This document shows, in pieces, positions 1 to 64,000 of a stretch of DNA of 64,000 nucleotides. A program made the translations under genes and the position numbers. Position 1 is the stretch's first letter. The number at the start of each line of letters is the position of its first letter. Under the pieces are notes generated by a model. It did not search any database and was not told the origin of the DNA. It saw only the letters and a program-made list of their open reading frames with translations. The stretch comes from Nothopassalora personata (taxonomy: Eukaryota > Ascomycota > Dothideomycetes > Mycosphaerellales > Mycosphaerellaceae), in assembly GCA_033816765.1 (NCBI GenBank), contig CM066298.1:1798001-1862000 (forward strand). The letters run 5' to 3'.

Positions 1-2
1 AG

Positions 3-278
3 AGGTATTATGGGCAGAACAATAATAATGCGACGCAGACGAACAGGAGGACGAGGTTGAGAGATAGAATAGGACTTGGGGCTTTGTGGGGAGGAGATGA
101 TGAATGACTCACCGATGAAGGAGAGGATGGGGAGGAGTTTGATGAGGCGCAGTATGATGATATGAGTGATGAGGAGGAAGAAGAAGAGGAAGAGGGTGCA
201 GACGATGATTTGGAGGGCATTGAGTTTGTGGATGAGGATGCGAATAGTAGTGAGGGGAATAGAAATGGGTCAGAATGA
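3..278 (+). CDS. 3' end of an acidic protein gene, partial, with an in-frame TGA
   Basis: One frame enters the window at base 3 and reads an Asn/Arg-rich segment (codons 1-34) up to a TGA at 105-107. The same frame then continues into a strongly acidic tail with a run of eight Glu and ends at a TGA at 276-278. Composition on both sides of the first stop looks protein-like, so either the gene ends at 107, or the stop is a mutation, or it is read through. The upstream part lies outside the window, so the family cannot be recognised. A Ser-rich frame on the opposite strand (8-490) is the shadow of this acidic coding sequence. Confidence 0.4.
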
Positions 279-2266
279 TGGAACCAGGAGGGAAACATGT
301 GTATACTTTGCGGCTGATAAGCTGCGTCACGGCCGCGAGACAAATGTATATGTACGACAGAGTCATGAGGGCGTTTTGCATCGACTTGTGGATAGGGGGT
401 GAGAGCCATGGTGTATAGGAGCATTAGATCTGGGACGCTCACGCTATGAACCTCAGATTTGGTTGCTTCATCCTCTCTCATAATTAACACATGCTCCTTC
501 CACCAAAGGTATATGACCTCCTTAGAATTTCACATACATCCGAAGAAAATTCCCATAAAACTCAACGGCACGGCAGTCGAGTCGAGTCGAGTCGAGCGAG
601 TCCTGTGACGATTCCATTGCGCTTCTCTGCTGGTCCGGCTGGCTTTTACATTCAGCATTTACAGCGCTGCAAATCGCACGCCGTACGCGCAGGCATCGCC
701 GTTGAGACCAAGTGAAATGGAAATCTTGCCACATTTTGGAATGGGTTTTGCATTTTTGCGGAGCTGCTTATCTTATGCACTGAAGCTCGAAGGGATAGAT
801 GCAACATGGTTATCGTCGAGCTGCGGGCGATTCTGTACGGATTTGCTTTGATGTCGCTGGTGGGGGAGACGTTTTGAGGGTGCGACTCTCTTCCCCCCCC
901 CCCCCCCCCCCCGGGCGGTGATGGTAGCGGTGAGGTTAGGTGGTAATCTCAAGGAGGAGGGCTCGGCCATCTGATGATTGGTATCCCCGATCCAAAAGGT
1001 ATATATGTCAGTCGTACTACAGTGTAGGGTATGCGTGGTCAAGATTAAGTGTGAGGTCTCATGTGCAGCTTGTGCTATTGGCTTCGTCAGAGCTGTGAGT
1101 TGTGGTCAATCAGTGGGTTGAGATCATTCGTTTTTGCTCTGGGACTGCCTCCCAGCGTTCGCTGTGCAAGAAGATGATCCCTTCGCGTTGGGATGTCTGT
1201 GTGCATGCATCATAGGTTGCTTATGCATTTACACAACAGATGTCGCTAAGGATTTTGCATCTTCGCCACAAAGATCTAGGACCTATGTAGATCAGCAGAA
1301 TGTACGTTTCGGAACCAGGCGTCTTTACATCAATGGTAATACCACCTGTCAGACGTGTTGGCAAGACGTGCATGCATGGTTCGCGACGACAGCTTTGCGT
1401 CTCATGGCCAGCCCTTTCGAGGCTAGCATGGCACGCCTTTCGATGGGCATCGTTGAGCTGGTGGTGATCGTTTTGCTTGCGAGATACCTTCAAGCGCATC
1501 AGATGCTGAGTTCAATCGGCTGTGTTTGTCTCCTCTGCGGTGCATTTGGTTGCCAGTACTTCTAAACATGTAGGATTTGTCCACGGATGAGCTTTGCCGC
1601 GAAGGTCATCAATGATCTGCAAAGAGGAAGCAGATTTTCGAGATTCTGGCAACACAGTGCAATCAAAGTATCCATAATGTGGTGCCATATCAAATGTCGT
1701 TGTGTTTGGTGATCTTTTTGCTCTCTTCCTTGATTACAGGATCTTGGGCCAGCGCTCCCGGTGGTTAATGATATGAGCTTCAGCACTCTGCTATGCTCGA
1801 CGGTGCTTGCTGGCTCGATGGAGTGCCTGTTAGTCGTCAGAAGCGCGTGGTACTCCCATGATTTCAACACTCAGCAATCATTCGTTAACCTGTACGACGG
1901 CAAGCGTCTAGGCGCTTAGGCCAATGTTCACTGTTCTTTTCGCTCTCCTCTTTCACCTAAAAACGTGCCGCTTATTTCGCGTCTGGAAATATTACCACAG
2001 TCACTGGAACCATTCATGCTCTTTCGAAATCTGCTTCTGGTGGCATATGATCACTGTCGCGTGAATTGCCTATCTTCAAGTTTCTGCCTCCGCAACGCCT
2101 CGCTATGCCTGGTTGTGACACTTTTGGAATCTCAATCCCAGATTCTGACCTCACCCCTCCAACGGCAGACTCTTGCTCGCCGTATCGATTACTCTGCCCC
2201 CTCCCCACAAGCCGCTGCAGCTTCGACGCTCGTAGTCGTTCGATCGTGCTAATTTGTCGCTGCTCT
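279..2266. other. Intergenic stretch without a supportable gene
   Basis: Open frames here are short, mutually overlapping and carry no recognisable motif. The longest, 1134-1565 on the plus strand, is Cys-rich with two hydrophobic stretches but has no supporting context. The stretch contains a (GTCGA)4 microsatellite at 576-595 and a homopolymer of about 20 C at 893-912. It lies downstream of SSS1. Confidence 0.5.
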
Positions 2267-2639
2267 TTATGCACCGCCGACCAGGATGTTGTTCACGGGA
2301 ATGTGGACTGACGGAACGTTAGCAGTCTTCTTCCACCAAGATCTCCTTCGGCGCGGATCGCTGCGGCTACCGCGCTTCATGTGTCAGACATACTCAGCTT
2401 GACAACGTATCCAATAACTCCCATAATTATGAAGCCCATGCCCACGGCTTGTGCGATTCGGAGGAACTCGCGCTTATCAGCTGCACCACAATTATTAGTA
2501 TCGTACGCCCGCTTCCCCTGGGCGACGACCGCCTTCGCGCCCCTCACAAAGACGTACGCTTGCTGCATCGTGTGAGAAATTGCCTGCCGTCCTTGGCGAA
2601 CTCTCTTGGCATCTCCAGAAGGTCCTTTGCTTGGTCCAT
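2267..2639 (-). CDS. SSS1: Sec61 gamma subunit of the ER protein translocon, three exons
   Basis: The reconstructed gene has exons 2639-2558, 2480-2394 and 2307-2267 on the minus strand, giving 69 residues. Introns are 77 and 86 nt, with donors GTACGT and GTATGT and acceptors TGCAG and GTCAG. The product starts MDQAKDLLEMPREF, carries the SecE/Sec61-gamma signature (KPDKREF followed by IAQAVGMGF) and ends in HIPVNNILVGGA, all typical of the family. It is a single-span tail-anchored subunit that clamps the Sec61 channel in the ER membrane. Phases agree at both junctions and the length matches the usual ~70 residues. A reading of exon 2 alone would miss both termini. Confidence 0.95.
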
Positions 2640-2798
2640 CGCGTCTGATTGTGATGTGTGAGTCGCGGAGATATGGAGTCTGAGATGGGGGGTATTGTGA
2701 GTTGGCGTGAGGTGGTGGTAGAGTAGTGTCGCAGTGGTGTAGAAGTGTGGCCTCTTTGATAGATCGCGAGGTTAAAGCCTAGGTGTCCTCCACTTTCC

Positions 2799-3060
2799 TC
2801 AGGGATGGCATTCGGCAGTCGCCGAGATGCGGGCCAAGGACGCTAGTCGAACTATAAATCGAGCACAGCAGCACATGTCGATGCACAAATGCTGCGATAT
2901 CAAAGGCCTGTAACGACTTTGACGATCCAGGAACAACATATCGTCGATTTCAAACATAATCAACTCTTCCCACAAGCTCAAATCGCCATATGAAGCCAAG
3001 ATGTGTGGCGTGAACCCGCCACCTCGGTCCCTTGGCTCGGCTGTGATCCGACAGCGTGCA
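2799..3060 (-). pseudogene. Ankyrin-repeat-like relic
   Basis: The minus strand reads a segment resembling one and a half ankyrin repeats: a GGFTP motif, then an LASYGDL helix, then an EELIMFEID segment followed by a LDRQSR turn. It stops at 2799 and has no credible start. The spacing fits ankyrin repeats, but the second unit is scrambled, so it is probably a decayed fragment. It overlaps the 5' flank of the secreted-protein gene at 3297. The assignment rests on pattern similarity only. Confidence 0.35.
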
Positions 3061-3296
3061 TCCCGCCACTACGAACTTACCTTTGCTCCAGTCCCTCCGT
3101 CTTCCAAGTTTCCATTCTCTTCACCATCTCCACCGACTGTCGTTACATCCAAACTCCACATCAGCTTCACCAGGACCTCGCAGCCTCGCACGCCATATAC
3201 ATACATCAAGGATCTGGACGCGCCACGAAGCGCAAAGCGAAGCAAAGCCTGCAGATTCTACAAAGTGGCGACCGCGACGTGAACATTGAAACAACC

Positions 3297-4011
3297 ATGA
3301 CTGCACGCAGTGGCGCTATATCACGATTCTCGACCTTTTTGATATTTTTCTTGTCTTTCGCCAACATTATACATGCGGTATGTCCTTCGCCTGGCTTCCA
3401 GGGAGTACCTTTGCCGCGGGGTTTTGTTCGTATCAGACCACGTCAAAGCTGTAGTCTAGCAAACCTCATACGACTTATCACCGAGGCATCGTTCGTCTAC
3501 AACAGGCTGGGGAGGCGAAGAAAACTCTGCTATGGGAGAGCACTGGACATTCGATGCCGATAACGTTTACTGACACACTCCACAGAAAACGAACACCATC
3601 TGCCGCGGCCAATGGGGCTACCTAAACGGCAGCGCAGACCTTCCTATCGCGTTGGACCACTTCATTTCCGAGCAGAAGGGTATTGAAGCTGATTGTTTAC
3701 CTGCACGGTCTGGGAAGGGAACCTGCCATGACGTGGAGGGGCTTGTGGGATTGCAGGGTTATGGATTGGGGTTGGCTTGGTGTAATGACGTGAGTGCTCT
3801 TCTGCAGGATGGACGAGGAGTCCTGGATGGATCGCGAGTGATGTATGGCTTGCTGACGAGAGAACAGAATGATCACAGGCTCTGTCTGAGCCACACGAAC
3901 TTGGCGAGACGACTGCAGTGGACCATGTTCAACTGCTGGCAGATGAGCGAGCAATTTGCCGGGCAGACACTGTACGATGACAACACCAATGTCATCGTGA
4001 AGTCGTTGTGA
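3297..4011 (+). CDS. Small secreted cysteine-containing protein, effector-like, with an internal stop
   Basis: Exon 1 (3297-3377) encodes exactly 27 residues that form a signal peptide (MTARSGAIS, then a hydrophobic core ending in HA). It is followed by an 82-nt intron (GTATGT...CTAG), exon 2 from 3460 to 3789, a 78-nt intron (GTGAGT...ACAG) and exon 3 from 3868 to 4011. The mature part has six cysteines and no motif I recognise. Exon 2 contains an in-frame TGA at 3571-3573. The stop lies inside a 21-nt GT...CTGAC...CAG segment (3565-3585) whose removal keeps the frame. The gene is therefore either a recent pseudogene, spliced by an extremely short intron, or translated by readthrough. Size, secretion signal and Cys content fit a candidate effector, which is inference. 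Confidence 0.55.
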
Positions 4012-4093
4012 GCGGAGCGAGCAAGTGCGAGATTGTATTTCGCACAGCAGGGTGTGATGGTTGTTTTAGCATGGCGTTGGTGCAATCATGGGT

Positions 4094-5399
4094 TTACGCA
4101 TAAATGGGTTTCAAGCTGATCTGTGGTCGTAGTATCTCGACCTCTTCTACTTTTACAGACAGAGCAAATGCGATTTCTTCGTGCTCCGAGGGCTCATGGC
4201 CGCCATACCGTTCAAGTCGTAGCTGCGACTCGAGCTTCTGCGGCAAAGCGCGCGGCTGAATAAGAAGTCCAGCCATCAGCAGAATGAGCCAGCTCCAAGG
4301 GCAGCCATTAGGTCAGACCAACCACCTGAGCGTACCTCTCGCCATCTTCGAGTCCTGGGGTTCGTCCCTTCACAAACCCATCCGTCACTCTCCGCAGCAC
4401 AGCCAGAGTGAACTTTCCGGACCATCGCGTGCCTGCATGGTCCATTGTATCGACCTCGACTACTGCAGCAGCGCAGTCAACTGCCCAGCGCCACATCGGA
4501 GAGTCGCAGCTCACTTCATCGAGTGCCTGCGACATTTCGTCGGCACAAAGAACGACGGCCATCGCATAATGGGCATATCGACCACGGCGGAGCAGTGCCT
4601 GCATAATTGCAGCTCTGAAGTTGGCATCGTCGACGTAGTCGCCGAGCGCCCAGAAGGCCAAGAAGCTCTCGGTCCTTATCAAGTACCGGGTGACCATACC
4701 CACCGCATCGCCTTGGCTGATGTCGTCTACGAGTTCGGCGATGTTTCCGGGTTGAGTGTAGCGCCATGCAAGGTACGCATGGAAGATCTCGGGACGGTGG
4801 TCTGGCAGCTTGACCGTCTTGTCGATGGACTCTGTCCAGCGTGTTCCTGTGAGCGCGGCCTTGAAGAATTTAGAGTGCTAGCAAAGGATGTCCTTGTGGT
4901 TTTGGAAGGTCTGGCTGTCGTCTCCCTTACCCACGATGATGGTGGCGACTTCGTCGAATGTGGTTCAGTTGAATGTCAATTTCAATCACCTATAGTCGAT
5001 GCAGGTGTCTTACCTGATGCGCTTGCTATCCGGATGGTCCTTCTGTGCCGTCGCTCGGGCGCTTGTCACCTGTGTTGGACTCGTTGGTTGCCTGCATCGT
5101 CTTGCCCTGCATTGGTGCACGAGGTGGTCGAACTGGGGGGATGAGGTTGAATGTGTTTCGAAAGTGGGAAATTGACGTTGGTGGCCGCCGACCGTGTCGC
5201 CGTCGTAGGCGATAGGTGTGTTCGAGCCGCTGCATTTGATACTGCCGTAACGGTAGGTGGTGCCATGTTTGCCCGTGTCAAGCTCCTGCGTCGAAGGTTC
5301 GTGGATTTCACGAGGCTTGAAGGCTGTGGTGGAAGGTTGTTGGGAGAATTGTTGCTTGTACTGGAGGATGTGGGTTTGTCTGTTGACATGGTGGTGGTG
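4094..5399 (-). pseudogene. Decayed BTB/POZ-domain protein gene
   Basis: On the minus strand, 4965 to 4308 reads a BTB/POZ domain: an ATIIVGKG strand, an FQNHKDILC motif, SKFFKAAL, RWTES, a VKLPDH segment and a helical C-terminal part typical of the large BTB families of Dothideomycetes. A TAG stop at 4878-4880 sits between HKDILC and SKFF, where family members have an ordinary residue. Upstream, a Ser/Pro-rich segment starting with MSTDKP at 5399 lies in shifting frames with no consistent splice solution. A downstream frame (4276-4094) also looks coding but does not join in phase. I therefore read it as a pseudogene. BTB proteins of this kind are presumed adaptor or regulatory proteins of unknown role. 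Confidence 0.6.
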
Positions 5400-5479
5400 C
5401 TGATGGTGTTGAGTGCGAGAGATAGAGGCTGTAGGAGATGGAAGAGAAGGCAGTCGTGAAGGTGAAGGCGCTTGAGTAG

Positions 5480-5772
5480 CCCTCTCAACAAGCAACATGC
5501 CAAAATGAAAATATTATACACAAAGATGTCTTCTGCGCCACGCCGCAATCGCCTACCGAAGAGTGACCAACCACGCTTAGATGTCCCTTACTATAAACCC
5601 CTCTCCCTTTCCCCCTTCCAACACCGGTACTATCTCTATCCTCCCGTAGCCCTCTCAAGAATCAACCTACAACAGCTCTTATCTAAAGTAAAACTAAAAT
5701 AAAAATATCATGCACAAGATATCTTCTGCGCCACGCCCTACCCTATTCGGCTACCAAAGAGTGACTAACCAC
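5480..5772 (+). repeat. Imperfect direct repeat interrupted by the outer retrotransposon
   Basis: A unit starting at ~5480 (CCCTCTCAA, then CTTCTGCGCCACGCC, then GAGTGACCAACCACGC) recurs from ~5649 up to 5772. There the outer copia element is inserted, and the unit resumes at 16917 (ACCACGCTTAGATGTCCC). The unit is roughly 170-260 bp and the copies differ mainly by transitions. The part shared with 16917-17010 overlaps the 3' end of the degraded frame at 16938-17660, so the tail of that gene was tandemly duplicated before the transposon landed. Confidence 0.6.
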
Positions 5773-5948
5773 TGTTATGAATCAGGTGACCAAGGTCTAT
5801 GTTAGTCAGGACTTAGCACACACACACTATATTACACTGTTTTCTGTAGCTAGATAGTCTTACACCTTGTAGCAATTTATAAGGGTTACTAATCCACCCT
5901 ATCGTTTTAATCTAGAAGCTTATACTCGTTAAATACCTATTTATAACA
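5773..5948 (+). repeat. 5' LTR of outer copia element
   Basis: This 176-bp LTR begins TGTTATGAATCAGG and ends TTTATAACA. It is the more heavily C-to-T/G-to-A mutated of the pair. Confidence 0.92.
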
Positions 5949-5963
5949 GGTTATAAGCCCGAG
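5949..5963 (+). promoter_or_regulatory. Primer-binding site of outer copia (half-tRNA iMet type)
   Basis: GGTTATAAGCCCGAG lies directly after the LTR. With one G-to-A change reverted, its first 12 bases are GGTTATGAGCCC, complementary to the anticodon arm of initiator tRNA-Met (GGGCUCAUAACC in yeast). Drosophila copia is known to prime from such a half-tRNA. Confidence 0.75.
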
Positions 5964-8567
5964 TGCTCCTCTGCCTATCTAATTTAAAACCTAAATCGTT
6001 ATCGAAGCTCTATTAAGGATTAGCTTGCCTTGCTAGTAGACTTAACCCTACATTTGTTTTACGGACAACAACCTAATCGATTTAAGAACTACTGTAGGAG
6101 ATCGGCACTAAGTACTAGTACTATAGTACAGCATCTAAAAGAGCTAAACTAGGTATAGAGTTTAGAAACAACACCTCTAGCAACCTAGTAAGATCCGCTA
6201 AGGACAACTAGGTGCTTAGGAAAGGCGTATAGTTCCAAGCATAGAAATCTATGCTAATTAGCGCACTACTAGAGAAGGATCTAGTTAGATACGTAATCTA
6301 TAATCTAGACTAGGTTAACCTAAAGTACGCTCTAAATAGAGCAGCTTATAATCAACCCTAAGATGCAACTAAGAATGTCTAAGATGAGACTGCTTAGAAT
6401 AAAGCCCCTTAGGGCATTACTAGTAGTGCAGGATATAAAGCTGCCTACAAGCGATAGAAGAAAGAGGACATATAAGCATATAGCATTATTATAGCTAGAT
6501 TAGATTCTACCCTAAGGCCAAACTTTAGAGATATAGACAAGTCGGCTAAGGAATTATATAATTTAATTAAGGCAACATATAAGCTAGTCATTACAATTGA
6601 TCTATATAACACTCTAAAGGCAGTTAGGCATATTAAACTAGATGCTGCAAGACCTAATACATTAAAGTACTATAAAGACTTTTAAGCATAGGTGAATAAT
6701 AACAAGACTACTATAGAGCAATTTATTAGATCTTCCCTAGTTAATAACAAGTTAAGGCTCAAATCCTCTTTTATCCTCCTAGATAGCATCTATAGATTGT
6801 ACTTTGTTAAAGGTCTAAACTATGTCGAATAGCTTAGGACATAGAGACACAACAATCCCCTAGAATTAACTACCCTAGAGAGAATGTTAATAACTCTTAG
6901 GAAGGAGCAAGTACCTACTACCTACAAGCCTAGCAATAGCTTTGTTAGAGCATTCTTAAGCAAGAATAATAATAAGCAGTACATACAGTGCTTATATAAG
7001 CACACTAACGCGAACTGCTATAAGTAGCATCTAGAGAAGAATCCTAGGAATAGGTCTAAGAAGGGTAAAGACACCCTAAAGGACAGGGTAAAAAAGGTAA
7101 AGGGCAGCAAATCCCCTGGGAAGAGGATTGCTATAGCAATTAATAACTAGTTAGACTTATTATCTAATTAGGAGCACAGCTCTAACAGTAATAGGGACTA
7201 GAGATAACTATATAGGAGGTCTAGAGTAGCTATTGCAGTTGTATAACTAGTGTGCACAGGAAGGATAGTAGCTACCGCATTAAACCTAATGTTAATAGAC
7301 AAAGTCTATAACATAGGCACACCCTTCTATATCTATAATAATCTTACAGACCTTTAGAATGTTAGGCTAAGACTAAGGCCTACATGCTTCTTACAGGCCG
7401 TTAGGCAAGGATCTCTTGCAACTAAAGGAGAATTAGAGTAGGTCATAAAGAACTATCTTAGCTAAGAGACTACCCTCCTCCTTCGTAATGTGCTTTACTT
7501 ACTAGAGTCAGATACGACACTAATCTCTACAGATTTCCTATATAAGAAACATAGAGTTTACCTAGACAGACTATCCAAAATGCTGTTCTAGAAGGACAAG
7601 CCTGTAGGCTTAGTTAAGATAATAAAAAATGTTATTGTCTTTAGGAACCTTAGGGTAAAGAGGGGTTCTAGGAAGGATGAAGACAGATTAGTACTAAAAG
7701 GACTTGCTGCTCTTATATTTGCTAAGCTAAGAACTAATATAGTTAGATAGTATTAAAGGCTTAGGCATATTAGGAGCACATTACTCAATGCTACAAAAGA
7801 AGCAGTTAAGGGCCTAGAAGATGTTAATACTATAGAGTTAAGGCATTGTAAGACTTGTAAGCTTGTAAGGTTATAAAGAGTTGTTTTAAGAATCCCTAGG
7901 AGACCTGTACTAGAGGCATTAGATAAAATCTATGCTAACCTAGTTAGTCTAATCACTCCACTCTCTTATAATGGTTACGCATATTGCCTTATGCTTACGT
8001 GTGCTAGAACTAGGATAAGGTAGTGCTTACTACTTCTAAAGAAAAGTGCTGCTCTAATAGCAATTAAGACTTGGCTTACTATAATGTAGAACCACTATAA
8101 GAAGAAACCTAAGATCTAGTTCTTAGATAGTAGTAGGGAATTTAACAACATTAAACTTAGAACACATGCCTAATATAAAGGAATTAGATAGGATTTTGCA
8201 TCACTATACACACCTAAGTAGAATAGAATTGCTAAAGCTTCGAACAAAGTTATTATTAACAAGGCTAGAGCTATGCTTGTAGACTCTAGCTTGCTATAGA
8301 ACCTCTAGCCCTAGGCTATGGATTTTGCATGCTATATTACGAACCGCCTCTTTAACTTAATAACAAAAAAGTACTATAGATTGACTTTAAGAAGGACCTA
8401 GGCATTAATGTTGAAGAGATAGACTTAAGGAATGTAAGGAGGTTTGGATGTAAAGCATACAAACATAACGACAATTACACTAAGTCTAAAAAGTTCTCTA
8501 TAAGGGCGGACATATAGTAGTATATAGGATTCTAGGGTAGTTCATTAACTAACTACCTGCTGTAGAA
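5964..8567 (+). pseudogene. RIP-destroyed Gag and integrase region of outer copia
   Basis: The sequence has dense in-frame TAG/TAA codons and very few CpA/TpG. Around 7850 a CxxC pair of the pre-integrase zinc motif is visible. Around 8220-8340 integrase-like residues can be read (an NRIAKASN segment, then an ARAMLVDS helix, as in copia integrases). There is no intact ORF longer than 60 codons. Confidence 0.75.
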
Positions 8568-8572
8568 GCTAT

Positions 8573-8718
8573 ACTTGATGCTGGGGCCCATTCACTGGTC
8601 CCACCGGTTTTGCCGATGCACTAGTCCGCATTAGGCAGGACCCCTTTTTTTTCGAGCTTATCTCTCTCTCTCGCTTTCGTAGATCTTCTTCAATAACATC
8701 AATCTACTCACATTATCT
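8573..8718 (+). repeat. 5' LTR of young copia element
   Basis: This 146-bp LTR starts ACTTGATGCTGG and ends CACATTATCT, lacking the usual TG...CA ends if the GCTAT duplication is right. It contains an 8-T run and a CT-rich tract. Confidence 0.9.
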
Positions 8719-8730
8719 GGTTATGAGCAC
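8719..8730 (+). promoter_or_regulatory. Primer-binding site of young copia
   Basis: GGTTATGAGCAC matches the complement of the initiator tRNA-Met anticodon arm at the first 10 bases and 11 of 12 overall. It lies directly 3' of the LTR. Confidence 0.7.
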
Positions 8731-8910
8731 CCTCAGCGCTTACGACTGCGCGCATACCTTCGAACGACATTGTTGATTGTATCCTGCTGATTGCGCGTGT
8801 CCGCGACTTCATGCGACCAAACGCGACAGCAGCAAACATCTTCAGCCAAGACCCAGTGGGCAACTTGGCGAGTATCGCAGTGACACCTAGTTGGTGCTCT
8901 GCAGTGGTGG

Positions 8911-11907
8911 ATGGATACTGACGATAACGGTAACATCACAGGACTCGAGGTACCACTGGCACAGCAGTCTGTGACCGGGGACCAGAGTCAGCAACAACAG
9001 CAAGCCGAGTCGGCTGCTGTAACCAAGAAGAAGCTTCCAGCAATAGCGACTACGAGTCGCATCTTCAGCAACATGGTTGGTCGTAGTACCAATAGCACCC
9101 CTGGTGTCAGCAAGCTCCAGGGCAAGGACGACTATCCGAGATGGAGCGACATGCTCGAGTCAGTCCTGCGTGGCGAGCAGCTGTATGGATTTGTCGATTC
9201 AACAGCACTCAAGCCAAGACCTACAATCCGTCCGAGTGAACAGCAATACGAGCTTGACGACCGGATTGAGGCATGGGAGGCGAAGAAGTATCAAGCTCGC
9301 GCCCTCATCATCGCCAACTGCAGTCAGTCTATCGCCGACAACTGCAAAGCCTATCAGGCTCCGGATGGACTATGGGATCATCTCAAATCAACATATGGCC
9401 AGACCGGCAAGTCCGAGGAATACTCGTTGTATCTGGACTTCGAGTCACATGCTTACAGTGGCTCCAACCTTGACAAGTATTGCCAGCAGTATCAGGCAAA
9501 GCTTGCCAATCTCAAGAACACAGAACTGGCCATATCCAAGGCCCAGGCTATGTTCCGCTTCCTGTACCAGATCGCGCCCTACTTCCCAGCATTCGCCTCA
9601 TCAAAGCGCGAACAGCTGAGGCAGATGACTGGCAGGATCGAGGACAGCACCACCATCACACTCGAGAAGGTGATTGGTGATCTGCTTGATGAGGCGGCTG
9701 CTCAGCAGAGCGAGACCGCAAACCTTGCAGCAAAGCAGACTACTCCCACCCCACCCGCCAACCCACAGGGCAATGGCGGCAATGGCAACCGTGGTGGCGG
9801 CGGCAATCCACGTGGAGGCCGAGGTGGTCGTGGCCGTGGCAAAGGAGGCCGCGGTAACGGCAACGGTGGCAACAACCAGCAGCGTCAACAGTATGACCCA
9901 TGCCATGGTTGTGGCAGTACCACTCACCAACCTGTAACTTGCTGGAACCTACATCCGGAACTTGCACCTGCTGGATGGAAACCAAAGAACCCACCACAGC
10001 AGAACGGCAACCAGAATGGCAACCAGCAACAGCGTCAGCAGGTGAACAACACCACTGACCACCCTCAGCAGCAGCGCGCCGGAGAGACCGCTCAATTTGC
10101 GGCTCACGGCATGAACAACCTCGAGGATCTGATGACTCCATACAACGGCAACCACAGCATGTATATGGCTGCCGAGGATGACATTCAAGACACCTCCGCA
10201 CTGCTGGCAGCGAAGAGCCCAACCGACTGGGTTGTGGACTCTGGCTGCACTTCTCATATGACTAACGAGCTGAGCAATATGATGGATTATCGGCCCTGCA
10301 ATGTCCCTATTAGGACAGGCAAGGGCACCATCACTGCGACAGCCTGTGGCATTATCCAATTGGACCTGTATGGATGCGGCATCACCTACTTCTCGCAGGT
10401 GCTGTACGTGCCAGGCCTTGCAGCCAATCTGATCTCGACAGAGGCTCTCCGCCGCAAGGGTGTCTATTATCGTAACGACGACCAGATCCTCTTCACAAAG
10501 GGGAATGGTGCGCGTACGGTGGCACACTGCTACAGTCACAATGGACTGCCATTCCTCAAGCTAAAGCATTCACCGACTGCTTTGGCATCATCTAAGGTTG
10601 AGCCATCTATCGCCGCGACTGGCGACCTGTGGCACAGACGCCTTGGACACATTCACAGCCGCAAGCTAGTGCAGCTTCACAACGATCAGCGCATCATCAT
10701 TGTCGGCAACGGTGACCTCAGCAAGCACCCACGCGAATGCGTACCATGTCGCATGGGACTGGGGCACAAAGTCTATAACCGCATACCTATGGTGCGACCG
10801 TCAACACCATACTACATCATCGCAGCCGATGTAGTGACAGTCCGCAACCTTGGGCTTGGCAAGGAGAGATACTTCACGCTATTCACTTGCCTCGCCAGCC
10901 TGCAGCGAACAGTGTTCTGTTCAGCGCAGAAGAATGGCGCTGCCCAGCATATCCGCACCGTTGTCCGTCATGTGAAGACAGAATACAATGCCAGCATTGT
11001 GATCTTACGCATAGATGGAGGCGGCGAGTATGGAGGCACCGCACTCACCCAGCTCTCACAAGATGAGGGCTTCACACTTCAGATCACAGCACCTCATTCA
11101 TCAGAACAGAATGGCGGTGCGGAGGTCAGCAATCATATCGTGTGCGTCCAGTCACGCAAGCTACTGATTGATGCTGGCCTGCCAGTGGCACTCTGGCCAG
11201 AAGCTGTGCAGGCTTCGGTCTATCTACTCAACCTGACTCCGAGTGCAGCCCTCAAGGGACTGTCACCTCAGGAAGTCATCAACACGTGGCAAGGCAAGGG
11301 CGAAGTGAAGCCCAGCCTGTCACACCTCAAGGCATATGGATGCCGCGCCTTCGTGTACGACCACAGTGTCGGCCGAGGTGAGAAGTTTGACTCCCGCTCA
11401 TTGGAGGGCAAGCTTGTTGGATACGAGAGCCGCACCATCTACCGTGTCTATGTTGCTAAGGCGCATAGAGTGTTCCGTACCAAGGATGTTCAGTTCATTG
11501 AAGGCAAGGAGCCTATCACTGCTTTGGCCGAGGAGCCTGAAGCTGATGATGAATACATCTCTCTGGACGACATCTTCCCTGTAGAGCGCAACCACAAGGC
11601 ATCGACTCAGCCAAAGCGCGCTGGAGCCGAGCGTGGTGTGGCTCCTGGGGGTGGTGATTCTGGGGGTGTAGCTACACCTAAGAACATCACTATTATCAAC
11701 CGCCCTGCTGAGACACCAGTCCAGCAGGTGAATGAGGACTTGGCCCAGGAGGTAGTTGACAGCTATCAAGACACCGCTCCGGACGACTTTCCGGAGGTGC
11801 AGCCAACAACACCTCCCAAGCCATCTGTCGAGGATGATGATGAAGACGACTTTATCACACCTCCTGATAGCACCTGTTTTGCATCTAGAGCCTCGTCATG
11901 GGGGTGA
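8911..11907 (+). CDS. Copia Gag-protease-integrase polyprotein without reverse transcriptase
   Basis: The 998-residue ORF starts at the first ATG after the primer site, and its TGA ends on the first base of the 3' LTR. Residues ~70-290 form a copia-type Gag (UBN2-like). Residues ~260-330 are Gly/Arg/Asn-rich. A perfect CCHC zinc knuckle lies at C331, C334, H339, C344. The aspartic-protease motif DSG is at 443-445. The pre-integrase zinc motif comprises H575/H580 and C610/C613. The integrase core has D640, D702 and E738, with exactly 35 residues between the last two. An acidic, proline-containing tail follows and the protein ends where the reverse transcriptase normally begins. Catalytic residues for processing and integration are all present, so the product could serve its own RNA if reverse transcription is supplied in trans (inference). 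Confidence 0.93.
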   Translation: MDTDDNGNITGLEVPLAQQSVTGDQSQQQQQAESAAVTKKKLPAIATTSRIFSNMVGRSTNSTPGVSKLQGKDDYPRWSDMLESVLRGEQLYGFVDSTALKPRPTIRPSEQQYELDDRIEAWEAKKYQARALIIANCSQSIADNCKAYQAPDGLWDHLKSTYGQTGKSEEYSLYLDFESHAYSGSNLDKYCQQYQAKLANLKNTELAISKAQAMFRFLYQIAPYFPAFASSKREQLRQMTGRIEDSTTITLEKVIGDLLDEAAAQQSETANLAAKQTTPTPPANPQGNGGNGNRGGGGNPRGGRGGRGRGKGGRGNGNGGNNQQRQQYDPCHGCGSTTHQPVTCWNLHPELAPAGWKPKNPPQQNGNQNGNQQQRQQVNNTTDHPQQQRAGETAQFAAHGMNNLEDLMTPYNGNHSMYMAAEDDIQDTSALLAAKSPTDWVVDSGCTSHMTNELSNMMDYRPCNVPIRTGKGTITATACGIIQLDLYGCGITYFSQVLYVPGLAANLISTEALRRKGVYYRNDDQILFTKGNGARTVAHCYSHNGLPFLKLKHSPTALASSKVEPSIAATGDLWHRRLGHIHSRKLVQLHNDQRIIIVGNGDLSKHPRECVPCRMGLGHKVYNRIPMVRPSTPYYIIAADVVTVRNLGLGKERYFTLFTCLASLQRTVFCSAQKNGAAQHIRTVVRHVKTEYNASIVILRIDGGGEYGGTALTQLSQDEGFTLQITAPHSSEQNGGAEVSNHIVCVQSRKLLIDAGLPVALWPEAVQASVYLLNLTPSAALKGLSPQEVINTWQGKGEVKPSLSHLKAYGCRAFVYDHSVGRGEKFDSRSLEGKLVGYESRTIYRVYVAKAHRVFRTKDVQFIEGKEPITALAEEPEADDEYISLDDIFPVERNHKASTQPKRAGAERGVAPGGGDSGGVATPKNITIINRPAETPVQQVNEDLAQEVVDSYQDTAPDDFPEVQPTTPPKPSVEDDDEDDFITPPDSTCFASRASSWG

Positions 11908-12052
11908 CTTGATGCTGGGGCCCATTCACTGGTCCCACCGGTTTTGCCGATGCACTAGTCCGCATTAGGCAGGACCCCTTTTTTTTCGAGCTTATCTCTC
12001 TCTCTCGCTTTCGTAGATCTTCTTCAATAACATCAATCTACTCACATTATCT
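11907..12052 (+). repeat. 3' LTR of young copia element
   Basis: This is the 146-bp copy identical by eye to 8573-8718, including the 8-T and CT-repeat lengths that usually change first. This indicates a very recent insertion. Confidence 0.9.
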
Positions 12053-12082
12053 GCTATAGTAGGAGAAAGGAAAATAGGTCTA

Positions 12083-12431
12083 TGTTAGGAACCGCTGTAC
12101 GTTATCCCAACTGGGCTTGGATCTTTGCAGTGATGTCTCTGACTCGTTGAGAAGGTAGTGGTCCCAAACAGTATATGGTGTATACTTGAAATGAGTTGAG
12201 CACGAGGCTCCTATCTACTTGCAAAAGAGCGTCGTCTATATAGTGCCATGTCTTGGCGACTGGTTGGTCGAGCACGACCTGGTCGGTCGACCAGTCGGTC
12301 GATCCGGGTGAGTCACTGGTCGACCCGAGTAGCTCGATCACGACTGCTCGACTGCTGCCTATCCGACTGCCAGGATACGCTATAGTCCGTCCAGTAAGAC
12401 TCCTCCACGTTGTCTTGTCCGAACCGTAACA
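12083..12431 (-). mobile_element. Solo LTR, chromovirus-like, inserted in the outer copia
   Basis: This 349-bp segment of normal base composition sits in RIP-mutated DNA, is flanked by a GTCTA duplication (12078-12082 and 12432-12436) and has TGTTA...TAACA ends. Read on the minus strand it begins TGTTACGGTTCGGA. That matches the start of the Gypsy LTR at 46931 (TATTACGGTTCGGA, RIP-altered), suggesting a related Gypsy family. It contains two GGTCGACC palindromes at 12285-12292 and 12318-12325. No internal region remains, as expected after LTR-LTR recombination. Confidence 0.8.
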
Positions 12432-12436
12432 GTCTA

Positions 12437-12869
12437 TAAGATAACCTATTCCCCCTATATAACTTTTAATAAAGATTTCTTGTAGAACTCGCAATACCAA
12501 ATCCCTGTAGGCAAGTAGGTCGCTTAGGGGGAGCAGACAGGGCAGACTGTTAAGAGCTCCTAGCTTACTGCTGGTAATAAGTATGCTGTCCTAGATAACG
12601 AGATCACCTTCCTTAGACATCCCTATAATAACCCTAAGGACCCTTACCATAAAGGTATTTACATGCCTTATAAAGGGCTACACGAGCCAGAAGCGAGTTA
12701 CCAACCCTATAAACCTTTAAGGGGAGCTATATAGCTAGAGGGGGAGCTGCTATAGCATAGTAACTAACCTAAAACACAAAGGGCTTCGTAACAAGACTCC
12801 CCTAACTAAGGTTAGTCTTAGGGGGAGTATAGGACAGAAGATTCACGTCTACTATTTAGAGACACATCC
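12437..12869 (+). pseudogene. RIP-mutated region of outer copia between integrase and RT
   Basis: AT-rich sequence with frequent TAG and no coding frame. It belongs to the outer element by position. Confidence 0.6.
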
Positions 12870-13001
12870 CCCAGCTCTAGGAACAGTCTCCTATAGAGCA
12901 TACCTAGCTCTAGGAACAATCTCCTATAGAGTATACCTAGCTCTAGGAACAATCTCCTATAGAGCATACCTAGCTCTAGGAACAATCCCCTATAGAGCAT
13001 A
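12870..13001 (+). repeat. 33-bp tandem repeat, four copies, in outer copia
   Basis: Four near-identical 33-bp units (core CTAGCTCTAGGAACAATC followed by TCCTATAGAGCATAC) differ at a few transition sites. 33 bp is 11 codons, so the ancestral polyprotein probably had an 11-residue repeat in the integrase-RT linker. Confidence 0.85.
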
Positions 13002-13319
13002 AGCCTTAGACTTTATAGTCTAAAGAGCCATACTAAGAAGACACAGCCCTAGCTATGCAAGAAGACCCTAATTAGGCTATAACACTATTCTACCCTACCC
13101 TACACATTAGCAAGAGGAAGAGAGATAGGACTTATAAGCCTATAAAGACTAAACAAGCTAAGGTCTATCCTAAGCTAACTAGGAGAAGTTCAAGACAGAA
13201 CAGATCCTATTATAATTATAGTAAACTTGAGAAAGTATTCGCTACAATAGCTATAGATAATATAAAGAAGGGGAAGCTAGTAGATCCTGCTACCCTAACT
13301 GAAGCATTAAACAGACCTA

Positions 13320-14800
13320 ATAGAGCTAAATGGATTAGGGCAATTAGAAAGGAATTTAACTCCTTAGAAGACATAGAATATATTGTATAGATCCTATTAT
13401 AGAAAGTCCCTAAGGGTAGGAAACTACTTATAGGAAAATAGGTCCTACACTATAAGTATCTTCCTAATGGGTCTATTAAGAAGCGTAGAGCTAGATAGGT
13501 AGCAAAGGGGTTTACTTAAAAGTAAGGGACAGACTATATTAAAACCTTTGCTCTAACCCTAAGGCTACTAACAAGTAGGATTCTCCTAGCCCTATACACA
13601 GTCCTTAACTAGAAGAGGAGATAGATTAATGTTAAAACAGCATTTATAAACCCTAACATTGATAGACCTTTATATATTAAACCACTAGAAGGGGCAGAAC
13701 TTATTAAGAAAGATCTATCTAACAAAGTCCTAGAAATTAAGAAGGGACTATATAGATTAAAACAAGCTACAAACCTCTAGTACTATAATGCTAAGGAAGC
13801 TCTAGAAGAATTAGGCCTAAAGAGACTTAATTCTAATGTATGTCTTTTTTAGGGGGAGAATCTTTTAGTTCTCCTATATATAGATAACTTTTAGATCTTT
13901 AGCGACAGTAATTAGAAGATTAACAAGTTCATTGCTAGACTAAAGAAGAAGTACTCTATTAAAACTATTAACACTAACCTTTTCCTAGGCATATAACTAA
14001 AGAGTGAAAAGAATAGAGATCTCTATGTCTCCTAAAAGCACTATGCTTTAGAGAAACTTTAGAAACATAGCCTAGACTTAGCTAAAAGTGTTAAGTATCC
14101 CCTTAACCGCCTATATAAAGCTTATAAAGAGCAATGCAATATATAGGATTACAATCTGTTTAACATATTAATTAGAGAACTCTAGTACCTAGCTAACTAG
14201 ACTAGGCTAGATATCTCTTATGCAACAAACCACCTAGCTAAATTCTTAGCTAATCCTTTAGCAGAACATATTGCTGCAGTAAAGCATGTTTAGAGATACA
14301 TTGCTAGAACAATTGACAAGTGCCTAATCCTTAGAAAAACACAATCCCTAAAGCTAGAGATCTATACAGACTCTAATTTCTCTAGAGATCTAACAGGCAG
14401 ATTAACCTTAGGACTCCTAGTCAAAATGACTAGAAGTCCTATTATCTAGAAATCTAACCTATAGAAGGAGATAGTGCTGTTAAGTACTAAAGTAGAGTAT
14501 GTGGCCTTAACTAAATGCTATAGGGAAGTAATATAGTTGAGAAATCTACTCTATAAAACCTAGAAAATGACTAACTACAAAGCTTAAGCCTTCAAGATCT
14601 TTGTAGACAACTAGTCTACTATTAAGCTAGTTAGAGATTACACTAACTATAGAAGAACTAAGTATATTAGACTAAGGAACCATTTTTGCAGACATGTTTG
14701 TAAAGAAGACTTAATTGTACTTAAATATATCCCTACTGTACAGCAGCTTGTAGATTGGCTTATAAAGCTAAAGTTACTAAACTACATTCTCTAAGGGAGG
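13320..14800 (+). pseudogene. RIP-destroyed reverse transcriptase and RNase H of outer copia
   Basis: Reading through stop codons, the plus frame shows the start of a copia reverse transcriptase (KWIRAIRKEFNSLE at ~13328), an AKGF block at ~13500 and an RNase H-like end near 14750 (QLVDWLIKLK). Nonsense codons are predominantly TAG/TAA. Confidence 0.75.
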
Positions 14801-16728
14801 CTTCTAGAGACTAACTACACTTTTATTTGTACATAGCAAGACCTTTATTTGTTTATAAGTATTTATAAAGCAATATCTTATTTGTTTAGAGACAGTAGAG
14901 GAAAGTTTTTATTTATTAGCTTTAAGGGCTAGATTCATTTAGGGTATTATATATCTTACTATACTTATACAACTAAACTGTAGAGAGGCCTAGTTTAGAA
15001 CCGCCTTTTAAGGCAAGATCTAGTTTATTATTATAGACTCTAATTTAGGGGAGCTATAGTAACAAAATAAAAGGAAATAGAGAAGCAGACCGCCCTTGCT
15101 TATAACGGCTATTTTATCCTTTAGCCCTAACTAAATCACTAAGACCTAATGCAAGTACACTATCTAGACTACTACTTGCTACCAAAACTACTAGAGCCTC
15201 TAGAACCCCTCTTATAGGAACTCGAGTTTAATATAGCACCCTCCCAAAAGTTATTATTAGTGCCTAAGCGCTATAGGAACTAACGAATTAAGGTGGTGAC
15301 CTTATCCTAAGAGAGGGAGTTAGAGAATAGGAGGCGAAGCTCTAGGAGGACAGTTCTAGAACTATTACTAGGAGCCCTAGGGATGCTTAGGCGCTAATCT
15401 ATATCGCTAGGAATAAGCTAGGTAGGTAGCATCTAAAGACTATATCTAGAGGTACTTATGCTAGGAGAGTATAGAACTAGAGATAGGAAGCCCTTACGTA
15501 GAGGACTGCTGCGCATAATAGGAGGAGATCGACTATACTATATACTACCCTAGAATGTAGCACTAGCGGAGCGAGTATAACCTGTACTAGGCTGCTAGTA
15601 GGTTCTAGATAGACTAGCGGCACTCTGCTATAGGGTCCGTAGAGAAAAGAAGCTACACTTATCGTAATAATTGTTAAGAGCGTAGTTAGTATAGCAGCCC
15701 TTAAACTATCCTAGAATAGTATAGTAGCTAGAAAAGGGAAGGTTAGATCTCTCCTTATAGCGGTTGCAGGCGCTACCGAAGTACTAAATAAGATAGTCTA
15801 TAGCGGAAGCCTACAAGGTAGGAAGGTAGTTCTAACTACTATTAAGGTTTATAGTAATAGTGTTAGAAATACGACCTTAAGGGTTAACTGTTATATAATT
15901 AAAATCCTAGGCAGCCGCGTTAATCTAACCCTAGTTTGGTAGATTAGTAATACTACCCTTAGTAGTTAGAAGCTTCTTCTTATAGAAGGCAACCTTAAGG
16001 GATGCTATAGCAAGCTACAAGGTTATATTCTTCTTAGTAATCTTACGCTTGCTCTCGATAATCTACTTAACTAGTCTAAGTGCCTTAATAAGGGTCTTAC
16101 GCTTAGAGATCCTACTAGATGCAGGCAGACCCTTTCTACTATTACTAGGAGGACGCTTATTAGGATATTAATCGTTACTAGAGCTAGATCTACTACTAAA
16201 GACATTGCTAGTACTACTAAACTGGTTTATAGGAGTCTACTTAACAACATCTGCTATAATGCTACTTATAAGTTAGCAACACCCTTAAAACACTATTATA
16301 TATATAGCATACCTTACTAAAAGCTTCTTAAAAAGCTTTAAGAATGTATATATAGTAGTTGTTAGGGTGTGTAAGTATATAGTAGTCTAAAAAGGTAGGA
16401 AGAGAGGTGTAAAGTAGTATAAAGTAGAGAGAGTTGTTTAGTAAAGAACTAGCTTCTTTTATACGTACCTACGAGGTTTGTGCGTTACTACCTAGCTAGA
16501 CCTTCTTAAGCCGAAAGAACCTTCTATTCACTTCTAAAAGCGGAAAGATAAGGCCTAAGTGTGTCTAAGAGTAGGTCTCTTATATATACAAATCTAACAA
16601 GATCACTGTCCTTAGTATATGCTTGCTTATAGCAGAAACCTAGTATCTAGAACTAGTAAAGGTGTTCGAGACTAATACAGCAACATAGGTGATATTAAGT
16701 TAATTAGACTGTCTTTATAGTAGTTAGT
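14801..16728 (-). other. Extra 1.9-kb 3' region of outer copia with antisense coding-like sequence
   Basis: Copia elements normally reach the 3' LTR soon after RNase H, but here 1.9 kb remains. On the minus strand from about 16400 to 15000, frames with many TAG codons still show coding-like composition: a Ser/Pro-rich part, then a Lys/Arg-rich helical part near 16050-16150. It may be an antisense accessory ORF or a further nested element. I could find no boundaries or domain. Confidence 0.35.
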
Positions 16729-16740
16729 CTAAAGGGGGAG
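16729..16740 (+). promoter_or_regulatory. Polypurine tract of outer copia
   Basis: TCTAAAGGGGGAG immediately precedes the 3' LTR, the usual position of the plus-strand primer. Confidence 0.7.
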
Positions 16741-16916
16741 TGTTGTGAATCAGGTGACCAAGGTCTATGTTAGTTAGGACTTAGCACACACACACTATAT
16801 CACACTGTTTTCTGTAGCTAGATAGTCTCACACCTTGTGGCAATTCATAAGGGTTACTGATCCACCCTATCGTTTCAATCTGGAAGCTTGTACTCGTCAA
16901 ATACCTATTTACAACA
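16741..16916 (+). repeat. 3' LTR of outer copia element
   Basis: This is the 176-bp copy. It is less mutated than the 5' LTR: at most differing sites it keeps C or G where the 5' copy has T or A. Confidence 0.92.
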
Positions 16917-16937
16917 ACCACGCTTAGATGTCCCTTT

Positions 16938-17660
16938 CTATCTCTCCCTCACCATAAACAACTCTCCCTTCCCGCCCTTCAACACCGGCACCATCTCCAT
17001 CCTCCCACCCGTCGGCACCCCCAACGTCCTCACAAACATCGCAACCAAAAACTCCTTACTCCAAACCCACTGCATCTCCTCTACACGCCGCTTCATCATC
17101 ACGGCCACGAGCAGATCTCTAGCCCATCGCTGTAGCTCATCACCTTCCCACTTCACCCCACCGTCCTCACCGGCTCGTCCCTCGCCAGGAGCAAGAGGCA
17201 AAGGCCCCGGTCCAACAACCCCACTAACCTCCAACGCCACATCAGAATCCTCCACAGCAAGCCGCCTCGACTGCTGCCCCATCGCCGAATTCTGCACCGG
17301 CCGCAATCATCTTGCAGAAACCTTCCCCCAGAAGCCAGAACGATACCGATGTCTTGGTCACAACTCCCATCCTCTCCTGGACACTTCCCTTCCCTTCCCT
17401 CTCCTCCCCCCACCATTCGTCATTCCCGCATCGACCAAAGCCCTGGTGATAGGTTTCAATGCCCCAGCCCCCACTATTTACACTCTGCTTACACCATTCG
17501 TCATAGCCCTTGAATAACTCCGCGCGAATCGAAGGAAGCATGATCGGAGCTGTCATCATGCCCGTACCATTTCGCCTGTCGATGATCGGGCGGAAGTATT
17601 GAGACTGTTTGCTGATGAGATCCGCAGAGACGGTGAAGGTCTGATGGACCATGGTCCGGG
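16938..17660 (-). pseudogene. Degraded gene, possibly BTB-like
   Basis: The minus strand from ~17652 reads an FTVSADLISKQSQYFR segment that resembles the start of a BTB fold, followed by a LFKGYDEW helix. Coding-like sequence then changes frame near 17310 and ends at a TAG at 16938-16940, just beyond the outer copia's 3' end. A preceding frame (NNTTIVGTA at ~17680) would fit the first BTB strand but is out of phase. No splice solution joins the pieces. The last ~30 codons are duplicated at 5573-5648. Unknown function; probably a pseudogene. Confidence 0.35.
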
Positions 17661-18255
17661 GCGGTGCCGACGATGGTGGTGTTGTTGCTTGCGGATTTCG
17701 CAGTGCTGGTCAAGTGAGGATGGTGGGGAGGGGGTGGGAGAGGGGGCGATTTCTTGGGTTGGAGTTTGTGCTTTCACGATCGTGGGTTGGGCTCGGTGGT
17801 GCATTTTCGCTTAGTTGGTGGGTTGGGTGTGGTGGTGGTGATGTCGGCCGTGGCTTTTTTTTTGCGCCATCCGAGGGGCGGCATTGTTGCTTTGGGAGGT
17901 GTTGACTGGTTGTGTGGGTTGAGCAGTGGCTTCGTCGTGGGAGAAGCAGATATGGTGTTGTGAGGCAGCAGTATAGATGTGAGAAAGTGAATCCACTAAT
18001 GACAGTATCACATGTCTCCTCACTTATCCGCTCACCATCATGGCACATGCACGCCTTGGGCTTGTTGACAGAACTTGATCATAATTGTTCTACCCTGGCA
18101 CTACGCTAATGCATGACTTTTCTATCTGTTGCATGCCACCACCATCAGCCCTTGGTCCTCCGACTTTACTCCTCATACGCCTTGACTCCTCACACTGGTG
18201 GTTCCACGACATGTGTGATACCATGGCGACTGAAGCTGAACGAGACGTAGCGTTT
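17661..18255. other. Intergenic, no gene seen
   Basis: Short overlapping frames only. It lies downstream of the coatomer gene. Confidence 0.5.
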
Positions 18256-21187
18256 CTATGCAACACCACCGACGACAAGTGCCGCCAGTCCATCTTCCTC
18301 ACTTCTCGCCTTAATCTGTACAGTGACGCCTGCCCTAGCAGAGAAAGCCATGCGGACAGTGGCGGCGACTTTTCCACCGTTCACTGACTTGCCGTATAAT
18401 CTCAAAGTATGTGTTGAAGTGGAGAGGGCAACATCCGTGCCTTCGAGTGGTTGCATGCCGAGAGTCTTGACAAGTGATTCGACAGCGTCGGGTATGCTCT
18501 TCACACTCTCGAGCTGTAGTGTCTCGCTGGCCTCGTCTGCATCCGGTAGTCCTTGCCATATGTTGTCAAAGCTGCCGGCGAAGGCCGGAAGAACGTAGTC
18601 AGCGCCGGTGAGTTCCAGATCTTCGACTTGATATTCATCATCGTAGCCACCTTCTTCAGGCTCCGATGTTGTTGGGTCTATCTCCTTCAACGTGAACTTC
18701 AGCACGTTTGTGAACGACGCTGGCACGAAGGAATCTGCTGGCCTCGAGAAAGATGTGTAGACAGTCCCGGGCTCATCTGCCTTCAAAAGTGGTACAGGAA
18801 TGATGAAGCCATCGTCTTCCAGCGCCGACTCCTCGCCTTCTTCGCCGGGTGATGGGTTCGAGATGACGGTGACATCGCTGAGCACATAGTCTGGCAGGGT
18901 GTTCTTGATGTCGTACTGCAGCACGACATGCTCCTTGAACAGGTGCTTGACAGCGGAAACAACATACTCGGTCTCCCTTTCGGTGAGCTCGATGACGGGA
19001 CTGCTTTTGAGCACTGGACCGTATGACGAGAACTCTGGGATAGCCTGCAGTTGCTGAGCGTACTTCTGTGTCGCGGCGGTCGCGGATGCAGCGGCCTCGG
19101 CAGCAGACGAGTCCGTCTTCTTCGGACCGACAGTGGGTGCTTTGAGCGTAGGTGTGGCGGTTGTGAGCTTCTTGGTGCGGTCCTCTGCGAGAGACTGTTC
19201 GCGGCTAACGACTGGGACGTTCGCAAAGTCGAACGGGTTGGCGAAAGCTTCGGCGCTGCCACCGTTCACATAATGTGCCAGCTGGTCCTCGAGTACTGGA
19301 AGCGAGAACATGGAGTCTGCGGAAATGTTAGCACGATGCCCCCTTGACAAGCAGATTTTCCTGAAAAGTCTCACCATTTCGCACGAAACGTGCAGCAACC
19401 TCGTCGTCCTCTTCCTTCATCAACCGCAGGTTCAGTGCTGCACGGTCACGAACTTCATCGTCAGTGTCATCCAAGCACCGTTTAAGCAGAACGTGTACGC
19501 TCTGCTTGACCTCGGGATCCTTCTGGCCAACACCGAACTTGGCGAGAGCAGTAACGGCGGCCGCTCGCACAATCGTGTTCTCCAAGACAACACGGTTGTA
19601 GATGTATCGGATGTACTTGGTCGGCTGCGCAGTCCTTGGTCCTTCCGTTCCGAGCAAGTGCAGGATTCGCACTGCCAGCTTGGTGAACTCGCAGTCCTCG
19701 ATAAACTCGCAAAGATGTGCCAGAGCTTCCTCCTTGCTCTCTGGCACGAACTTGATCAGATCGAACATGCTCTCTACAACACTGCGCTTGAAGTCGTAGC
19801 CACCCTCGTCACGCAAAATGCCAGACAGGAACTGCAGCATGCGAGCCTGTTTCGATGGGAACTTCAAGCACAATGTGCGGATGGCTTCCACGATCGTGAC
19901 CTTGAACTCGTCGGTGATCTCTGACATGAAGGTGCTGATTTGTGTCATGAGTCGATCCACGGAAGCCTCGTTACCGGTCTTGAGAAGGGTAGTAATGGCA
20001 AAGGTCGCAATGGATCGATTCGAGTTCGAGATGAGTGATTCAATATCAGGGTTGCATTGGCGAACAGCGTCTGGCTTGAATGACGCGAATCGGTGCAGGA
20101 TGCGTATGGCAGCGAACTTGGTGACTGCTCGTGGAGAGGTCAAGAACAGCTGCAAGACATGTATGGCTTGGTTGGCTTCCTGGTCGGTGAGATCGGGCAT
20201 ATCTCCAATGGCCTTGGCAGCCTCAAAGTTGACCATCTCGCTCTTGTCCCGCAGCCAATCGTCCAAGAGCTTCATCATTGGTTTCCTCAGACTCTGCTCA
20301 TCCTCTGCAAGCTTAGCGGCCAAGCGCACAAGCATCACTCTTGCAGCCGGCGACTTGACGACACCAGGAGCACTGTACTGTTGCACCATCTTGACCAACG
20401 CCATTCTGTCGTGCGAGCGCATTTGATATAGCAGACCAATCGCGTGGTATTGTGTCATGAAGTTCGCATTCGCAGCGTGCAGTGGTTGCGACGATCCACC
20501 GAAGCCCATGAATCCACCTGATGCCTTGGCCGAAGAAGCTGCCTCTTGTGTCTCGCTTTGCCATCTGCGAACGATATCTCTTGCGATGGGTAGGAGGTGG
20601 TATGAGGAGACGAGGGCTGCCGAAGAGACGGATGGCGTCTTGTCGACGATGGCCGTCTTGATGTTTCGCTCAATCGCCTGCACGGTCGAGGCATCGATGA
20701 TCCTGCACAGCGCGCGAATGGCGTTTGCTCTGTAGACGACGTCACTTCCCACGGCCGTGTCCTTCATGATACTGCTGGTAACCATAATGACATCCTCGGC
20801 GGTGTGCGACAAGTCCTTGATGACCAGGTAGACCATTTGTCGCAGGGAGGCATCCTTGTTCTGGAACAGCTTCGAGATGCCGAAGAAGAGCGTCGTGGCT
20901 TCGTTGGTCGGGAACTTCTCGCCGGTGGAGAGGAGGAGCGCAATCTTGGTGAGGAGGATGCGACATCTTCGGGGAGAGATGGGGGATGTGTTGAATACGC
21001 GGGCTGTTGGAGTGGTGGTGCAGTCAGCGCCTGTGTGCTACTCATCACAAGGAGGAGTGAAGTGGAGTGTATGGGTATGGGGATTATGGTATAAGTAATG
21101 TGTGTGAGCTGTACCTTCCTGGAAGACGGAGGTCCTGTCCACCTTGACAATGCCCGCATCGTCCTCGTCCTTTTTGTATTGGGCCAT
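18256..21187 (-). CDS. SEC21: Coatomer subunit gamma (COPI coat), three exons
   Basis: Exons are 21187-21115, 21003-19375 and 19316-18256, with introns of 111 and 58 nt whose phases agree, giving 920 residues. The protein begins MAQYKKDEDDAGIVKVDR and continues with ARVFNTSPISPRRCR. It has the long HEAT-like adaptin N-terminal domain in exon 2, a low-complexity linker, and the gamma-COP appendage domain in exon 3 (ending in a Val/Gly/Ala tail). Length and order match gamma-COP of other fungi (yeast Sec21 has 935 residues). It is part of the F-subcomplex of coatomer and binds cargo and Arf GAP at Golgi membranes for retrograde transport. It is divergently arranged with the phosducin-like gene. 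Confidence 0.96.
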
Positions 21188-21563
21188 ATGGGTGTGGTTG
21201 TGTGCTGCTATCGCAGCGGCATGGAAAGGAGAGGGGGTGTTGAAGTGGTAGGAGTCTTCAAGTGACTATGACTTCGCGGTAAATGTTCCTGAATTCGTGT
21301 CCTCAATGCTCTCTCTCCGCCATCTGACGCTGGCAATGAACATGACCCTCCTTGGCGGACCCTTGATCGCCATCAGCCTAATCAAATCCAACTAATCTCC
21401 AGGTGGCCCAAGTAAAGACTTGATGAGCACTACCTAAGTTTAGTGAAGGTAAGAGTGTGTCGGGTGGGACCGTGCAGCAGATGGCTATTCTGCAGACAAT
21501 CATCTCACATATACAAAGTGAGTAAGTCATCACCTGTAGTTCGTCACCTGCACAGTCGTCAAG
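21188..21563. promoter_or_regulatory. Bidirectional promoter region between SEC21 and the phosducin-like gene
   Basis: The two start codons are 376 bp apart and point away from each other, so this interval must contain both promoters. No clear TATA box or named site was recognised. Confidence 0.5.
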
Positions 21564-22418
21564 ATGGATCCGTCAATGATGGCTAACATGCCCGTCAACG
21601 TCCCTGTGGACGACCCCAACGCCGACACAGAATGGTAGGCAGCATCGCATCTTTCCTCACTTGTTACAGATTACTCTTCCTCTCCCTATACAGCTATACT
21701 GAGTCTTGTACTCAGGAACGACATACTGCGCAAACATGGAGTCATCCCGGAGAAGCCGCCGTCACCTACACCACAGATCGAGGAAGCTCTCATTCAGGCA
21801 CGCAAGCTGGCACATGAGCACAGATTGGAAGGCAAGGATCTGGATGAGCTGGACGAGCTGGAAGATGACGAAGACGATGCATTCCTGGAATCGTATCGAC
21901 AGAAGCGCATGAACGAAATGGCAGAGCTGCAGACAGCCAGTGTTTACAACCAAGTCTATCCAGTGCAGAAGCCAGACTACTCGAAAGAGGTCACTGAAGA
22001 GTCGAGCAAAGCATTCGTGCTCGTTCTTCTCACATCATCATCCGGAACCAACGTCGAGTCTCAACTCATGATCGAACTCTGGCGGGAGCTGGCCAAGAAG
22101 TTCGGTGACATCAAGTTCTGCCAGATGCAAGGCAATCTCTGCATAGAGGGCTACCCGGATCGGAACACGCCTACAGCTTTGATCTACAAGGACGGCCAAA
22201 TCAAGAGGCAGCTCGTGACATTGAAGGAGCTCAATGGAACGAGGACGAGTCTGCAAGATATGGAGAAGATCCTGCTTGGGCTGGGGGCACTACAGCATAA
22301 CGATTCGAGGTTGAAGAAGAAGGATGAAGATGGTAAGGATGATGCGCCGAAGAGAAGCATATTCCAGAGTGCGCCGAAGAAGGCGACCGCGGAAGACGAC
22401 GACAGTGATTGGGACTGA
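21564..22418 (+). CDS. PLP2: Phosducin-like protein (PLP2/PDCL3 family), two exons
   Basis: Exon 1 is 21564-21634, the intron 81 nt (GTAGGC...CTCAG) and exon 2 21716-22418, giving 257 residues. The split codon restores a Trp in the family motif DTEWNDILRKHGVIP. An acidic linker (LDELEDDEDD) precedes a thioredoxin-fold phosducin domain (YSKEVTEESS, CQMQGNLCIEGYPD, PTALIYKDG), and the tail is acidic ending DSDWD, all typical of the PLP2/VIAF group. These cytosolic proteins bind the CCT chaperonin and assist folding of actin and tubulin. The gene is essential in yeast. Start chosen because the exon 1 N-terminus is conserved in type. Confidence 0.93.
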
Positions 22419-22924
22419 GAAGTGTCGACAGAACGAGATGAGGACCTCTACACCGTCCATGGATCGACGAAGCCGGTGTCGGAGCACCACGAGTGAAGCA
22501 CTAGAGCATGAGGTTGTAGCAGGTTACATCACGCGAAAGGCCAGCGGTGACAAGCCTGAGCGCCCCGCGGGCGTGTACGACCATGCCAATCCGTGACATC
22601 ACGGCGTCAGACTACTGGAGCATGCGAAGTAGACGAACGACCAACGATAGCACAGGCAGGCTCGCTGCTGACATACATTCTGGTACTACGTTTCCACTCG
22701 GCACGGTGTTTCGGTTACTCGCACAGCTCCGAACTCTTCTGACCGAGACATGCCAAGTCTGGTGATCTTCAGCTTCTGTGCGCTTGAAATTCTCTGCTCG
22801 TCGACCCTACCCCATTATGACCAAGTCCCATCCTTCGTTTTCGACTTCATCCATGCTTTCGCAGCTGTATAAGCATTGGAGGTTACGCTCCGTTCGGCAA
22901 GCACGATTCACAGGATGATTCTCG
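22419..22924. other. Intergenic, no gene seen
   Basis: Contains the 3' flank of the phosducin-like gene. No frame has coding character. Confidence 0.5.
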
Positions 22925-24831
22925 ATGGAAAAACAAGAGCAACAGAAGCCACCAGGCGGAAGTGGACATGGAAGAACTCCCGACGATATTCTCAATGTAC
23001 TTGTCGGCATCCAGTGTAGCAATCAGCCGCCGCCGAGATAACATGTTCGGTCTCACACCCGCTGTACGCATCGCCTTAGATCCTTTCAGCAAGCGGGCAC
23101 AAACGACCAATTATAAACGACTGCTTGCCTGGATCAGACTTGAAATGATCGCAGAAGACATTCCAAGCGTCACACCGGACCAGCAACACAGCCGCGAGTC
23201 TTTTTGGCCATGAGCTCGGATGTTGCTGCTGACGTCTACCGGCTGCACATCTGACTGGCAAACTGGAAACAGGAGTTATCGCCTATCATCAACAAGAGCT
23301 GCTGTTCGCTCGCATCCAGTACTGCGAAGCAAAGCTTTATGAGATGCCAGTGCACTTTCATCATGACCTTTCAAAACTGGTGGCATACCCATTTACCGGA
23401 AGAGATGCCAAGCCAGTCGAGGAGACTTCGAACGGCAGTGACGGCAACCAGATCCTGCATCGGGCTGTGCAACCGAACCATGAAGCGTGTGGAGGTGTGC
23501 TGCGCGCCATGCTTGCGATATCACCTAATGCCCTCGGTGGCTGTCCCACTGTGTTGCTGGCGTCGAGCAGTGTATGCCCTCACTGACGATTAGCTAAGGC
23601 CGACACCGCACACAGGCACTCCGAAGCGACTGAGTTGGAGAACGAGAGTTTGCGCAAGGACATCGCTCGACTCGAGGGCAAGCTGAAGGAGGTCGGACGT
23701 AAGGCGGCGCTTCCGCCACCAGAAAACTCCCGTCTCGATGAGAAGATCGAGGGCATTCAAAGCCAAGTGCAGTCTGCCTCGGGTAAGGCGCAGGAGGTTG
23801 CAGACCGATTCGAAGCTTTGCAAATGCAAGTCGGGCAGGCCTCAAGCAAGGCAAACGCAGCAGCTGAGAAAGCTGATAACGTGCGCGCGGCGGCCAATGC
23901 TTCCACGTTACGAGACACTTATTGGACCAAGCAAGACCGTGCCGTGCAAGCACTCGAAGCCAAGTACGATCGCATCGCGAGTCAGGTCCAGGATGTAGAA
24001 GGCAAAGCTCAGTCCGCGTCGAGCAAGGCTGATACCGCCTTCAGCAGAGCTGATGCTGCGTCGAACAAAGCTGCCAAAGCGCATACGCTCGCATCCACCA
24101 CGTCAGCTAAGCAAGACACACAAGGTTCGAAGCTGGAGGAGATCATGGAGCAGCTGAATGTCAAGTGCGGTAGCGTCCGCGATGGCATCAAGGACTTACG
24201 CAGCAAGATGGATGCGACTTCAGCCAAGGCGGAGAATGCTTCCAGTACCTCGGAGACTGCCTCGACCAAAGCAGAAACGGCACTCAAGAGGGCAACACTA
24301 GCTTCTATTACAGCTGATGAGGCGGACGCCTTGGCCAAGGCCGTCATTTCGACGCAGGAGACTCAGACTGCTCAGCAGGAGGAGGCTGTGAAGTCATTGG
24401 TAGAGAAATGCGTTGGGTTCGCCGACAACATCAAGGACTTTCAGTGTCATGAACAGAGCAACTCGGATACTCTGACTTTCCTGCAGTCTCAGATCGACGC
24501 TACCAAGGGCGACATCACTTCTCTGAAAGACACTCACAACGCATCGAAGCAAGACAAAGGCTACGGAGTCTTGGTCAGCAATCTGCCAACCGACATCACC
24601 CAGACCTTGATCGTCGACTACTTCCAGGAAAGCAGTGGTCCCATCATCGGCTCGCAGATGCTGCTCAAGGATGATGGAGATCGCGCTGCCGTCGTCGTAC
24701 ACTTCAAGAACAAGAGGAGCGTCAGCAAAGCCCTCAAGAGGAACGGCACGAAGATTGATGGTCACAAGATGAGGGTTGAGGCACTTACCAAGTTTCAGAG
24801 CCCACAGGAGGTGTTCGGGCAGAGGGCTTAG
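22925..24831 (+). CDS. Coiled-coil protein with C-terminal RRM; 5' part uncertain
   Basis: From 23587 to 24831 a continuous frame encodes ~400 residues of heptad-rich, Ala/Ser/Lys/Glu-rich coiled coil containing repeated SSKAD-like blocks. It ends in one RRM fold (~residues 310-385 counted from 23635: RNP2-like VLVSNLP, RNP1-like RAAVVVHFKN). The same frame extends upstream to ~23240 through clearly coding sequence (an HHDLSKLVAYPFTGRDAKP block), broken only by a TGA at 23584-23586. Further upstream, 22925-23213 looks coding in two frames that meet at a CCG triplet run near 23030, beginning MEKQEQQKPP. The true exon structure is unresolved and a pseudogene is possible. RRM implies RNA binding. 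No family name can be given. Confidence 0.55.
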
Positions 24832-25228
24832 TGCCTGTATGTTGATGTCGTGAAGAAACGAGTACACAATTACGGAAGCGAGAATACTGCATTGGGAAGG
24901 ATGCGAATACATGTTCGCAGCAAAGAGGCCGACTCCTTGAAGGAGGGCGACGAATGCTCCTGAATAGGAATTTTTGGGATATGTTATGCTAGCCAAAGCA
25001 AAATTGGCAACCGAATGAATGATACGACAGTCGGAATTGTATCTCTCTCACCGCTGTTTTCCCCTGCAGTCACCTTTCGTCGACGTGAGTAAATCTGGTT
25101 CCCGCGAAAGACCCTGCACACCACAATCACATGCCGGAAGTTGAATCGCCGTTTGCTGTTAGCGCCGCCGGGATGTACCGCGCCGTTGGAAGTCCTAAAG
25201 GATCTCAGATTGGAGCCCATCCCTCACT
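24832..25228. other. Intergenic between convergent genes
   Basis: The 3' ends of the coiled-coil/RRM gene and the Zn2Cys6 gene converge here. Nothing else was recognised. Confidence 0.5.
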
Positions 25229-25675
25229 TCACTTCATACTGTACGAATTCATGGAATCTGCATATCGCGTCAATGTCCGATACAAAGCAGTGTCAGCTAG
25301 CTGAGCCTGACCAAGTGTGGCTCTGTCCTTGGAGGCTGTATCCGGAGCATCTACTTCTATATGCTGCGATGGGCGCTCAAGTCGCCTTGGCGACGCAGCT
25401 TCCTCGCGGTGCTGATCTGGGTCCGACTTGCTCCAAGCTCTCTCTTCAGGCATGATGCATTCGCGCAGCTCTCGCCGACAGCGTTGACATGGCAGTCCGT
25501 CCGACTCGCCAAGGTTGCAGCGGGACTTGCGCTTCCTGCAGGTCAAGCAGGCCTTGTCAGCACGGACTATTCTACCAGGAGCAGAAGCGCCGGCGGCTGT
25601 GTCTTCAAGCTGCCTTCTTTCCATGGCAGCCAGCTCTCCTATCCTGTGAGTGATGATTTGGAGTGAGGAGAACAT
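25229..25675 (-). CDS. Short Zn2Cys6 zinc-cluster protein
   Basis: The 148-residue ORF carries a complete fungal binuclear zinc cluster: C43, C46, C53, C63, C66 and C73, with spacing 2-6-9-2-6 and the basic stretch RKRKSR between the second and third Cys. Such clusters bind CGG-type DNA half-sites. Full-length members normally continue for 400-700 residues with a middle homology region. Here the frame ends 75 residues after the cluster and only 400 bp separates it from the neighbouring gene, so it is either truncated or a small regulator. A possible donor (GTATGA) near 25239 could extend it, but no downstream exon was recognised. It is divergent from the lyase gene at 26482. Confidence 0.7.
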   Translation of the reverse strand: MFSSLQIITHRIGELAAMERRQLEDTAAGASAPGRIVRADKACLTCRKRKSRCNLGESDGLPCQRCRRELRECIMPEERAWSKSDPDQHREEAASPRRLERPSQHIEVDAPDTASKDRATLGQAQLADTALYRTLTRYADSMNSYSMK

Positions 25676-26481
25676 GGGTATGGAGAAGTGCGGAGACCGA
25701 GGGTCACAGAAGTGAGCAGTAAGTACATAATTGTGCCGGCTGAGGAGCGACGGGCGGCTGCCGCCTCTGCTCTGTCAAGCTTATTACGATGGAGGCATCG
25801 CACTGCATCGATCCAACACGGACCTCATCCTTAAAGGCGTTGACGTGCTCGCGGTCCGTTTGGCGATTGAACCTTCCCATTTGCCGCAGTCCTCCGACAA
25901 CACTTCCTCATCTGTCAGCGAATATCAATCATCTTTCGAGAACGTCTCCTTGCCTGCCCGCGGATCCGCCTTGTGCGCTCGTTGTCGACCTGCACCGCTT
26001 GTGTCTCTGGAGCTTCCAAGCCAAAGGCCTCCTCAATCATGTCAACTGACGCTTTCGATTTTATCTCGGGTTCCATCGAAGTATGATCTGCCGACTTGTC
26101 GAACGATCGATCGTCTGGGCGAACAACTTAGTGGGGTAAAAGGACAACAGGTTCGCCATCGACGCATTCTCGCTCCAGGCATATATGCAATCCTTGTACC
26201 GCATGGCATGCTGCTATCGACGAACGTCTAGAGTCAGCATGGGGCCCCGCGGTCACGGAGAGGTCCGGTATCTCGTGACTGTCGGCCCTGAGCTTTCCGA
26301 CACATGTCCAAGGTGGCCCACCAATAGGACGTTGCGGCAAATCACCTTTTGGAGCATCGTTGCATGCATGATATTCTTCTGCGATATCGCAACGAAGGCC
26401 GTATACATATGCCCCGACATTGGCACCTTGGACCATTCATTCAGATCGACAGCAAACGCCCGATTCTACCCACAGCACAAG
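25676..26481. other. Divergent intergenic region upstream of the lyase gene
   Basis: Frames on both strands are open but lack recognisable motifs. A 54-codon minus-strand frame starting at 26075 (MEPEIKSKASVDMIEE) looks somewhat coding, without support. Contains the promoters of both flanking genes. Confidence 0.4.
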
Positions 26482-27616
26482 ATGACTCCCTACCCATTCC
26501 AATTCGACACGCCAGTCATTTCAGCACCTGGAAAGACCAACACCACGCGAGACGTCACTCTCAACCTCCAAAATGTCCGTGGCAAGATTCCATCCCTTCA
26601 AGCCTCTCGCCTCAGAACGATGATGCTGGAGGCACACCAAAACCCGGACAAGATCCTCGCGCACGCGTGCTCTTACGATGGTCTTTCTTCAAGACTTGTT
26701 GAGGAAGCGGGTTTCCCTATGGTCTTCCTCGCCGGCTACGCGGTGGCGAGCTCATACGGCCTACCTGACACGGGCTACATCGCCCTCGAGGACGTCTGCG
26801 ATAAAATCCGAGAAGCGGTACGACAAGTCAGCGTTCCGATCATGGCAGATGGTGATACGGGCTACGGCAGCCCGATGAACGTTAAGCGGACCGTTGAGAG
26901 TTTTGCGCGGGCCGGTGCTGCTGGAGTCATGATTGAGGATCAGACGTGGCCGAAGCGTAAGTTTCCTCTCCCCGTTTTGAAAGACGAAGCTAAGCGCTGT
27001 GTAGGCTGCGGCCATACCAAAGGCAAAGCCGTCGTGTCTAGAGGTGAAGCCTACGCGCGAATTCAAGCCGCCGTCGACGCTCGCAACGAGGGGCAGGACA
27101 TCTTCGTCCTCGCTCGTACTGACTCCCTCATTCACGGTTGGGACGAGGCCATGACGAGGGCCAAGGAGTTCAAGCGCATCGATGTCGATGCTGTGTTCGT
27201 TGAAGCGTTGCCAGATCGAGACTCGATGAAACGATGCGTCGAAGAGCTCAATCTGCCAACTTTCGCCAACATCATCGAAGGTGGTCTGACAGAGAACCTT
27301 TCGGCGAAGGATCTGGCTGAGCTGGGATTCTGCGCTGTCGCGTATCCGTGGACTTTGGTTGCGGCGAAGTTGAAGTCGATTCGGGAGGCGCTTGAGGGCT
27401 TGAAGGAGAGTATGACGAGAGGTCCGCCGCCGCAGATTATGAGTTATAAGGATGTCTGTGAGGGTGTTGGATTCAATAAGTATTGGGTAAGTGCTGTCAA
27501 TCTCCAGGGAGGTAATTGGCTGACATTTGTGGCTGCAGGATCTCGAGGAGAGGTACAAGTACGATCAGAATGGCCTTGTCAACGGTGCGGGTACACACGA
27601 TGTCAATCGAAATTAG
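26482..27616 (+). CDS. Isocitrate lyase / PEP mutase superfamily enzyme
   Basis: Exons are 26482-26956, 27005-27486 and 27539-27616 (introns 48 and 52 nt), giving 344 residues. Family motifs are SYDGLSSRL, the Mg-binding ADGDTGYGSP (D123 and D125), MIEDQTWP and the catalytic loop PKRCGHTKGK, which appears only after the first intron is removed. Later come VLARTDS, DAVFVEALPD and FANIIEGG. It resembles the fungal branch that includes oxaloacetate acetylhydrolase and 2,3-dimethylmalate lyase-type enzymes, which cleave C-C bonds of 2-hydroxy or 2-oxo diacids. The substrate cannot be fixed from motifs alone. The first intron is stop-free and a multiple of three, so an unspliced reading looks like one long ORF. 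The longer open frame upstream of 26482 is not needed. Confidence 0.9.
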
Positions 27617-28564
27617 GCGGCATGGTTGCCCATAGCAGAAATATTTTTCTTACAGTAATGGAATGGCATTGTGTCATGCACCAATCCGGTACAGAGTACC
27701 TCGAAACGTACCTCGAGCCAGCGTCAAGACTGTCGCCTGCCCAGTTGTAGTCTCAAAGTGGCCATCATCACTCTTTCGTACAGAGGAAATCGTCATTCAG
27801 GAGGATCGATGAGCTTGTGGTAGTCGGCACAGATCATGATACAGACACATTAGCGGCATCAACCGCTCAGGTGCCTGGCCGTTGATCAGAAATCGTACCC
27901 AACGGTCGTAGTAGGGTTCCAGTCGAGAATACCGGAAGAAAGACTTGTGATATCACGCAGCTCTCGTGCCTGAAGAAGCCTTACCGTGAATCCAGAATCC
28001 AGAATCCAGAATACAGAATCCAGTCATCTCACAAGCCCAACCACACCCCGTGCAAGTCCACGCGTGTCGAGGCTCCTCCTCCTCGCATGTGAACTTGGGG
28101 TTCTACGTCGTTGCGTACAAGGTCGGACAGTCATGTCGCAAGCCACTAAGATGCATCCACGCGACGAGCCCGAATGCAAATTTCGCGATGCGATCGATAC
28201 CCCATCTTTCAGACGTCCTCGATGCTCGGAAGCTGCTGTTGATGGTTTAAATAATGATGAATGTTGTGAACAAAGTGGTGGCGGCGTTGTCATCACGCCA
28301 AGACCGACAATGACGAAGCTCAGGTCAGGTCCCAGCCGCGTGGAAGGCAGCGGGAGCTAGTGTGTTCCCACTGCCACGAGCACATGCATGACTACAGGCA
28401 TTCGACAAGGATCTCGACCAATCTCCATTGCTGCTGCCTTGAAAAGAACACTATAAGTGACCCACTCCTCAGATTTAACCCCGGGACTCGAGATCAAGCT
28501 GGCGACTGCGCCTTTCTCCGTCCACCAGTCGAGTGGACGTCCACCCAGCAAGAACACCGGCAGC
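27617..28564. other. Intergenic with short microsatellite
   Basis: Contains about five copies of a 7-bp unit (AATCCAG, one copy altered) at 27989-28023. No gene recognised. The 3' part must hold the SLA2 promoter, and a small upstream coding exon cannot be excluded. Confidence 0.5.
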
Positions 28565-31500
28565 ATGTACAGCCAGGCCACGCGCAATGTCGATCTCACC
28601 AAGACCGAGGCCGACCTGGCCATGCACATCAAGAAGGCGACATCCATCGAAGAGACGGCGCCGAAGCGAAAGCATGTGCGCGCCTGTATTGTGTACACGT
28701 GGGATCACAAGAACAGCACGAGCTTCTGGAACGGCGTGAAGGTGCAGCCGATCCAGGCCGATGAGGTGCAGACGTTCAAAGCGCTCTATACCGTTCATAA
28801 GGTGCTTCAGGAGGGACATCCCGTGGCGTTGAAAGAGGCACAGCAGCATGTCGGCTGGCTGGAGGGCCTATCGCGCGGTCTGGTCGGTGGCATGGGGTCG
28901 CAAGGAGTGAGAGGCTACAGTCCGCTGATCCAGGAGTACATCTTCTTCCTCGTGTCGAAGCTGAAGTTTCACCGCGACCACCCGGAGTTCAATGGACTAT
29001 TCGAGTATGAGGTGGGTCGTTCAGCAGCGGAGCTGGCGTTGATAGCGATGGGGATGGCTGACGCGCTGCGCAGGAATACATCTCACTCAAATCGATCAAC
29101 GACCCAAACGAGGGTTACGAGACCATCTCCGAGCTCATGACGCTGCAGGATCAGATAGATAGCTTCCAGAAGCTCGTATTCGCCAACTTCAGCGGTGGGA
29201 GCAACAACGAGTGCCGTATTAGTGCGCTGGTACCGTTGGTGCAAGAAAGCTATGGAATCTACAAGTTTATCACCAGCATGCTTCGTGCAATGCACACAAC
29301 GCTCGGCGATGACGAAGCGCTCTCGCCTCTCCGCGGTCGGTAAGCAAAATCCACGCGGCTGGAGTATGTCCGCACGAAGCTCCGTGATGACTGACCTGGG
29401 CATGATACAGATACGACGCGCAGCACTACAGACTCGTGAGATTCTACTACGAATGCTCGAACCTCCGCTATCTAACATCTTTGATAACCATTCCCAAGCT
29501 CCCACAGGACCCGCCGAATCTCCTACAGGACGACGAGAACGCGCCAGCATTGCCGGCGAGGCCGAAAAACGAGCCAGTGACGAAGCCGCGCGACACACCT
29601 CCGCCTCCAGCATCGACCGACCCCGAACCAATCAACGAGTTTTGGAAGAATGAGCAGGCACGGCAGCAGGAGGAATACGAGGCGGAGCAGCGGAGGCTAC
29701 AACAGCAGTGGGAGGAAGCCCAGCGACTGCAACAATTACAGGCACAACAAGCGCAGCGTGAGTTTGAGGAGCAACAGCGCTTGCAAGCGGAACAGCAGCG
29801 ATTGCAGCTCGAGCAGCTCCAGCGGGATCAGTACAACCAACAGTCGCAGGGTCGCATGGCTGAGCTTGAGCGGGAAAATCTGAATGCGCGCGCACAGTAC
29901 GAGCGCGATCAGCTTATGCTGCAGCAATACGATCAGCGCATGAAGGCACTCGAGGGAGAGCTAGCAGCGTTGAACCAGAACTTCCAGTCTCAGACGCAGA
30001 GTAAGGACGATCAGATTCGAGCGCTCCAAGAGCAGGTCAACACATGGCGGACGAAATACGAAGCGCTTGCCAAGCTGTACAGTCAACTGCGGCACGAGCA
30101 CCTGGAGCTGCTGCAGAAGTTTAAGGGAGTGCAGCTCAAGGCGGCGTCAGCCCAGGAAGCGATTGATCAGCGTGAAAAGCTGCAGCGCGAGCTGAAGACG
30201 AAGAATCTGGAGTTGGCTGACATGATTCGCGAACGGGACCGAGCACTGCACGAAAAGGACCGGACGACCGGTGGGCACCGAGAAGAGCTTGAGAAGCTCA
30301 AGCGCGAGCTGCGCATGGCACTCGAAAGGGCAGAGAACGCAGACCGTGCCAAGGGTAGCGAGCTGTCGGCCATGCTCTCACGGCACAATCGCGAAATCGC
30401 GGATCTGGAGGAGGCTCTGCGCAACAAGACCCGGGCGCTGGACGACATGCAGATGAAGCTCGGCGAGGGCAGCTCAGACCTCGAACGACAACTTCGCGAG
30501 AAGGAAGAGGAGCTCGAGATCTACAAGTCCAGCCTGGACGAGGCTTTGCTCGAGCTTAACGACTACAAGAACGGAGGAGGCGCCAACGGCTCAGCTATGG
30601 ACGAGCAGATCGACGTCATGCTCCTCGAGAACATCAAGAAGATCAACGACATTATCGACTCAGTGCTCCAGGCTGGTGTGCAGCGAGTGGACGATGCTCT
30701 TTACGAACTTGACAGCTCAATGCAGGCCGGTAACCAGAACGCCAGCGGCCCTTACGTGCTGTCGCAGATTGAGAAGGCACAAAGCACTGCCATGGAGTTC
30801 AGCACTGCCTTCAACAACTTCATCGCCGATGGTCCCTCGGGAGGACACGCCGACGTCATCCGCACTGTCCATCAGTTCTCGAACGCGATAGCAGATGTGC
30901 TGTCAAACACCAAGGGTCTGACCCGTTTCGCTAGCGACGACAAGAAGAGCGATCAACTCGTCAATGCTGCCAGACGATCAGCGTCAGAGACAGTGGCTTT
31001 CTTCCGTGGCATCATGTCCTACCGTCTCGACGGGCTCGAGGATCTCCAGAAGACCGATGTTGTGATCAATAAGAACAATGATGTTCAGGTGGCACTCAAC
31101 AATCTTTCCAAGATCGCTGATGCATTCGCGCCGAAGTCAAAGGTCACGTCACAGACAGGTGATTTGGGCGAGATTGTTGACCGCGAGATGATGAACGCTG
31201 CCAAGGCCATCGATGCAGCCACGGAGCGTTTGGCCAAGCTGATGAACAAGTCTCGCGAAGGCTACTCAACATACGAGCTGAAGATTCACGATTCGATTCT
31301 AGAGGCTGCCATTGCAGTCACGAACGCCATCGCGAAACTTATCAAGGCTGCAACGGCCTCGCAGCAGGAGATCGTCAACCAGGGTCGTGGCTCCAGCATG
31401 AGCAAGACTCAGTTCTACAAGAAAAACAATCGCTGGACGGAAGGTCTCATCTCTGCTGCAAAGGCCGTAGCCACATCAACAAACACTCTCATTGAGACTG

Positions 31501-31956
31501 CCGACGGGGTCATCAGTGGCCGGAACTCACCCGAACAGCTTATCGTGGCATCGAACGACGTTGCTGCATCGACTGCACAGCTTGTAGCTGCTTCACGTGT
31601 CAAGGCCAGCTTCATGTCCAAGACACAGGAGCGATTAGAAGAGTGTAGCAAGGCTGTGACCAACGCGTGCAGGAGTCTTGTGAAGCAAGTACAGAAGATC
31701 ATCGAGAGCAAGAACAAGGAAAATGGCGAAGATGTCGACTACGCAGCGCTCAGCGGGCACGATTTCAAGATCAAGCAGATGGAGCAACAGGTAAGTTTCG
31801 CCGCAGGCTTCAAAAAACCTAGCATGGTCCATGCCTGTAACGACCGTGCCGCTAACATATCCATAGGTCGAGATCCTACAACTCGAGAACGCGCTGAGTG
31901 CAGCAAGACACCGTCTCGGAGAGATGCGCAAGCTCTCGTATCAGGAGGAAGACTAG
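28565..31956 (+). CDS. SLA2: Sla2/End4/HIP1R-type endocytic actin adaptor, four exons
   Basis: Exons are 28565-29011, 29074-29339, 29411-31790 and 31867-31956, with introns of 62, 71 and 76 nt and consistent phases, giving 1060 residues. The N-terminus is an ANTH domain (TEADLAMHIKKATS, APKRKHVR, VYTWDHKNS, EYISLKSINDPNEGYE) that binds PtdIns(4,5)P2. A Pro-rich linker and a long Gln/Glu-rich coiled coil (~residues 350-720) follow. The C-terminus is an I/LWEQ (THATCH) actin-binding domain (MSYRLDGL, SEGLISAAK-like blocks, then KLSYQEED). The protein links clathrin-coated membrane to actin at endocytic sites and is needed for polarised growth. The first ATG preceding the ANTH domain was used as start. 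An upstream exon is possible. Confidence 0.95.
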
Positions 31957-32627
31957 TAGTGGAGAGCGCATCGTGCTATGATGTAATTCTCGTCGGAAGC
32001 GTGCCGCTGGGCACCTGGTGCGGCGAGTTGCTGTCGAAGTTCAAACCACTATGCAATATCAGCCTCAACATTAGCCCGACTTGCACATGTTCATAGCGCT
32101 ACGTTTCAGACTCTGTGTGTCCAGCGCACACGTCTCTGCAAGCCACATTATCGCCATCAGGCAGCAACATAAAATCCTGAGGCGCAGCACTGTTTTCGGC
32201 ATGAGACTGCGGACAATGCCTGCCTAGACCAAACCATGTCTCCAAAACGGAAGAGCCGGAATGCACGAACGTCTTGTCAGCTATCCCAGGATGCTGAAAT
32301 GTCTCGTATGGAAGCACACTGCATGGGAAGGCACCTTGCGCTGTCGAATGAGCTCGTTGGTAGCCATGAAGGCCTGCGTAATGTGGCTGTAGGTGCGGAG
32401 GGCATTGTTGTGTGTGACGTCCATGACCTGCCTGCAGCACTCCCGCTACGGCCACAAAGTGGGAGGTGATAGGAACATAAGCATTCTTGAGTGAGGGAGG
32501 GACTGCTGTATAAGAGCATTGCGTCGCGTCTCGTTTGTTGAGCTTTGATATCCACATCCAGCATCAACAACATCCATCCAAGACAAACCCCGACCACACC
32601 ACACACTCTTCCGACGAAATCACCGAA
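31957..32627. other. Intergenic, no gene seen
   Basis: Short overlapping frames only. Contains the promoter of the GPI-anchored protein gene. Confidence 0.5.
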
Positions 32628-33295
32628 ATGCACTACTCCACCTTCCTCACCACCGTCTTGATCGTAACAGCCGACGTCGTCCGCGCCGACTGGCTCGACG
32701 ACAAAGACGTCCCATCCCAATGCACCGGCGTCTGCCAGCCAGTCGTGCAGGCTTCAGAGCACTGCCAGAACCAGTTCAAAAATAACGATGATCAGAAAAA
32801 CTGCATTTGCACGACGGCAGACCTCAACAGCGTCATTCCGAACTGTGAGATTTGTATTAGAAACGCGAGTGGCAATGATGATAGTAAGATTCCCCCCCCA
32901 CAAAGCCGGAGGCGAAGGGACATGTGCTGATGAAGATGATAGAAATCCGGGACCTGAGACAGGACTGTGGGTTGCCAAGCCCGACTGGAAAGGTCACTGG
33001 CACTGGCACTAGCACTAGCACTAGCACTAGCACTGGAAGTGCGCGGAGCACGCCTTCTGTGACGGCTTCGACTGCGAGGGCGACTGTCACTTGGGATGGG
33101 AGTACTACAGCCTCGCAGAGTGAGGCGACTGTGACTCCCACTACTGGCAGTGAAGGCGAGCAGTCTTCGTCAACTAGTGACTCCGGCGACAGCAATGGCG
33201 ATACTGAGAGCGAGAATGGCGCTGGATCGAACACCGCGTCTATGGCCGCTGCCGGCGCGATGGCGGCTGGTGCGATGTTGATGGCAATCTTCTAG
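32628..33295 (+). CDS. Secreted Cys-rich, Ser/Thr-rich protein, probably GPI-anchored
   Basis: Exon 1 is 32628-32883, the intron 59 nt (GTAAGA...GATAG) and exon 2 32943-33295, giving 202 residues. A signal peptide (MHYSTFLTTVLIVTADVVRA) precedes a compact domain with eight cysteines (patterns CTGVC, CICT, CEIC, DCG). A Ser/Thr-rich stalk with a Gly-Thr/Ser-Thr repeat encoded by a 6-bp repeat at ~32998-33036 follows, then a C-terminal hydrophobic tail (AGAMAAGAMLMAIF) preceded by small residues, as for a GPI signal. The architecture is common in fungal cell-wall proteins. The eight-Cys count recalls CFEM domains, but the spacing does not clearly fit, so no family is assigned. Confidence 0.8.
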
Positions 33296-33434
33296 ACCAT
33301 GACTGGTTTGCCAGACAGCGGGATGAGTTGACGATAGAACGGGACTAAACAGTAGAATGATGATTATTGAGTAGCTAAGCATGATGTACTGCAGCCGAAA
33401 GTTTCCTTCATGATCATCCCATCACGTCTCCCAT

Positions 33435-34179
33435 CTATGCCTTGCTCGCAGCAAAGTCCGCAGCAGCTTGAGCATATTTCGACACTTCGTTCGAGTGTAC
33501 AGTCAAATTGGTGCCAGAGGCGCAGACTGGGTCGCCTTCGTCGCAGTAGCTCTGCAGAGCTGAGGCGTAGGTGTTTAGGAGTTTCAGGCTGTCGCCCCCC
33601 TCACGGCGCGCGAAAAGCCCGTTTTTGGTTGATGTTCCCACGTCGAAGGATTGTCCTTTGGTGAAAGTTGGGTCGCCGAAGACGACGACGGCTTTGACTA
33701 GACAGGGATCAGCATGAGTTGCAGGAGGAAGATTGGACTTTACACGTACTGTTGCTCTTATACTTGCTATCAAGAGGCTTCGGCTTGTCAACACCTCCCG
33801 CCAGCACATCCGTCATCACGTTACCGCCTTGCGAGTACCCGACCAGCACAATTTCGCTGTCAGACCCGCAAGCAGCGACGTAGTCCTCGATCTTGGTAAT
33901 GGTATCGTTTATGCCGTCCGAGACGCTGGTTGGGTAGATTGAGTCGTTCGAGACAATTGCTGCGGGATAGTCCACCGCTACAGAAATCGAGCCGTTGACT
34001 TGTGCTTTGATCAAGTCCGCAACTTGGCCTGCAGTCCCTTCACCCGATGACTGGTTGGAACCGCGGGCTACGATGATGTAGAAGCCGGTGGCGCATGTGA
34101 CTGCACGCTCGATGAGAGATAGTGGTCTTGCTGCTGCGAGGGCAGCGAAGCATGTGTATAGGAGGGCTGTGCGGACCAT
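33435..34179 (-). CDS. Cutinase-family esterase (CE5), two exons
   Basis: Exons are 34179-33750 and 33697-33435 with a 52-nt intron (GTACGT...CTAG), giving 230 residues. A signal peptide (MVRTALLYTCFAALAAARP) is followed by an alpha/beta-hydrolase of carbohydrate esterase family 5: an IVARGSNQSSGEG oxyanion region, nucleophile S116 in GYSQGG, D199 in the CDEGDPVC loop and H211. Cysteines bracket the catalytic loops as in cutinases and acetylxylan esterases. It is a secreted serine hydrolase acting on cutin, suberin-like polyester or acetylated xylan; the sequence alone does not say which. The size is typical. It is convergent with the GPI-protein gene, 139 bp away. Confidence 0.93.
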
Positions 34180-35541
34180 GGTGCCTGTTGACTACTTGGG
34201 GTCGTTTGAGGAGTGTCTGAACGAGTGGGAAGTGTGCTGGCCTGGTGTGAGGTGAAGTGGGATGTTCTCTGTCTTATGCAGTGACTCCAGCTCCGGACCT
34301 ATCCATGTTTTCGCTTTAGAAATGTAGTCAACAGTAGCTCGCCAGTAGGTACCTCGAATCGACATGTACTCCGAGAGCCGAACTACTGACGACCAGGTAG
34401 AATTCTGCTATTGACCAGGTCATCTAACTCAAGGAGGGAAGTTTTGAGCCACTTTTCGGCAGGCATCTAACGTAGTCGTAATAGCTCCAGATTCTGTAAA
34501 CTCTGCTCCAATTGCTTCGAGGAAACGCACCATACCCCCTAAGGGGCCTACAGAGGTTACGAGGTTCTGCAATTCGCCATAGGACCTTAAGAACCTCGAC
34601 TTATTTTGAGTACTTTGAAGCTGAGATACAGCTGAATGAAGGTAGTGCCTTCTAAGAGAAGCGTACCTGGTCGTTAGCAAAAGGTTACCTAGTCGTTAGT
34701 GATCGCCGCTCCAAGAGAGCTCTTCCTGCCAAGTCTCGCCAGCCATCAATCAGCTTCACCACGTGGCTTCACGCGTTCGCTAGACTGCCTGAAGAGGCAA
34801 CTGCTAAGAACACAAGGCGAGCGCCAATAACTAGTGCTGGCCTCACTTTCTGTAGCGCCAGCTTGAGGTGGATGACGCAGCGCCGGAGTGGTGTTCACTT
34901 TGAGGAAGTCGCCGATCCGTAGCGGATGGGTTGAGCTTCCGTGAAATGGCTATACTATGGGTACAGTAGCGCTGTTCATTAATGGGCTTAGCAGCAAACT
35001 TCTCCAGTCGCTAGTCTGCGATGTATTCCGTCCGATATTCTCGTGTTTACACCCCCGCACGCACGTTGATCTTTTTAAAGTGCGCTAGGCCGGAGTTCTG
35101 CCAATCGAAGCGCGCAATGCATCGGCGAAACGCATGTGTTTGTGGCCTGTGGTAGCACATCGTGGCATACTGTAGATGTAGGCTTACGTCTGGGCCAGAT
35201 ACAGCAACCGCATAAGACTATGCTGGCCGGTAGGCAGTCCTGCAGATGCCTCCAGCCTCGGAGAGTAATTCATCATGTCGCTAGTAGAAGTAAGGCCGTT
35301 CTGTAGTGTTCCTCACCATTCCGTCTTGATATTCTTGATGCTGGAGTGCCATTGGAGGATGCTGCCATTAGAGGTGGCCGTGATATCGTACTGGACATGC
35401 TGTGTACCTCGCTTCTGTGACCTACAAGTAGCACAGGAGGTCAGTAGGAACGACGACTCTGGATACGGGCGCAGGGGTAGTCTTATCCCTTGTTCGGCTC
35501 CCTGAGAGGATGTAGCAACATAGCTACCTGGAGAATAGTTC
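34180..35541. other. Intergenic flank of the transposon nest
   Basis: No gene recognised. A 83-codon minus frame (34680-34429) has a coding-like stretch (NLVTSVGPLGGM) without homologue recognition. Base composition is mostly normal and falls abruptly to AT-rich at ~35605. Confidence 0.45.
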
Positions 35542-35543
35542 TA

Positions 35544-35638
35544 GAACGCTTGTCAGAACACCTGCACCCTCGCCGGATTTCGGTCCGCCGGACGCGCTCT
35601 TACCTTAATTTGTAGTAGCTACGTCCTTTATAGCGAAA
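35544..35638 (+). repeat. Left terminal inverted repeat
   Basis: Reverse-complementary to 47988-48082 over about 95 bp, with roughly 15 differences. The GC-rich outer ~60 bp is well preserved. Confidence 0.85.
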
Positions 35639-35749
35639 TAGCTATATTAATCAATTGTGTCGTTGTTATTGTTGCTATATAGCTAGTCCTAGGTGTTGTT
35701 TTGCTCTAGGCGGTCGCTGCTTCGACGACACACTTACTAACGCCCTTAA

Positions 35750-36730
35750 ACGAGCCTTTAATAACACTAACGATAGTAATCCGAAGATCGTAGACTACTA
35801 TAAGATTAGTAGATAAGTAGTATGACGAATACGCCTTAACTTCGAGCTATTTAGCGTATCGTATCCTCCTTAAAGCGTCTATAATAGTACCTATACGAAG
35901 CTAAACGGATACTATAAAAGATTATTAGTAGAGTACGTCCTAAAGGTGCCGGACGCGTACCTCGATAAGATAGCCTAGTACCTATTCGATTATCTAGAAT
36001 ACGGTGTTACTATTAGTAACTTAATAATAGCTAGGGTATTATATAGGTAAAACTATAGCCGTAAGGTTACACGTAAAATTGCCGGTAAACGTAACGAGCT
36101 CCTACGCGGTAATTAGCGTACGAAGTCGATAGTATAGCCGGCGGATAAGGTAGTGTTTATTAACGAGAGTGCGGTAGATACTCGTAGCGGTTAGCGGAAG
36201 TATTTATAGAGCTCTATAGGTTATCTAGTAGACACAACTCGGCCGGTATATTGTAGTAATAGGTAGTCTATCTACCCTACTCTTTCTATTTACGACTATC
36301 TACTAGGTACGCTTATTACCCTCGGAGGTATAAAGAAGGACTAGTACGTTACGTAGGTAATTAAGGAGGTATTATTACGAGTACCTCGAGGTACTATTAT
36401 CGTTATAGATAATACGTTTATCTATTACTCGGACGAGCTTATATTAGCTATTCTTAAGGCTAGTTACTACCTTAAATACCTACCGCTATACTTACTAGAT
36501 TGTAACCTAATTAAGCACTTCTTTAACGTACTTAAGGCGTAGATTAAGCGCTATTAAAATAAGATCCCTACGTACGACAACTTCGCCGAATTTCTACGTT
36601 ATACGATAGTTAAAGCGATAGTAAATAGTAATAGTAAGGTAAAGGTAAGATAGTAGTTCTAGAAGTACGGATATAGGTAGTAGTAGGGAAGTACGTACCT
36701 TATGTAAGTAAAATATCCTAGCTAGGGGCT
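35750..36730 (+). pseudogene. RIP-destroyed Tc1/mariner DDE transposase
   Basis: The plus frame, read through TAG codons, shows a DDE_3-type core. A VFINES strand at ~36148 stands where the catalytic Asp is expected, with Asp changed to Asn as G-to-A would do. A TIIVIDNTFIYYSDE block at ~36390 contains the second Asp. A YLPLYLLDCNLIKHFFNVLKA block at ~36490 corresponds to the usual Pro-rich DCNPIE motif with E changed to K. The upstream part reads as the helix-turn-helix region. At least six nonsense codons are visible. Confidence 0.75.
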
Positions 36731-36899
36731 AGATAATATATATAAACGCCGGGTAAGCTATATCTATAGTAACCTATTTTAACACTATAACGTTATTGTA
36801 TATACATAATATTATATACTAGACTATAGTACACCTATCTAATACATCTCTTAGTATATATATATCTCCTAACGTTATATAGTATGTTTACTAAGGGAA

Positions 36900-38193
36900 G
36901 CAAATTTTCCCGCCTAAAGCTTATATTATAGAAAAAGCCTCTATCTACGACCTAAAACGCGTTCTAAAACGCCTTATAAAACCCTCAATATATACTATAA
37001 TAACGCGATTATAGTACTAATTAGCTCCGCTAATAAGAGCGTAGAGAATAGTATTAACTATTATACTATCGTACTTACCTACGTACTCGGAGACACTACT
37101 CTTCGGTAGTACTATATAGGCTATAGAGCTAGCTAACGACGAGGTAATAGAGCTTCCCTATCTATATAGTATATTCGATTGACTTTACGTTAGATAGCTT
37201 AATATTATTTACCTTAAGGTACTTACGTATAGTATTAAGGTGTTCTTACCTTCCTTTCTATCTTATCTTCCTACCTATCTACGTAAAGAACGCCTCGTAA
37301 TTATCCTTAGGGTCTAGATATAAATACCGTAGCTTAATAGGCTCCTCCTTTAGCTAAGGGATAAATAGATTAAAGCCGCTATTTACCTATTTAGGTATCT
37401 AGCTAGGGTAATATATAAAGAATTTTAATACTACTCGAAGCTACTACTAATAGAGGCTTTCTTCCGGAAGTTCTAGACGTTATTAGCTTTAGTAGCAAAA
37501 GAACTACGCTCCTTATTACGGCGTAGATCGTCTAATATAGTATTACCTAGATAGTCGATAGTAAGCTTACTAGGAGAGTTCTCTACTATCGATAGCCCTA
37601 TAACATATACTATAGTATAGATACCGAATATTAGTAGGTAATTACGCGCGTCTGGAGAGCTATTGATATAGTAGAGGTAGTTACGGTTATTATACCGCTC
37701 GTTATGATAAGTCTACCTATCGGATAGCGTAAGATACTACGACTCTATAGGGCGAGACCGTATAGCCTATTACTTAGCTAGTAGGCTCTCGAGTTAGATA
37801 GTCGTAGCCGTTCTACGCTATATAGCCTATTAAGTTAATAATAATAGAGCCTTAATATCTACTTAAATAACTAGGTATAGGCCTTACTTACTACGCTACG
37901 CGCGTTTAAGGACTCTAACTTCTTTATTATCTTAGCCTATCCTTCTTTATTAGATAGTAGCTAAAAGAGACATATATCCGGCCTATACTTCTCGTATTTT
38001 ACGGTAATAGTCGTTTAAATAGATACGAGCTTTTAACGCTATAGTATTATTATAATTTAGCTATTTACTTTAGTAAGTAGAGAGCCCTCTATCTTACTAG
38101 TATTTTAACTCTATATGTTACTATTAAGAGCCTTATTCTTTATTACTATTAATAGGCGAATGTTAAAGTTAAAGAACCTATAAACATCGTCCG
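36900..38193 (-). pseudogene. RIP-mutated minus-strand coding remnant left of the inner copia
   Basis: The minus strand from 38193 keeps coding-like composition (a KYEKYRPDICLF segment at ~37990, then a KIIKKLESLNAR helix) with TAG/TAA codons. It appears continuous with the Gag remnant at 43830-44660 if the copia between them is removed. Family not recognised. Confidence 0.4.
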
Positions 38194-38440
38194 TGTTAAG
38201 ATATAGCATCTTAAGGGGAGCTAACAGTTAGGTTGTTATCTAATAGCCTAAGGCATCTACGATAACTTAGCTTGTCGGAAGACACCTTCTCTCCCCTTTA
38301 GCTTAGATAGACATCTAACACAATTAACGCATTGGCTCCTAATATATTGCTGCATGCCCTGTGGCTATTAGCTAGTTAAAGATTAATCTCTTACTCTACT
38401 CCGCTACTAACTACGTATCCTGTAAGGTCTTAACTTAACA
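38194..38440 (+). repeat. 5' LTR of second copia
   Basis: 247 bp, same length as the 3' copy, differing mainly by transitions. Confidence 0.9.
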
Positions 38441-38455
38441 GGTTATGAGCCCGGG
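38441..38455 (+). promoter_or_regulatory. Primer-binding site of second copia
   Basis: GGTTATGAGCCCGGG has its first 12 bases exactly complementary to GGGCUCAUAACC in the initiator tRNA-Met anticodon arm. Confidence 0.8.
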
Positions 38456-41400
38456 TTTGTACAGGAGTAAGAGCAACCTATATTAGTACAGGTTACTTGT
38501 ATCCCTTGCTATTATAGCAGAAAACATCTAGGAAGCAGAAGTCTACCCTATCTATCCTATTAAGGAGCTTAGTTTAATACTAAGTAATAGGTAATCTAGA
38601 AAAGGACTCTATACGGCTTACTATAAGCTAATACCTTAAAGACACTCTATAGGCAGAACTGCATCGAGATACTATTAAGAAGGACTTTAAGTAAGTTATT
38701 TAGAACTCTACTAGGAGAGATAGACCTGTATCCTAGCTCCGAGACTACACCGCTCTTTCTTTACCCTACTAAGCAGGCCTTAGTATCTACACCTACGAAC
38801 CTTAGTATTCTACACTAAAAGCCTTAGCAGGACCTAAGCTACGACTTTAAAGCATATATACCTTGTTTTATTACATTCAATTTATTATAGATTTATACTA
38901 AGAGAAAGGAGAAGAGAAGGGAACTAAAATCCCAATTCTTAGGAGAGACAGCTAGAAGAGATAGTTCAACCTTTAGAGATATAAGATAGAGATCTAGTTA
39001 GCATTCTTTACAATTAATGACCTATTAGAAGTGTTATTTAACAATATTAAGGGCAAGAACCTAAAACTCTAGGAAGAGACTAAGATTAAAGAGATTCTTA
39101 ATACACTAACATAGACAAAACAAAATGTAGCTTGTAACTTTAGTATCCTAAGTAGGATTATAGAAGAAGATGAATTTAAGCTTAAGGGCTCTTGCGAATC
39201 TAGAAAAGCTACTAAGATATAGGTGCATCTCTAGAACAAGTATAGCTAGGTGTTACTAACCTATGCATATAAGCTTATAAAACAGTTTGTGAACTTTAAG
39301 ATAAGTGAAGAGTTCACTATTAGATCTGCATAGGCACACCTAGTGTCTCTTAGAAGGAGGATTGCTAATATTAACCTAGAGGGCTAGCACTATAGGAAAG
39401 CTAATATAAGAATAACCTAGCTTTTAAGCTTACTGCTACCTAACTACTATATAGCTAGGGATACTATTATAGCTTAGCTAAAGATGGATTATGAAAGGAC
39501 CTTAAAGATCCTTAAGGCTTAAGAGGCTAGATTGAATCCCTCTAAGGCTAAGTATAGTATAGCAGCTACCTAGGTTAGGCCCTTAGGTTAGGTAAGATTA
39601 CTTTCCTGCCTTCTCTATAAGAAGGACTATCTTATTAAGAACTGCCCTAGTCTCTCTAAGGTAAAGAAGGTCCTTAGATCTTATTCCTAAGCACTATCCT
39701 CCTAGAATGCAACATATATTAAGAAGAGAAGATCTCTACTACTATCTTTAAGAAGAACACTAAGAGAGAAGTTCTCTATAGAGGAACTTAAGAAAATAGT
39801 AAAGAAACTTAGCTCTAATATGCTATCACTCTAGAAGAACTAGGCCTAGTCTTCTTCCTCTAAAATAAGGAAGACTAGGAAAGGTTTCTCTACCTAAGAG
39901 CTACCTAACTTATGCAACTTATCCTAGAAGACAATGTCTAATAATAATAAGTATAATAAAGTAGCTTACTTAACTACAGAAGTCTAAGGCAAGTTCCCCT
40001 TATTAGAGTAGTTACTTAATTCTTATGCTTTATCCTATATAACTAACTAGAACTGCCTCTTTAGATCTATAACTCCCTTAATAAAGAAGAAATAGATTAA
40101 AGTAGGAGGTAGGAATTTGTTAGCTACTTATATTAGGACTGTAGAGATAAGTAGGAGATCTAGTAGGAAAGTTGTTTTAGAAGATGTTCTACTTATACCT
40201 AAGCTAGGGGTAAACCTAGTTTCTTAGAACTAGTTTAGTAAGCAGTTTAGTGTCTAACCTCCTTTATTTTCTCTTATATCCCCCTCTAGCCAAACTATTG
40301 TCTAGACAAGGCTCCTTAGGGGGGTTCTATTTATTAATGAGATTTCTCCTCTACTATAAGAAAGGGCACATTACTTATTACGTGCACTACTAATAGAGAA
40401 TGCCTTTATAACTACTAAATTAGAGACTAACCTAAAACAGTAGGAGCTTTAGCATAGAAGATTTACACACTTTAGGAAGAACTTGCTCTAGAATCTTTAT
40501 AAGGTAATAGACTTAAAAGAACCTATTCCTATTCCTAGGGATAGCTTTTACTAGTGTAGAGTGTGTTTAATAGCAAAGATAAAGAAGTATAAAGGCAAAG
40601 TTACTAAGAGAAGACCTAAAAGACTTGCCCTTATATCTATTAATATATGTAGTCTACTACTAACATTAAGGCTAGGGTTCAAATACTAGCTTAAGATTAT
40701 TAACAACTTCTCTAGAAAAAAGTAGACCTGTCCTCTTAAGAAAAGAGAAGATACTCTAGTTACTCTCTAGAACTAGAAGATTAAGGCAGAGAGGAAATCA
40801 TTAGCATAATTAAAAGTAGTTAGGCTTAATAATACAAGGGAACTTATTGTATTAGTTAAGCAGTAGGAGAAGGATTTAGGAATTAGGCTAGAGCATACTA
40901 AGGCATACAACTCGCTCTAAAATAGACTAGTTAAAAGGTCAATATAAACCTTAGAAGACTCTATAAGGGCAATGCTTAAAGAGGCTAAGATACTAATTGA
41001 ATTCTAGCCTAAAGCACTAGAAGCCTAAACCTATATAAGGAACAAACTACTAAATAGTCTAGACTATAATAGGTTTAAGGTTTTACTAGATAAAGCCTTT
41101 AATAGTATTAAGCTAACTATTAATCATTTAAAGGTTTAGGGATGTAAAGCTATTGTCTACATAGACACAAGATCCTAGCCTTAATAGGCAAGAAGTAATA
41201 AACTAATAAATAGAGGCAAAGAAGTAGTATTTGTTAGATACGTTAAAAACATAGCTAAGGCCTAGCTCTTTTAGGAACTAGACATAAAAGCTGTAAAATA
41301 ACACACATATACAGACTTCTTTAAGGACTAACCTAGAGGTAATATAGATCTTAATGTTACAAAATTGAATCTATTAAGTAATGCACTAGCTAGGAGACCC

Positions 41401-43577
41401 TTAGGGAGGCTAAGGAAGGACATATCCTTAGAGTAACCTATTTACCATTCAATTATTTAGCAGAGTAGCCTAGTAACAGCCTAGCTAAGAAAGCTATTTA
41501 TGCAACTTTCCTAGCCTCTAAAGAATATAGGGGAATTTTAGAAAATCGATAAGCCAATTAAGATAAGCTTACTAGATCTCTAGGAAAAGAATGTTACTAG
41601 GACACAAGTAACTACTCTTAGATTATCCCTTAGTAAGAGGAGGGCTAACTATAATATTAAGGGCTATAAATAGAAACAGAAAGCCCTAAGATCTATAGTC
41701 CCTATACCTAAACTAGCTACTAAAGTAGGAGAAGCAATAGACCTCTTAGAGAACCTTACTACTTACTACTAAGCTTTCTTTATAGCTATGCAATTAGTAG
41801 ATAATTTAGTACTATAGGATAGTAAATTCCTAGAAGAAGTTAAGGAGATAGCCTTTATAGCAACTACAGAAGTCATTATATATAAGCAAGAGATCCTAAT
41901 TCCAAAGTCCTATAAGGATGCTATAAATAATAAGAAATAGGGACACCTTTAGAAGGAAGCCACCTTTAGAAGGAAGCAATCTAGAAGGAGCTAGATGCTC
42001 TATAGAGCAACAACACCTAGGAGAATGCTATTCTACTAAAAGGAGCAAACTTAGTTACGTTAAGATAGGTCTTTAATGTTAAAAGAAGCATTAGTAGAGC
42101 CATTAAAAAGTTTAAGGCTAGGCTAGTTGCAAGGGGCTTTTTATAGAAGTTTAGTATTAACTTTATAGAGACATTTACGCCTACAGTTAGATAGGACACC
42201 CTTAGGGTATTTATAGCTATTGTATACAAGAAGGATCTCTATCTTTACTAAGTAGATATAAATAATGCGTTTATAGAAAGTACCCTCTATAAAGACATCT
42301 TTATATTACTACTACTAGGAGTTAAGCTTCCACTAAACATAGTGTTTAAGATCCTTAAAAGCTTATATAGACTTAAGCAAGCAGCTAGAGATTAGAATCA
42401 ACTCTGTGTATTAAAGCTTAGAGAGATTGGATTCACATAGTTAGAGGTAGATCTATGCCTACTTATTTATAAGAAAAAAGAGATTATGATTCTTATATAT
42501 GTGGATAACATTCTAATTGCTGCACTAAAGTTAATAGATGTTCTCTAGTTCAAAAGAGAACTTAGCAAAGTCTTTAAGATTAAGGATCTTAGTAAACCTA
42601 AAAAGATCCTTAGCATAAGAGTTACAAGGGATAGAAGGAGAGGAATCCTAAAACTTAACTAGGGACACTTTGTTAGGGACAACCTTGCTAAGATAGGGAT
42701 AAACTATAAGAAGGTAGTACCTATACACTTACCTATAGACAGCTATAAGGCTCTTAAACCTTTAAGCTATATAGATAAGAGGTATAATAAGGTAGAGTAC
42801 TAGAGTATTAATAGTACATAGATATAGCTAGCAACAATTATAAGGCTAGACATTGCTTTTACCCTAGGAAGGATAAGCTTATTTATAAGTAACTTATCCA
42901 CCTACTACATAAAGGCTTTAAAGAAGATTACAAGATATCTAAGGTTATATCCTAATCTTAGCCTTGTCTTCTCTAGGCATAGAGAAGGATGCCTAGTTAG
43001 ATACTATAACTCTAATTATGCAATAGACAAAGCAGATAGAGTCTCTATCCTTAGGTATGTCTTCTTCCTCTATAGGGCACTAGTCTCCTAGATAAGCAAG
43101 AAGCAAAAGTCTATAGCAATATCTACAATAGAAGCTAAATACATAGCTATAAATATATATATAAAGCAATCCTAATTCCTAGCTTTACTACTAAGGGAGA
43201 TGGACTGTCTAGAGTTAGTAGGAGACTGTTCCTATTAACTAAGGATCACTAGAAACTAGGAGACTATGTTAAGCTTAAGACTAGTCCAATTAAGAGGTAA
43301 CAACTAAGCTGCCCTTACCCTAGTAAGGGATGCACATGTTTATAACAAGTTAAAGTATATTAACATTGCCTATAATGCTGTTAGGAAACTTTAGTAGAAA
43401 AGGCTTATTACTATTAAGTACACCCTAACATCTAAGATAGTTGTAGATAGGTTTATAAAGCTAAAGACTAGTCTACACTTCTAGAGGTTTATAAGCTAGC
43501 TCAACCTGTTATAGAGGTCTAAATACTACTAATAGGAGAAGAGTAGACTATGACCTCCTATGTAAGATAAGTAGGAG

Positions 43578-43824
43578 TATTAAGATGTAGTATCTTAAGG
43601 GGAGCTAATAGTTAGGTTGTAATCTAATAGCCTAAGGCATCTACGATAACTTAGCTTATTGGAAGACACCTTCTCTCCCCTTTAGCTTAGATAGACATCT
43701 AACACAATTAACGCATTGGTTCCTAATATATTGCTGCATGCCCTATAGCTATTAGCTAGTTAAAGATTAATCTCTTACTCCACTCCGCTGCTAACTACGT
43801 ATCTTATAAGGTCTTAACTTAACA
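43578..43824 (+). repeat. 3' LTR of second copia
   Basis: 247 bp, preceded by a short purine tract (AAGTAGGAG), likely a mutated polypurine tract. Confidence 0.88.
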
Positions 43825-43829
43825 GAGTC

Positions 43830-44660
43830 CTTATTATTGTCCTTCTACCTCTTATAGGCTATTTTGAACTAGTCCGTGTCCTCGAGGTTAGTTATAATCC
43901 GTTCGACCTTACCCGTAAACTCGTAGTAGTCCTCCTTTTTCGGTATAGCCGCCGTATATATCCGAACGGGGTTCGAGAAGGTGTTACGTAAGTAACTAAT
44001 CTTTGCGTCGTCGCTCTAGTTCTCTCCGCCGGCGCTTAGTAGGAGTCCGTCGAATTTTATCTAGTAATCGTACTAAGGTTAACCGTTCGCATATTTAATC
44101 TTAGTAAGCTACTCTAGGGCCTTAGCGCGCTCGTTACTATTACCGAAAACTTTCTCAAGTTACGTAAAGAAAGTAACGGGGTCCTTCCTAAGTTCGCCGT
44201 CTCCCTTATCCTAGAAGTACCGCATCCTAGTACACTCTCTCGCTAGTAAGGTGTCGTTAATCGCATCCTAGTAAAATTCCTTAGAGAGCGTCGGTTTTAG
44301 GGCGGATCGTACCCTAAAAGAGCTCTTTAACCTTAAGAAGTAATCGCGGAATGTCTCTACCTTACCGTTCTAGGACGGTAGGTTCTAACCTCTAAGACCC
44401 GACGGTTCTTCTCCGGTACGCGACGAGGGCGCGGCGGTGTTTAGCGTCTATAGTAACTATCTTATTAGGTTACTAGTAGTCGTCTTATTATAAGCTAGTA
44501 GCGAGACTATAGGTGTTAACTAACGTCGAGCGTCTTCCGATTCTTTTAAAGCGGCGTGCGTTACAATTAACTCGGCTTACATCTCTTCCTATCGCTAGTA
44601 CAGTTACTAAACCATAAGTTAGAAGTTTTTATTCGGGGTACTAGTCCTAGGGTTCTCGCT
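43830..44660 (-). pseudogene. RIP-mutated Gypsy Gag remnant
   Basis: The minus strand reads a retroviral-type Gag: a helical N-terminus, a TFRDYFLRLKSSFRVRS block, then EFYQDAINDTLLAREC and a QLEKVFGNSNERAKALE segment typical of Gypsy Gag. Stops are TAG/TAA, consistent with former CAG/CAA codons. Its pol partner is not seen on this strand, so it is a fragment. Confidence 0.6.
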
Positions 44661-44849
44661 ACCCGGCGACGTTATTACGTATCCCGTCTCTTTAATAGTA
44701 GGTGCCTAGCTAATTCGAATGGATCGAACTTAATGTTACGGGTAAACGACGTATATACTAAAGTTCTGTGAGGTTTGTAATAAGTTCGATATAGAAGAAA
44801 GGGGAAGTTACACGCTGTCCGAAGAAAAGGTGTCGGAAAGCAATCCGAA

Positions 44850-46190
44850 CGTATAGGCGTAGCCTATGCTAAGGAACAGGGGCCCGCCCCTTATAGAGAA
44901 GAAGAATATATACGATAACATTACGACGGACTAACTTACGGACACCCTAGAACTTTAAAGATAATAGACCTAATATAGCGCAGCTTCTTATTCCTATAGA
45001 TAAGACTTAAGGTGTTACGCTACATTAAACAATGTATACACTACTAACGAAACAAGGCTACGAGACATACGAAATACGGTTACCTACAGTTTAGGACACT
45101 ACCGACAAAACCATAGGACGAAGTTATAATAGACTTTATTACGAAACTCCTACCGTTAAAGGATTAAGTTACGAAACAATTATACGACATAATACTAGTT
45201 ATAGTTAATAGACTTACGAAATACGCACACTTTATTCCTACATTAGAAACATACAATGTAGAGTAGCTCGGATACCTCGTACTAGATAGACTTATCCGAT
45301 ACTACGGATTTCCTTAAGCGTTTATAACGGATAGAGACAAACTATTTATATCGAACTACTAGAAGACGCTTATAGGAACTATCGGAATTAAACACAAACT
45401 GTTAATAGTATATTATCCGGAGACAGACGGACAAACCGAAAGGATAAACTAAACGCTAGAACAATACCTACGACACTATATTAACTACGCATAAGACAAC
45501 TAGGTTTTACTATTGCTAATAGCATAGATTGTACTAAACAACTACAAATTAGAGACAACTTTAACGACGCTATTCTATACAAACTTTAGAAAGGATCCTA
45601 ACCTATTCGAAATACCTAGATCCTACCTATAAGCTAAAAGAGCAATCGTGACGACGGATACTCTTAAGGAAGTATATAAAGAAGCGTATAAGGCGATTAA
45701 TAATGCACAATATAAACTATCTTAATAACGGTAAGACACGAGAAAAATAGCACCTCTACTAAAAGAGGGGGATAAGGTCTATCTCCTTATAAAAAACTTA
45801 AGAACAAGAAGATAGACTAAGAAGCTAGATTACGTTAAGGTCGGACTATTTTTAATCGATAAAGTCGTAGGACTAGTTAACTACCGACTACGGCTACTAC
45901 TAGACGTAAAAATCCACCTAGTCTTCTATATCTCTAAGCTAGAACTAGCGGACACCGAGACACCTTACTAAGAGAGCTTCTATTTCGAGCCGGAAGTAGA
46001 GAACGAATTTGAAGTCGAAAAAATCCTAGATAGAAGAGGTTAGCGATACCTTATTAAGTAGAAAGGATACGACAAATTAGAAAATACCTAGGAACTAAAA
46101 GAACACCTACAGAACTGTTAGCAAAGGATCTAGGAGTACTAAAAACGTACTAGTAGATTAACCTCTACTAGAGACTAATCTACTAGAAAG
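44850..46190 (+). pseudogene. RIP-mutated integrase and chromodomain of a Gypsy chromovirus
   Basis: The plus frame shows the integrase zinc region (~45020-45080), the core with VNRLTKYAHFIPT (~45210) and a FITDRDKLF Asp block (~45330), and a YYPETDGQTERIN block (~45410) containing the third catalytic residue. A C-terminal chromodomain follows (VEKILDRRG and LIK-KGYDKLENT segments, ~46010-46100). Order and motifs identify a chromovirus. Protease, RT and RNase H are missing upstream, so it is 5'-truncated. Confidence 0.75.
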
Positions 46191-46314
46191 TAGTTAAAGT
46201 AGGAATCGAACCTACGACCTTAGGATACCTTTAACGAACCTTCGCCTAAGGGTAAGGAGAATTTATTAATATATAGGTTATGCCCCGACGCTCTAAATAC
46301 TAAGCTATATAACC
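46191..46314 (-). ncRNA. tRNA-like sequence with Pol III A and B boxes, antisense in the chromovirus
   Basis: The minus strand has a perfect B box (GGTTCGATTCC, at 46202-46212) and an A-box-like TAGCTTAGTATTTAGAGC near 46290-46307, with a GGGGCATAACC stretch where an anticodon arm would be and ~50 nt intervening. The acceptor halves pair only partly, and several positions look C-to-T altered. It is either a RIP-damaged intron-containing tRNA gene or a tRNA-derived module. It lies between the chromodomain and the 3' LTR. Confidence 0.55.
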
Positions 46315-46409
46315 GGTTTTAATAAGGGAAACGGAGAACTTATACGAATATATCCCCTACGAGGAACTAACACTTATCTACTAGAAGGGACGGAAAAGTC
46401 GATCGCGTT

Positions 46410-46853
46410 ATTAATAAAGTCGATCGAGGACTATATAGTAGGAGAAAGGCTAATAGTCGCATCGGTAGTAGGACAATCGACGTCCTTAATCTCTCTAGAG
46501 GCCAAAATAGAGGCCTCTAGACACTACGCCTTCTTACGCGCGCGCTCCTCCGCTTAGCGAAGTATTGCCTTATCCCGTATTAACCGTGCTAATATCTCCG
46601 TAAGCTCCTCCTTATCCTTTTCGACCTTTTTCCGGTACTCCTCCCGGGTCTTATTAAGAGACTCCTAGGATAGGTTTATATACTTACGCCCGTAACGAAC
46701 ATACTCCAAATACCGAAGCCGAAAGTTGCCTTCTATAACGATATAGGATAACCCGTTAAAGAAGCAATAGTTATACGCGAGATCTACTAGACGACCGTAT
46801 TCGTTAATTTCCTTAGCGAGCCGAAGACGGTTTTTAGAAGAAGAAGAAGACAT
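46410..46853 (-). pseudogene. Antisense accessory ORF remnant in the Gypsy element
   Basis: From 46853 the minus strand reads 62 codons without a stop (MSSSSSKNRLRLAKEINEYG, then LVDLAYNYCFF). Reading through TAG continues into a Lys/Glu-rich helix (TREEYRKKVEKDKEEL) to ~46410. Location antisense to the element, between pol and the 3' LTR, suggests an accessory antisense gene. No domain recognised. Confidence 0.5.
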
Positions 46854-46930
46854 TATTATAGGCCGCGAAGAGGGGACATTATGTTATCTTATATAAGCTT
46901 CGGGACGAAGCTAGGCTAGAAGGGGGATAG

Positions 46931-47272
46931 TATTACGGTTCGGATTAAGCTACAACGGCACGCCTAGCTATTAGCTATAGAGATTACGTGCGCCGTACGA
47001 GATTACTCGCTTACTAGCAACTTAGTAATTCGAGATTACTCGCTTACTAGCGACTTAGTAATTTAAGATTACTCGCTTACTAGCAACTTAGTAATTCGAG
47101 ATTACTCGCTTACTAGCGACTTAGTAATTTAAGATTACTCGCTTACTAGCGATTAAGTGATTAAGACTAAGACTAGTAATGTCTCTTTTATATTTAGGAA
47201 CGCTAAGAATCCCTTATAGTTTCGATACGTTTAACTCACTATTCAATATTACTGTTTAGAATATACTATAAC
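46931..47272 (+). repeat. 3' LTR of the Gypsy chromovirus, contains a tandem repeat
   Basis: Starts TATTACGGTTCGG after an AGAAGGGGGAT purine tract. The TGTTAC form expected before RIP equals the start of the solo LTR at 12431 read on the minus strand. The right end near TATACTATAAC is approximate. No second LTR was found in the nest. Confidence 0.55.
47001..47165 (+). repeat. 33-bp tandem repeat, five copies, inside the Gypsy LTR
   Basis: Units start at 47001, 47034, 47067, 47100 and 47133 (core GATTACTCGCTTACTAGC followed by RACTTAGTAATT). They alternate between two variants at one G/A site and in the last three bases; the fifth unit diverges at its end. Confidence 0.88.
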
Positions 47273-47987
47273 CTAACCTCTACCTTACTACTACTTAGTC
47301 TTTATAAGACAGGACAGCTATTGCTTTATTACTCTCCCTTAACATCCTATCGGCCCGAGAACAAACCCGATTAAGCTTATCTTCTTAACTTGTAATATTA
47401 TTAGGTTATACTAAACCTAATACTTACGTTTACGGCGAGCGACTACCTTGTAAGCCTTATCTTTATCTACCTCTTTAAGACTACCTAAATTAATAGAAGA
47501 AGTTAGTAGTTTAGAGGGCGGAGCTAGATTGCTAATACCTTTATTAATAGTAGTAAACTTTATAGGGCTACTATCGTTATTACTAAGCTTATCCTCTAAT
47601 AGATCGTTAAAATTGTTCTTATCTACCTCCTTAATAATACTAAGGTGTAGATTAGCCCTAGGCTCCTTTACTACTAATATAAATAGCCTACCTACCTCTT
47701 AACTATTAGGTCTACTACTCGGTAATATAGTCTTATGCGCTAGCCGCGCCGTATTCTAAAGATCGAGTAGTCCTTTAGCTACTACTTCTATATCGCTCTT
47801 TTAGGGGGATCGACGAGTAATAGGCCTAAGAGAAGGTATGCGACCTAAATATTAAGGTAGTAAGCTCGGCGGTACTAAAGGGCTTAAAGGTACGGTACTA
47901 CTACTTTATAGTATAGGCGGTATAGTAAAATAACATCTAGGACTAGCTATATAACTAAAATAACGACGACAAGGTCTAGGGGACTAT
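47273..47987 (-). pseudogene. RIP-mutated coding-like remnant
   Basis: The minus strand from ~47800 to 47420 keeps coding-like composition (LFILVVKEPRANLHLS, then DKAYKVVARRKRK) with stop codons. No family recognised. It lies between the Gypsy LTR and the right inverted repeat. Confidence 0.35.
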
Positions 47988-48082
47988 ATTTCTTCGAAAA
48001 AGACGTATCTACTACTAATTTTAGTGAGAACGCGTCCGGCGGAGCGAAATCCGAGCGGGTGCAGGTGTTCTAACAAGCGTTC
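47988..48082 (-). repeat. Right terminal inverted repeat
   Basis: Reverse complement of 35544-35638, followed by the TA duplication at 48083-48084. Confidence 0.85.
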
Positions 48083-48084
48083 TA

Positions 48085-48690
48085 CCAACGCCGCATGACT
48101 AAGCGGTGCTTTGCGAGGTGTGCCTTGCGAAGCTTTCATGCTGCATGTGGGCGATATTGGCGACAGGACTTCGTAGTACGTTGTGGATGGTACTCCACGT
48201 CTGGACGGAACGAACAATGTGTCTTTCCAATCAGCTTCGCCTTCTATCTCGATTCCAGGGGCACACCCTCGCGAACCATGTTCTCTAGCAGTCGAGAGGA
48301 TCTTACAGACGCTGCATCGACCAGCTTGTAAAATACTTGTGCCGCTACACCACACAGTAATGTCATCAAGGCCCAGCCCGAGAGGGTCCTAGCGCACCAA
48401 TGGTGTGCTATTCGTGTGTGCCCAAATCTTTGGTTAGATAGCGAAGCCCACCTAACGATACGATGGACCATGAACGACATGCACACTGACCGTGAGCTCG
48501 CCAAAGTATCGAGGAACCCTTGAACCGAGGCATTTGTGCAAACAGCTGTTCTGTACTGCGTCTGGATAGTTCGCCAGGAGGAATCTCGTGACCCGTGGCC
48601 AGGAATGGTCAAAGTGGCTGTTTTCCAGTCGCCCTCATTCCGCAAGGATGTCTCTTCGTGATCTACTAATGTGTGGAGTGTTACTGTCAA
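48085..48690 (-). pseudogene. Membrane-protein ORF interrupted by the mariner insertion
   Basis: The minus frame from 48690 has coding character and a predicted membrane span (GWALMTLLCGVAAQVFYKLV), then ends in the EGVPLESR region. From ~48270 a neighbouring frame (EGEADWKDTLFVPSRRG, SPTCSMKASQG) continues to the transposon end at 48082. Both look like parts of one protein separated by a one-base shift. If the transposon and one TA are removed, the frame ends a few codons beyond the junction. The start is uncertain and the family unknown. Confidence 0.35.
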
Positions 48691-49559
48691 TTTGAATGTC
48701 GGCGATCGCGTGAAGCCTTGCTAGCTATTAGTCCTCGGCTGCGTTAGTCGCCTTAGTGTGGAAGGCTTCGATACATCGGCACACAAGTCGAATTGGAGCT
48801 GGAGTATCATTCCAATGTGAATGAGGCCGCGTATGGAAAGGAGAAAGCGGGTGAGATTAGGAATTGGTTTATATTGGCGCTCCTTAACGATGGTAAGGGG
48901 ACATGGCGGCGTGTCAGTGAGCCCTCTGGTCAGTTCGACATTTCATGGAGCACCCGAGCATGACTCCACGACGAGGCTAGTGGGTTATTCTCCAGGCTCC
49001 GGCACTGCACAGTTTGGTCTGAGCTGCCACAAATAGCCACCTTTCTACATCGTGTCACCGGAATCGTGACTCGGACTCGACAATCACTTCCCCGGGTTCG
49101 TTTGACCAGCACAAGGGATGAAAGGATGAGAAGAAAGAAGACCTCCAAGGCTACAATCCCCATCATACTGCCAAGAGCCACGCGCAGAAGGAACCCGTAC
49201 TAGCAGCTCTTTTCACACTGGCGACAGTGCTCGCTACATTAGTCTTACGATCATGCTGAGCACGGAAAATCAAAGATGAGATAGTGTCACACCGTTCTGG
49301 CCAGAGATACATGCAACTGGTTATCCCCATCAATCGGAGAGCAGTATAATGACTTGTGCAAGACGATACTCTCAGCTCAAGTGCTGAAATACCCTGTGCC
49401 TGTCATTATACCGCGGGGCAATAACTCAGACAACACCCTAGTGGCGAAAAAGAAACATATGTACCGTACCACAAGGTCACCAAAATCTACTTCTATTTAA
49501 GTACAATTACCACCAGAAGCCGATGATGCCATGATGGTCTTGCTCGATGGTCCTGATAC
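48691..49559. other. Intergenic, no confident gene
   Basis: Contains an 83-codon minus frame (49181-48930) starting with a hydrophobic segment (MGIVALEVFFLLILSSLVLV) that could be a signal anchor of the neighbouring membrane-protein ORF, without proof. Confidence 0.4.
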
Positions 49560-49889
49560 ATGGTCCCAACTTCGACCAGACCTGCTACTCCAAGGCTATT
49601 ACCGAGTGATCCATCGTGCAAACAAAAAAACATCTTGTCAAGACATACAATATGCCAGATCTCTAGAGATACACGGCTTCCGAGCACCGTCGTCGCTCAC
49701 GTCTACGATGACAAGGGAGACGAGCTCATGTCTTGGAATCGGCAGCCTAGCCACAATTGTATGGGTGCTTGGACACCGGACTGGAAGTTCTCGTCCCGGC
49801 AAGACATGTGCAGTGCGGACCGGCCATGGATGGAAGGGTTTAGAGATGAGTTTGGCCCCTGCCACTGGGAGAGGACAGACTTCTTCTGA
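49560..49889 (+). CDS. Possible small Trp/Cys-containing protein (uncertain)
   Basis: The last ~70 codons (from ~49680) have protein-like composition with several Trp, Cys and Asp (VVAHVYDDKGDELMSWN, WTPDWKF, FGPCHWERTDFF) and end at a TGA. The first 40 codons look less convincing, so the true start or an upstream exon is unclear. No family recognised. Confidence 0.3.
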   Translation: MVPTSTRPATPRLLPSDPSCKQKNILSRHTICQISRDTRLPSTVVAHVYDDKGDELMSWNRQPSHNCMGAWTPDWKFSSRQDMCSADRPWMEGFRDEFGPCHWERTDFF

Positions 49890-50176
49890 CGCCGAAGCGA
49901 AATTTCGCTAATTAATTAAGAACATCTGACAGGTCATACATCAAGGCTGTTTCATCCTACTATCATGTGCACTTTTCGTTATAAACCTTCATCTTTGACC
50001 TCGTCTGTGACTTTTGCTGGATTGTTATTGCCAATCGGTGCGATCTGAATGCCCGTGACTGTAGTTGTGACATTTTGGAACTCTATCGACAACATTATTT
50101 CTGATGTTGACACGGCGATATCAGTAGCCTGCTGCCTGCTCGGGCCAGGTCGTGGTGGGAATTCCATTCGTGGTCT

Positions 50177-51782
50177 TTATTCTCCGTGCGCTGCAGCTTC
50201 GCGCTCAGTACAGCTAGCCGCCTCTGACTCCATCGAGGTCAAATATGTCGTCGTTGGCATTGGTGTGCTCGGTAACAATAGCGACTCTGTAAATGTAGCC
50301 TCTGCTCCTTTCTCATGCAAGATAGTAGCCGGTTTCTTGCGCGAGCGAGGTCCAAGATCTGCCTCATCCATGATTATAGGCAGGCCTTGCTTGTTATCAA
50401 CGTCTTCTGGAAGCTTCTTGGTGTCCGTGTTCTGCTTCGCCATGGGCATCGCCTACTTCTCAGAATTGTCTTTCTGTATCTTGGTATTTTCTGGCTTGTC
50501 CTTAATAACCTTCAAATCCTCCACAGCAGGTCCCTTAGCCTTGGCGGCATTCATCGGAACCTTACCCTCAGCTAGGCTGTCTGCCTTCTTCTCCCCTTGT
50601 TTGTCTGCCCTTAAAGGCATTTGTTCTACTTCGGTCTTCACCCGGGCCAGCTTCTTTCCTCTGGCATCATCAATGCGCTTCAGCTCGATCATCTTCAGCT
50701 ATTCTTCTTCGGGAAGGGAGTCGTAAAATGCCACATTCGAGTCCCAAAGCGCGACACAATCTGCATCCCAATTGCACTGCTCAATCTAGCGATAAGCAGG
50801 GTGCTTGAAAAGTTGGATGCTTGTCGGTCCATGTCGATGCGTAGAAATGATGCTTGACTAGCGCGCTGCTGCCTTTGTGGTTGCCAGATCTCGAGTGTCC
50901 CGTGCCAGCAGCGAAAGTCTCAGAAGTTCAGACTAGAACACCTCCCACCAGCTGGGAATCTACGAGGTCGTGGAAATCATCCCAGACGACTGGCCCACCT
51001 TCGGAGAGGGACATTTGTGTAAGTATTGCAGCTGTGAAAGCAGATGGTCCGGTACCGCTAAGGACTTTATCGAGGTTTGAATGCGGCTCGGCCATAGTCC
51101 TGCCCTGCGTATCCGCTAATCGATGTAGCTACTTTATACTATTCCTGATAAGTCGCATTATGATATGCAACCTAAGTTTGTACATAAATGTCCACTGGCA
51201 GAACGAAGCTGCTTTGCTTCCAACCACTAGTCCCGTCAGTATCTTCATAATGTGCTTGCACAGGTAGTTACCCCCACCAGGATGATCTGCCAAACCTGGC
51301 CCGTCCGTCTCGATCCCAACGGCCATATCGACATCTTCATGATCGAACTTCCTCGGAATGAAGCTGCGGATAGGTTGGAAATCTTCGACATCGATATCGG
51401 CCCATAGGCCTACGTCGACATACATGAGGATGTAGCGCAGCAAGTCCGCTAGGGTAATTTTGAGGTTCTCGTTTAGGTCTTCGTAAGTCTTGACGATATC
51501 CGGCCTGCAAAAACCTCGCAGTCCACGGCGAAATGCTTCTTAGACATAAGGTACAGCGCTATAGTCGGTTAGAAGCTCGTAGCGACGGTAGGGATTCCTC
51601 CTCGTCCAAGTCCTTACTCGATCAAGATCTCGCTCTTCGAAGAGCAAAGCATCGGTCTTCCAGGTTTGCCAGATCTTGGTAGGTCTCGTGTCCGGCTTCA
51701 AAATAGCTGGGCGTGGTGGTACACTCCAGATCTGCTGCATCGAAACGAATAGAAATGTAGTCGCAGCCAAGACCGACAGCAT
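50177..51782 (-). pseudogene. GT32 (Och1-like) glycosyltransferase pseudogene
   Basis: Starting at 51782 with a signal-anchor (MLSVLAATTFLFVSM), the minus strand reads a glycosyltransferase family 32 protein: TKIWQTWKTD, NPYRRYELLTD, ADLLRYILMYVD, the metal-binding ADIDVED, IETDGPG, SGTGPSAFT, TGHSR-type and HHFYAST segments, and a CNWDADCVALWD tail followed by a Lys/Glu-rich extension. The frame is broken by TAA at 51540-51542, TAG at 51129-51131, TGA at 50928-50930, a one-base shift near 50804, and TAG at 50786-50788, 50699-50701 and 50453-50455. Most stops stand where CAA, CAG or TGG would restore the frame. Functional relatives transfer mannose or another hexose in the Golgi. This copy cannot. 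Confidence 0.82.
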
Positions 51783-52834
51783 GCGAGACCTTCCGCTGAA
51801 CCAGCCCGCGTAAGCAAGACCGCCTTTGACTCCTGTTGCCCATCGCTACTGTTATCATGTAAAGACTGTGAAATAAATTCGAATGACGTACAGCTCACGG
51901 CCTTACATCAAAAGACCTCCGGCCAGAAGTCTTCGTTTCGAGTACCATGAATAATGCTCAGCTGCGGTGGGGTATCGGGTCTTCCGTCTGGACTCTCCCC
52001 GTCCGTGTCATGACCTGATACACCAGATCGCACCCAACAGACTCGCCTGAGCAGGAATACACAAGCTTTCGGGCCAGCGTGCAAAATCTCCTATTGCAGT
52101 GCGATCCAGAGTCCAATCCCATCAAAACAATCTCCTATCCGATAAAGCGTGTCCTAATCAGAATTGTATCATGACAATAGATAGGACCGCAGTAGATCGC
52201 TCCCTGACCTGTCATGGTGCTTGCAGGACATTTGCGCCCGCACACGGTAAGCCAAACAGATCGCTACATCGCCCCCCTCCCTCCGGTGGAATGATCGTGC
52301 AGCGCCGGTCCGGCAATCTTCGAATCTTCAATCTGTGTGCATCTGCCGAGATAAAGAACGATGATTCTTCGCTGCATCACGGAGACTGGATTAGCCACGA
52401 CGGGCACGCGAGAAGAATCTTCTTTGACAGCGTGGACGAGATGAAGTTAGAAAAGCGTTCGAGCTGTGGGGAAAGCTTAAAAAGGGGGGGGGGGGGGGCT
52501 GTATACGCAAAGTCTATGGACAGCTCACGATTTCGCCTAGGGGCAGCTCCTATTCTTAGTCGTAATTCAAAATTTGATTAGCCCTCTAGCGCTCCGAAAT
52601 GCGCTTGCCCGCCCGGCGGGGGCTAATAGCATCTATATTCCCTGTAGCCGAAGCAAACTTGGGTGGCGCCCGCAGTAGGAGGGGACCCAAAGGGAGGAAG
52701 GAGTTCGTGGGAGGACCCAGGTGCAGCGGAGGGCTAAGGGGGTGGGTATTTCCCATTTAATAACAATTGATTGCTTACTCAGAATGTGAGCTGCCCCGTA
52801 GACGGAATCGTGAAGACTTTACGACGGAAAGCGC
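51783..52834. other. Intergenic with a G homopolymer
   Basis: A run of 15 G lies at 52484-52498. A 160-codon plus frame (52099-52581) crosses this run and has no recognisable domain, so it is not called. Promoter of no identified gene. Confidence 0.45.
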
Positions 52835-55800
52835 TCAAGCATTCTCATCCCAACCCTCTCCCATCTCCACCATCCTCGCAGCCTGTGTGCCAGTAAAAAG
52901 GTCACTCCCATCGAAAGTACTGTCATCTTCTCTCATCATATCACTCTTAGTCGGCGTCTTGAAAGTCACAGGTCGCTGGCTTGGCCGGTTCGTACTAACA
53001 GCTCCCAGCGTCTGCCTCCTTGCCGCCAAGAGCTGCTGAGTCTTCGATGGTTTGGCTGGCGCTCCTATACTTGCGCGAGTCTTGGCCGCCGTGGCAGGTA
53101 TAACGATGGAGCTCCTCGGGCGCGGCCGCTTGGGCGTGGGGCCGTTCTTGGATTCTTGAGAAGCATTCAAGACGAAGGAGCCGTTGAGGTCCTGGTCTTG
53201 GGCTTCAATCTCCATCCCTTCGGCTCCAGAAGCTGGGGTGGGTGGTGTTGGATCTTCTTGTGTTTGGCGTATGTCGTCGGTGTTTGACTCGCGGGAGCGA
53301 TGCGGCAAGGTGCTACGACCTTGCGATTTGGTAAGACCCATGGCGGCCATAAGATTGCTTCGCATAGCCTCTGCTTCGGCGATCTGCTGGTCCTTCTGCT
53401 CGCACCTTTGTTGATAGCGAGTGACGCGCTTCTTGAGGTCTGCGATTTTGGTGTCCCGAGCTTCGAGATCGCTGTTATACTTGTCTTCCTTCTCCTGCGA
53501 GCTTTGGTGCTGCTCGGCGATTTGAAGCTCGAGAGATGCAATGGCTTCTTGATGGGCCTGTGCCAGCTCTACGGTTTGCTGGTGCTTGACATCGATGGCA
53601 GCTTGTAGATGGACAATCTGCTGAGTGGTGAATTGAGCCAGCTCTTCGCGCCCTGACTTGAGCTCCTCAATGTGCCGGCGTAGCTCGGATGCTTCTTGTG
53701 TTCCGTTGACCAGGTTGCTGTTCGCTACAGCAAGATCAGTTTGGAGCTGCGTGTTTGCGACTTGCAGCTCCTCGTTGACACGTCTCAGGTCACTCAACTG
53801 TGTCTCAAGCTCACTGAACTGCGCGTTCTTCTGCGAGATACTGTCTTCAAGGCGGTCACACTCAGTTCTCGCATTGACCAGATCGTCTTGCACCACAGCC
53901 ATGTCACGAGCTTTAGCCGCCGCGTCCCTGGCGGCTTCCTCTAGCTGCTCCTGTAAGTCCTCGGACTCTTCTTCCTTCCTGGCCAACGTACTCGCATGGT
54001 CAAGCTCAGCCAATTGCTTTGCTTGATTGAGCTCCGCAAGCTGCTTCTTGCCCTGAGCCTGAGCCTCACGTAGCTTCTCTTCCAACCGGCTGACTCGATC
54101 TAACAGTGCATCGTTCTCATTCCGACTATGCTCAAGCTCTTGAGCATGTCCGTGGCACTCGTCCTCGAGAGCACGCCTCTTTGCCTCCAGATCAAGATTG
54201 CGGGCTTCCATCTCCACGAAGGCATTGTTCAGGTCGGTGTTTTGGTCCTCCAGTGTGCGACATCGCTCTTGCTCTTCGCGCAATGGCTTCTCAACATTCT
54301 CGCACCGGGCCTCTAGATCTGCGCACGCTTTCGTGAATAGGCGTGTCACTGCATTTTGTTCGACCTGTGCTCTGGCCGTGAAATGAGTATGTAAAGCCTC
54401 TCTCCAGTCTGTGTGACCCTCGTCATCCAACGAAGCGTCGCCGTCACTGATAGGGAAGTGATCACGGTATGATGGTCGATCATGATTGCAGTCGAGATCA
54501 CCACGGGCTGACATAGCGTGGAGCTTCAGCAGTAAGGAGATGGTCTGCGAGCTAACCTTTGCCCGCTGGGAAGCTCTCAATAGTAGGTCGCTCACAGTGT
54601 GAGCTAGGCTTAATCTCTTGCGCTGCATCGCCTTGACGCACCACCCGGCCGCCGTCTTCTCCGCTACAGCCCTCTGTGGTAAGCTGAGGGCTGCGTGAAG
54701 TTGCTGTAGACTGTGGTTGAAGGCTTCGTCCTCAAGCAGTTCTTGAATCTGGTGCATGCTGGTCTTGTGATCTTCAAGTACTGCCAAGGTATCTCGCACA
54801 ATATACGAGATGGCGTCCAGTCCGACAGCATGATTGCCAGTGTCATCTTGGGCTGCAAACTCGACGCTTCTTCGCAGCAGCTCGCTGATCGGCGCACGAG
54901 CCAGCAGCCCTGAGAAGACATCCCGATCGTGCGACTGTGAGCATAAGATATGTGCAACTTGAGCGACCTCCGGCTGCAAGAAAGTCCGCTCGAGTCCTTG
55001 TAGTACTGGGTGAGGCAATGAGTCGATCTCGCACAGCTTCCCGACAAAGCGTAGACCAAGAGTGCGTATTATCTGGTCCAGGTCCTGATCACACAATTGA
55101 TTGTGCAGTTTGTGGATCGTGGTTGCATTCGACATGCACCAGTTCTGGCGGATGTCGCCGGGCACTGCAGTGACAATGTTGTTGGCCAAGACCAGCGCCT
55201 TGACGTTATCTGTGGTGATGCCTCTGATCGCTGAGTATGCAATCAGGACGATGAGTTGCATGCTTCTCTCAGCCTTCTTGCCCTCGAAAAACTGCTGCAT
55301 AGCTTCTGCCTTCCATCGAGAGGAGGTAGGGGTACTGGCCAGGAAGTCTTGTGTGCTGTAAGAGCTGGCAGTGAGGCGGAACTCAGGGTCCACCGAACAG
55401 CGAGCGATGTTCATGATGGAGAGGCAGTAGAGAGTGAGGCAGTTGTCACCTGAGCCGGCGCCTTTTTGCAGTATCTCGATCAAATGAGTTTCGAATCTGG
55501 CGAGCATGTCTGGATGCAGCGTGCCAAAGAGGATGTTGCCGGTACCGCGAAGGAGCATGTAGACTGGCTCGATGGTCGCCGTGCATGGCTTCTTGGCAGC
55601 ATTCTCCACCAGCTGCATAAGGAGAGTCTGCGTTTCGGACGGCAGTGCTACAGTGTCTGGCAGTGGGAGGGAGAGAAGAGCGACGCTGGCTCTGGTGTGC
55701 TTTGACTTGGTCTCGCCGTGTTTGGCAGCCTGCGCGACCACAGTATGGAGGAGAGTCGGCTCTTGGCGTAAGAATGCATCTCGACATGAGGCATTGATGG

Positions 55801-56018
55801 CAAATTTGGCCACCAGATCCAGCACATACGGCCATTGCTGGAGACCTTCGAGCAAGCAAGAGACGAGCGGCTCTACCAAACATGGCTTTGCCGCTGCCCA
55901 TTGGGCGATATCGGCGTCGCTGCATTGGGTGACGGCAATGTCGCGGAGGGTGCGGAGCTGGCTCGGATATGGACAAGATGTGATGCGATCCGCTTCAGCT
56001 GCCAAAGCGTCGTAGAGT

Positions 56019-56055
<37 letters not shown>

Positions 56056-56056
56056 T
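52835..56056 (-). CDS. Large coiled-coil protein of unknown function
   Basis: The single-exon ORF has 1073 residues. The N-terminus starts MATT and continues with a Thr run encoded by an (ACG)n microsatellite at ~56019-56052. Residues ~15-560 are alpha-helical and ARM/HEAT-like. Residues ~590-900 form a long coiled coil rich in Glu, Gln and Leu. The C-terminus is basic and disordered (PKRPRPRSSIVIPATAAKT) and ends with an acidic-aromatic motif (REDDSTFDGSDLFTGT). The overall plan resembles golgin/tether or spindle-type proteins, but no diagnostic motif ties it to Uso1 or another named family. The first ATG is used. The next in-frame Met lies far downstream. Confidence 0.75.
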
Positions 56057-56481
56057 TGTCGCGCTTTGCTGTTCGCCACCTCGCCGTCGATGTCATTTCG
56101 AGTAGATTCCACCGGGTAAACAGTCGCGTCGCGTGGAAAGGGCGGGTGTTGTCAGTAGCGACCGGCACTTTCCTTGGCCGCCGATATTTCCTTTCCTTGA
56201 AGGTGTGACGTCACATTCCCACTGATCTGTGTGCTACCTCGCTACACACCATCTTCATGCTGCACCACCGCTCGATGGGAAGACGGAAGATGAGATTGTG
56301 GTTGCTGGTGATAAGAGGCCCGACTTCATGTATACTCTCTGAATGAGACGGGGTAGTGGAGCTGGTCTGTAACCATAGAATCGATCCATCGCTGACATTC
56401 GTATCCAGGAAGCTGCAGCTACAACGCGGAGACGACGCATTGCGGGAAATGCACCAGTCATCAGCAAACCTCCAACAGTTC
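56057..56481. other. Intergenic, promoter of the coiled-coil gene
   Basis: No gene recognised. Includes a TGACGTCA palindrome at ~56207-56214, a perfect CRE/ATF-type site. Its relevance is unproven. Confidence 0.4.
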
Positions 56482-57543
56482 CTATCCCATCGCCCTCCCA
56501 ATGCACCCCGCCAACCTGCCCGCAGCCTCCCCCTTCATCATCGTAAAATGATTCGCCGCCTCCACAACCTGCACATGAATATCCTCATCATTCAACAATT
56601 TCTCCCACCCCAGCGGACTAAAATCTCTCCTCGCACACATAATCCACTGCATCTCTTTCGGATCGTGCTCAAAGATTTCCAGCTGCGGGACACCCTCCTC
56701 AAGACTCTCACAGACGCCTTGCCGGGCATAGATGATATGTGTCGACGGCTCGCGATATGCTTCGCAAGGCCTCGGACGGTATTTCTGGAGATTGTTGGTA
56801 TTCGCTTCGAAATGCTCGAAGACACAGCGCGGTGGTGCGCGGCCGCGGGAATTGAAGGCATGGATTTTTTTCAGGTATTCCATCAATCTTGCAGGTAAGC
56901 GCTGGATGTGGATGGGACAGGGCGCGTCGATTAGAATCAACCTCTCGACCCTCTCGGCCATTCTATCCAGCGCTTGGGCGGCGTCGAAGGCTGCGATTCC
57001 GCCGGTGGAGTAGCCCCCGATGTAGTAAGGTCCGGATGCCTGACGGCGCTGCATCTCGGATATGAACAGTGGTGTTAACTCTTGGGGACCGCATTTCCAG
57101 TCTTTGGGTGATTTGAGGTAAGGGCAATTGAGGCCGTAGACTGCGAGATCGGAAGAGATGAGGGAGAGTTGGGTGTAGGAGGCCGCGGAACCGGAGCCGT
57201 CGGGAAAAAGGAAGAGGTTTCTGGCGGCGGTGCGAGGGTTTCCTTGGAGGAGGACGGATGTTGCGGGCGGGTGGGATGAGGTTGTTGAGGAGGAGGAGGA
57301 GGAGGAGGACGTTCTGGAGAGGGCAGACTTTTCCTTTTTGAGAGCGTGGTCTGCTGCGATAAGGGCGCGTTTCCATTGTTTTTCGTCAAAGGTTGGAGGG
57401 GAGAGGACGTCCGTTGCGAGGGCTGGATGCGGTGGTTTGGAGGACGTTTTGGGTCCTGGTGCTGTAGTTGTGGTGGACATTTTGTCCTGCTGCCCTTCGC
57501 TTTCGGATTCGGAGTTTGCTGTGCTGGCTGGTGTGCGGTCCAT
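56482..57543 (-). CDS. Stand-alone thioesterase resembling the TE domain of non-reducing polyketide synthases
   Basis: The single-exon ORF has 353 residues. A ~95-residue Ser/Thr/Pro-rich N-terminus with a nine-Ser run is followed by an alpha/beta-hydrolase: LFLFPDGSGSA, VYGLNCPYLKSP, nucleophile S179 in GGYSTGG, D206 in LILIDAP, a DPKEMQWIM stretch and H332 in ANHFTMMKG. Ser-Asp and Ser-His spacings (27 and 153) are close to those of Claisen-cyclase TE domains such as that of PksA. Such domains release or cyclise polyketides from the carrier protein. No synthase domains adjoin it, so it is a free-standing hydrolase or a detached TE. A promoter shared with other genes is not evident. Confidence 0.85.
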   Translation of the reverse strand: MDRTPASTANSESESEGQQDKMSTTTTAPGPKTSSKPPHPALATDVLSPPTFDEKQWKRALIAADHALKKEKSALSRTSSSSSSSSTTSSHPPATSVLLQGNPRTAARNLFLFPDGSGSAASYTQLSLISSDLAVYGLNCPYLKSPKDWKCGPQELTPLFISEMQRRQASGPYYIGGYSTGGIAAFDAAQALDRMAERVERLILIDAPCPIHIQRLPARLMEYLKKIHAFNSRGRAPPRCVFEHFEANTNNLQKYRPRPCEAYREPSTHIIYARQGVCESLEEGVPQLEIFEHDPKEMQWIMCARRDFSPLGWEKLLNDEDIHVQVVEAANHFTMMKGEAAGRLAGCIGRAMG

Positions 57544-58871
57544 GAGCGTACTTTGCTTGCCTTTATCTAATCAAGATTGACGCACTCGTTCGAATGGATT
57601 CTTTGCTTTGCTACGATGTCCAGCTTTCTGGACACTGGGGATATGACAGATCAGCCTTGCAGATCTTCCTCGCTAGGGGTGTAGCGGGAGGATCACGCGT
57701 ACGCGCATCAGAAGTAGCTTGGCTTGCGTATAAGCAGACCCTCTATCTGGTGGTGTCGGAATCCGAATATCGTCTGTGAGCTATATACCATGACTGACCT
57801 GGCGCTGCTCGCGAGTCTGCGCGCTGGCCGTCGTGATTCCGATCGAGACTTGATGGAATGCCCTGGATCAATGCATGGCAACATTGATCATGCGGGCATC
57901 CTTTACGCAAACAAAGCTGCAGATTTTCACATGCTTCTCTTAAAGCTTGCCCTTGGGTTGAATCTGGGCCTATGTTGTGTCGAACGTGCCACACTGTCGG
58001 CGGTCGTAGATGCCTGCATACAGACAGGCTGAGACAGCTTATTCGCCAACGCAGTCACCACTCGATTACCCAGAGAAGTACAGTGGGGTAATGTGAGCAC
58101 CGCGTGTCAGATATGCCGTGAGATAGCACGATTCATTATGCATGTTTGTGGGCAGTGCGTGCCTAAAAAGGGATACATGGCGACAAGGCTGATAGTCCTA
58201 GGCAGCGCGCCCAAGCCATGCAAGATTTCTAGTCTTGAACGTTGAAATCTGACTGGTACAATCTCATGCAAGACTTCCTCCATCTTACGGTTCGGGACGA
58301 TGTCTTGCATCAGCTCCATGATCAACTTCTGTGATGGGGCCTGACAGGACTGTTAGCGCCTTTTCGACATTCACCCAGAGTTACTGCAGAATGAACGCAT
58401 TCCATTCGCAGTACGACAGCACAGTATAGTCGCAACCGGACTCTCATATGTCCACCACGTCTTGGCGATCGCAAAGTGCTTTTGATCTTGAAGTCCGACG
58501 TCCACGACCCCGATGCGAAGCTTTCTACTAGCCTCGCAGGAACCAATGATGCCGCTCTCCATCTCGGCCCGATCCCAGCCGCAAGTTGGATGCAGAGGTG
58601 AATCGCGACCCTCTCGGTCTTCACGTCCTCAGCCAATCCCGGCGCAGCGCGAGCGGTTCGCTGCAGCTGGACATTTCTTTATGCCATGCAACAATCGGCG
58701 TTGGGCGAGAGATTCGGTACTGCTTGTCTGGGCATGACGCGCCCATTAAATGACTTCCGATATAAGGAAGGGGGACATGCATCTCTTGGGATCCCCTGTA
58801 CGGCCTTGCAAAACCCCTTTTGACCGTTGACAAGAAGAGACGACTTGACGAGTACTTGCCAAGTCACCAGC
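57544..58871. other. Intergenic, no gene seen
   Basis: 1.3 kb of normal composition with only short overlapping frames. Contains promoters of the thioesterase and transporter genes, which are divergently oriented. Confidence 0.5.
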
Positions 58872-60794
58872 ATGTCTCAAGACCATACTAAAGCGGATGA
58901 TCTGTCCGAGAAGGAGCAGCATTCGCCTTCGAGGCGTGATAGTGGGAGTCAGCATGATGTTGTCGCCAAGAAGGAGGAGGAGAAGGAGGAGGAGAGTTCT
59001 GATGATATGGGAGCGCTTGACGGCAAGCCTAAGAGCTTAATTGCGATCGTGATGATTGCACTATCGGTGAGTCCTCTCGTCAATATTCTAAGCGATGACG
59101 GCGGCATACTGACACATTCGTAGCTAGCAGTCTTCTTGTCAGCGCTTGACACGACCATCGTCACTGTAGCACTCCCAGCGATCGCCGAACACTTCAACTC
59201 GACCGCATCGTATACCTGGGTTGGATCCGCATACCTACTGGCCAATGCCGCATCGACACCGATCTGGGGCAAGCTGGCCGACATCTTCGGACGCAAGCCT
59301 ATGCTCCTTGCCGCAAATGCACTTTTCATGATCGGATCCCTCATTTGTGGTCTGTCGATAAACGTCGGCATGCTTATCACCGCCCGTGCCATTCAAGGTG
59401 CCGCGGGCGGTGGTCTGTTGACGCTGGTCGATACGATCATTGGTGATCTGTTCTCGTTGAGGACCAGGGGAACATACCTAGGCATGATTGGTGGTGTTTG
59501 GGCCATTGCTTGTGCTTTGGGTCCTATAATTGGTGGTGCCTTCACATCCGGAGTGACCTGGAGATGGTGAGTCGTATCATCATCGGTGTACCGAGAATCA
59601 GATTGCTGACAGGCGTGCAGGTGTTTCTACATCAACCTGCCGATCGACGGCATCGCGTTCTTCATCATCCTCTTCTTTCTGAAGCTGAAGACTCCCAAGA
59701 CGCCTCTAATCGAGGGCTTAAAGGCCATCGACTGGGTTGGCAGTTTCTTTGTGAGTTTTACCGCAAACGATACCAGGCTTCGGACACTGACTATGTTGCA
59801 GATCATCGGCGGCACTTTGTTGTTCCTCTTCGGCCTCCAATACGGCGGCCAGACTTTCCCATGGGATTCTGCGACTGTCATCTGTCTGTTGGTCTTTGGC
59901 ATCGTCTGTGTCGTCATCTTTGGCTTCGTCGAGTGGAAGTTCGCCAGATATCCAATCATCCCGCTTCGACTCTTCAAGTACCGCAACAACTGCGGTGCTC
60001 TTCTGGTGGCCTTCTTCCACTCATTCGTCTTTATCTCGGCGTTCTACTACCTGCCACTATACTTCCAGGCCGTCAAGGGTGCATCCCCAATCTTGGCTGG
60101 TGTGTACATCCTGCCAGCTGTGCTTATGACGGGTGTCAGCGCTGCAGCTACAGGAGCTTTTATCGGAAACACAGGCAATTACCTCATCCCAATGTACTTC
60201 GGAATGGCCACGATGGTGCTCGGATATGGCCTTTTGATCAACTTCCAGGCCAGCTCTGGCTGGGCGAAGCTCATTATCTACCAGCTTCTTGTTGGTATCG
60301 GCAATGGGCCCAACTTCCAGGCTCCGTTGGTTGCGCTCCAGACCAAGATCAAGCAAAGCGACATTGCTACTGGCACTGCCACATTCAACTTCATCCGCAA
60401 CATCGCCACTGCAGTCAGTGTAGTCGTCGGCCAAGTCGTCTATGCGAATCAGCTCAGCGGCATGAAGAGTCGTCTTCAACAGCTAGGTCCAGCTGCAGAA
60501 CTCATCGCCTCTGGAGATGCCGGAGCCAACGTTGAGATGATCCAAGCTCTTCCCAGGGACCAAAGATCGATTGCTCGGTCAGCCATTGCGGATGCTCTCT
60601 CGCCGATGTGGATCATGTATACCGCTTTCGCCGCTGCAGGTCTAGTATGCATCCTCCTGGTCAGCAAGACTGAACTCACCACCACGCACGAGGTGACGGA
60701 GGTTGGTCTCGAGGCGCAAAAGAGGGCTGAAGCTGAGCGCAAAGCTGAGAAGGAGAGGAAGGATGTTGAGAAGGCGAATAAGTCCCGATTATGA
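58872..60794 (+). CDS. MFS drug:H+ antiporter (DHA14 family), four exons
   Basis: Exons are 58872-59066, 59124-59566, 59621-59750 and 59802-60794 (introns 57, 54 and 51 nt), giving 586 residues. A hydrophilic, Lys/Glu-rich N-terminus (~55 residues) precedes about 14 membrane spans. MFS motif A (GKLADIFGRKP) lies between the second and third spans, TIVTVALPAIA is in the first and the antiporter motif C-like GPIIGGAF in the fifth. The C-terminus is a charged helix (EAQKRAEAERKAEKERK). DHA14 proteins export drugs, toxins or secondary metabolites at the plasma membrane. The substrate is unknown. Confidence 0.93.
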
Positions 60795-61511
60795 GCTGTT
60801 GAATGTGTTGCAAGATATTGTTAAGACCAGTGCAGTGTTGCATTTTGAGACGATGATGATCACGCGATAAAGTGAACAGTATACATGCCTGATGAAGCCT
60901 TCGACCTAATGCACTGTCATCCTTCCAGTAGCACTGACATCATGCTCAGGCTGAGATGTCTGCTGGAATATGTTGACCAGCAGGATGGTAGGAGATGGAA
61001 ACGACACGGGCATGCCGATGGTCTAGATGGTAGTAGGTAGGAGTATCGGTAAAGGAAACAAGCTAACGAGCATTTCTTGGCAAGCATGACACCACGTGAT
61101 TCGATGACGCGTGAAACACACTTCTCTTTCCTGATCAAAGGCTCATCGTCTTTGTTCGTTCGGCGATGTTTTATCACCGCAAGTCATATGTGTAACGGGA
61201 CCTCGCTTTTGACTGAGCGCAGTCAATTGGTACGCGGTCCATGTCCATCTGGAAGGTGGTTGGACTCTCGGAGAACAAAGTAAGCCCATGAACAGACAAT
61301 ATGGAAATGGATCTACAGGCTAGACACAACGGCCCATGGTTCAAAATCATGAGTATTGACTCGTCGTGAAGAGACGACCTGGGAGAACTATCATATACCT
61401 TGCTACGGACTCCATCGCCCTGCTCTTGAAACATATTCAAATCAAATCAGCCTCCCGCCATATTGCCATGCGCCAATTCGCCCTCGGACCACTTCAGGAC
61501 CGGATAAATCT
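60795..61511. other. Intergenic between convergent genes
   Basis: No gene recognised. Confidence 0.5.
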
Positions 61512-62756
61512 CTATTTCCTAGGTCTGCCATTGTTCCAGCCCGGATAGATGGAGAAAGCGTTCTTATCAATGCTCGACAACTTGGGACAATTGAGCGGTG
61601 CCAGCATCGAGGTAATGCTGCCTGTCAAATCGGACACAACGCCTGCCACATCGCTTATGACACCACCTTGTGTGACCAGATCAGGCATGAAAAACTGCAT
61701 GCCAAGGAACAAGAAGCAACCGAGATTGTTGCCTTGCAGAAGAGTCGCCGCGTTGTACGCGCCTCCAGTAATGTTCGAGACGTCCAAACCGACGAAGCTG
61801 TTGACAGTCCCGGTGTTGCCGCCAAACGCGGCTTGGTTGGAGTACTTGGAGTACACTGTAACCATGTCCGCGAAAACGTTGGCGACGCCATAGCCTACTG
61901 GATATTTATACCAATTGTCGGGAATGCGCTCGGTGCCTGGAGTGTACTTCAAGTTCGATCCGGAGCCGGTAACGCCGTAGAAGCTCTTGAGGCCGGCAGC
62001 GTCGAGACATCCAGTTGGGCATTCGGCGGTGTGGTTGGAGAAGAGGTATGCGACGAGTGCTGAAGTCGCTTCGGGGATGAAAGCCGTGTTGAGACCCTTG
62101 AAGAAATATGGGTTGTTTGCCTTGGAGTATTCGAACCTCTTCACTTGATGACTTCCGAGCACATCGATGTCGTACCAACCTCTTGGCAGTGGACTGTTCA
62201 AAAGATCCTTGAAGAGGTTCATGTTCAGGGTCACAGCGTTGCCAGTCTGGTACAGGTCGTCGCGCGTTATGCTCTGGTCGCTTTCGAAGCGGTTGTGGGT
62301 GTTACTCATGCCCTGTGGTCTACCGACAAGACCAGTTGCTGTGAAAAGCGATGCTGGGGGAGGTCCACCAATGGAAAAGCCAAGACCGTCGCCGCCCATG
62401 GCCGAGCCAAGAACTGTCAGGAAGCTACCAAATTCGGGAGAGATGTTGAAGACATCCTTCATGGCAGCGATCACTTGGGTGTCTGAAGTGTACCCATTGC
62501 GTGGGATATATCCATGGTTCGCCATGCTGTTCAATCCTGGGCATGGTCCGCGAAAGTCGTTCGGTCCTGGTGCCCGCCAGGCATGATCGCCTGTCGTGCT
62601 GACCTTCTGAGAAGCAGCGTCGAAGCCGAGAGTCTGGCGCTTCTCTTGCTTCTGATACTCCTGATAGTCGATGGTTGTCGCAAGCTGGTCCAACGCTGGA
62701 TATGCCACAGCCCTGGATGCCAGGCAGGTCAAAACGAGTGCTGCAGGGAAGTACAT
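61512..62756 (-). CDS. Heme-thiolate peroxidase (chloroperoxidase / unspecific peroxygenase family)
   Basis: The single-exon 414-residue protein starts at 62756, where MYFPAALVLTCLASRAVA makes a signal peptide. The upstream in-frame ATG at 62819 would hide it and is rejected. The signature GPCPGLNSMANHGYIPRNG contains the axial heme ligand C72 in PCP. Downstream FESDQSITRDDLY provides the acidic and Arg/Ser region lining the distal pocket. Two Cys (CPTGC) occur near residue 250. Length is between short (~240-280) and long (~370) peroxygenases plus an extra C-terminal segment (~residues 330-414) seen in many ascomycete members. Secreted enzymes of this family oxygenate or halogenate small substrates with hydrogen peroxide. 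Confidence 0.9.
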   Translation of the reverse strand: MYFPAALVLTCLASRAVAYPALDQLATTIDYQEYQKQEKRQTLGFDAASQKVSTTGDHAWRAPGPNDFRGPCPGLNSMANHGYIPRNGYTSDTQVIAAMKDVFNISPEFGSFLTVLGSAMGGDGLGFSIGGPPPASLFTATGLVGRPQGMSNTHNRFESDQSITRDDLYQTGNAVTLNMNLFKDLLNSPLPRGWYDIDVLGSHQVKRFEYSKANNPYFFKGLNTAFIPEATSALVAYLFSNHTAECPTGCLDAAGLKSFYGVTGSGSNLKYTPGTERIPDNWYKYPVGYGVANVFADMVTVYSKYSNQAAFGGNTGTVNSFVGLDVSNITGGAYNAATLLQGNNLGCFLFLGMQFFMPDLVTQGGVISDVAGVVSDLTGSITSMLAPLNCPKLSSIDKNAFSIYPGWNNGRPRK

Positions 62757-64000
62757 TGTGGAATGAAAGTCGTAGCTTCGCGCCTTGTCTGCAGATGCAG
62801 ATCTTTGTGCTGCAACCAACTCACTTTTATAATGCCTTCAACGCAGTGTCCTCGGTCATCAGTCGTCTTCTGATTAGCCACGACCAGCGCATCTCGTCTA
62901 ATCTTGTCGAGAACGGATTTCATTCGCCCACGCTGCCTCGATCGGGGATTTCCGAACACATGGCAGACATGCATAGGCGTGTGCCAGAGAAGCCATCGGA
63001 GGGATGACCTGCAAGCTGATTGACCAGTGTCGTCTCCAACATGGTACCACATACTCCGCCAAACTCAGCTCCGAGTCACGAATCTTCCATCCTCGCAAAT
63101 TTACGGCCAATCTGGCCTGCAGATACCAGGCTCAAGCCATGGCCTCGGACATATTCCAAGCGAGAAAGAGAAGCGATTGGTCTGGAGCAAAGGTAGCAGA
63201 CCTGTGTGACCACAGCCCTGAGCGCCCGTCGAGCTTAAGAGAGTACCTGCTAGCGAACGGACATCAAAGGTATACCAGATATGAGTAACGCTGCAACCCA
63301 TGGAGCTTCGTTGAGGAAGACCAGCACCTGACGGCAAAGCCACCCGCCATGGAGCCTGAAGACCGAAGGACGAAATCCGGTTGCGAACTATAGGACCGTC
63401 GGTGATGCCAAGAATAGAGCTGGGGAATACCGAAGCGTACCAGAAGGAGGTGTCGATGGCTGACCACAAGGAAGCAGAGGCTGCTGCAGCGAAGCGAAAG
63501 ACAGGCTCGAATCGAGAACCATCTTAGCGGCTGAAAGACTTTTGCAGGGTGAAACATAGCGAATCATGTCATTACCATGTCTTCGATCATGTTCAGACCA
63601 ACTACCTTGCGATAAATTTGAGGTGAGCCCGCGGAGGCATGCACCACGAACGCGAACGGCATGGTTTGCAGGTCGCAGATTAAGCGTGGCACCGGGCACC
63701 TGGAAGCAGACACGAGCACAGGACTCAGACCATTGATCGACGATTGAATTGTTCTCGAACGCAGGATCAAACCATACTCGCCTGGATGATTTTTGTGGTC
63801 AGCTCGTCGGAGTCCGTTATGGCAAGGATCGTGACTGAGCGGCGTTGCGATCCGACAGACGCGGCTGAGCAGCCATACGACGCTCGCACACAACCTTATT
63901 GGGGTTACTTGACTCTCTCAGTCACAAGTGTCGTGGCCTCATAACCATACATCGTACTATCATACCATGGATTTGAATGCACTACCTAAGACCAGGGGTT
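62757..64000. other. Right end of window, no confident gene
   Basis: Frames up to 122 codons exist on the minus strand (63101-63469, 63388-63699, 63564-63893), but they overlap one another and carry no recognised motif. The 5' part is the peroxidase promoter. Confidence 0.45.

Follow-up and report, generated by a model that had tools for sequence, protein, structure and literature searches.

Recurrent derivatives of a copia-type retrotransposon without reverse transcriptase in Nothopassalora personata

Organization of the element

The window, i.e. the whole 64,000-nucleotide stretch of Nothopassalora personata contig CM066298.1 that was analysed, contains a copia-type LTR retrotransposon of which the features are listed in Table 1. 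The two LTRs were identical when compared to each other, as the initial annotation had stated by eye; the repeat search returned 147 nt rather than 146 because the next base, a G, is common to both LTR ends. The flanking 5-bp repeat, the primer site, the G-rich tract and the intact 998-codon ORF that it had described were all recovered, the TGA of this ORF (11905-11907) overlapping the 3' LTR by one base, and the catalytic and CCHC residues stand at the positions it gave.

Table 1. Features of the element and of its flanks, in window coordinates
Feature	Positions	Strand	Basis
Left TSD, GCTAT	8568..8572		sequence and genome-wide flank check
5' LTR, 146 bp, ends ACTTG...TATCT	8573..8718	+	identical to 3' LTR
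Putative PBS GGTTATGAGC, adjoins 5' LTR	8719..8728	+	also in one family B copy and in the compound element
Single ORF, 998 aa, Gag-PR-IN, without RT-RH	8911..11907	+	ORF list, Pfam, copy comparison
Gag, Retrotran_gag_2, residues 84-268	9160..9714	+	Pfam E 9.6e-12
CCHC knuckle, residues 331-344	9901..9942	+	residue check in translation
Protease-like barrel, Pol_BBD, residues 440-517, DSG 443-445	10228..10461	+	Pfam, residue check
Integrase: pre-integrase zinc region, core D640/D702/E738, SH3 ending at residue 868	10609..11514	+	Pfam, 7z0h alignment, residue check
Deletion junction, CTGATA microhomology	11864..11869	+	comparison with RT-bearing relative
Polypurine-like G-rich tract ATGGGGGTG	11898..11906	+	same tract in RT-bearing family A copy
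3' LTR, 146 bp	11907..12052	+	identical to 5' LTR
Right TSD, GCTAT	12053..12057		sequence and genome-wide flank check

In the 998-aa ORF, copia-type Gag, Pol_BBD and SH3_retrovirus scored above the Pfam cut-offs, and gag_pre-integrs (24.9 bits, cut-off 28.4) and rve (15.2 bits, cut-off 32.6) below them; the three acidic residues of the integrase core are aligned to acidic residues of Ty1 integrase (7z0h). Copia-type Gag, pre-integrase, integrase (IN) and SH3 thus lie upstream of the place of reverse transcriptase (RT), as in the Ty1/copia lineage, and RVT_2 comes after SH3 in a longer copy of a sister family (family B, below). No RVT_2 match was found by Pfam in the 998-aa ORF, which agrees with the absence of RT first noticed in the annotation. 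Compared to a near-identical relative carrying RT, positions 3297 and 5343 of the latter are joined in the element, and the 2045 nt that are gone comprise RT, RNase H (RH) and part of the 3' UTR.

Some copia elements are primed by a half-tRNA (initiator Met), their PBS being complementary to the anticodon arm of the initiator tRNA. GGTTATGAGC presumably fits this arm; a search of the genome with two initiator-Met-like tRNA patterns gave no match.

Copies in the genome and their deletion classes

Genome-wide counts were made on the best 40 of 123, 46 of 440, 118 of 719 and 133 of 413 matches. Elements with the LTR described here (family A) form at least 19 LTR pairs, and a 5-bp TSD, as in the Ty1/copia lineage, was observed in 19/19 of the copies among the matches listed. 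One of these copies carries RT-RH (RVT_2 match at 1.4e-42), 17 are RT-less with Gag, protease (PR) and IN, and in the last one the deletion reaches into integrase; nine deletion classes are represented among these 18 shortened copies. The class of the 998-aa ORF has at least five copies with exactly the same ORF end at five sites, each site having a flank and a TSD of its own. DNA-level duplication or an assembly artefact is rejected, each of the 19 copies having its own flank and TSD.

The initial annotation had interpreted the element as a member of a non-autonomous family, to be checked by looking for copies sharing the ORF end and for an RT-bearing relative, and both were found, the relative being a possible donor. 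The existence of several RT-less copies, as opposed to a one-off, is therefore retained; the idea of a separately designed family is corrected, since the element falls into one of nine classes that derive by deletion from a single RT-bearing element, and deletions of this kind recur in the sister family.

The LTRs of family A end in ACTTG...TATCT, not TG...CA, in 18/19 copies, the exception being L048 (5' LTR starting with ACGTG). Among the 17 RT-less pairs, both LTRs have the same length in 12 and differ by one base in 5, with zero substitutions over 2459 aligned positions; the single LTR-LTR substitution of L048, at the third base, lies outside this alignment. These insertions are recent, as the identical LTRs had suggested for the element in the window. 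In the 998-aa class, LTR lengths are 143, 144, 146, 146 and 147, both ends being equal in each of the five copies, as expected if each copy had its own round of reverse transcription. One RT-less derivative (L047) has a stop codon in IN, and the copy deleted into IN is flanked by a TSD; IN in cis is therefore not strictly required. Targeting to AT-rich DNA was not supported, GC content being 0.46-0.57 in 28/34 flanks of 17 copies, a range given without genome-wide baseline.

Sister family B has at least 29 copies with a complete IN, 11 with RT and 18 without; the latter form four deletion classes among the matches listed, with 3/9 and 2/6 members of the two large classes assigned by open-frame length only. 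In a distant copia family (family C), the one copia family of this genome used as decay control, the best 150 of 312 matches included 12 stop-free integrases, all 12 in frames of 1574-1807 codons with an RT match nearby, and no RT-less deletion class. General decay of copia elements is thus not the sole cause of the RT-less copies.

Junctions and placement of the deletions

Microhomology of 3-10 nt was present at 11/13 junctions of families A and B (random mean of the overlap, 0.69). In family A the overlap is 3-6 nt in 7/9 classes and 0 in one, and the remaining class has a 34-nt filler whose only other occurrence, outside the element, is at C6:2565141-2565174; in family B it is 5, 10, 8 and 3 nt, the 3-nt overlap (in L062) being part of a mismatched 10-nt match. 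No GT-AG or GC-AG boundary was found at the 8 filler-free junctions of family A and the 4 of family B, sliding within the microhomology being allowed. Microhomology, absence of a GT-AG fit and a 34-nt patch from elsewhere are the signature of template switching. Three classes of family A have a common 3' endpoint (5320/5321), as do two classes of family B (5116/5117), so that the classes may not all be independent, some being possibly second-step deletions or products of a hot spot.

Placement statistics used the deletion class, not the copy, as unit, and were performed without two older relics (L073, L074) and a truncated family B copy (L068). The placement is far from random: 12/13 classes (A and B) spare Gag-PR-IN and lose most of RT-RH. 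In family A, 8/9 classes spare Gag-PR-IN through SH3 for 1.56 expected (P about 2e-6; 4e-5 with random endpoint pairs; 2e-4 with E738 as threshold in place of SH3), and in family B 4/4 do so (P 0.002). When shared endpoints were counted once, the figures were 6/7 (P 7e-5) and 3/3 (P 0.013), respectively.

Within Gag-PR-IN of the 17 family A copies, 9 changes were synonymous, for 6 expected, as against 10 missense changes and one stop (P 0.11), which is no significant sign of purifying selection; family B yielded 2 variants only; these counts were made without L019/L020 (family A) and L058 (family B, 12-nt insertion). The copies are very young, and intact ORFs by themselves therefore prove little.

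Mobilization of RT-less copies and relation to known elements

These recently inserted copies are probably recurrent RT-minus derivatives of an autonomous copia-type element, for which RT would be provided in trans. While the template was being reverse transcribed, the polymerase would have jumped from its 3' untranslated region to just past the integrase coding sequence, guided by a few nucleotides of homology, and RT and RNase H would have been dropped. What remains is an element with its LTRs, its primer site and its polypurine tract that still encodes Gag, protease and integrase; its RNA would be copied by the RT of RT-bearing copies and then reinserted. Such deletions arose many times in the two sister families, and among the matches listed derivatives are now more numerous than RT-bearing copies. 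RT may be shareable because little of it is needed, whereas Gag, PR and IN may work best on their own coding RNA. Derivatives would use, and could benefit from retaining, their own Gag-PR-IN.

It is conceivable, with lower probability, that the derivatives are passive hitchhikers taking all proteins from RT-bearing copies, the Gag-PR-IN ORF surviving only because early minus-strand switching near the 3' end removes the 3' part. In favour of such passive copying, the 8 RT-less classes of family A have their 3' breakpoints 43-216 nt away from the 3' LTR, the copies have had too little time for their ORFs to decay, the selection result on Gag-PR-IN is not significant, and the copies with deleted or interrupted IN occur as TSD-flanked insertions; it does not account, however, for the position of the 5' breakpoints (3214-3855), which in 12/13 classes do not reach into integrase.

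That RT-less copies are not parasites and represent a genome-encoded division of labour is improbable. Gag and Pol are in a single frame in autonomous copies, which should therefore make equal amounts of Gag and RT unless spliced; if this reading were true, RT-less Gag-PR-IN would bring back the excess of Gag for which other elements rely on frameshifting or splicing, and derivatives would have been selected repeatedly at the same place. Retention of the gag-to-IN RNA, not of its proteins, for cis-acting packaging or reverse-transcription signals would account for the same interval being kept in families A and B; it would nevertheless mean that some 3 kb of RNA is indispensable, and the C9 copy, without 2210-4841, is still TSD-flanked, so we regard it as doubtful at best. 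A one-off, dead deletion product of DNA repair, for which an RT-bearing relative with near-identical LTRs does exist, is rejected as very improbable by the five-copy junction and the 8 further family A classes, and a reverse-transcribed splice product, comparable to the spliced Gag-PR RNA of Drosophila copia and suggested by the deletions falling in one block of the ORF, is equally rejected by the 12 filler-free junctions and by boundaries that vary between classes.

The preferred reading, derivatives copied by trans-supplied RT, can be set against known systems. The element resembles autonomous Ty1/copia elements in Gag-PR-IN order, type of Gag, Ty1-alignable integrase and 5-bp TSD, but lacks RT and RNase H (deletion 3297 to 5343) and their TG...CA ends. 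The TR-GAG elements of plants (zeon/diguus-type) are likewise non-autonomous, with LTRs and part of the coding capacity kept, but retain gag only, whereas PR and IN are present here and the deletion recurs. BARE-2, TRIM, LARD and Cassandra elements also depend on proteins of autonomous elements, but have lost Gag or all coding capacity; here a 998-codon ORF is kept. Mouse IAP Delta1, a vertebrate endogenous retrovirus thought to be mobilized in trans by full-length copies, is internally deleted with an ORF retained, as here; it has one main deletion type, in contrast to many with the same gene content. Defective-interfering genomes of RNA viruses share repeated polymerase-jump deletions, kept ends and an outnumbered parent, but the derivatives described here are chromosomal and keep structural and integration genes. 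Trans-dependent non-autonomous LTR elements are thus known, and the presence of at least 17 family A copies at several sites without a copying enzyme of their own would place them in this group; compared to these precedents, the variant is the recurrent loss of RT-RH with Gag-PR-IN kept.

The usual account of non-autonomous LTR elements is one of lost coding capacity. In families A and B, RT-RH was excised through 12 different junctions (9 with shared 3' endpoints merged), leaving the same proteins each time, and among the matches listed the RT-less products are more numerous than their parents. They constitute a set of natural experiments on the retrotransposon proteins that are needed in cis and on those that copies can share, and they preserve in DNA a trace of template switching by the polymerase, including a patch that matches a site outside the element. 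They also bear on how an element family may be driven toward reliance on few RT-bearing copies, of which one was found in family A among the matches listed.

The element and the copies that share its LTR

The initial annotation of the copia-type element was borne out in structure (LTR identity, 5-bp repeat, primer site, G-rich tract, overlap of ORF stop and 3' LTR) and in protein content: Gag, CCHC, DSG and integrase (IN) residues D640, D702 and E738 were present, and reverse transcriptase (RT) was absent from the product in a Pfam search of the protein. The 998-codon product comprises a copia-type Gag, CCHC knuckle, DSG-bearing barrel domain, pre-integrase zinc region, IN core and SH3, the pre-integrase region and IN core (rve) scoring below the Pfam cut-off. 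Its IN can be aligned to the solved Ty1 integrase 7z0h (E 2.8e-10), with the three catalytic residues falling on acidic residues of that structure.

A 33-bp tandem repeat (3.9 copies, window 12873-13001) lies a short way downstream of the element. Relics of copia RT, degenerate and 25-27% identical, and a gypsy-like relic occupy window 13466-14389, 42072-43088 and 44904-45488, in or beside AT-rich blocks. Retroelement relics within these blocks are rich in TAG and TAA, and such blocks, together with neighbouring genes, suggest that the host is a filamentous fungus in which repeat-induced mutation once acted.

Using the element's LTR as query in a genome search, 38 of the best 40 of 123 candidates were 95-100% identical (the other two falling to 77-78%) and formed, among the matches listed, 19 paired elements (family A), so that the element is not a single copy. 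The same 18 copies with complete IN were recovered by ORF and by integrase queries, the latter also recovering the 19th as an integrase fragment. All 19 are flanked by 5-bp target-site duplications (TSDs). The 17 LTR pairs of RT-less copies showed zero substitutions over 2459 aligned positions and a one-base length difference in five pairs; the single substitution of L048, a copy on contig C2, is at the third base of the 5' LTR, beyond this alignment. The LTRs of the IN-deleted copy are identical, and those of the RT-bearing copy differ by two bases within a T run. In L048 both LTRs have the same short deletion near their start, so the truncated start was copied into each end before insertion with a TSD.

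Copies with and without RT

An RT query from the longer family A copy matched one family A copy and 11 copies of the sister family B at 89-100% among the matches listed, all other listed matches being at 75% identity or below. The RT-bearing family A copy (RVT_2) has the element's LTR, primer site and tract. RT is present in 12 and absent from 35 of the 47 complete-integrase copies (absent from 17/18 in family A and 18/29 in family B); two of the 11 RT-bearing family B copies have stops within the Gag, protease (PR) and IN region.

In the distant copia family C, whose RT is 35% identical, each of the 12 stop-free integrase copies among the matches listed belongs to an open frame 1574-1807 codons long and has RT close by. 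Older relics were represented by 13 stop-riddled A/B relatives among the matches listed (62-76% identity over at least 200 integrase residues; two shorter fragments were counted as pieces of these). RT lay at most 2 kb away in 10 and about 7 kb away in one, and was not found among the listed RT matches for the remaining two. Reading downstream of these two revealed an internal deletion in each, at approximately 3585/5101 in one and 3782/4845 in the other (family A coordinates). On the evidence of these two relics, RT loss extends beyond the newest burst, yet it is rarer in relics (2/13 vs 35/47).

Deletion classes and their junctions

Features of the element, deletion classes and relics. Classes are named by their junction endpoints on the RT-bearing reference copy (family A: 5529 bp, ORF 339-5123, 1594 aa, 3' LTR from 5386; family B: 5555 bp, ORF 352-5133, 1593 aa).
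Feature	Position or endpoints	Copies	Remarks
Element	window 8573-12052		two identical LTRs, 146 bp each
Target duplication of element			GCTAT
Primer-site-like sequence of element			GGTTATGAGC
G-rich tract of element			upstream of 3' LTR
ORF of element			single, 998 codons; stop and 3' LTR overlap by one base
A class	3297/5343	five	includes window element
A class	3729/5250	two	
A class	3437/5170	one	
A class	3445/5321	three	34-nt filler; 1068-aa class
A class	3624/5321	two	
A class	3665/5220	two	
A class	3412/5320	one	stop in IN
A class	3614/5311	one	
A class	2210/4841	one	deletion reaches into IN
B class	3855/5375	nine, six read	
B class	3727/5116	six, four read	
B class	3233/5036	one	
B class	3214/5117	two	
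L073	C4:765000-766057		older, stop-riddled relative with internal RT deletion
L074	C4:3325938-3326900		older, stop-riddled relative with internal RT deletion

A 3' end common to all copies, as considered in the initial annotation, was found in the five copies of class 3297/5343 and not in the other deleted family A copies, which fall into eight further classes. An additional family B copy breaks off in IN, adjoining degenerate DNA.

Junction overlaps were 6, 0, 3, filler, 5, 4, 3, 4 and 5 nt in family A and 5, 10, 3 and 8 nt in family B (the 3 being a portion of a 10-nt match containing a mismatch), random pairs giving a mean of 0.69 nt; the 12 filler-free junctions, one per class, admit neither a GT-AG nor a GC-AG reading. 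All three copies of its class contain the filler, whose single other genomic occurrence, C6:2565141-2565174, is a possible source of the captured template. These features are marks of template switching, the filler-bearing junction apparently having arisen via a third template.

The placement of deletions is non-random. Everything through SH3 is spared by 8/9 family A deletions vs 1.56 expected with observed lengths kept (P about 2e-6; 4e-5 with both endpoints random; 2e-4 with the boundary set at E738), and by 4/4 in family B vs 0.89 (P 0.002), a weaker test because family B classes were found mostly through Gag-PR-IN, family A copies having been collected by LTR. The 3' endpoint 5320/5321 is common to three family A classes and 5116/5117 to two family B classes, and the classes are therefore possibly not all independent; with shared endpoints counted once, the counts become 6/7 (P 7e-5) and 3/3 (P 0.013). 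The 12 deletions remove 57-84% of the stretch from integrase to polypurine tract, above random pairs when every class is treated as independent (A, P about 2e-7; B, 0.001), and the 3' breakpoint lies within the 3' UTR in 8/8 RT-less family A classes. Placement counts, extent removed and 3' breakpoints thus yield a rule by which the ends and Gag-PR-IN are retained and RT-RNase H (RH) is mostly or wholly lost.

A 9.8-kb compound element at C1:7352466-7362310 (L066, L067, L069, L070), bounded on both sides by the target duplication AGAAC, opens with the 5' LTR and primer site of family B. Next comes a pol region of Ty3/gypsy type (RVT_1, RNase H, H2C2 and rve integrase, Tf2-1-like SH3; chromodomain match below cut-off), and the junction between the two lacks a gypsy 5' LTR. 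The pol continues into gypsy LTR sequence and then family B from position 199. The copia copy that contains the pol within its 5' UTR is RT-less, its 3' portion with the 3' LTR being of the 1127-aa class as assigned by open-frame length. Elsewhere in the genome the gypsy body's 5' end has four matches, the gypsy LTR end being present in the one read at its start. This single copy could be a compound element formed by template switching, or an older family B copy into which gypsy cDNA was joined, and is worth separate study.

Comparison and possible mode of propagation

Copies are many, insertions are recent, and the RT-less forms originated repeatedly by template switching. Some known non-autonomous LTR elements retain Gag only, some have lost Gag and some have lost everything; IAP Delta1 elements have one main internal deletion, whereas families A and B show many deletion classes. 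Convergent loss of RT-RH in elements that keep Gag-PR-IN is not known to us from other systems, and published precedent is possible.

The RT of RT-bearing copies would copy the RNA of RT-less ones, and may be shareable because a small amount suffices. IN is not strictly required in cis, since the IN-deleted copy exists as a TSD-flanked insertion. Synonymous changes in Gag-PR-IN numbered 9 vs 6 expected, an excess that is not significant (P 0.11). Retention of Gag, PR and IN may have one of two causes: a preference of these proteins for the RNA that encodes them, or a deletion mechanism that tends to leave them intact.
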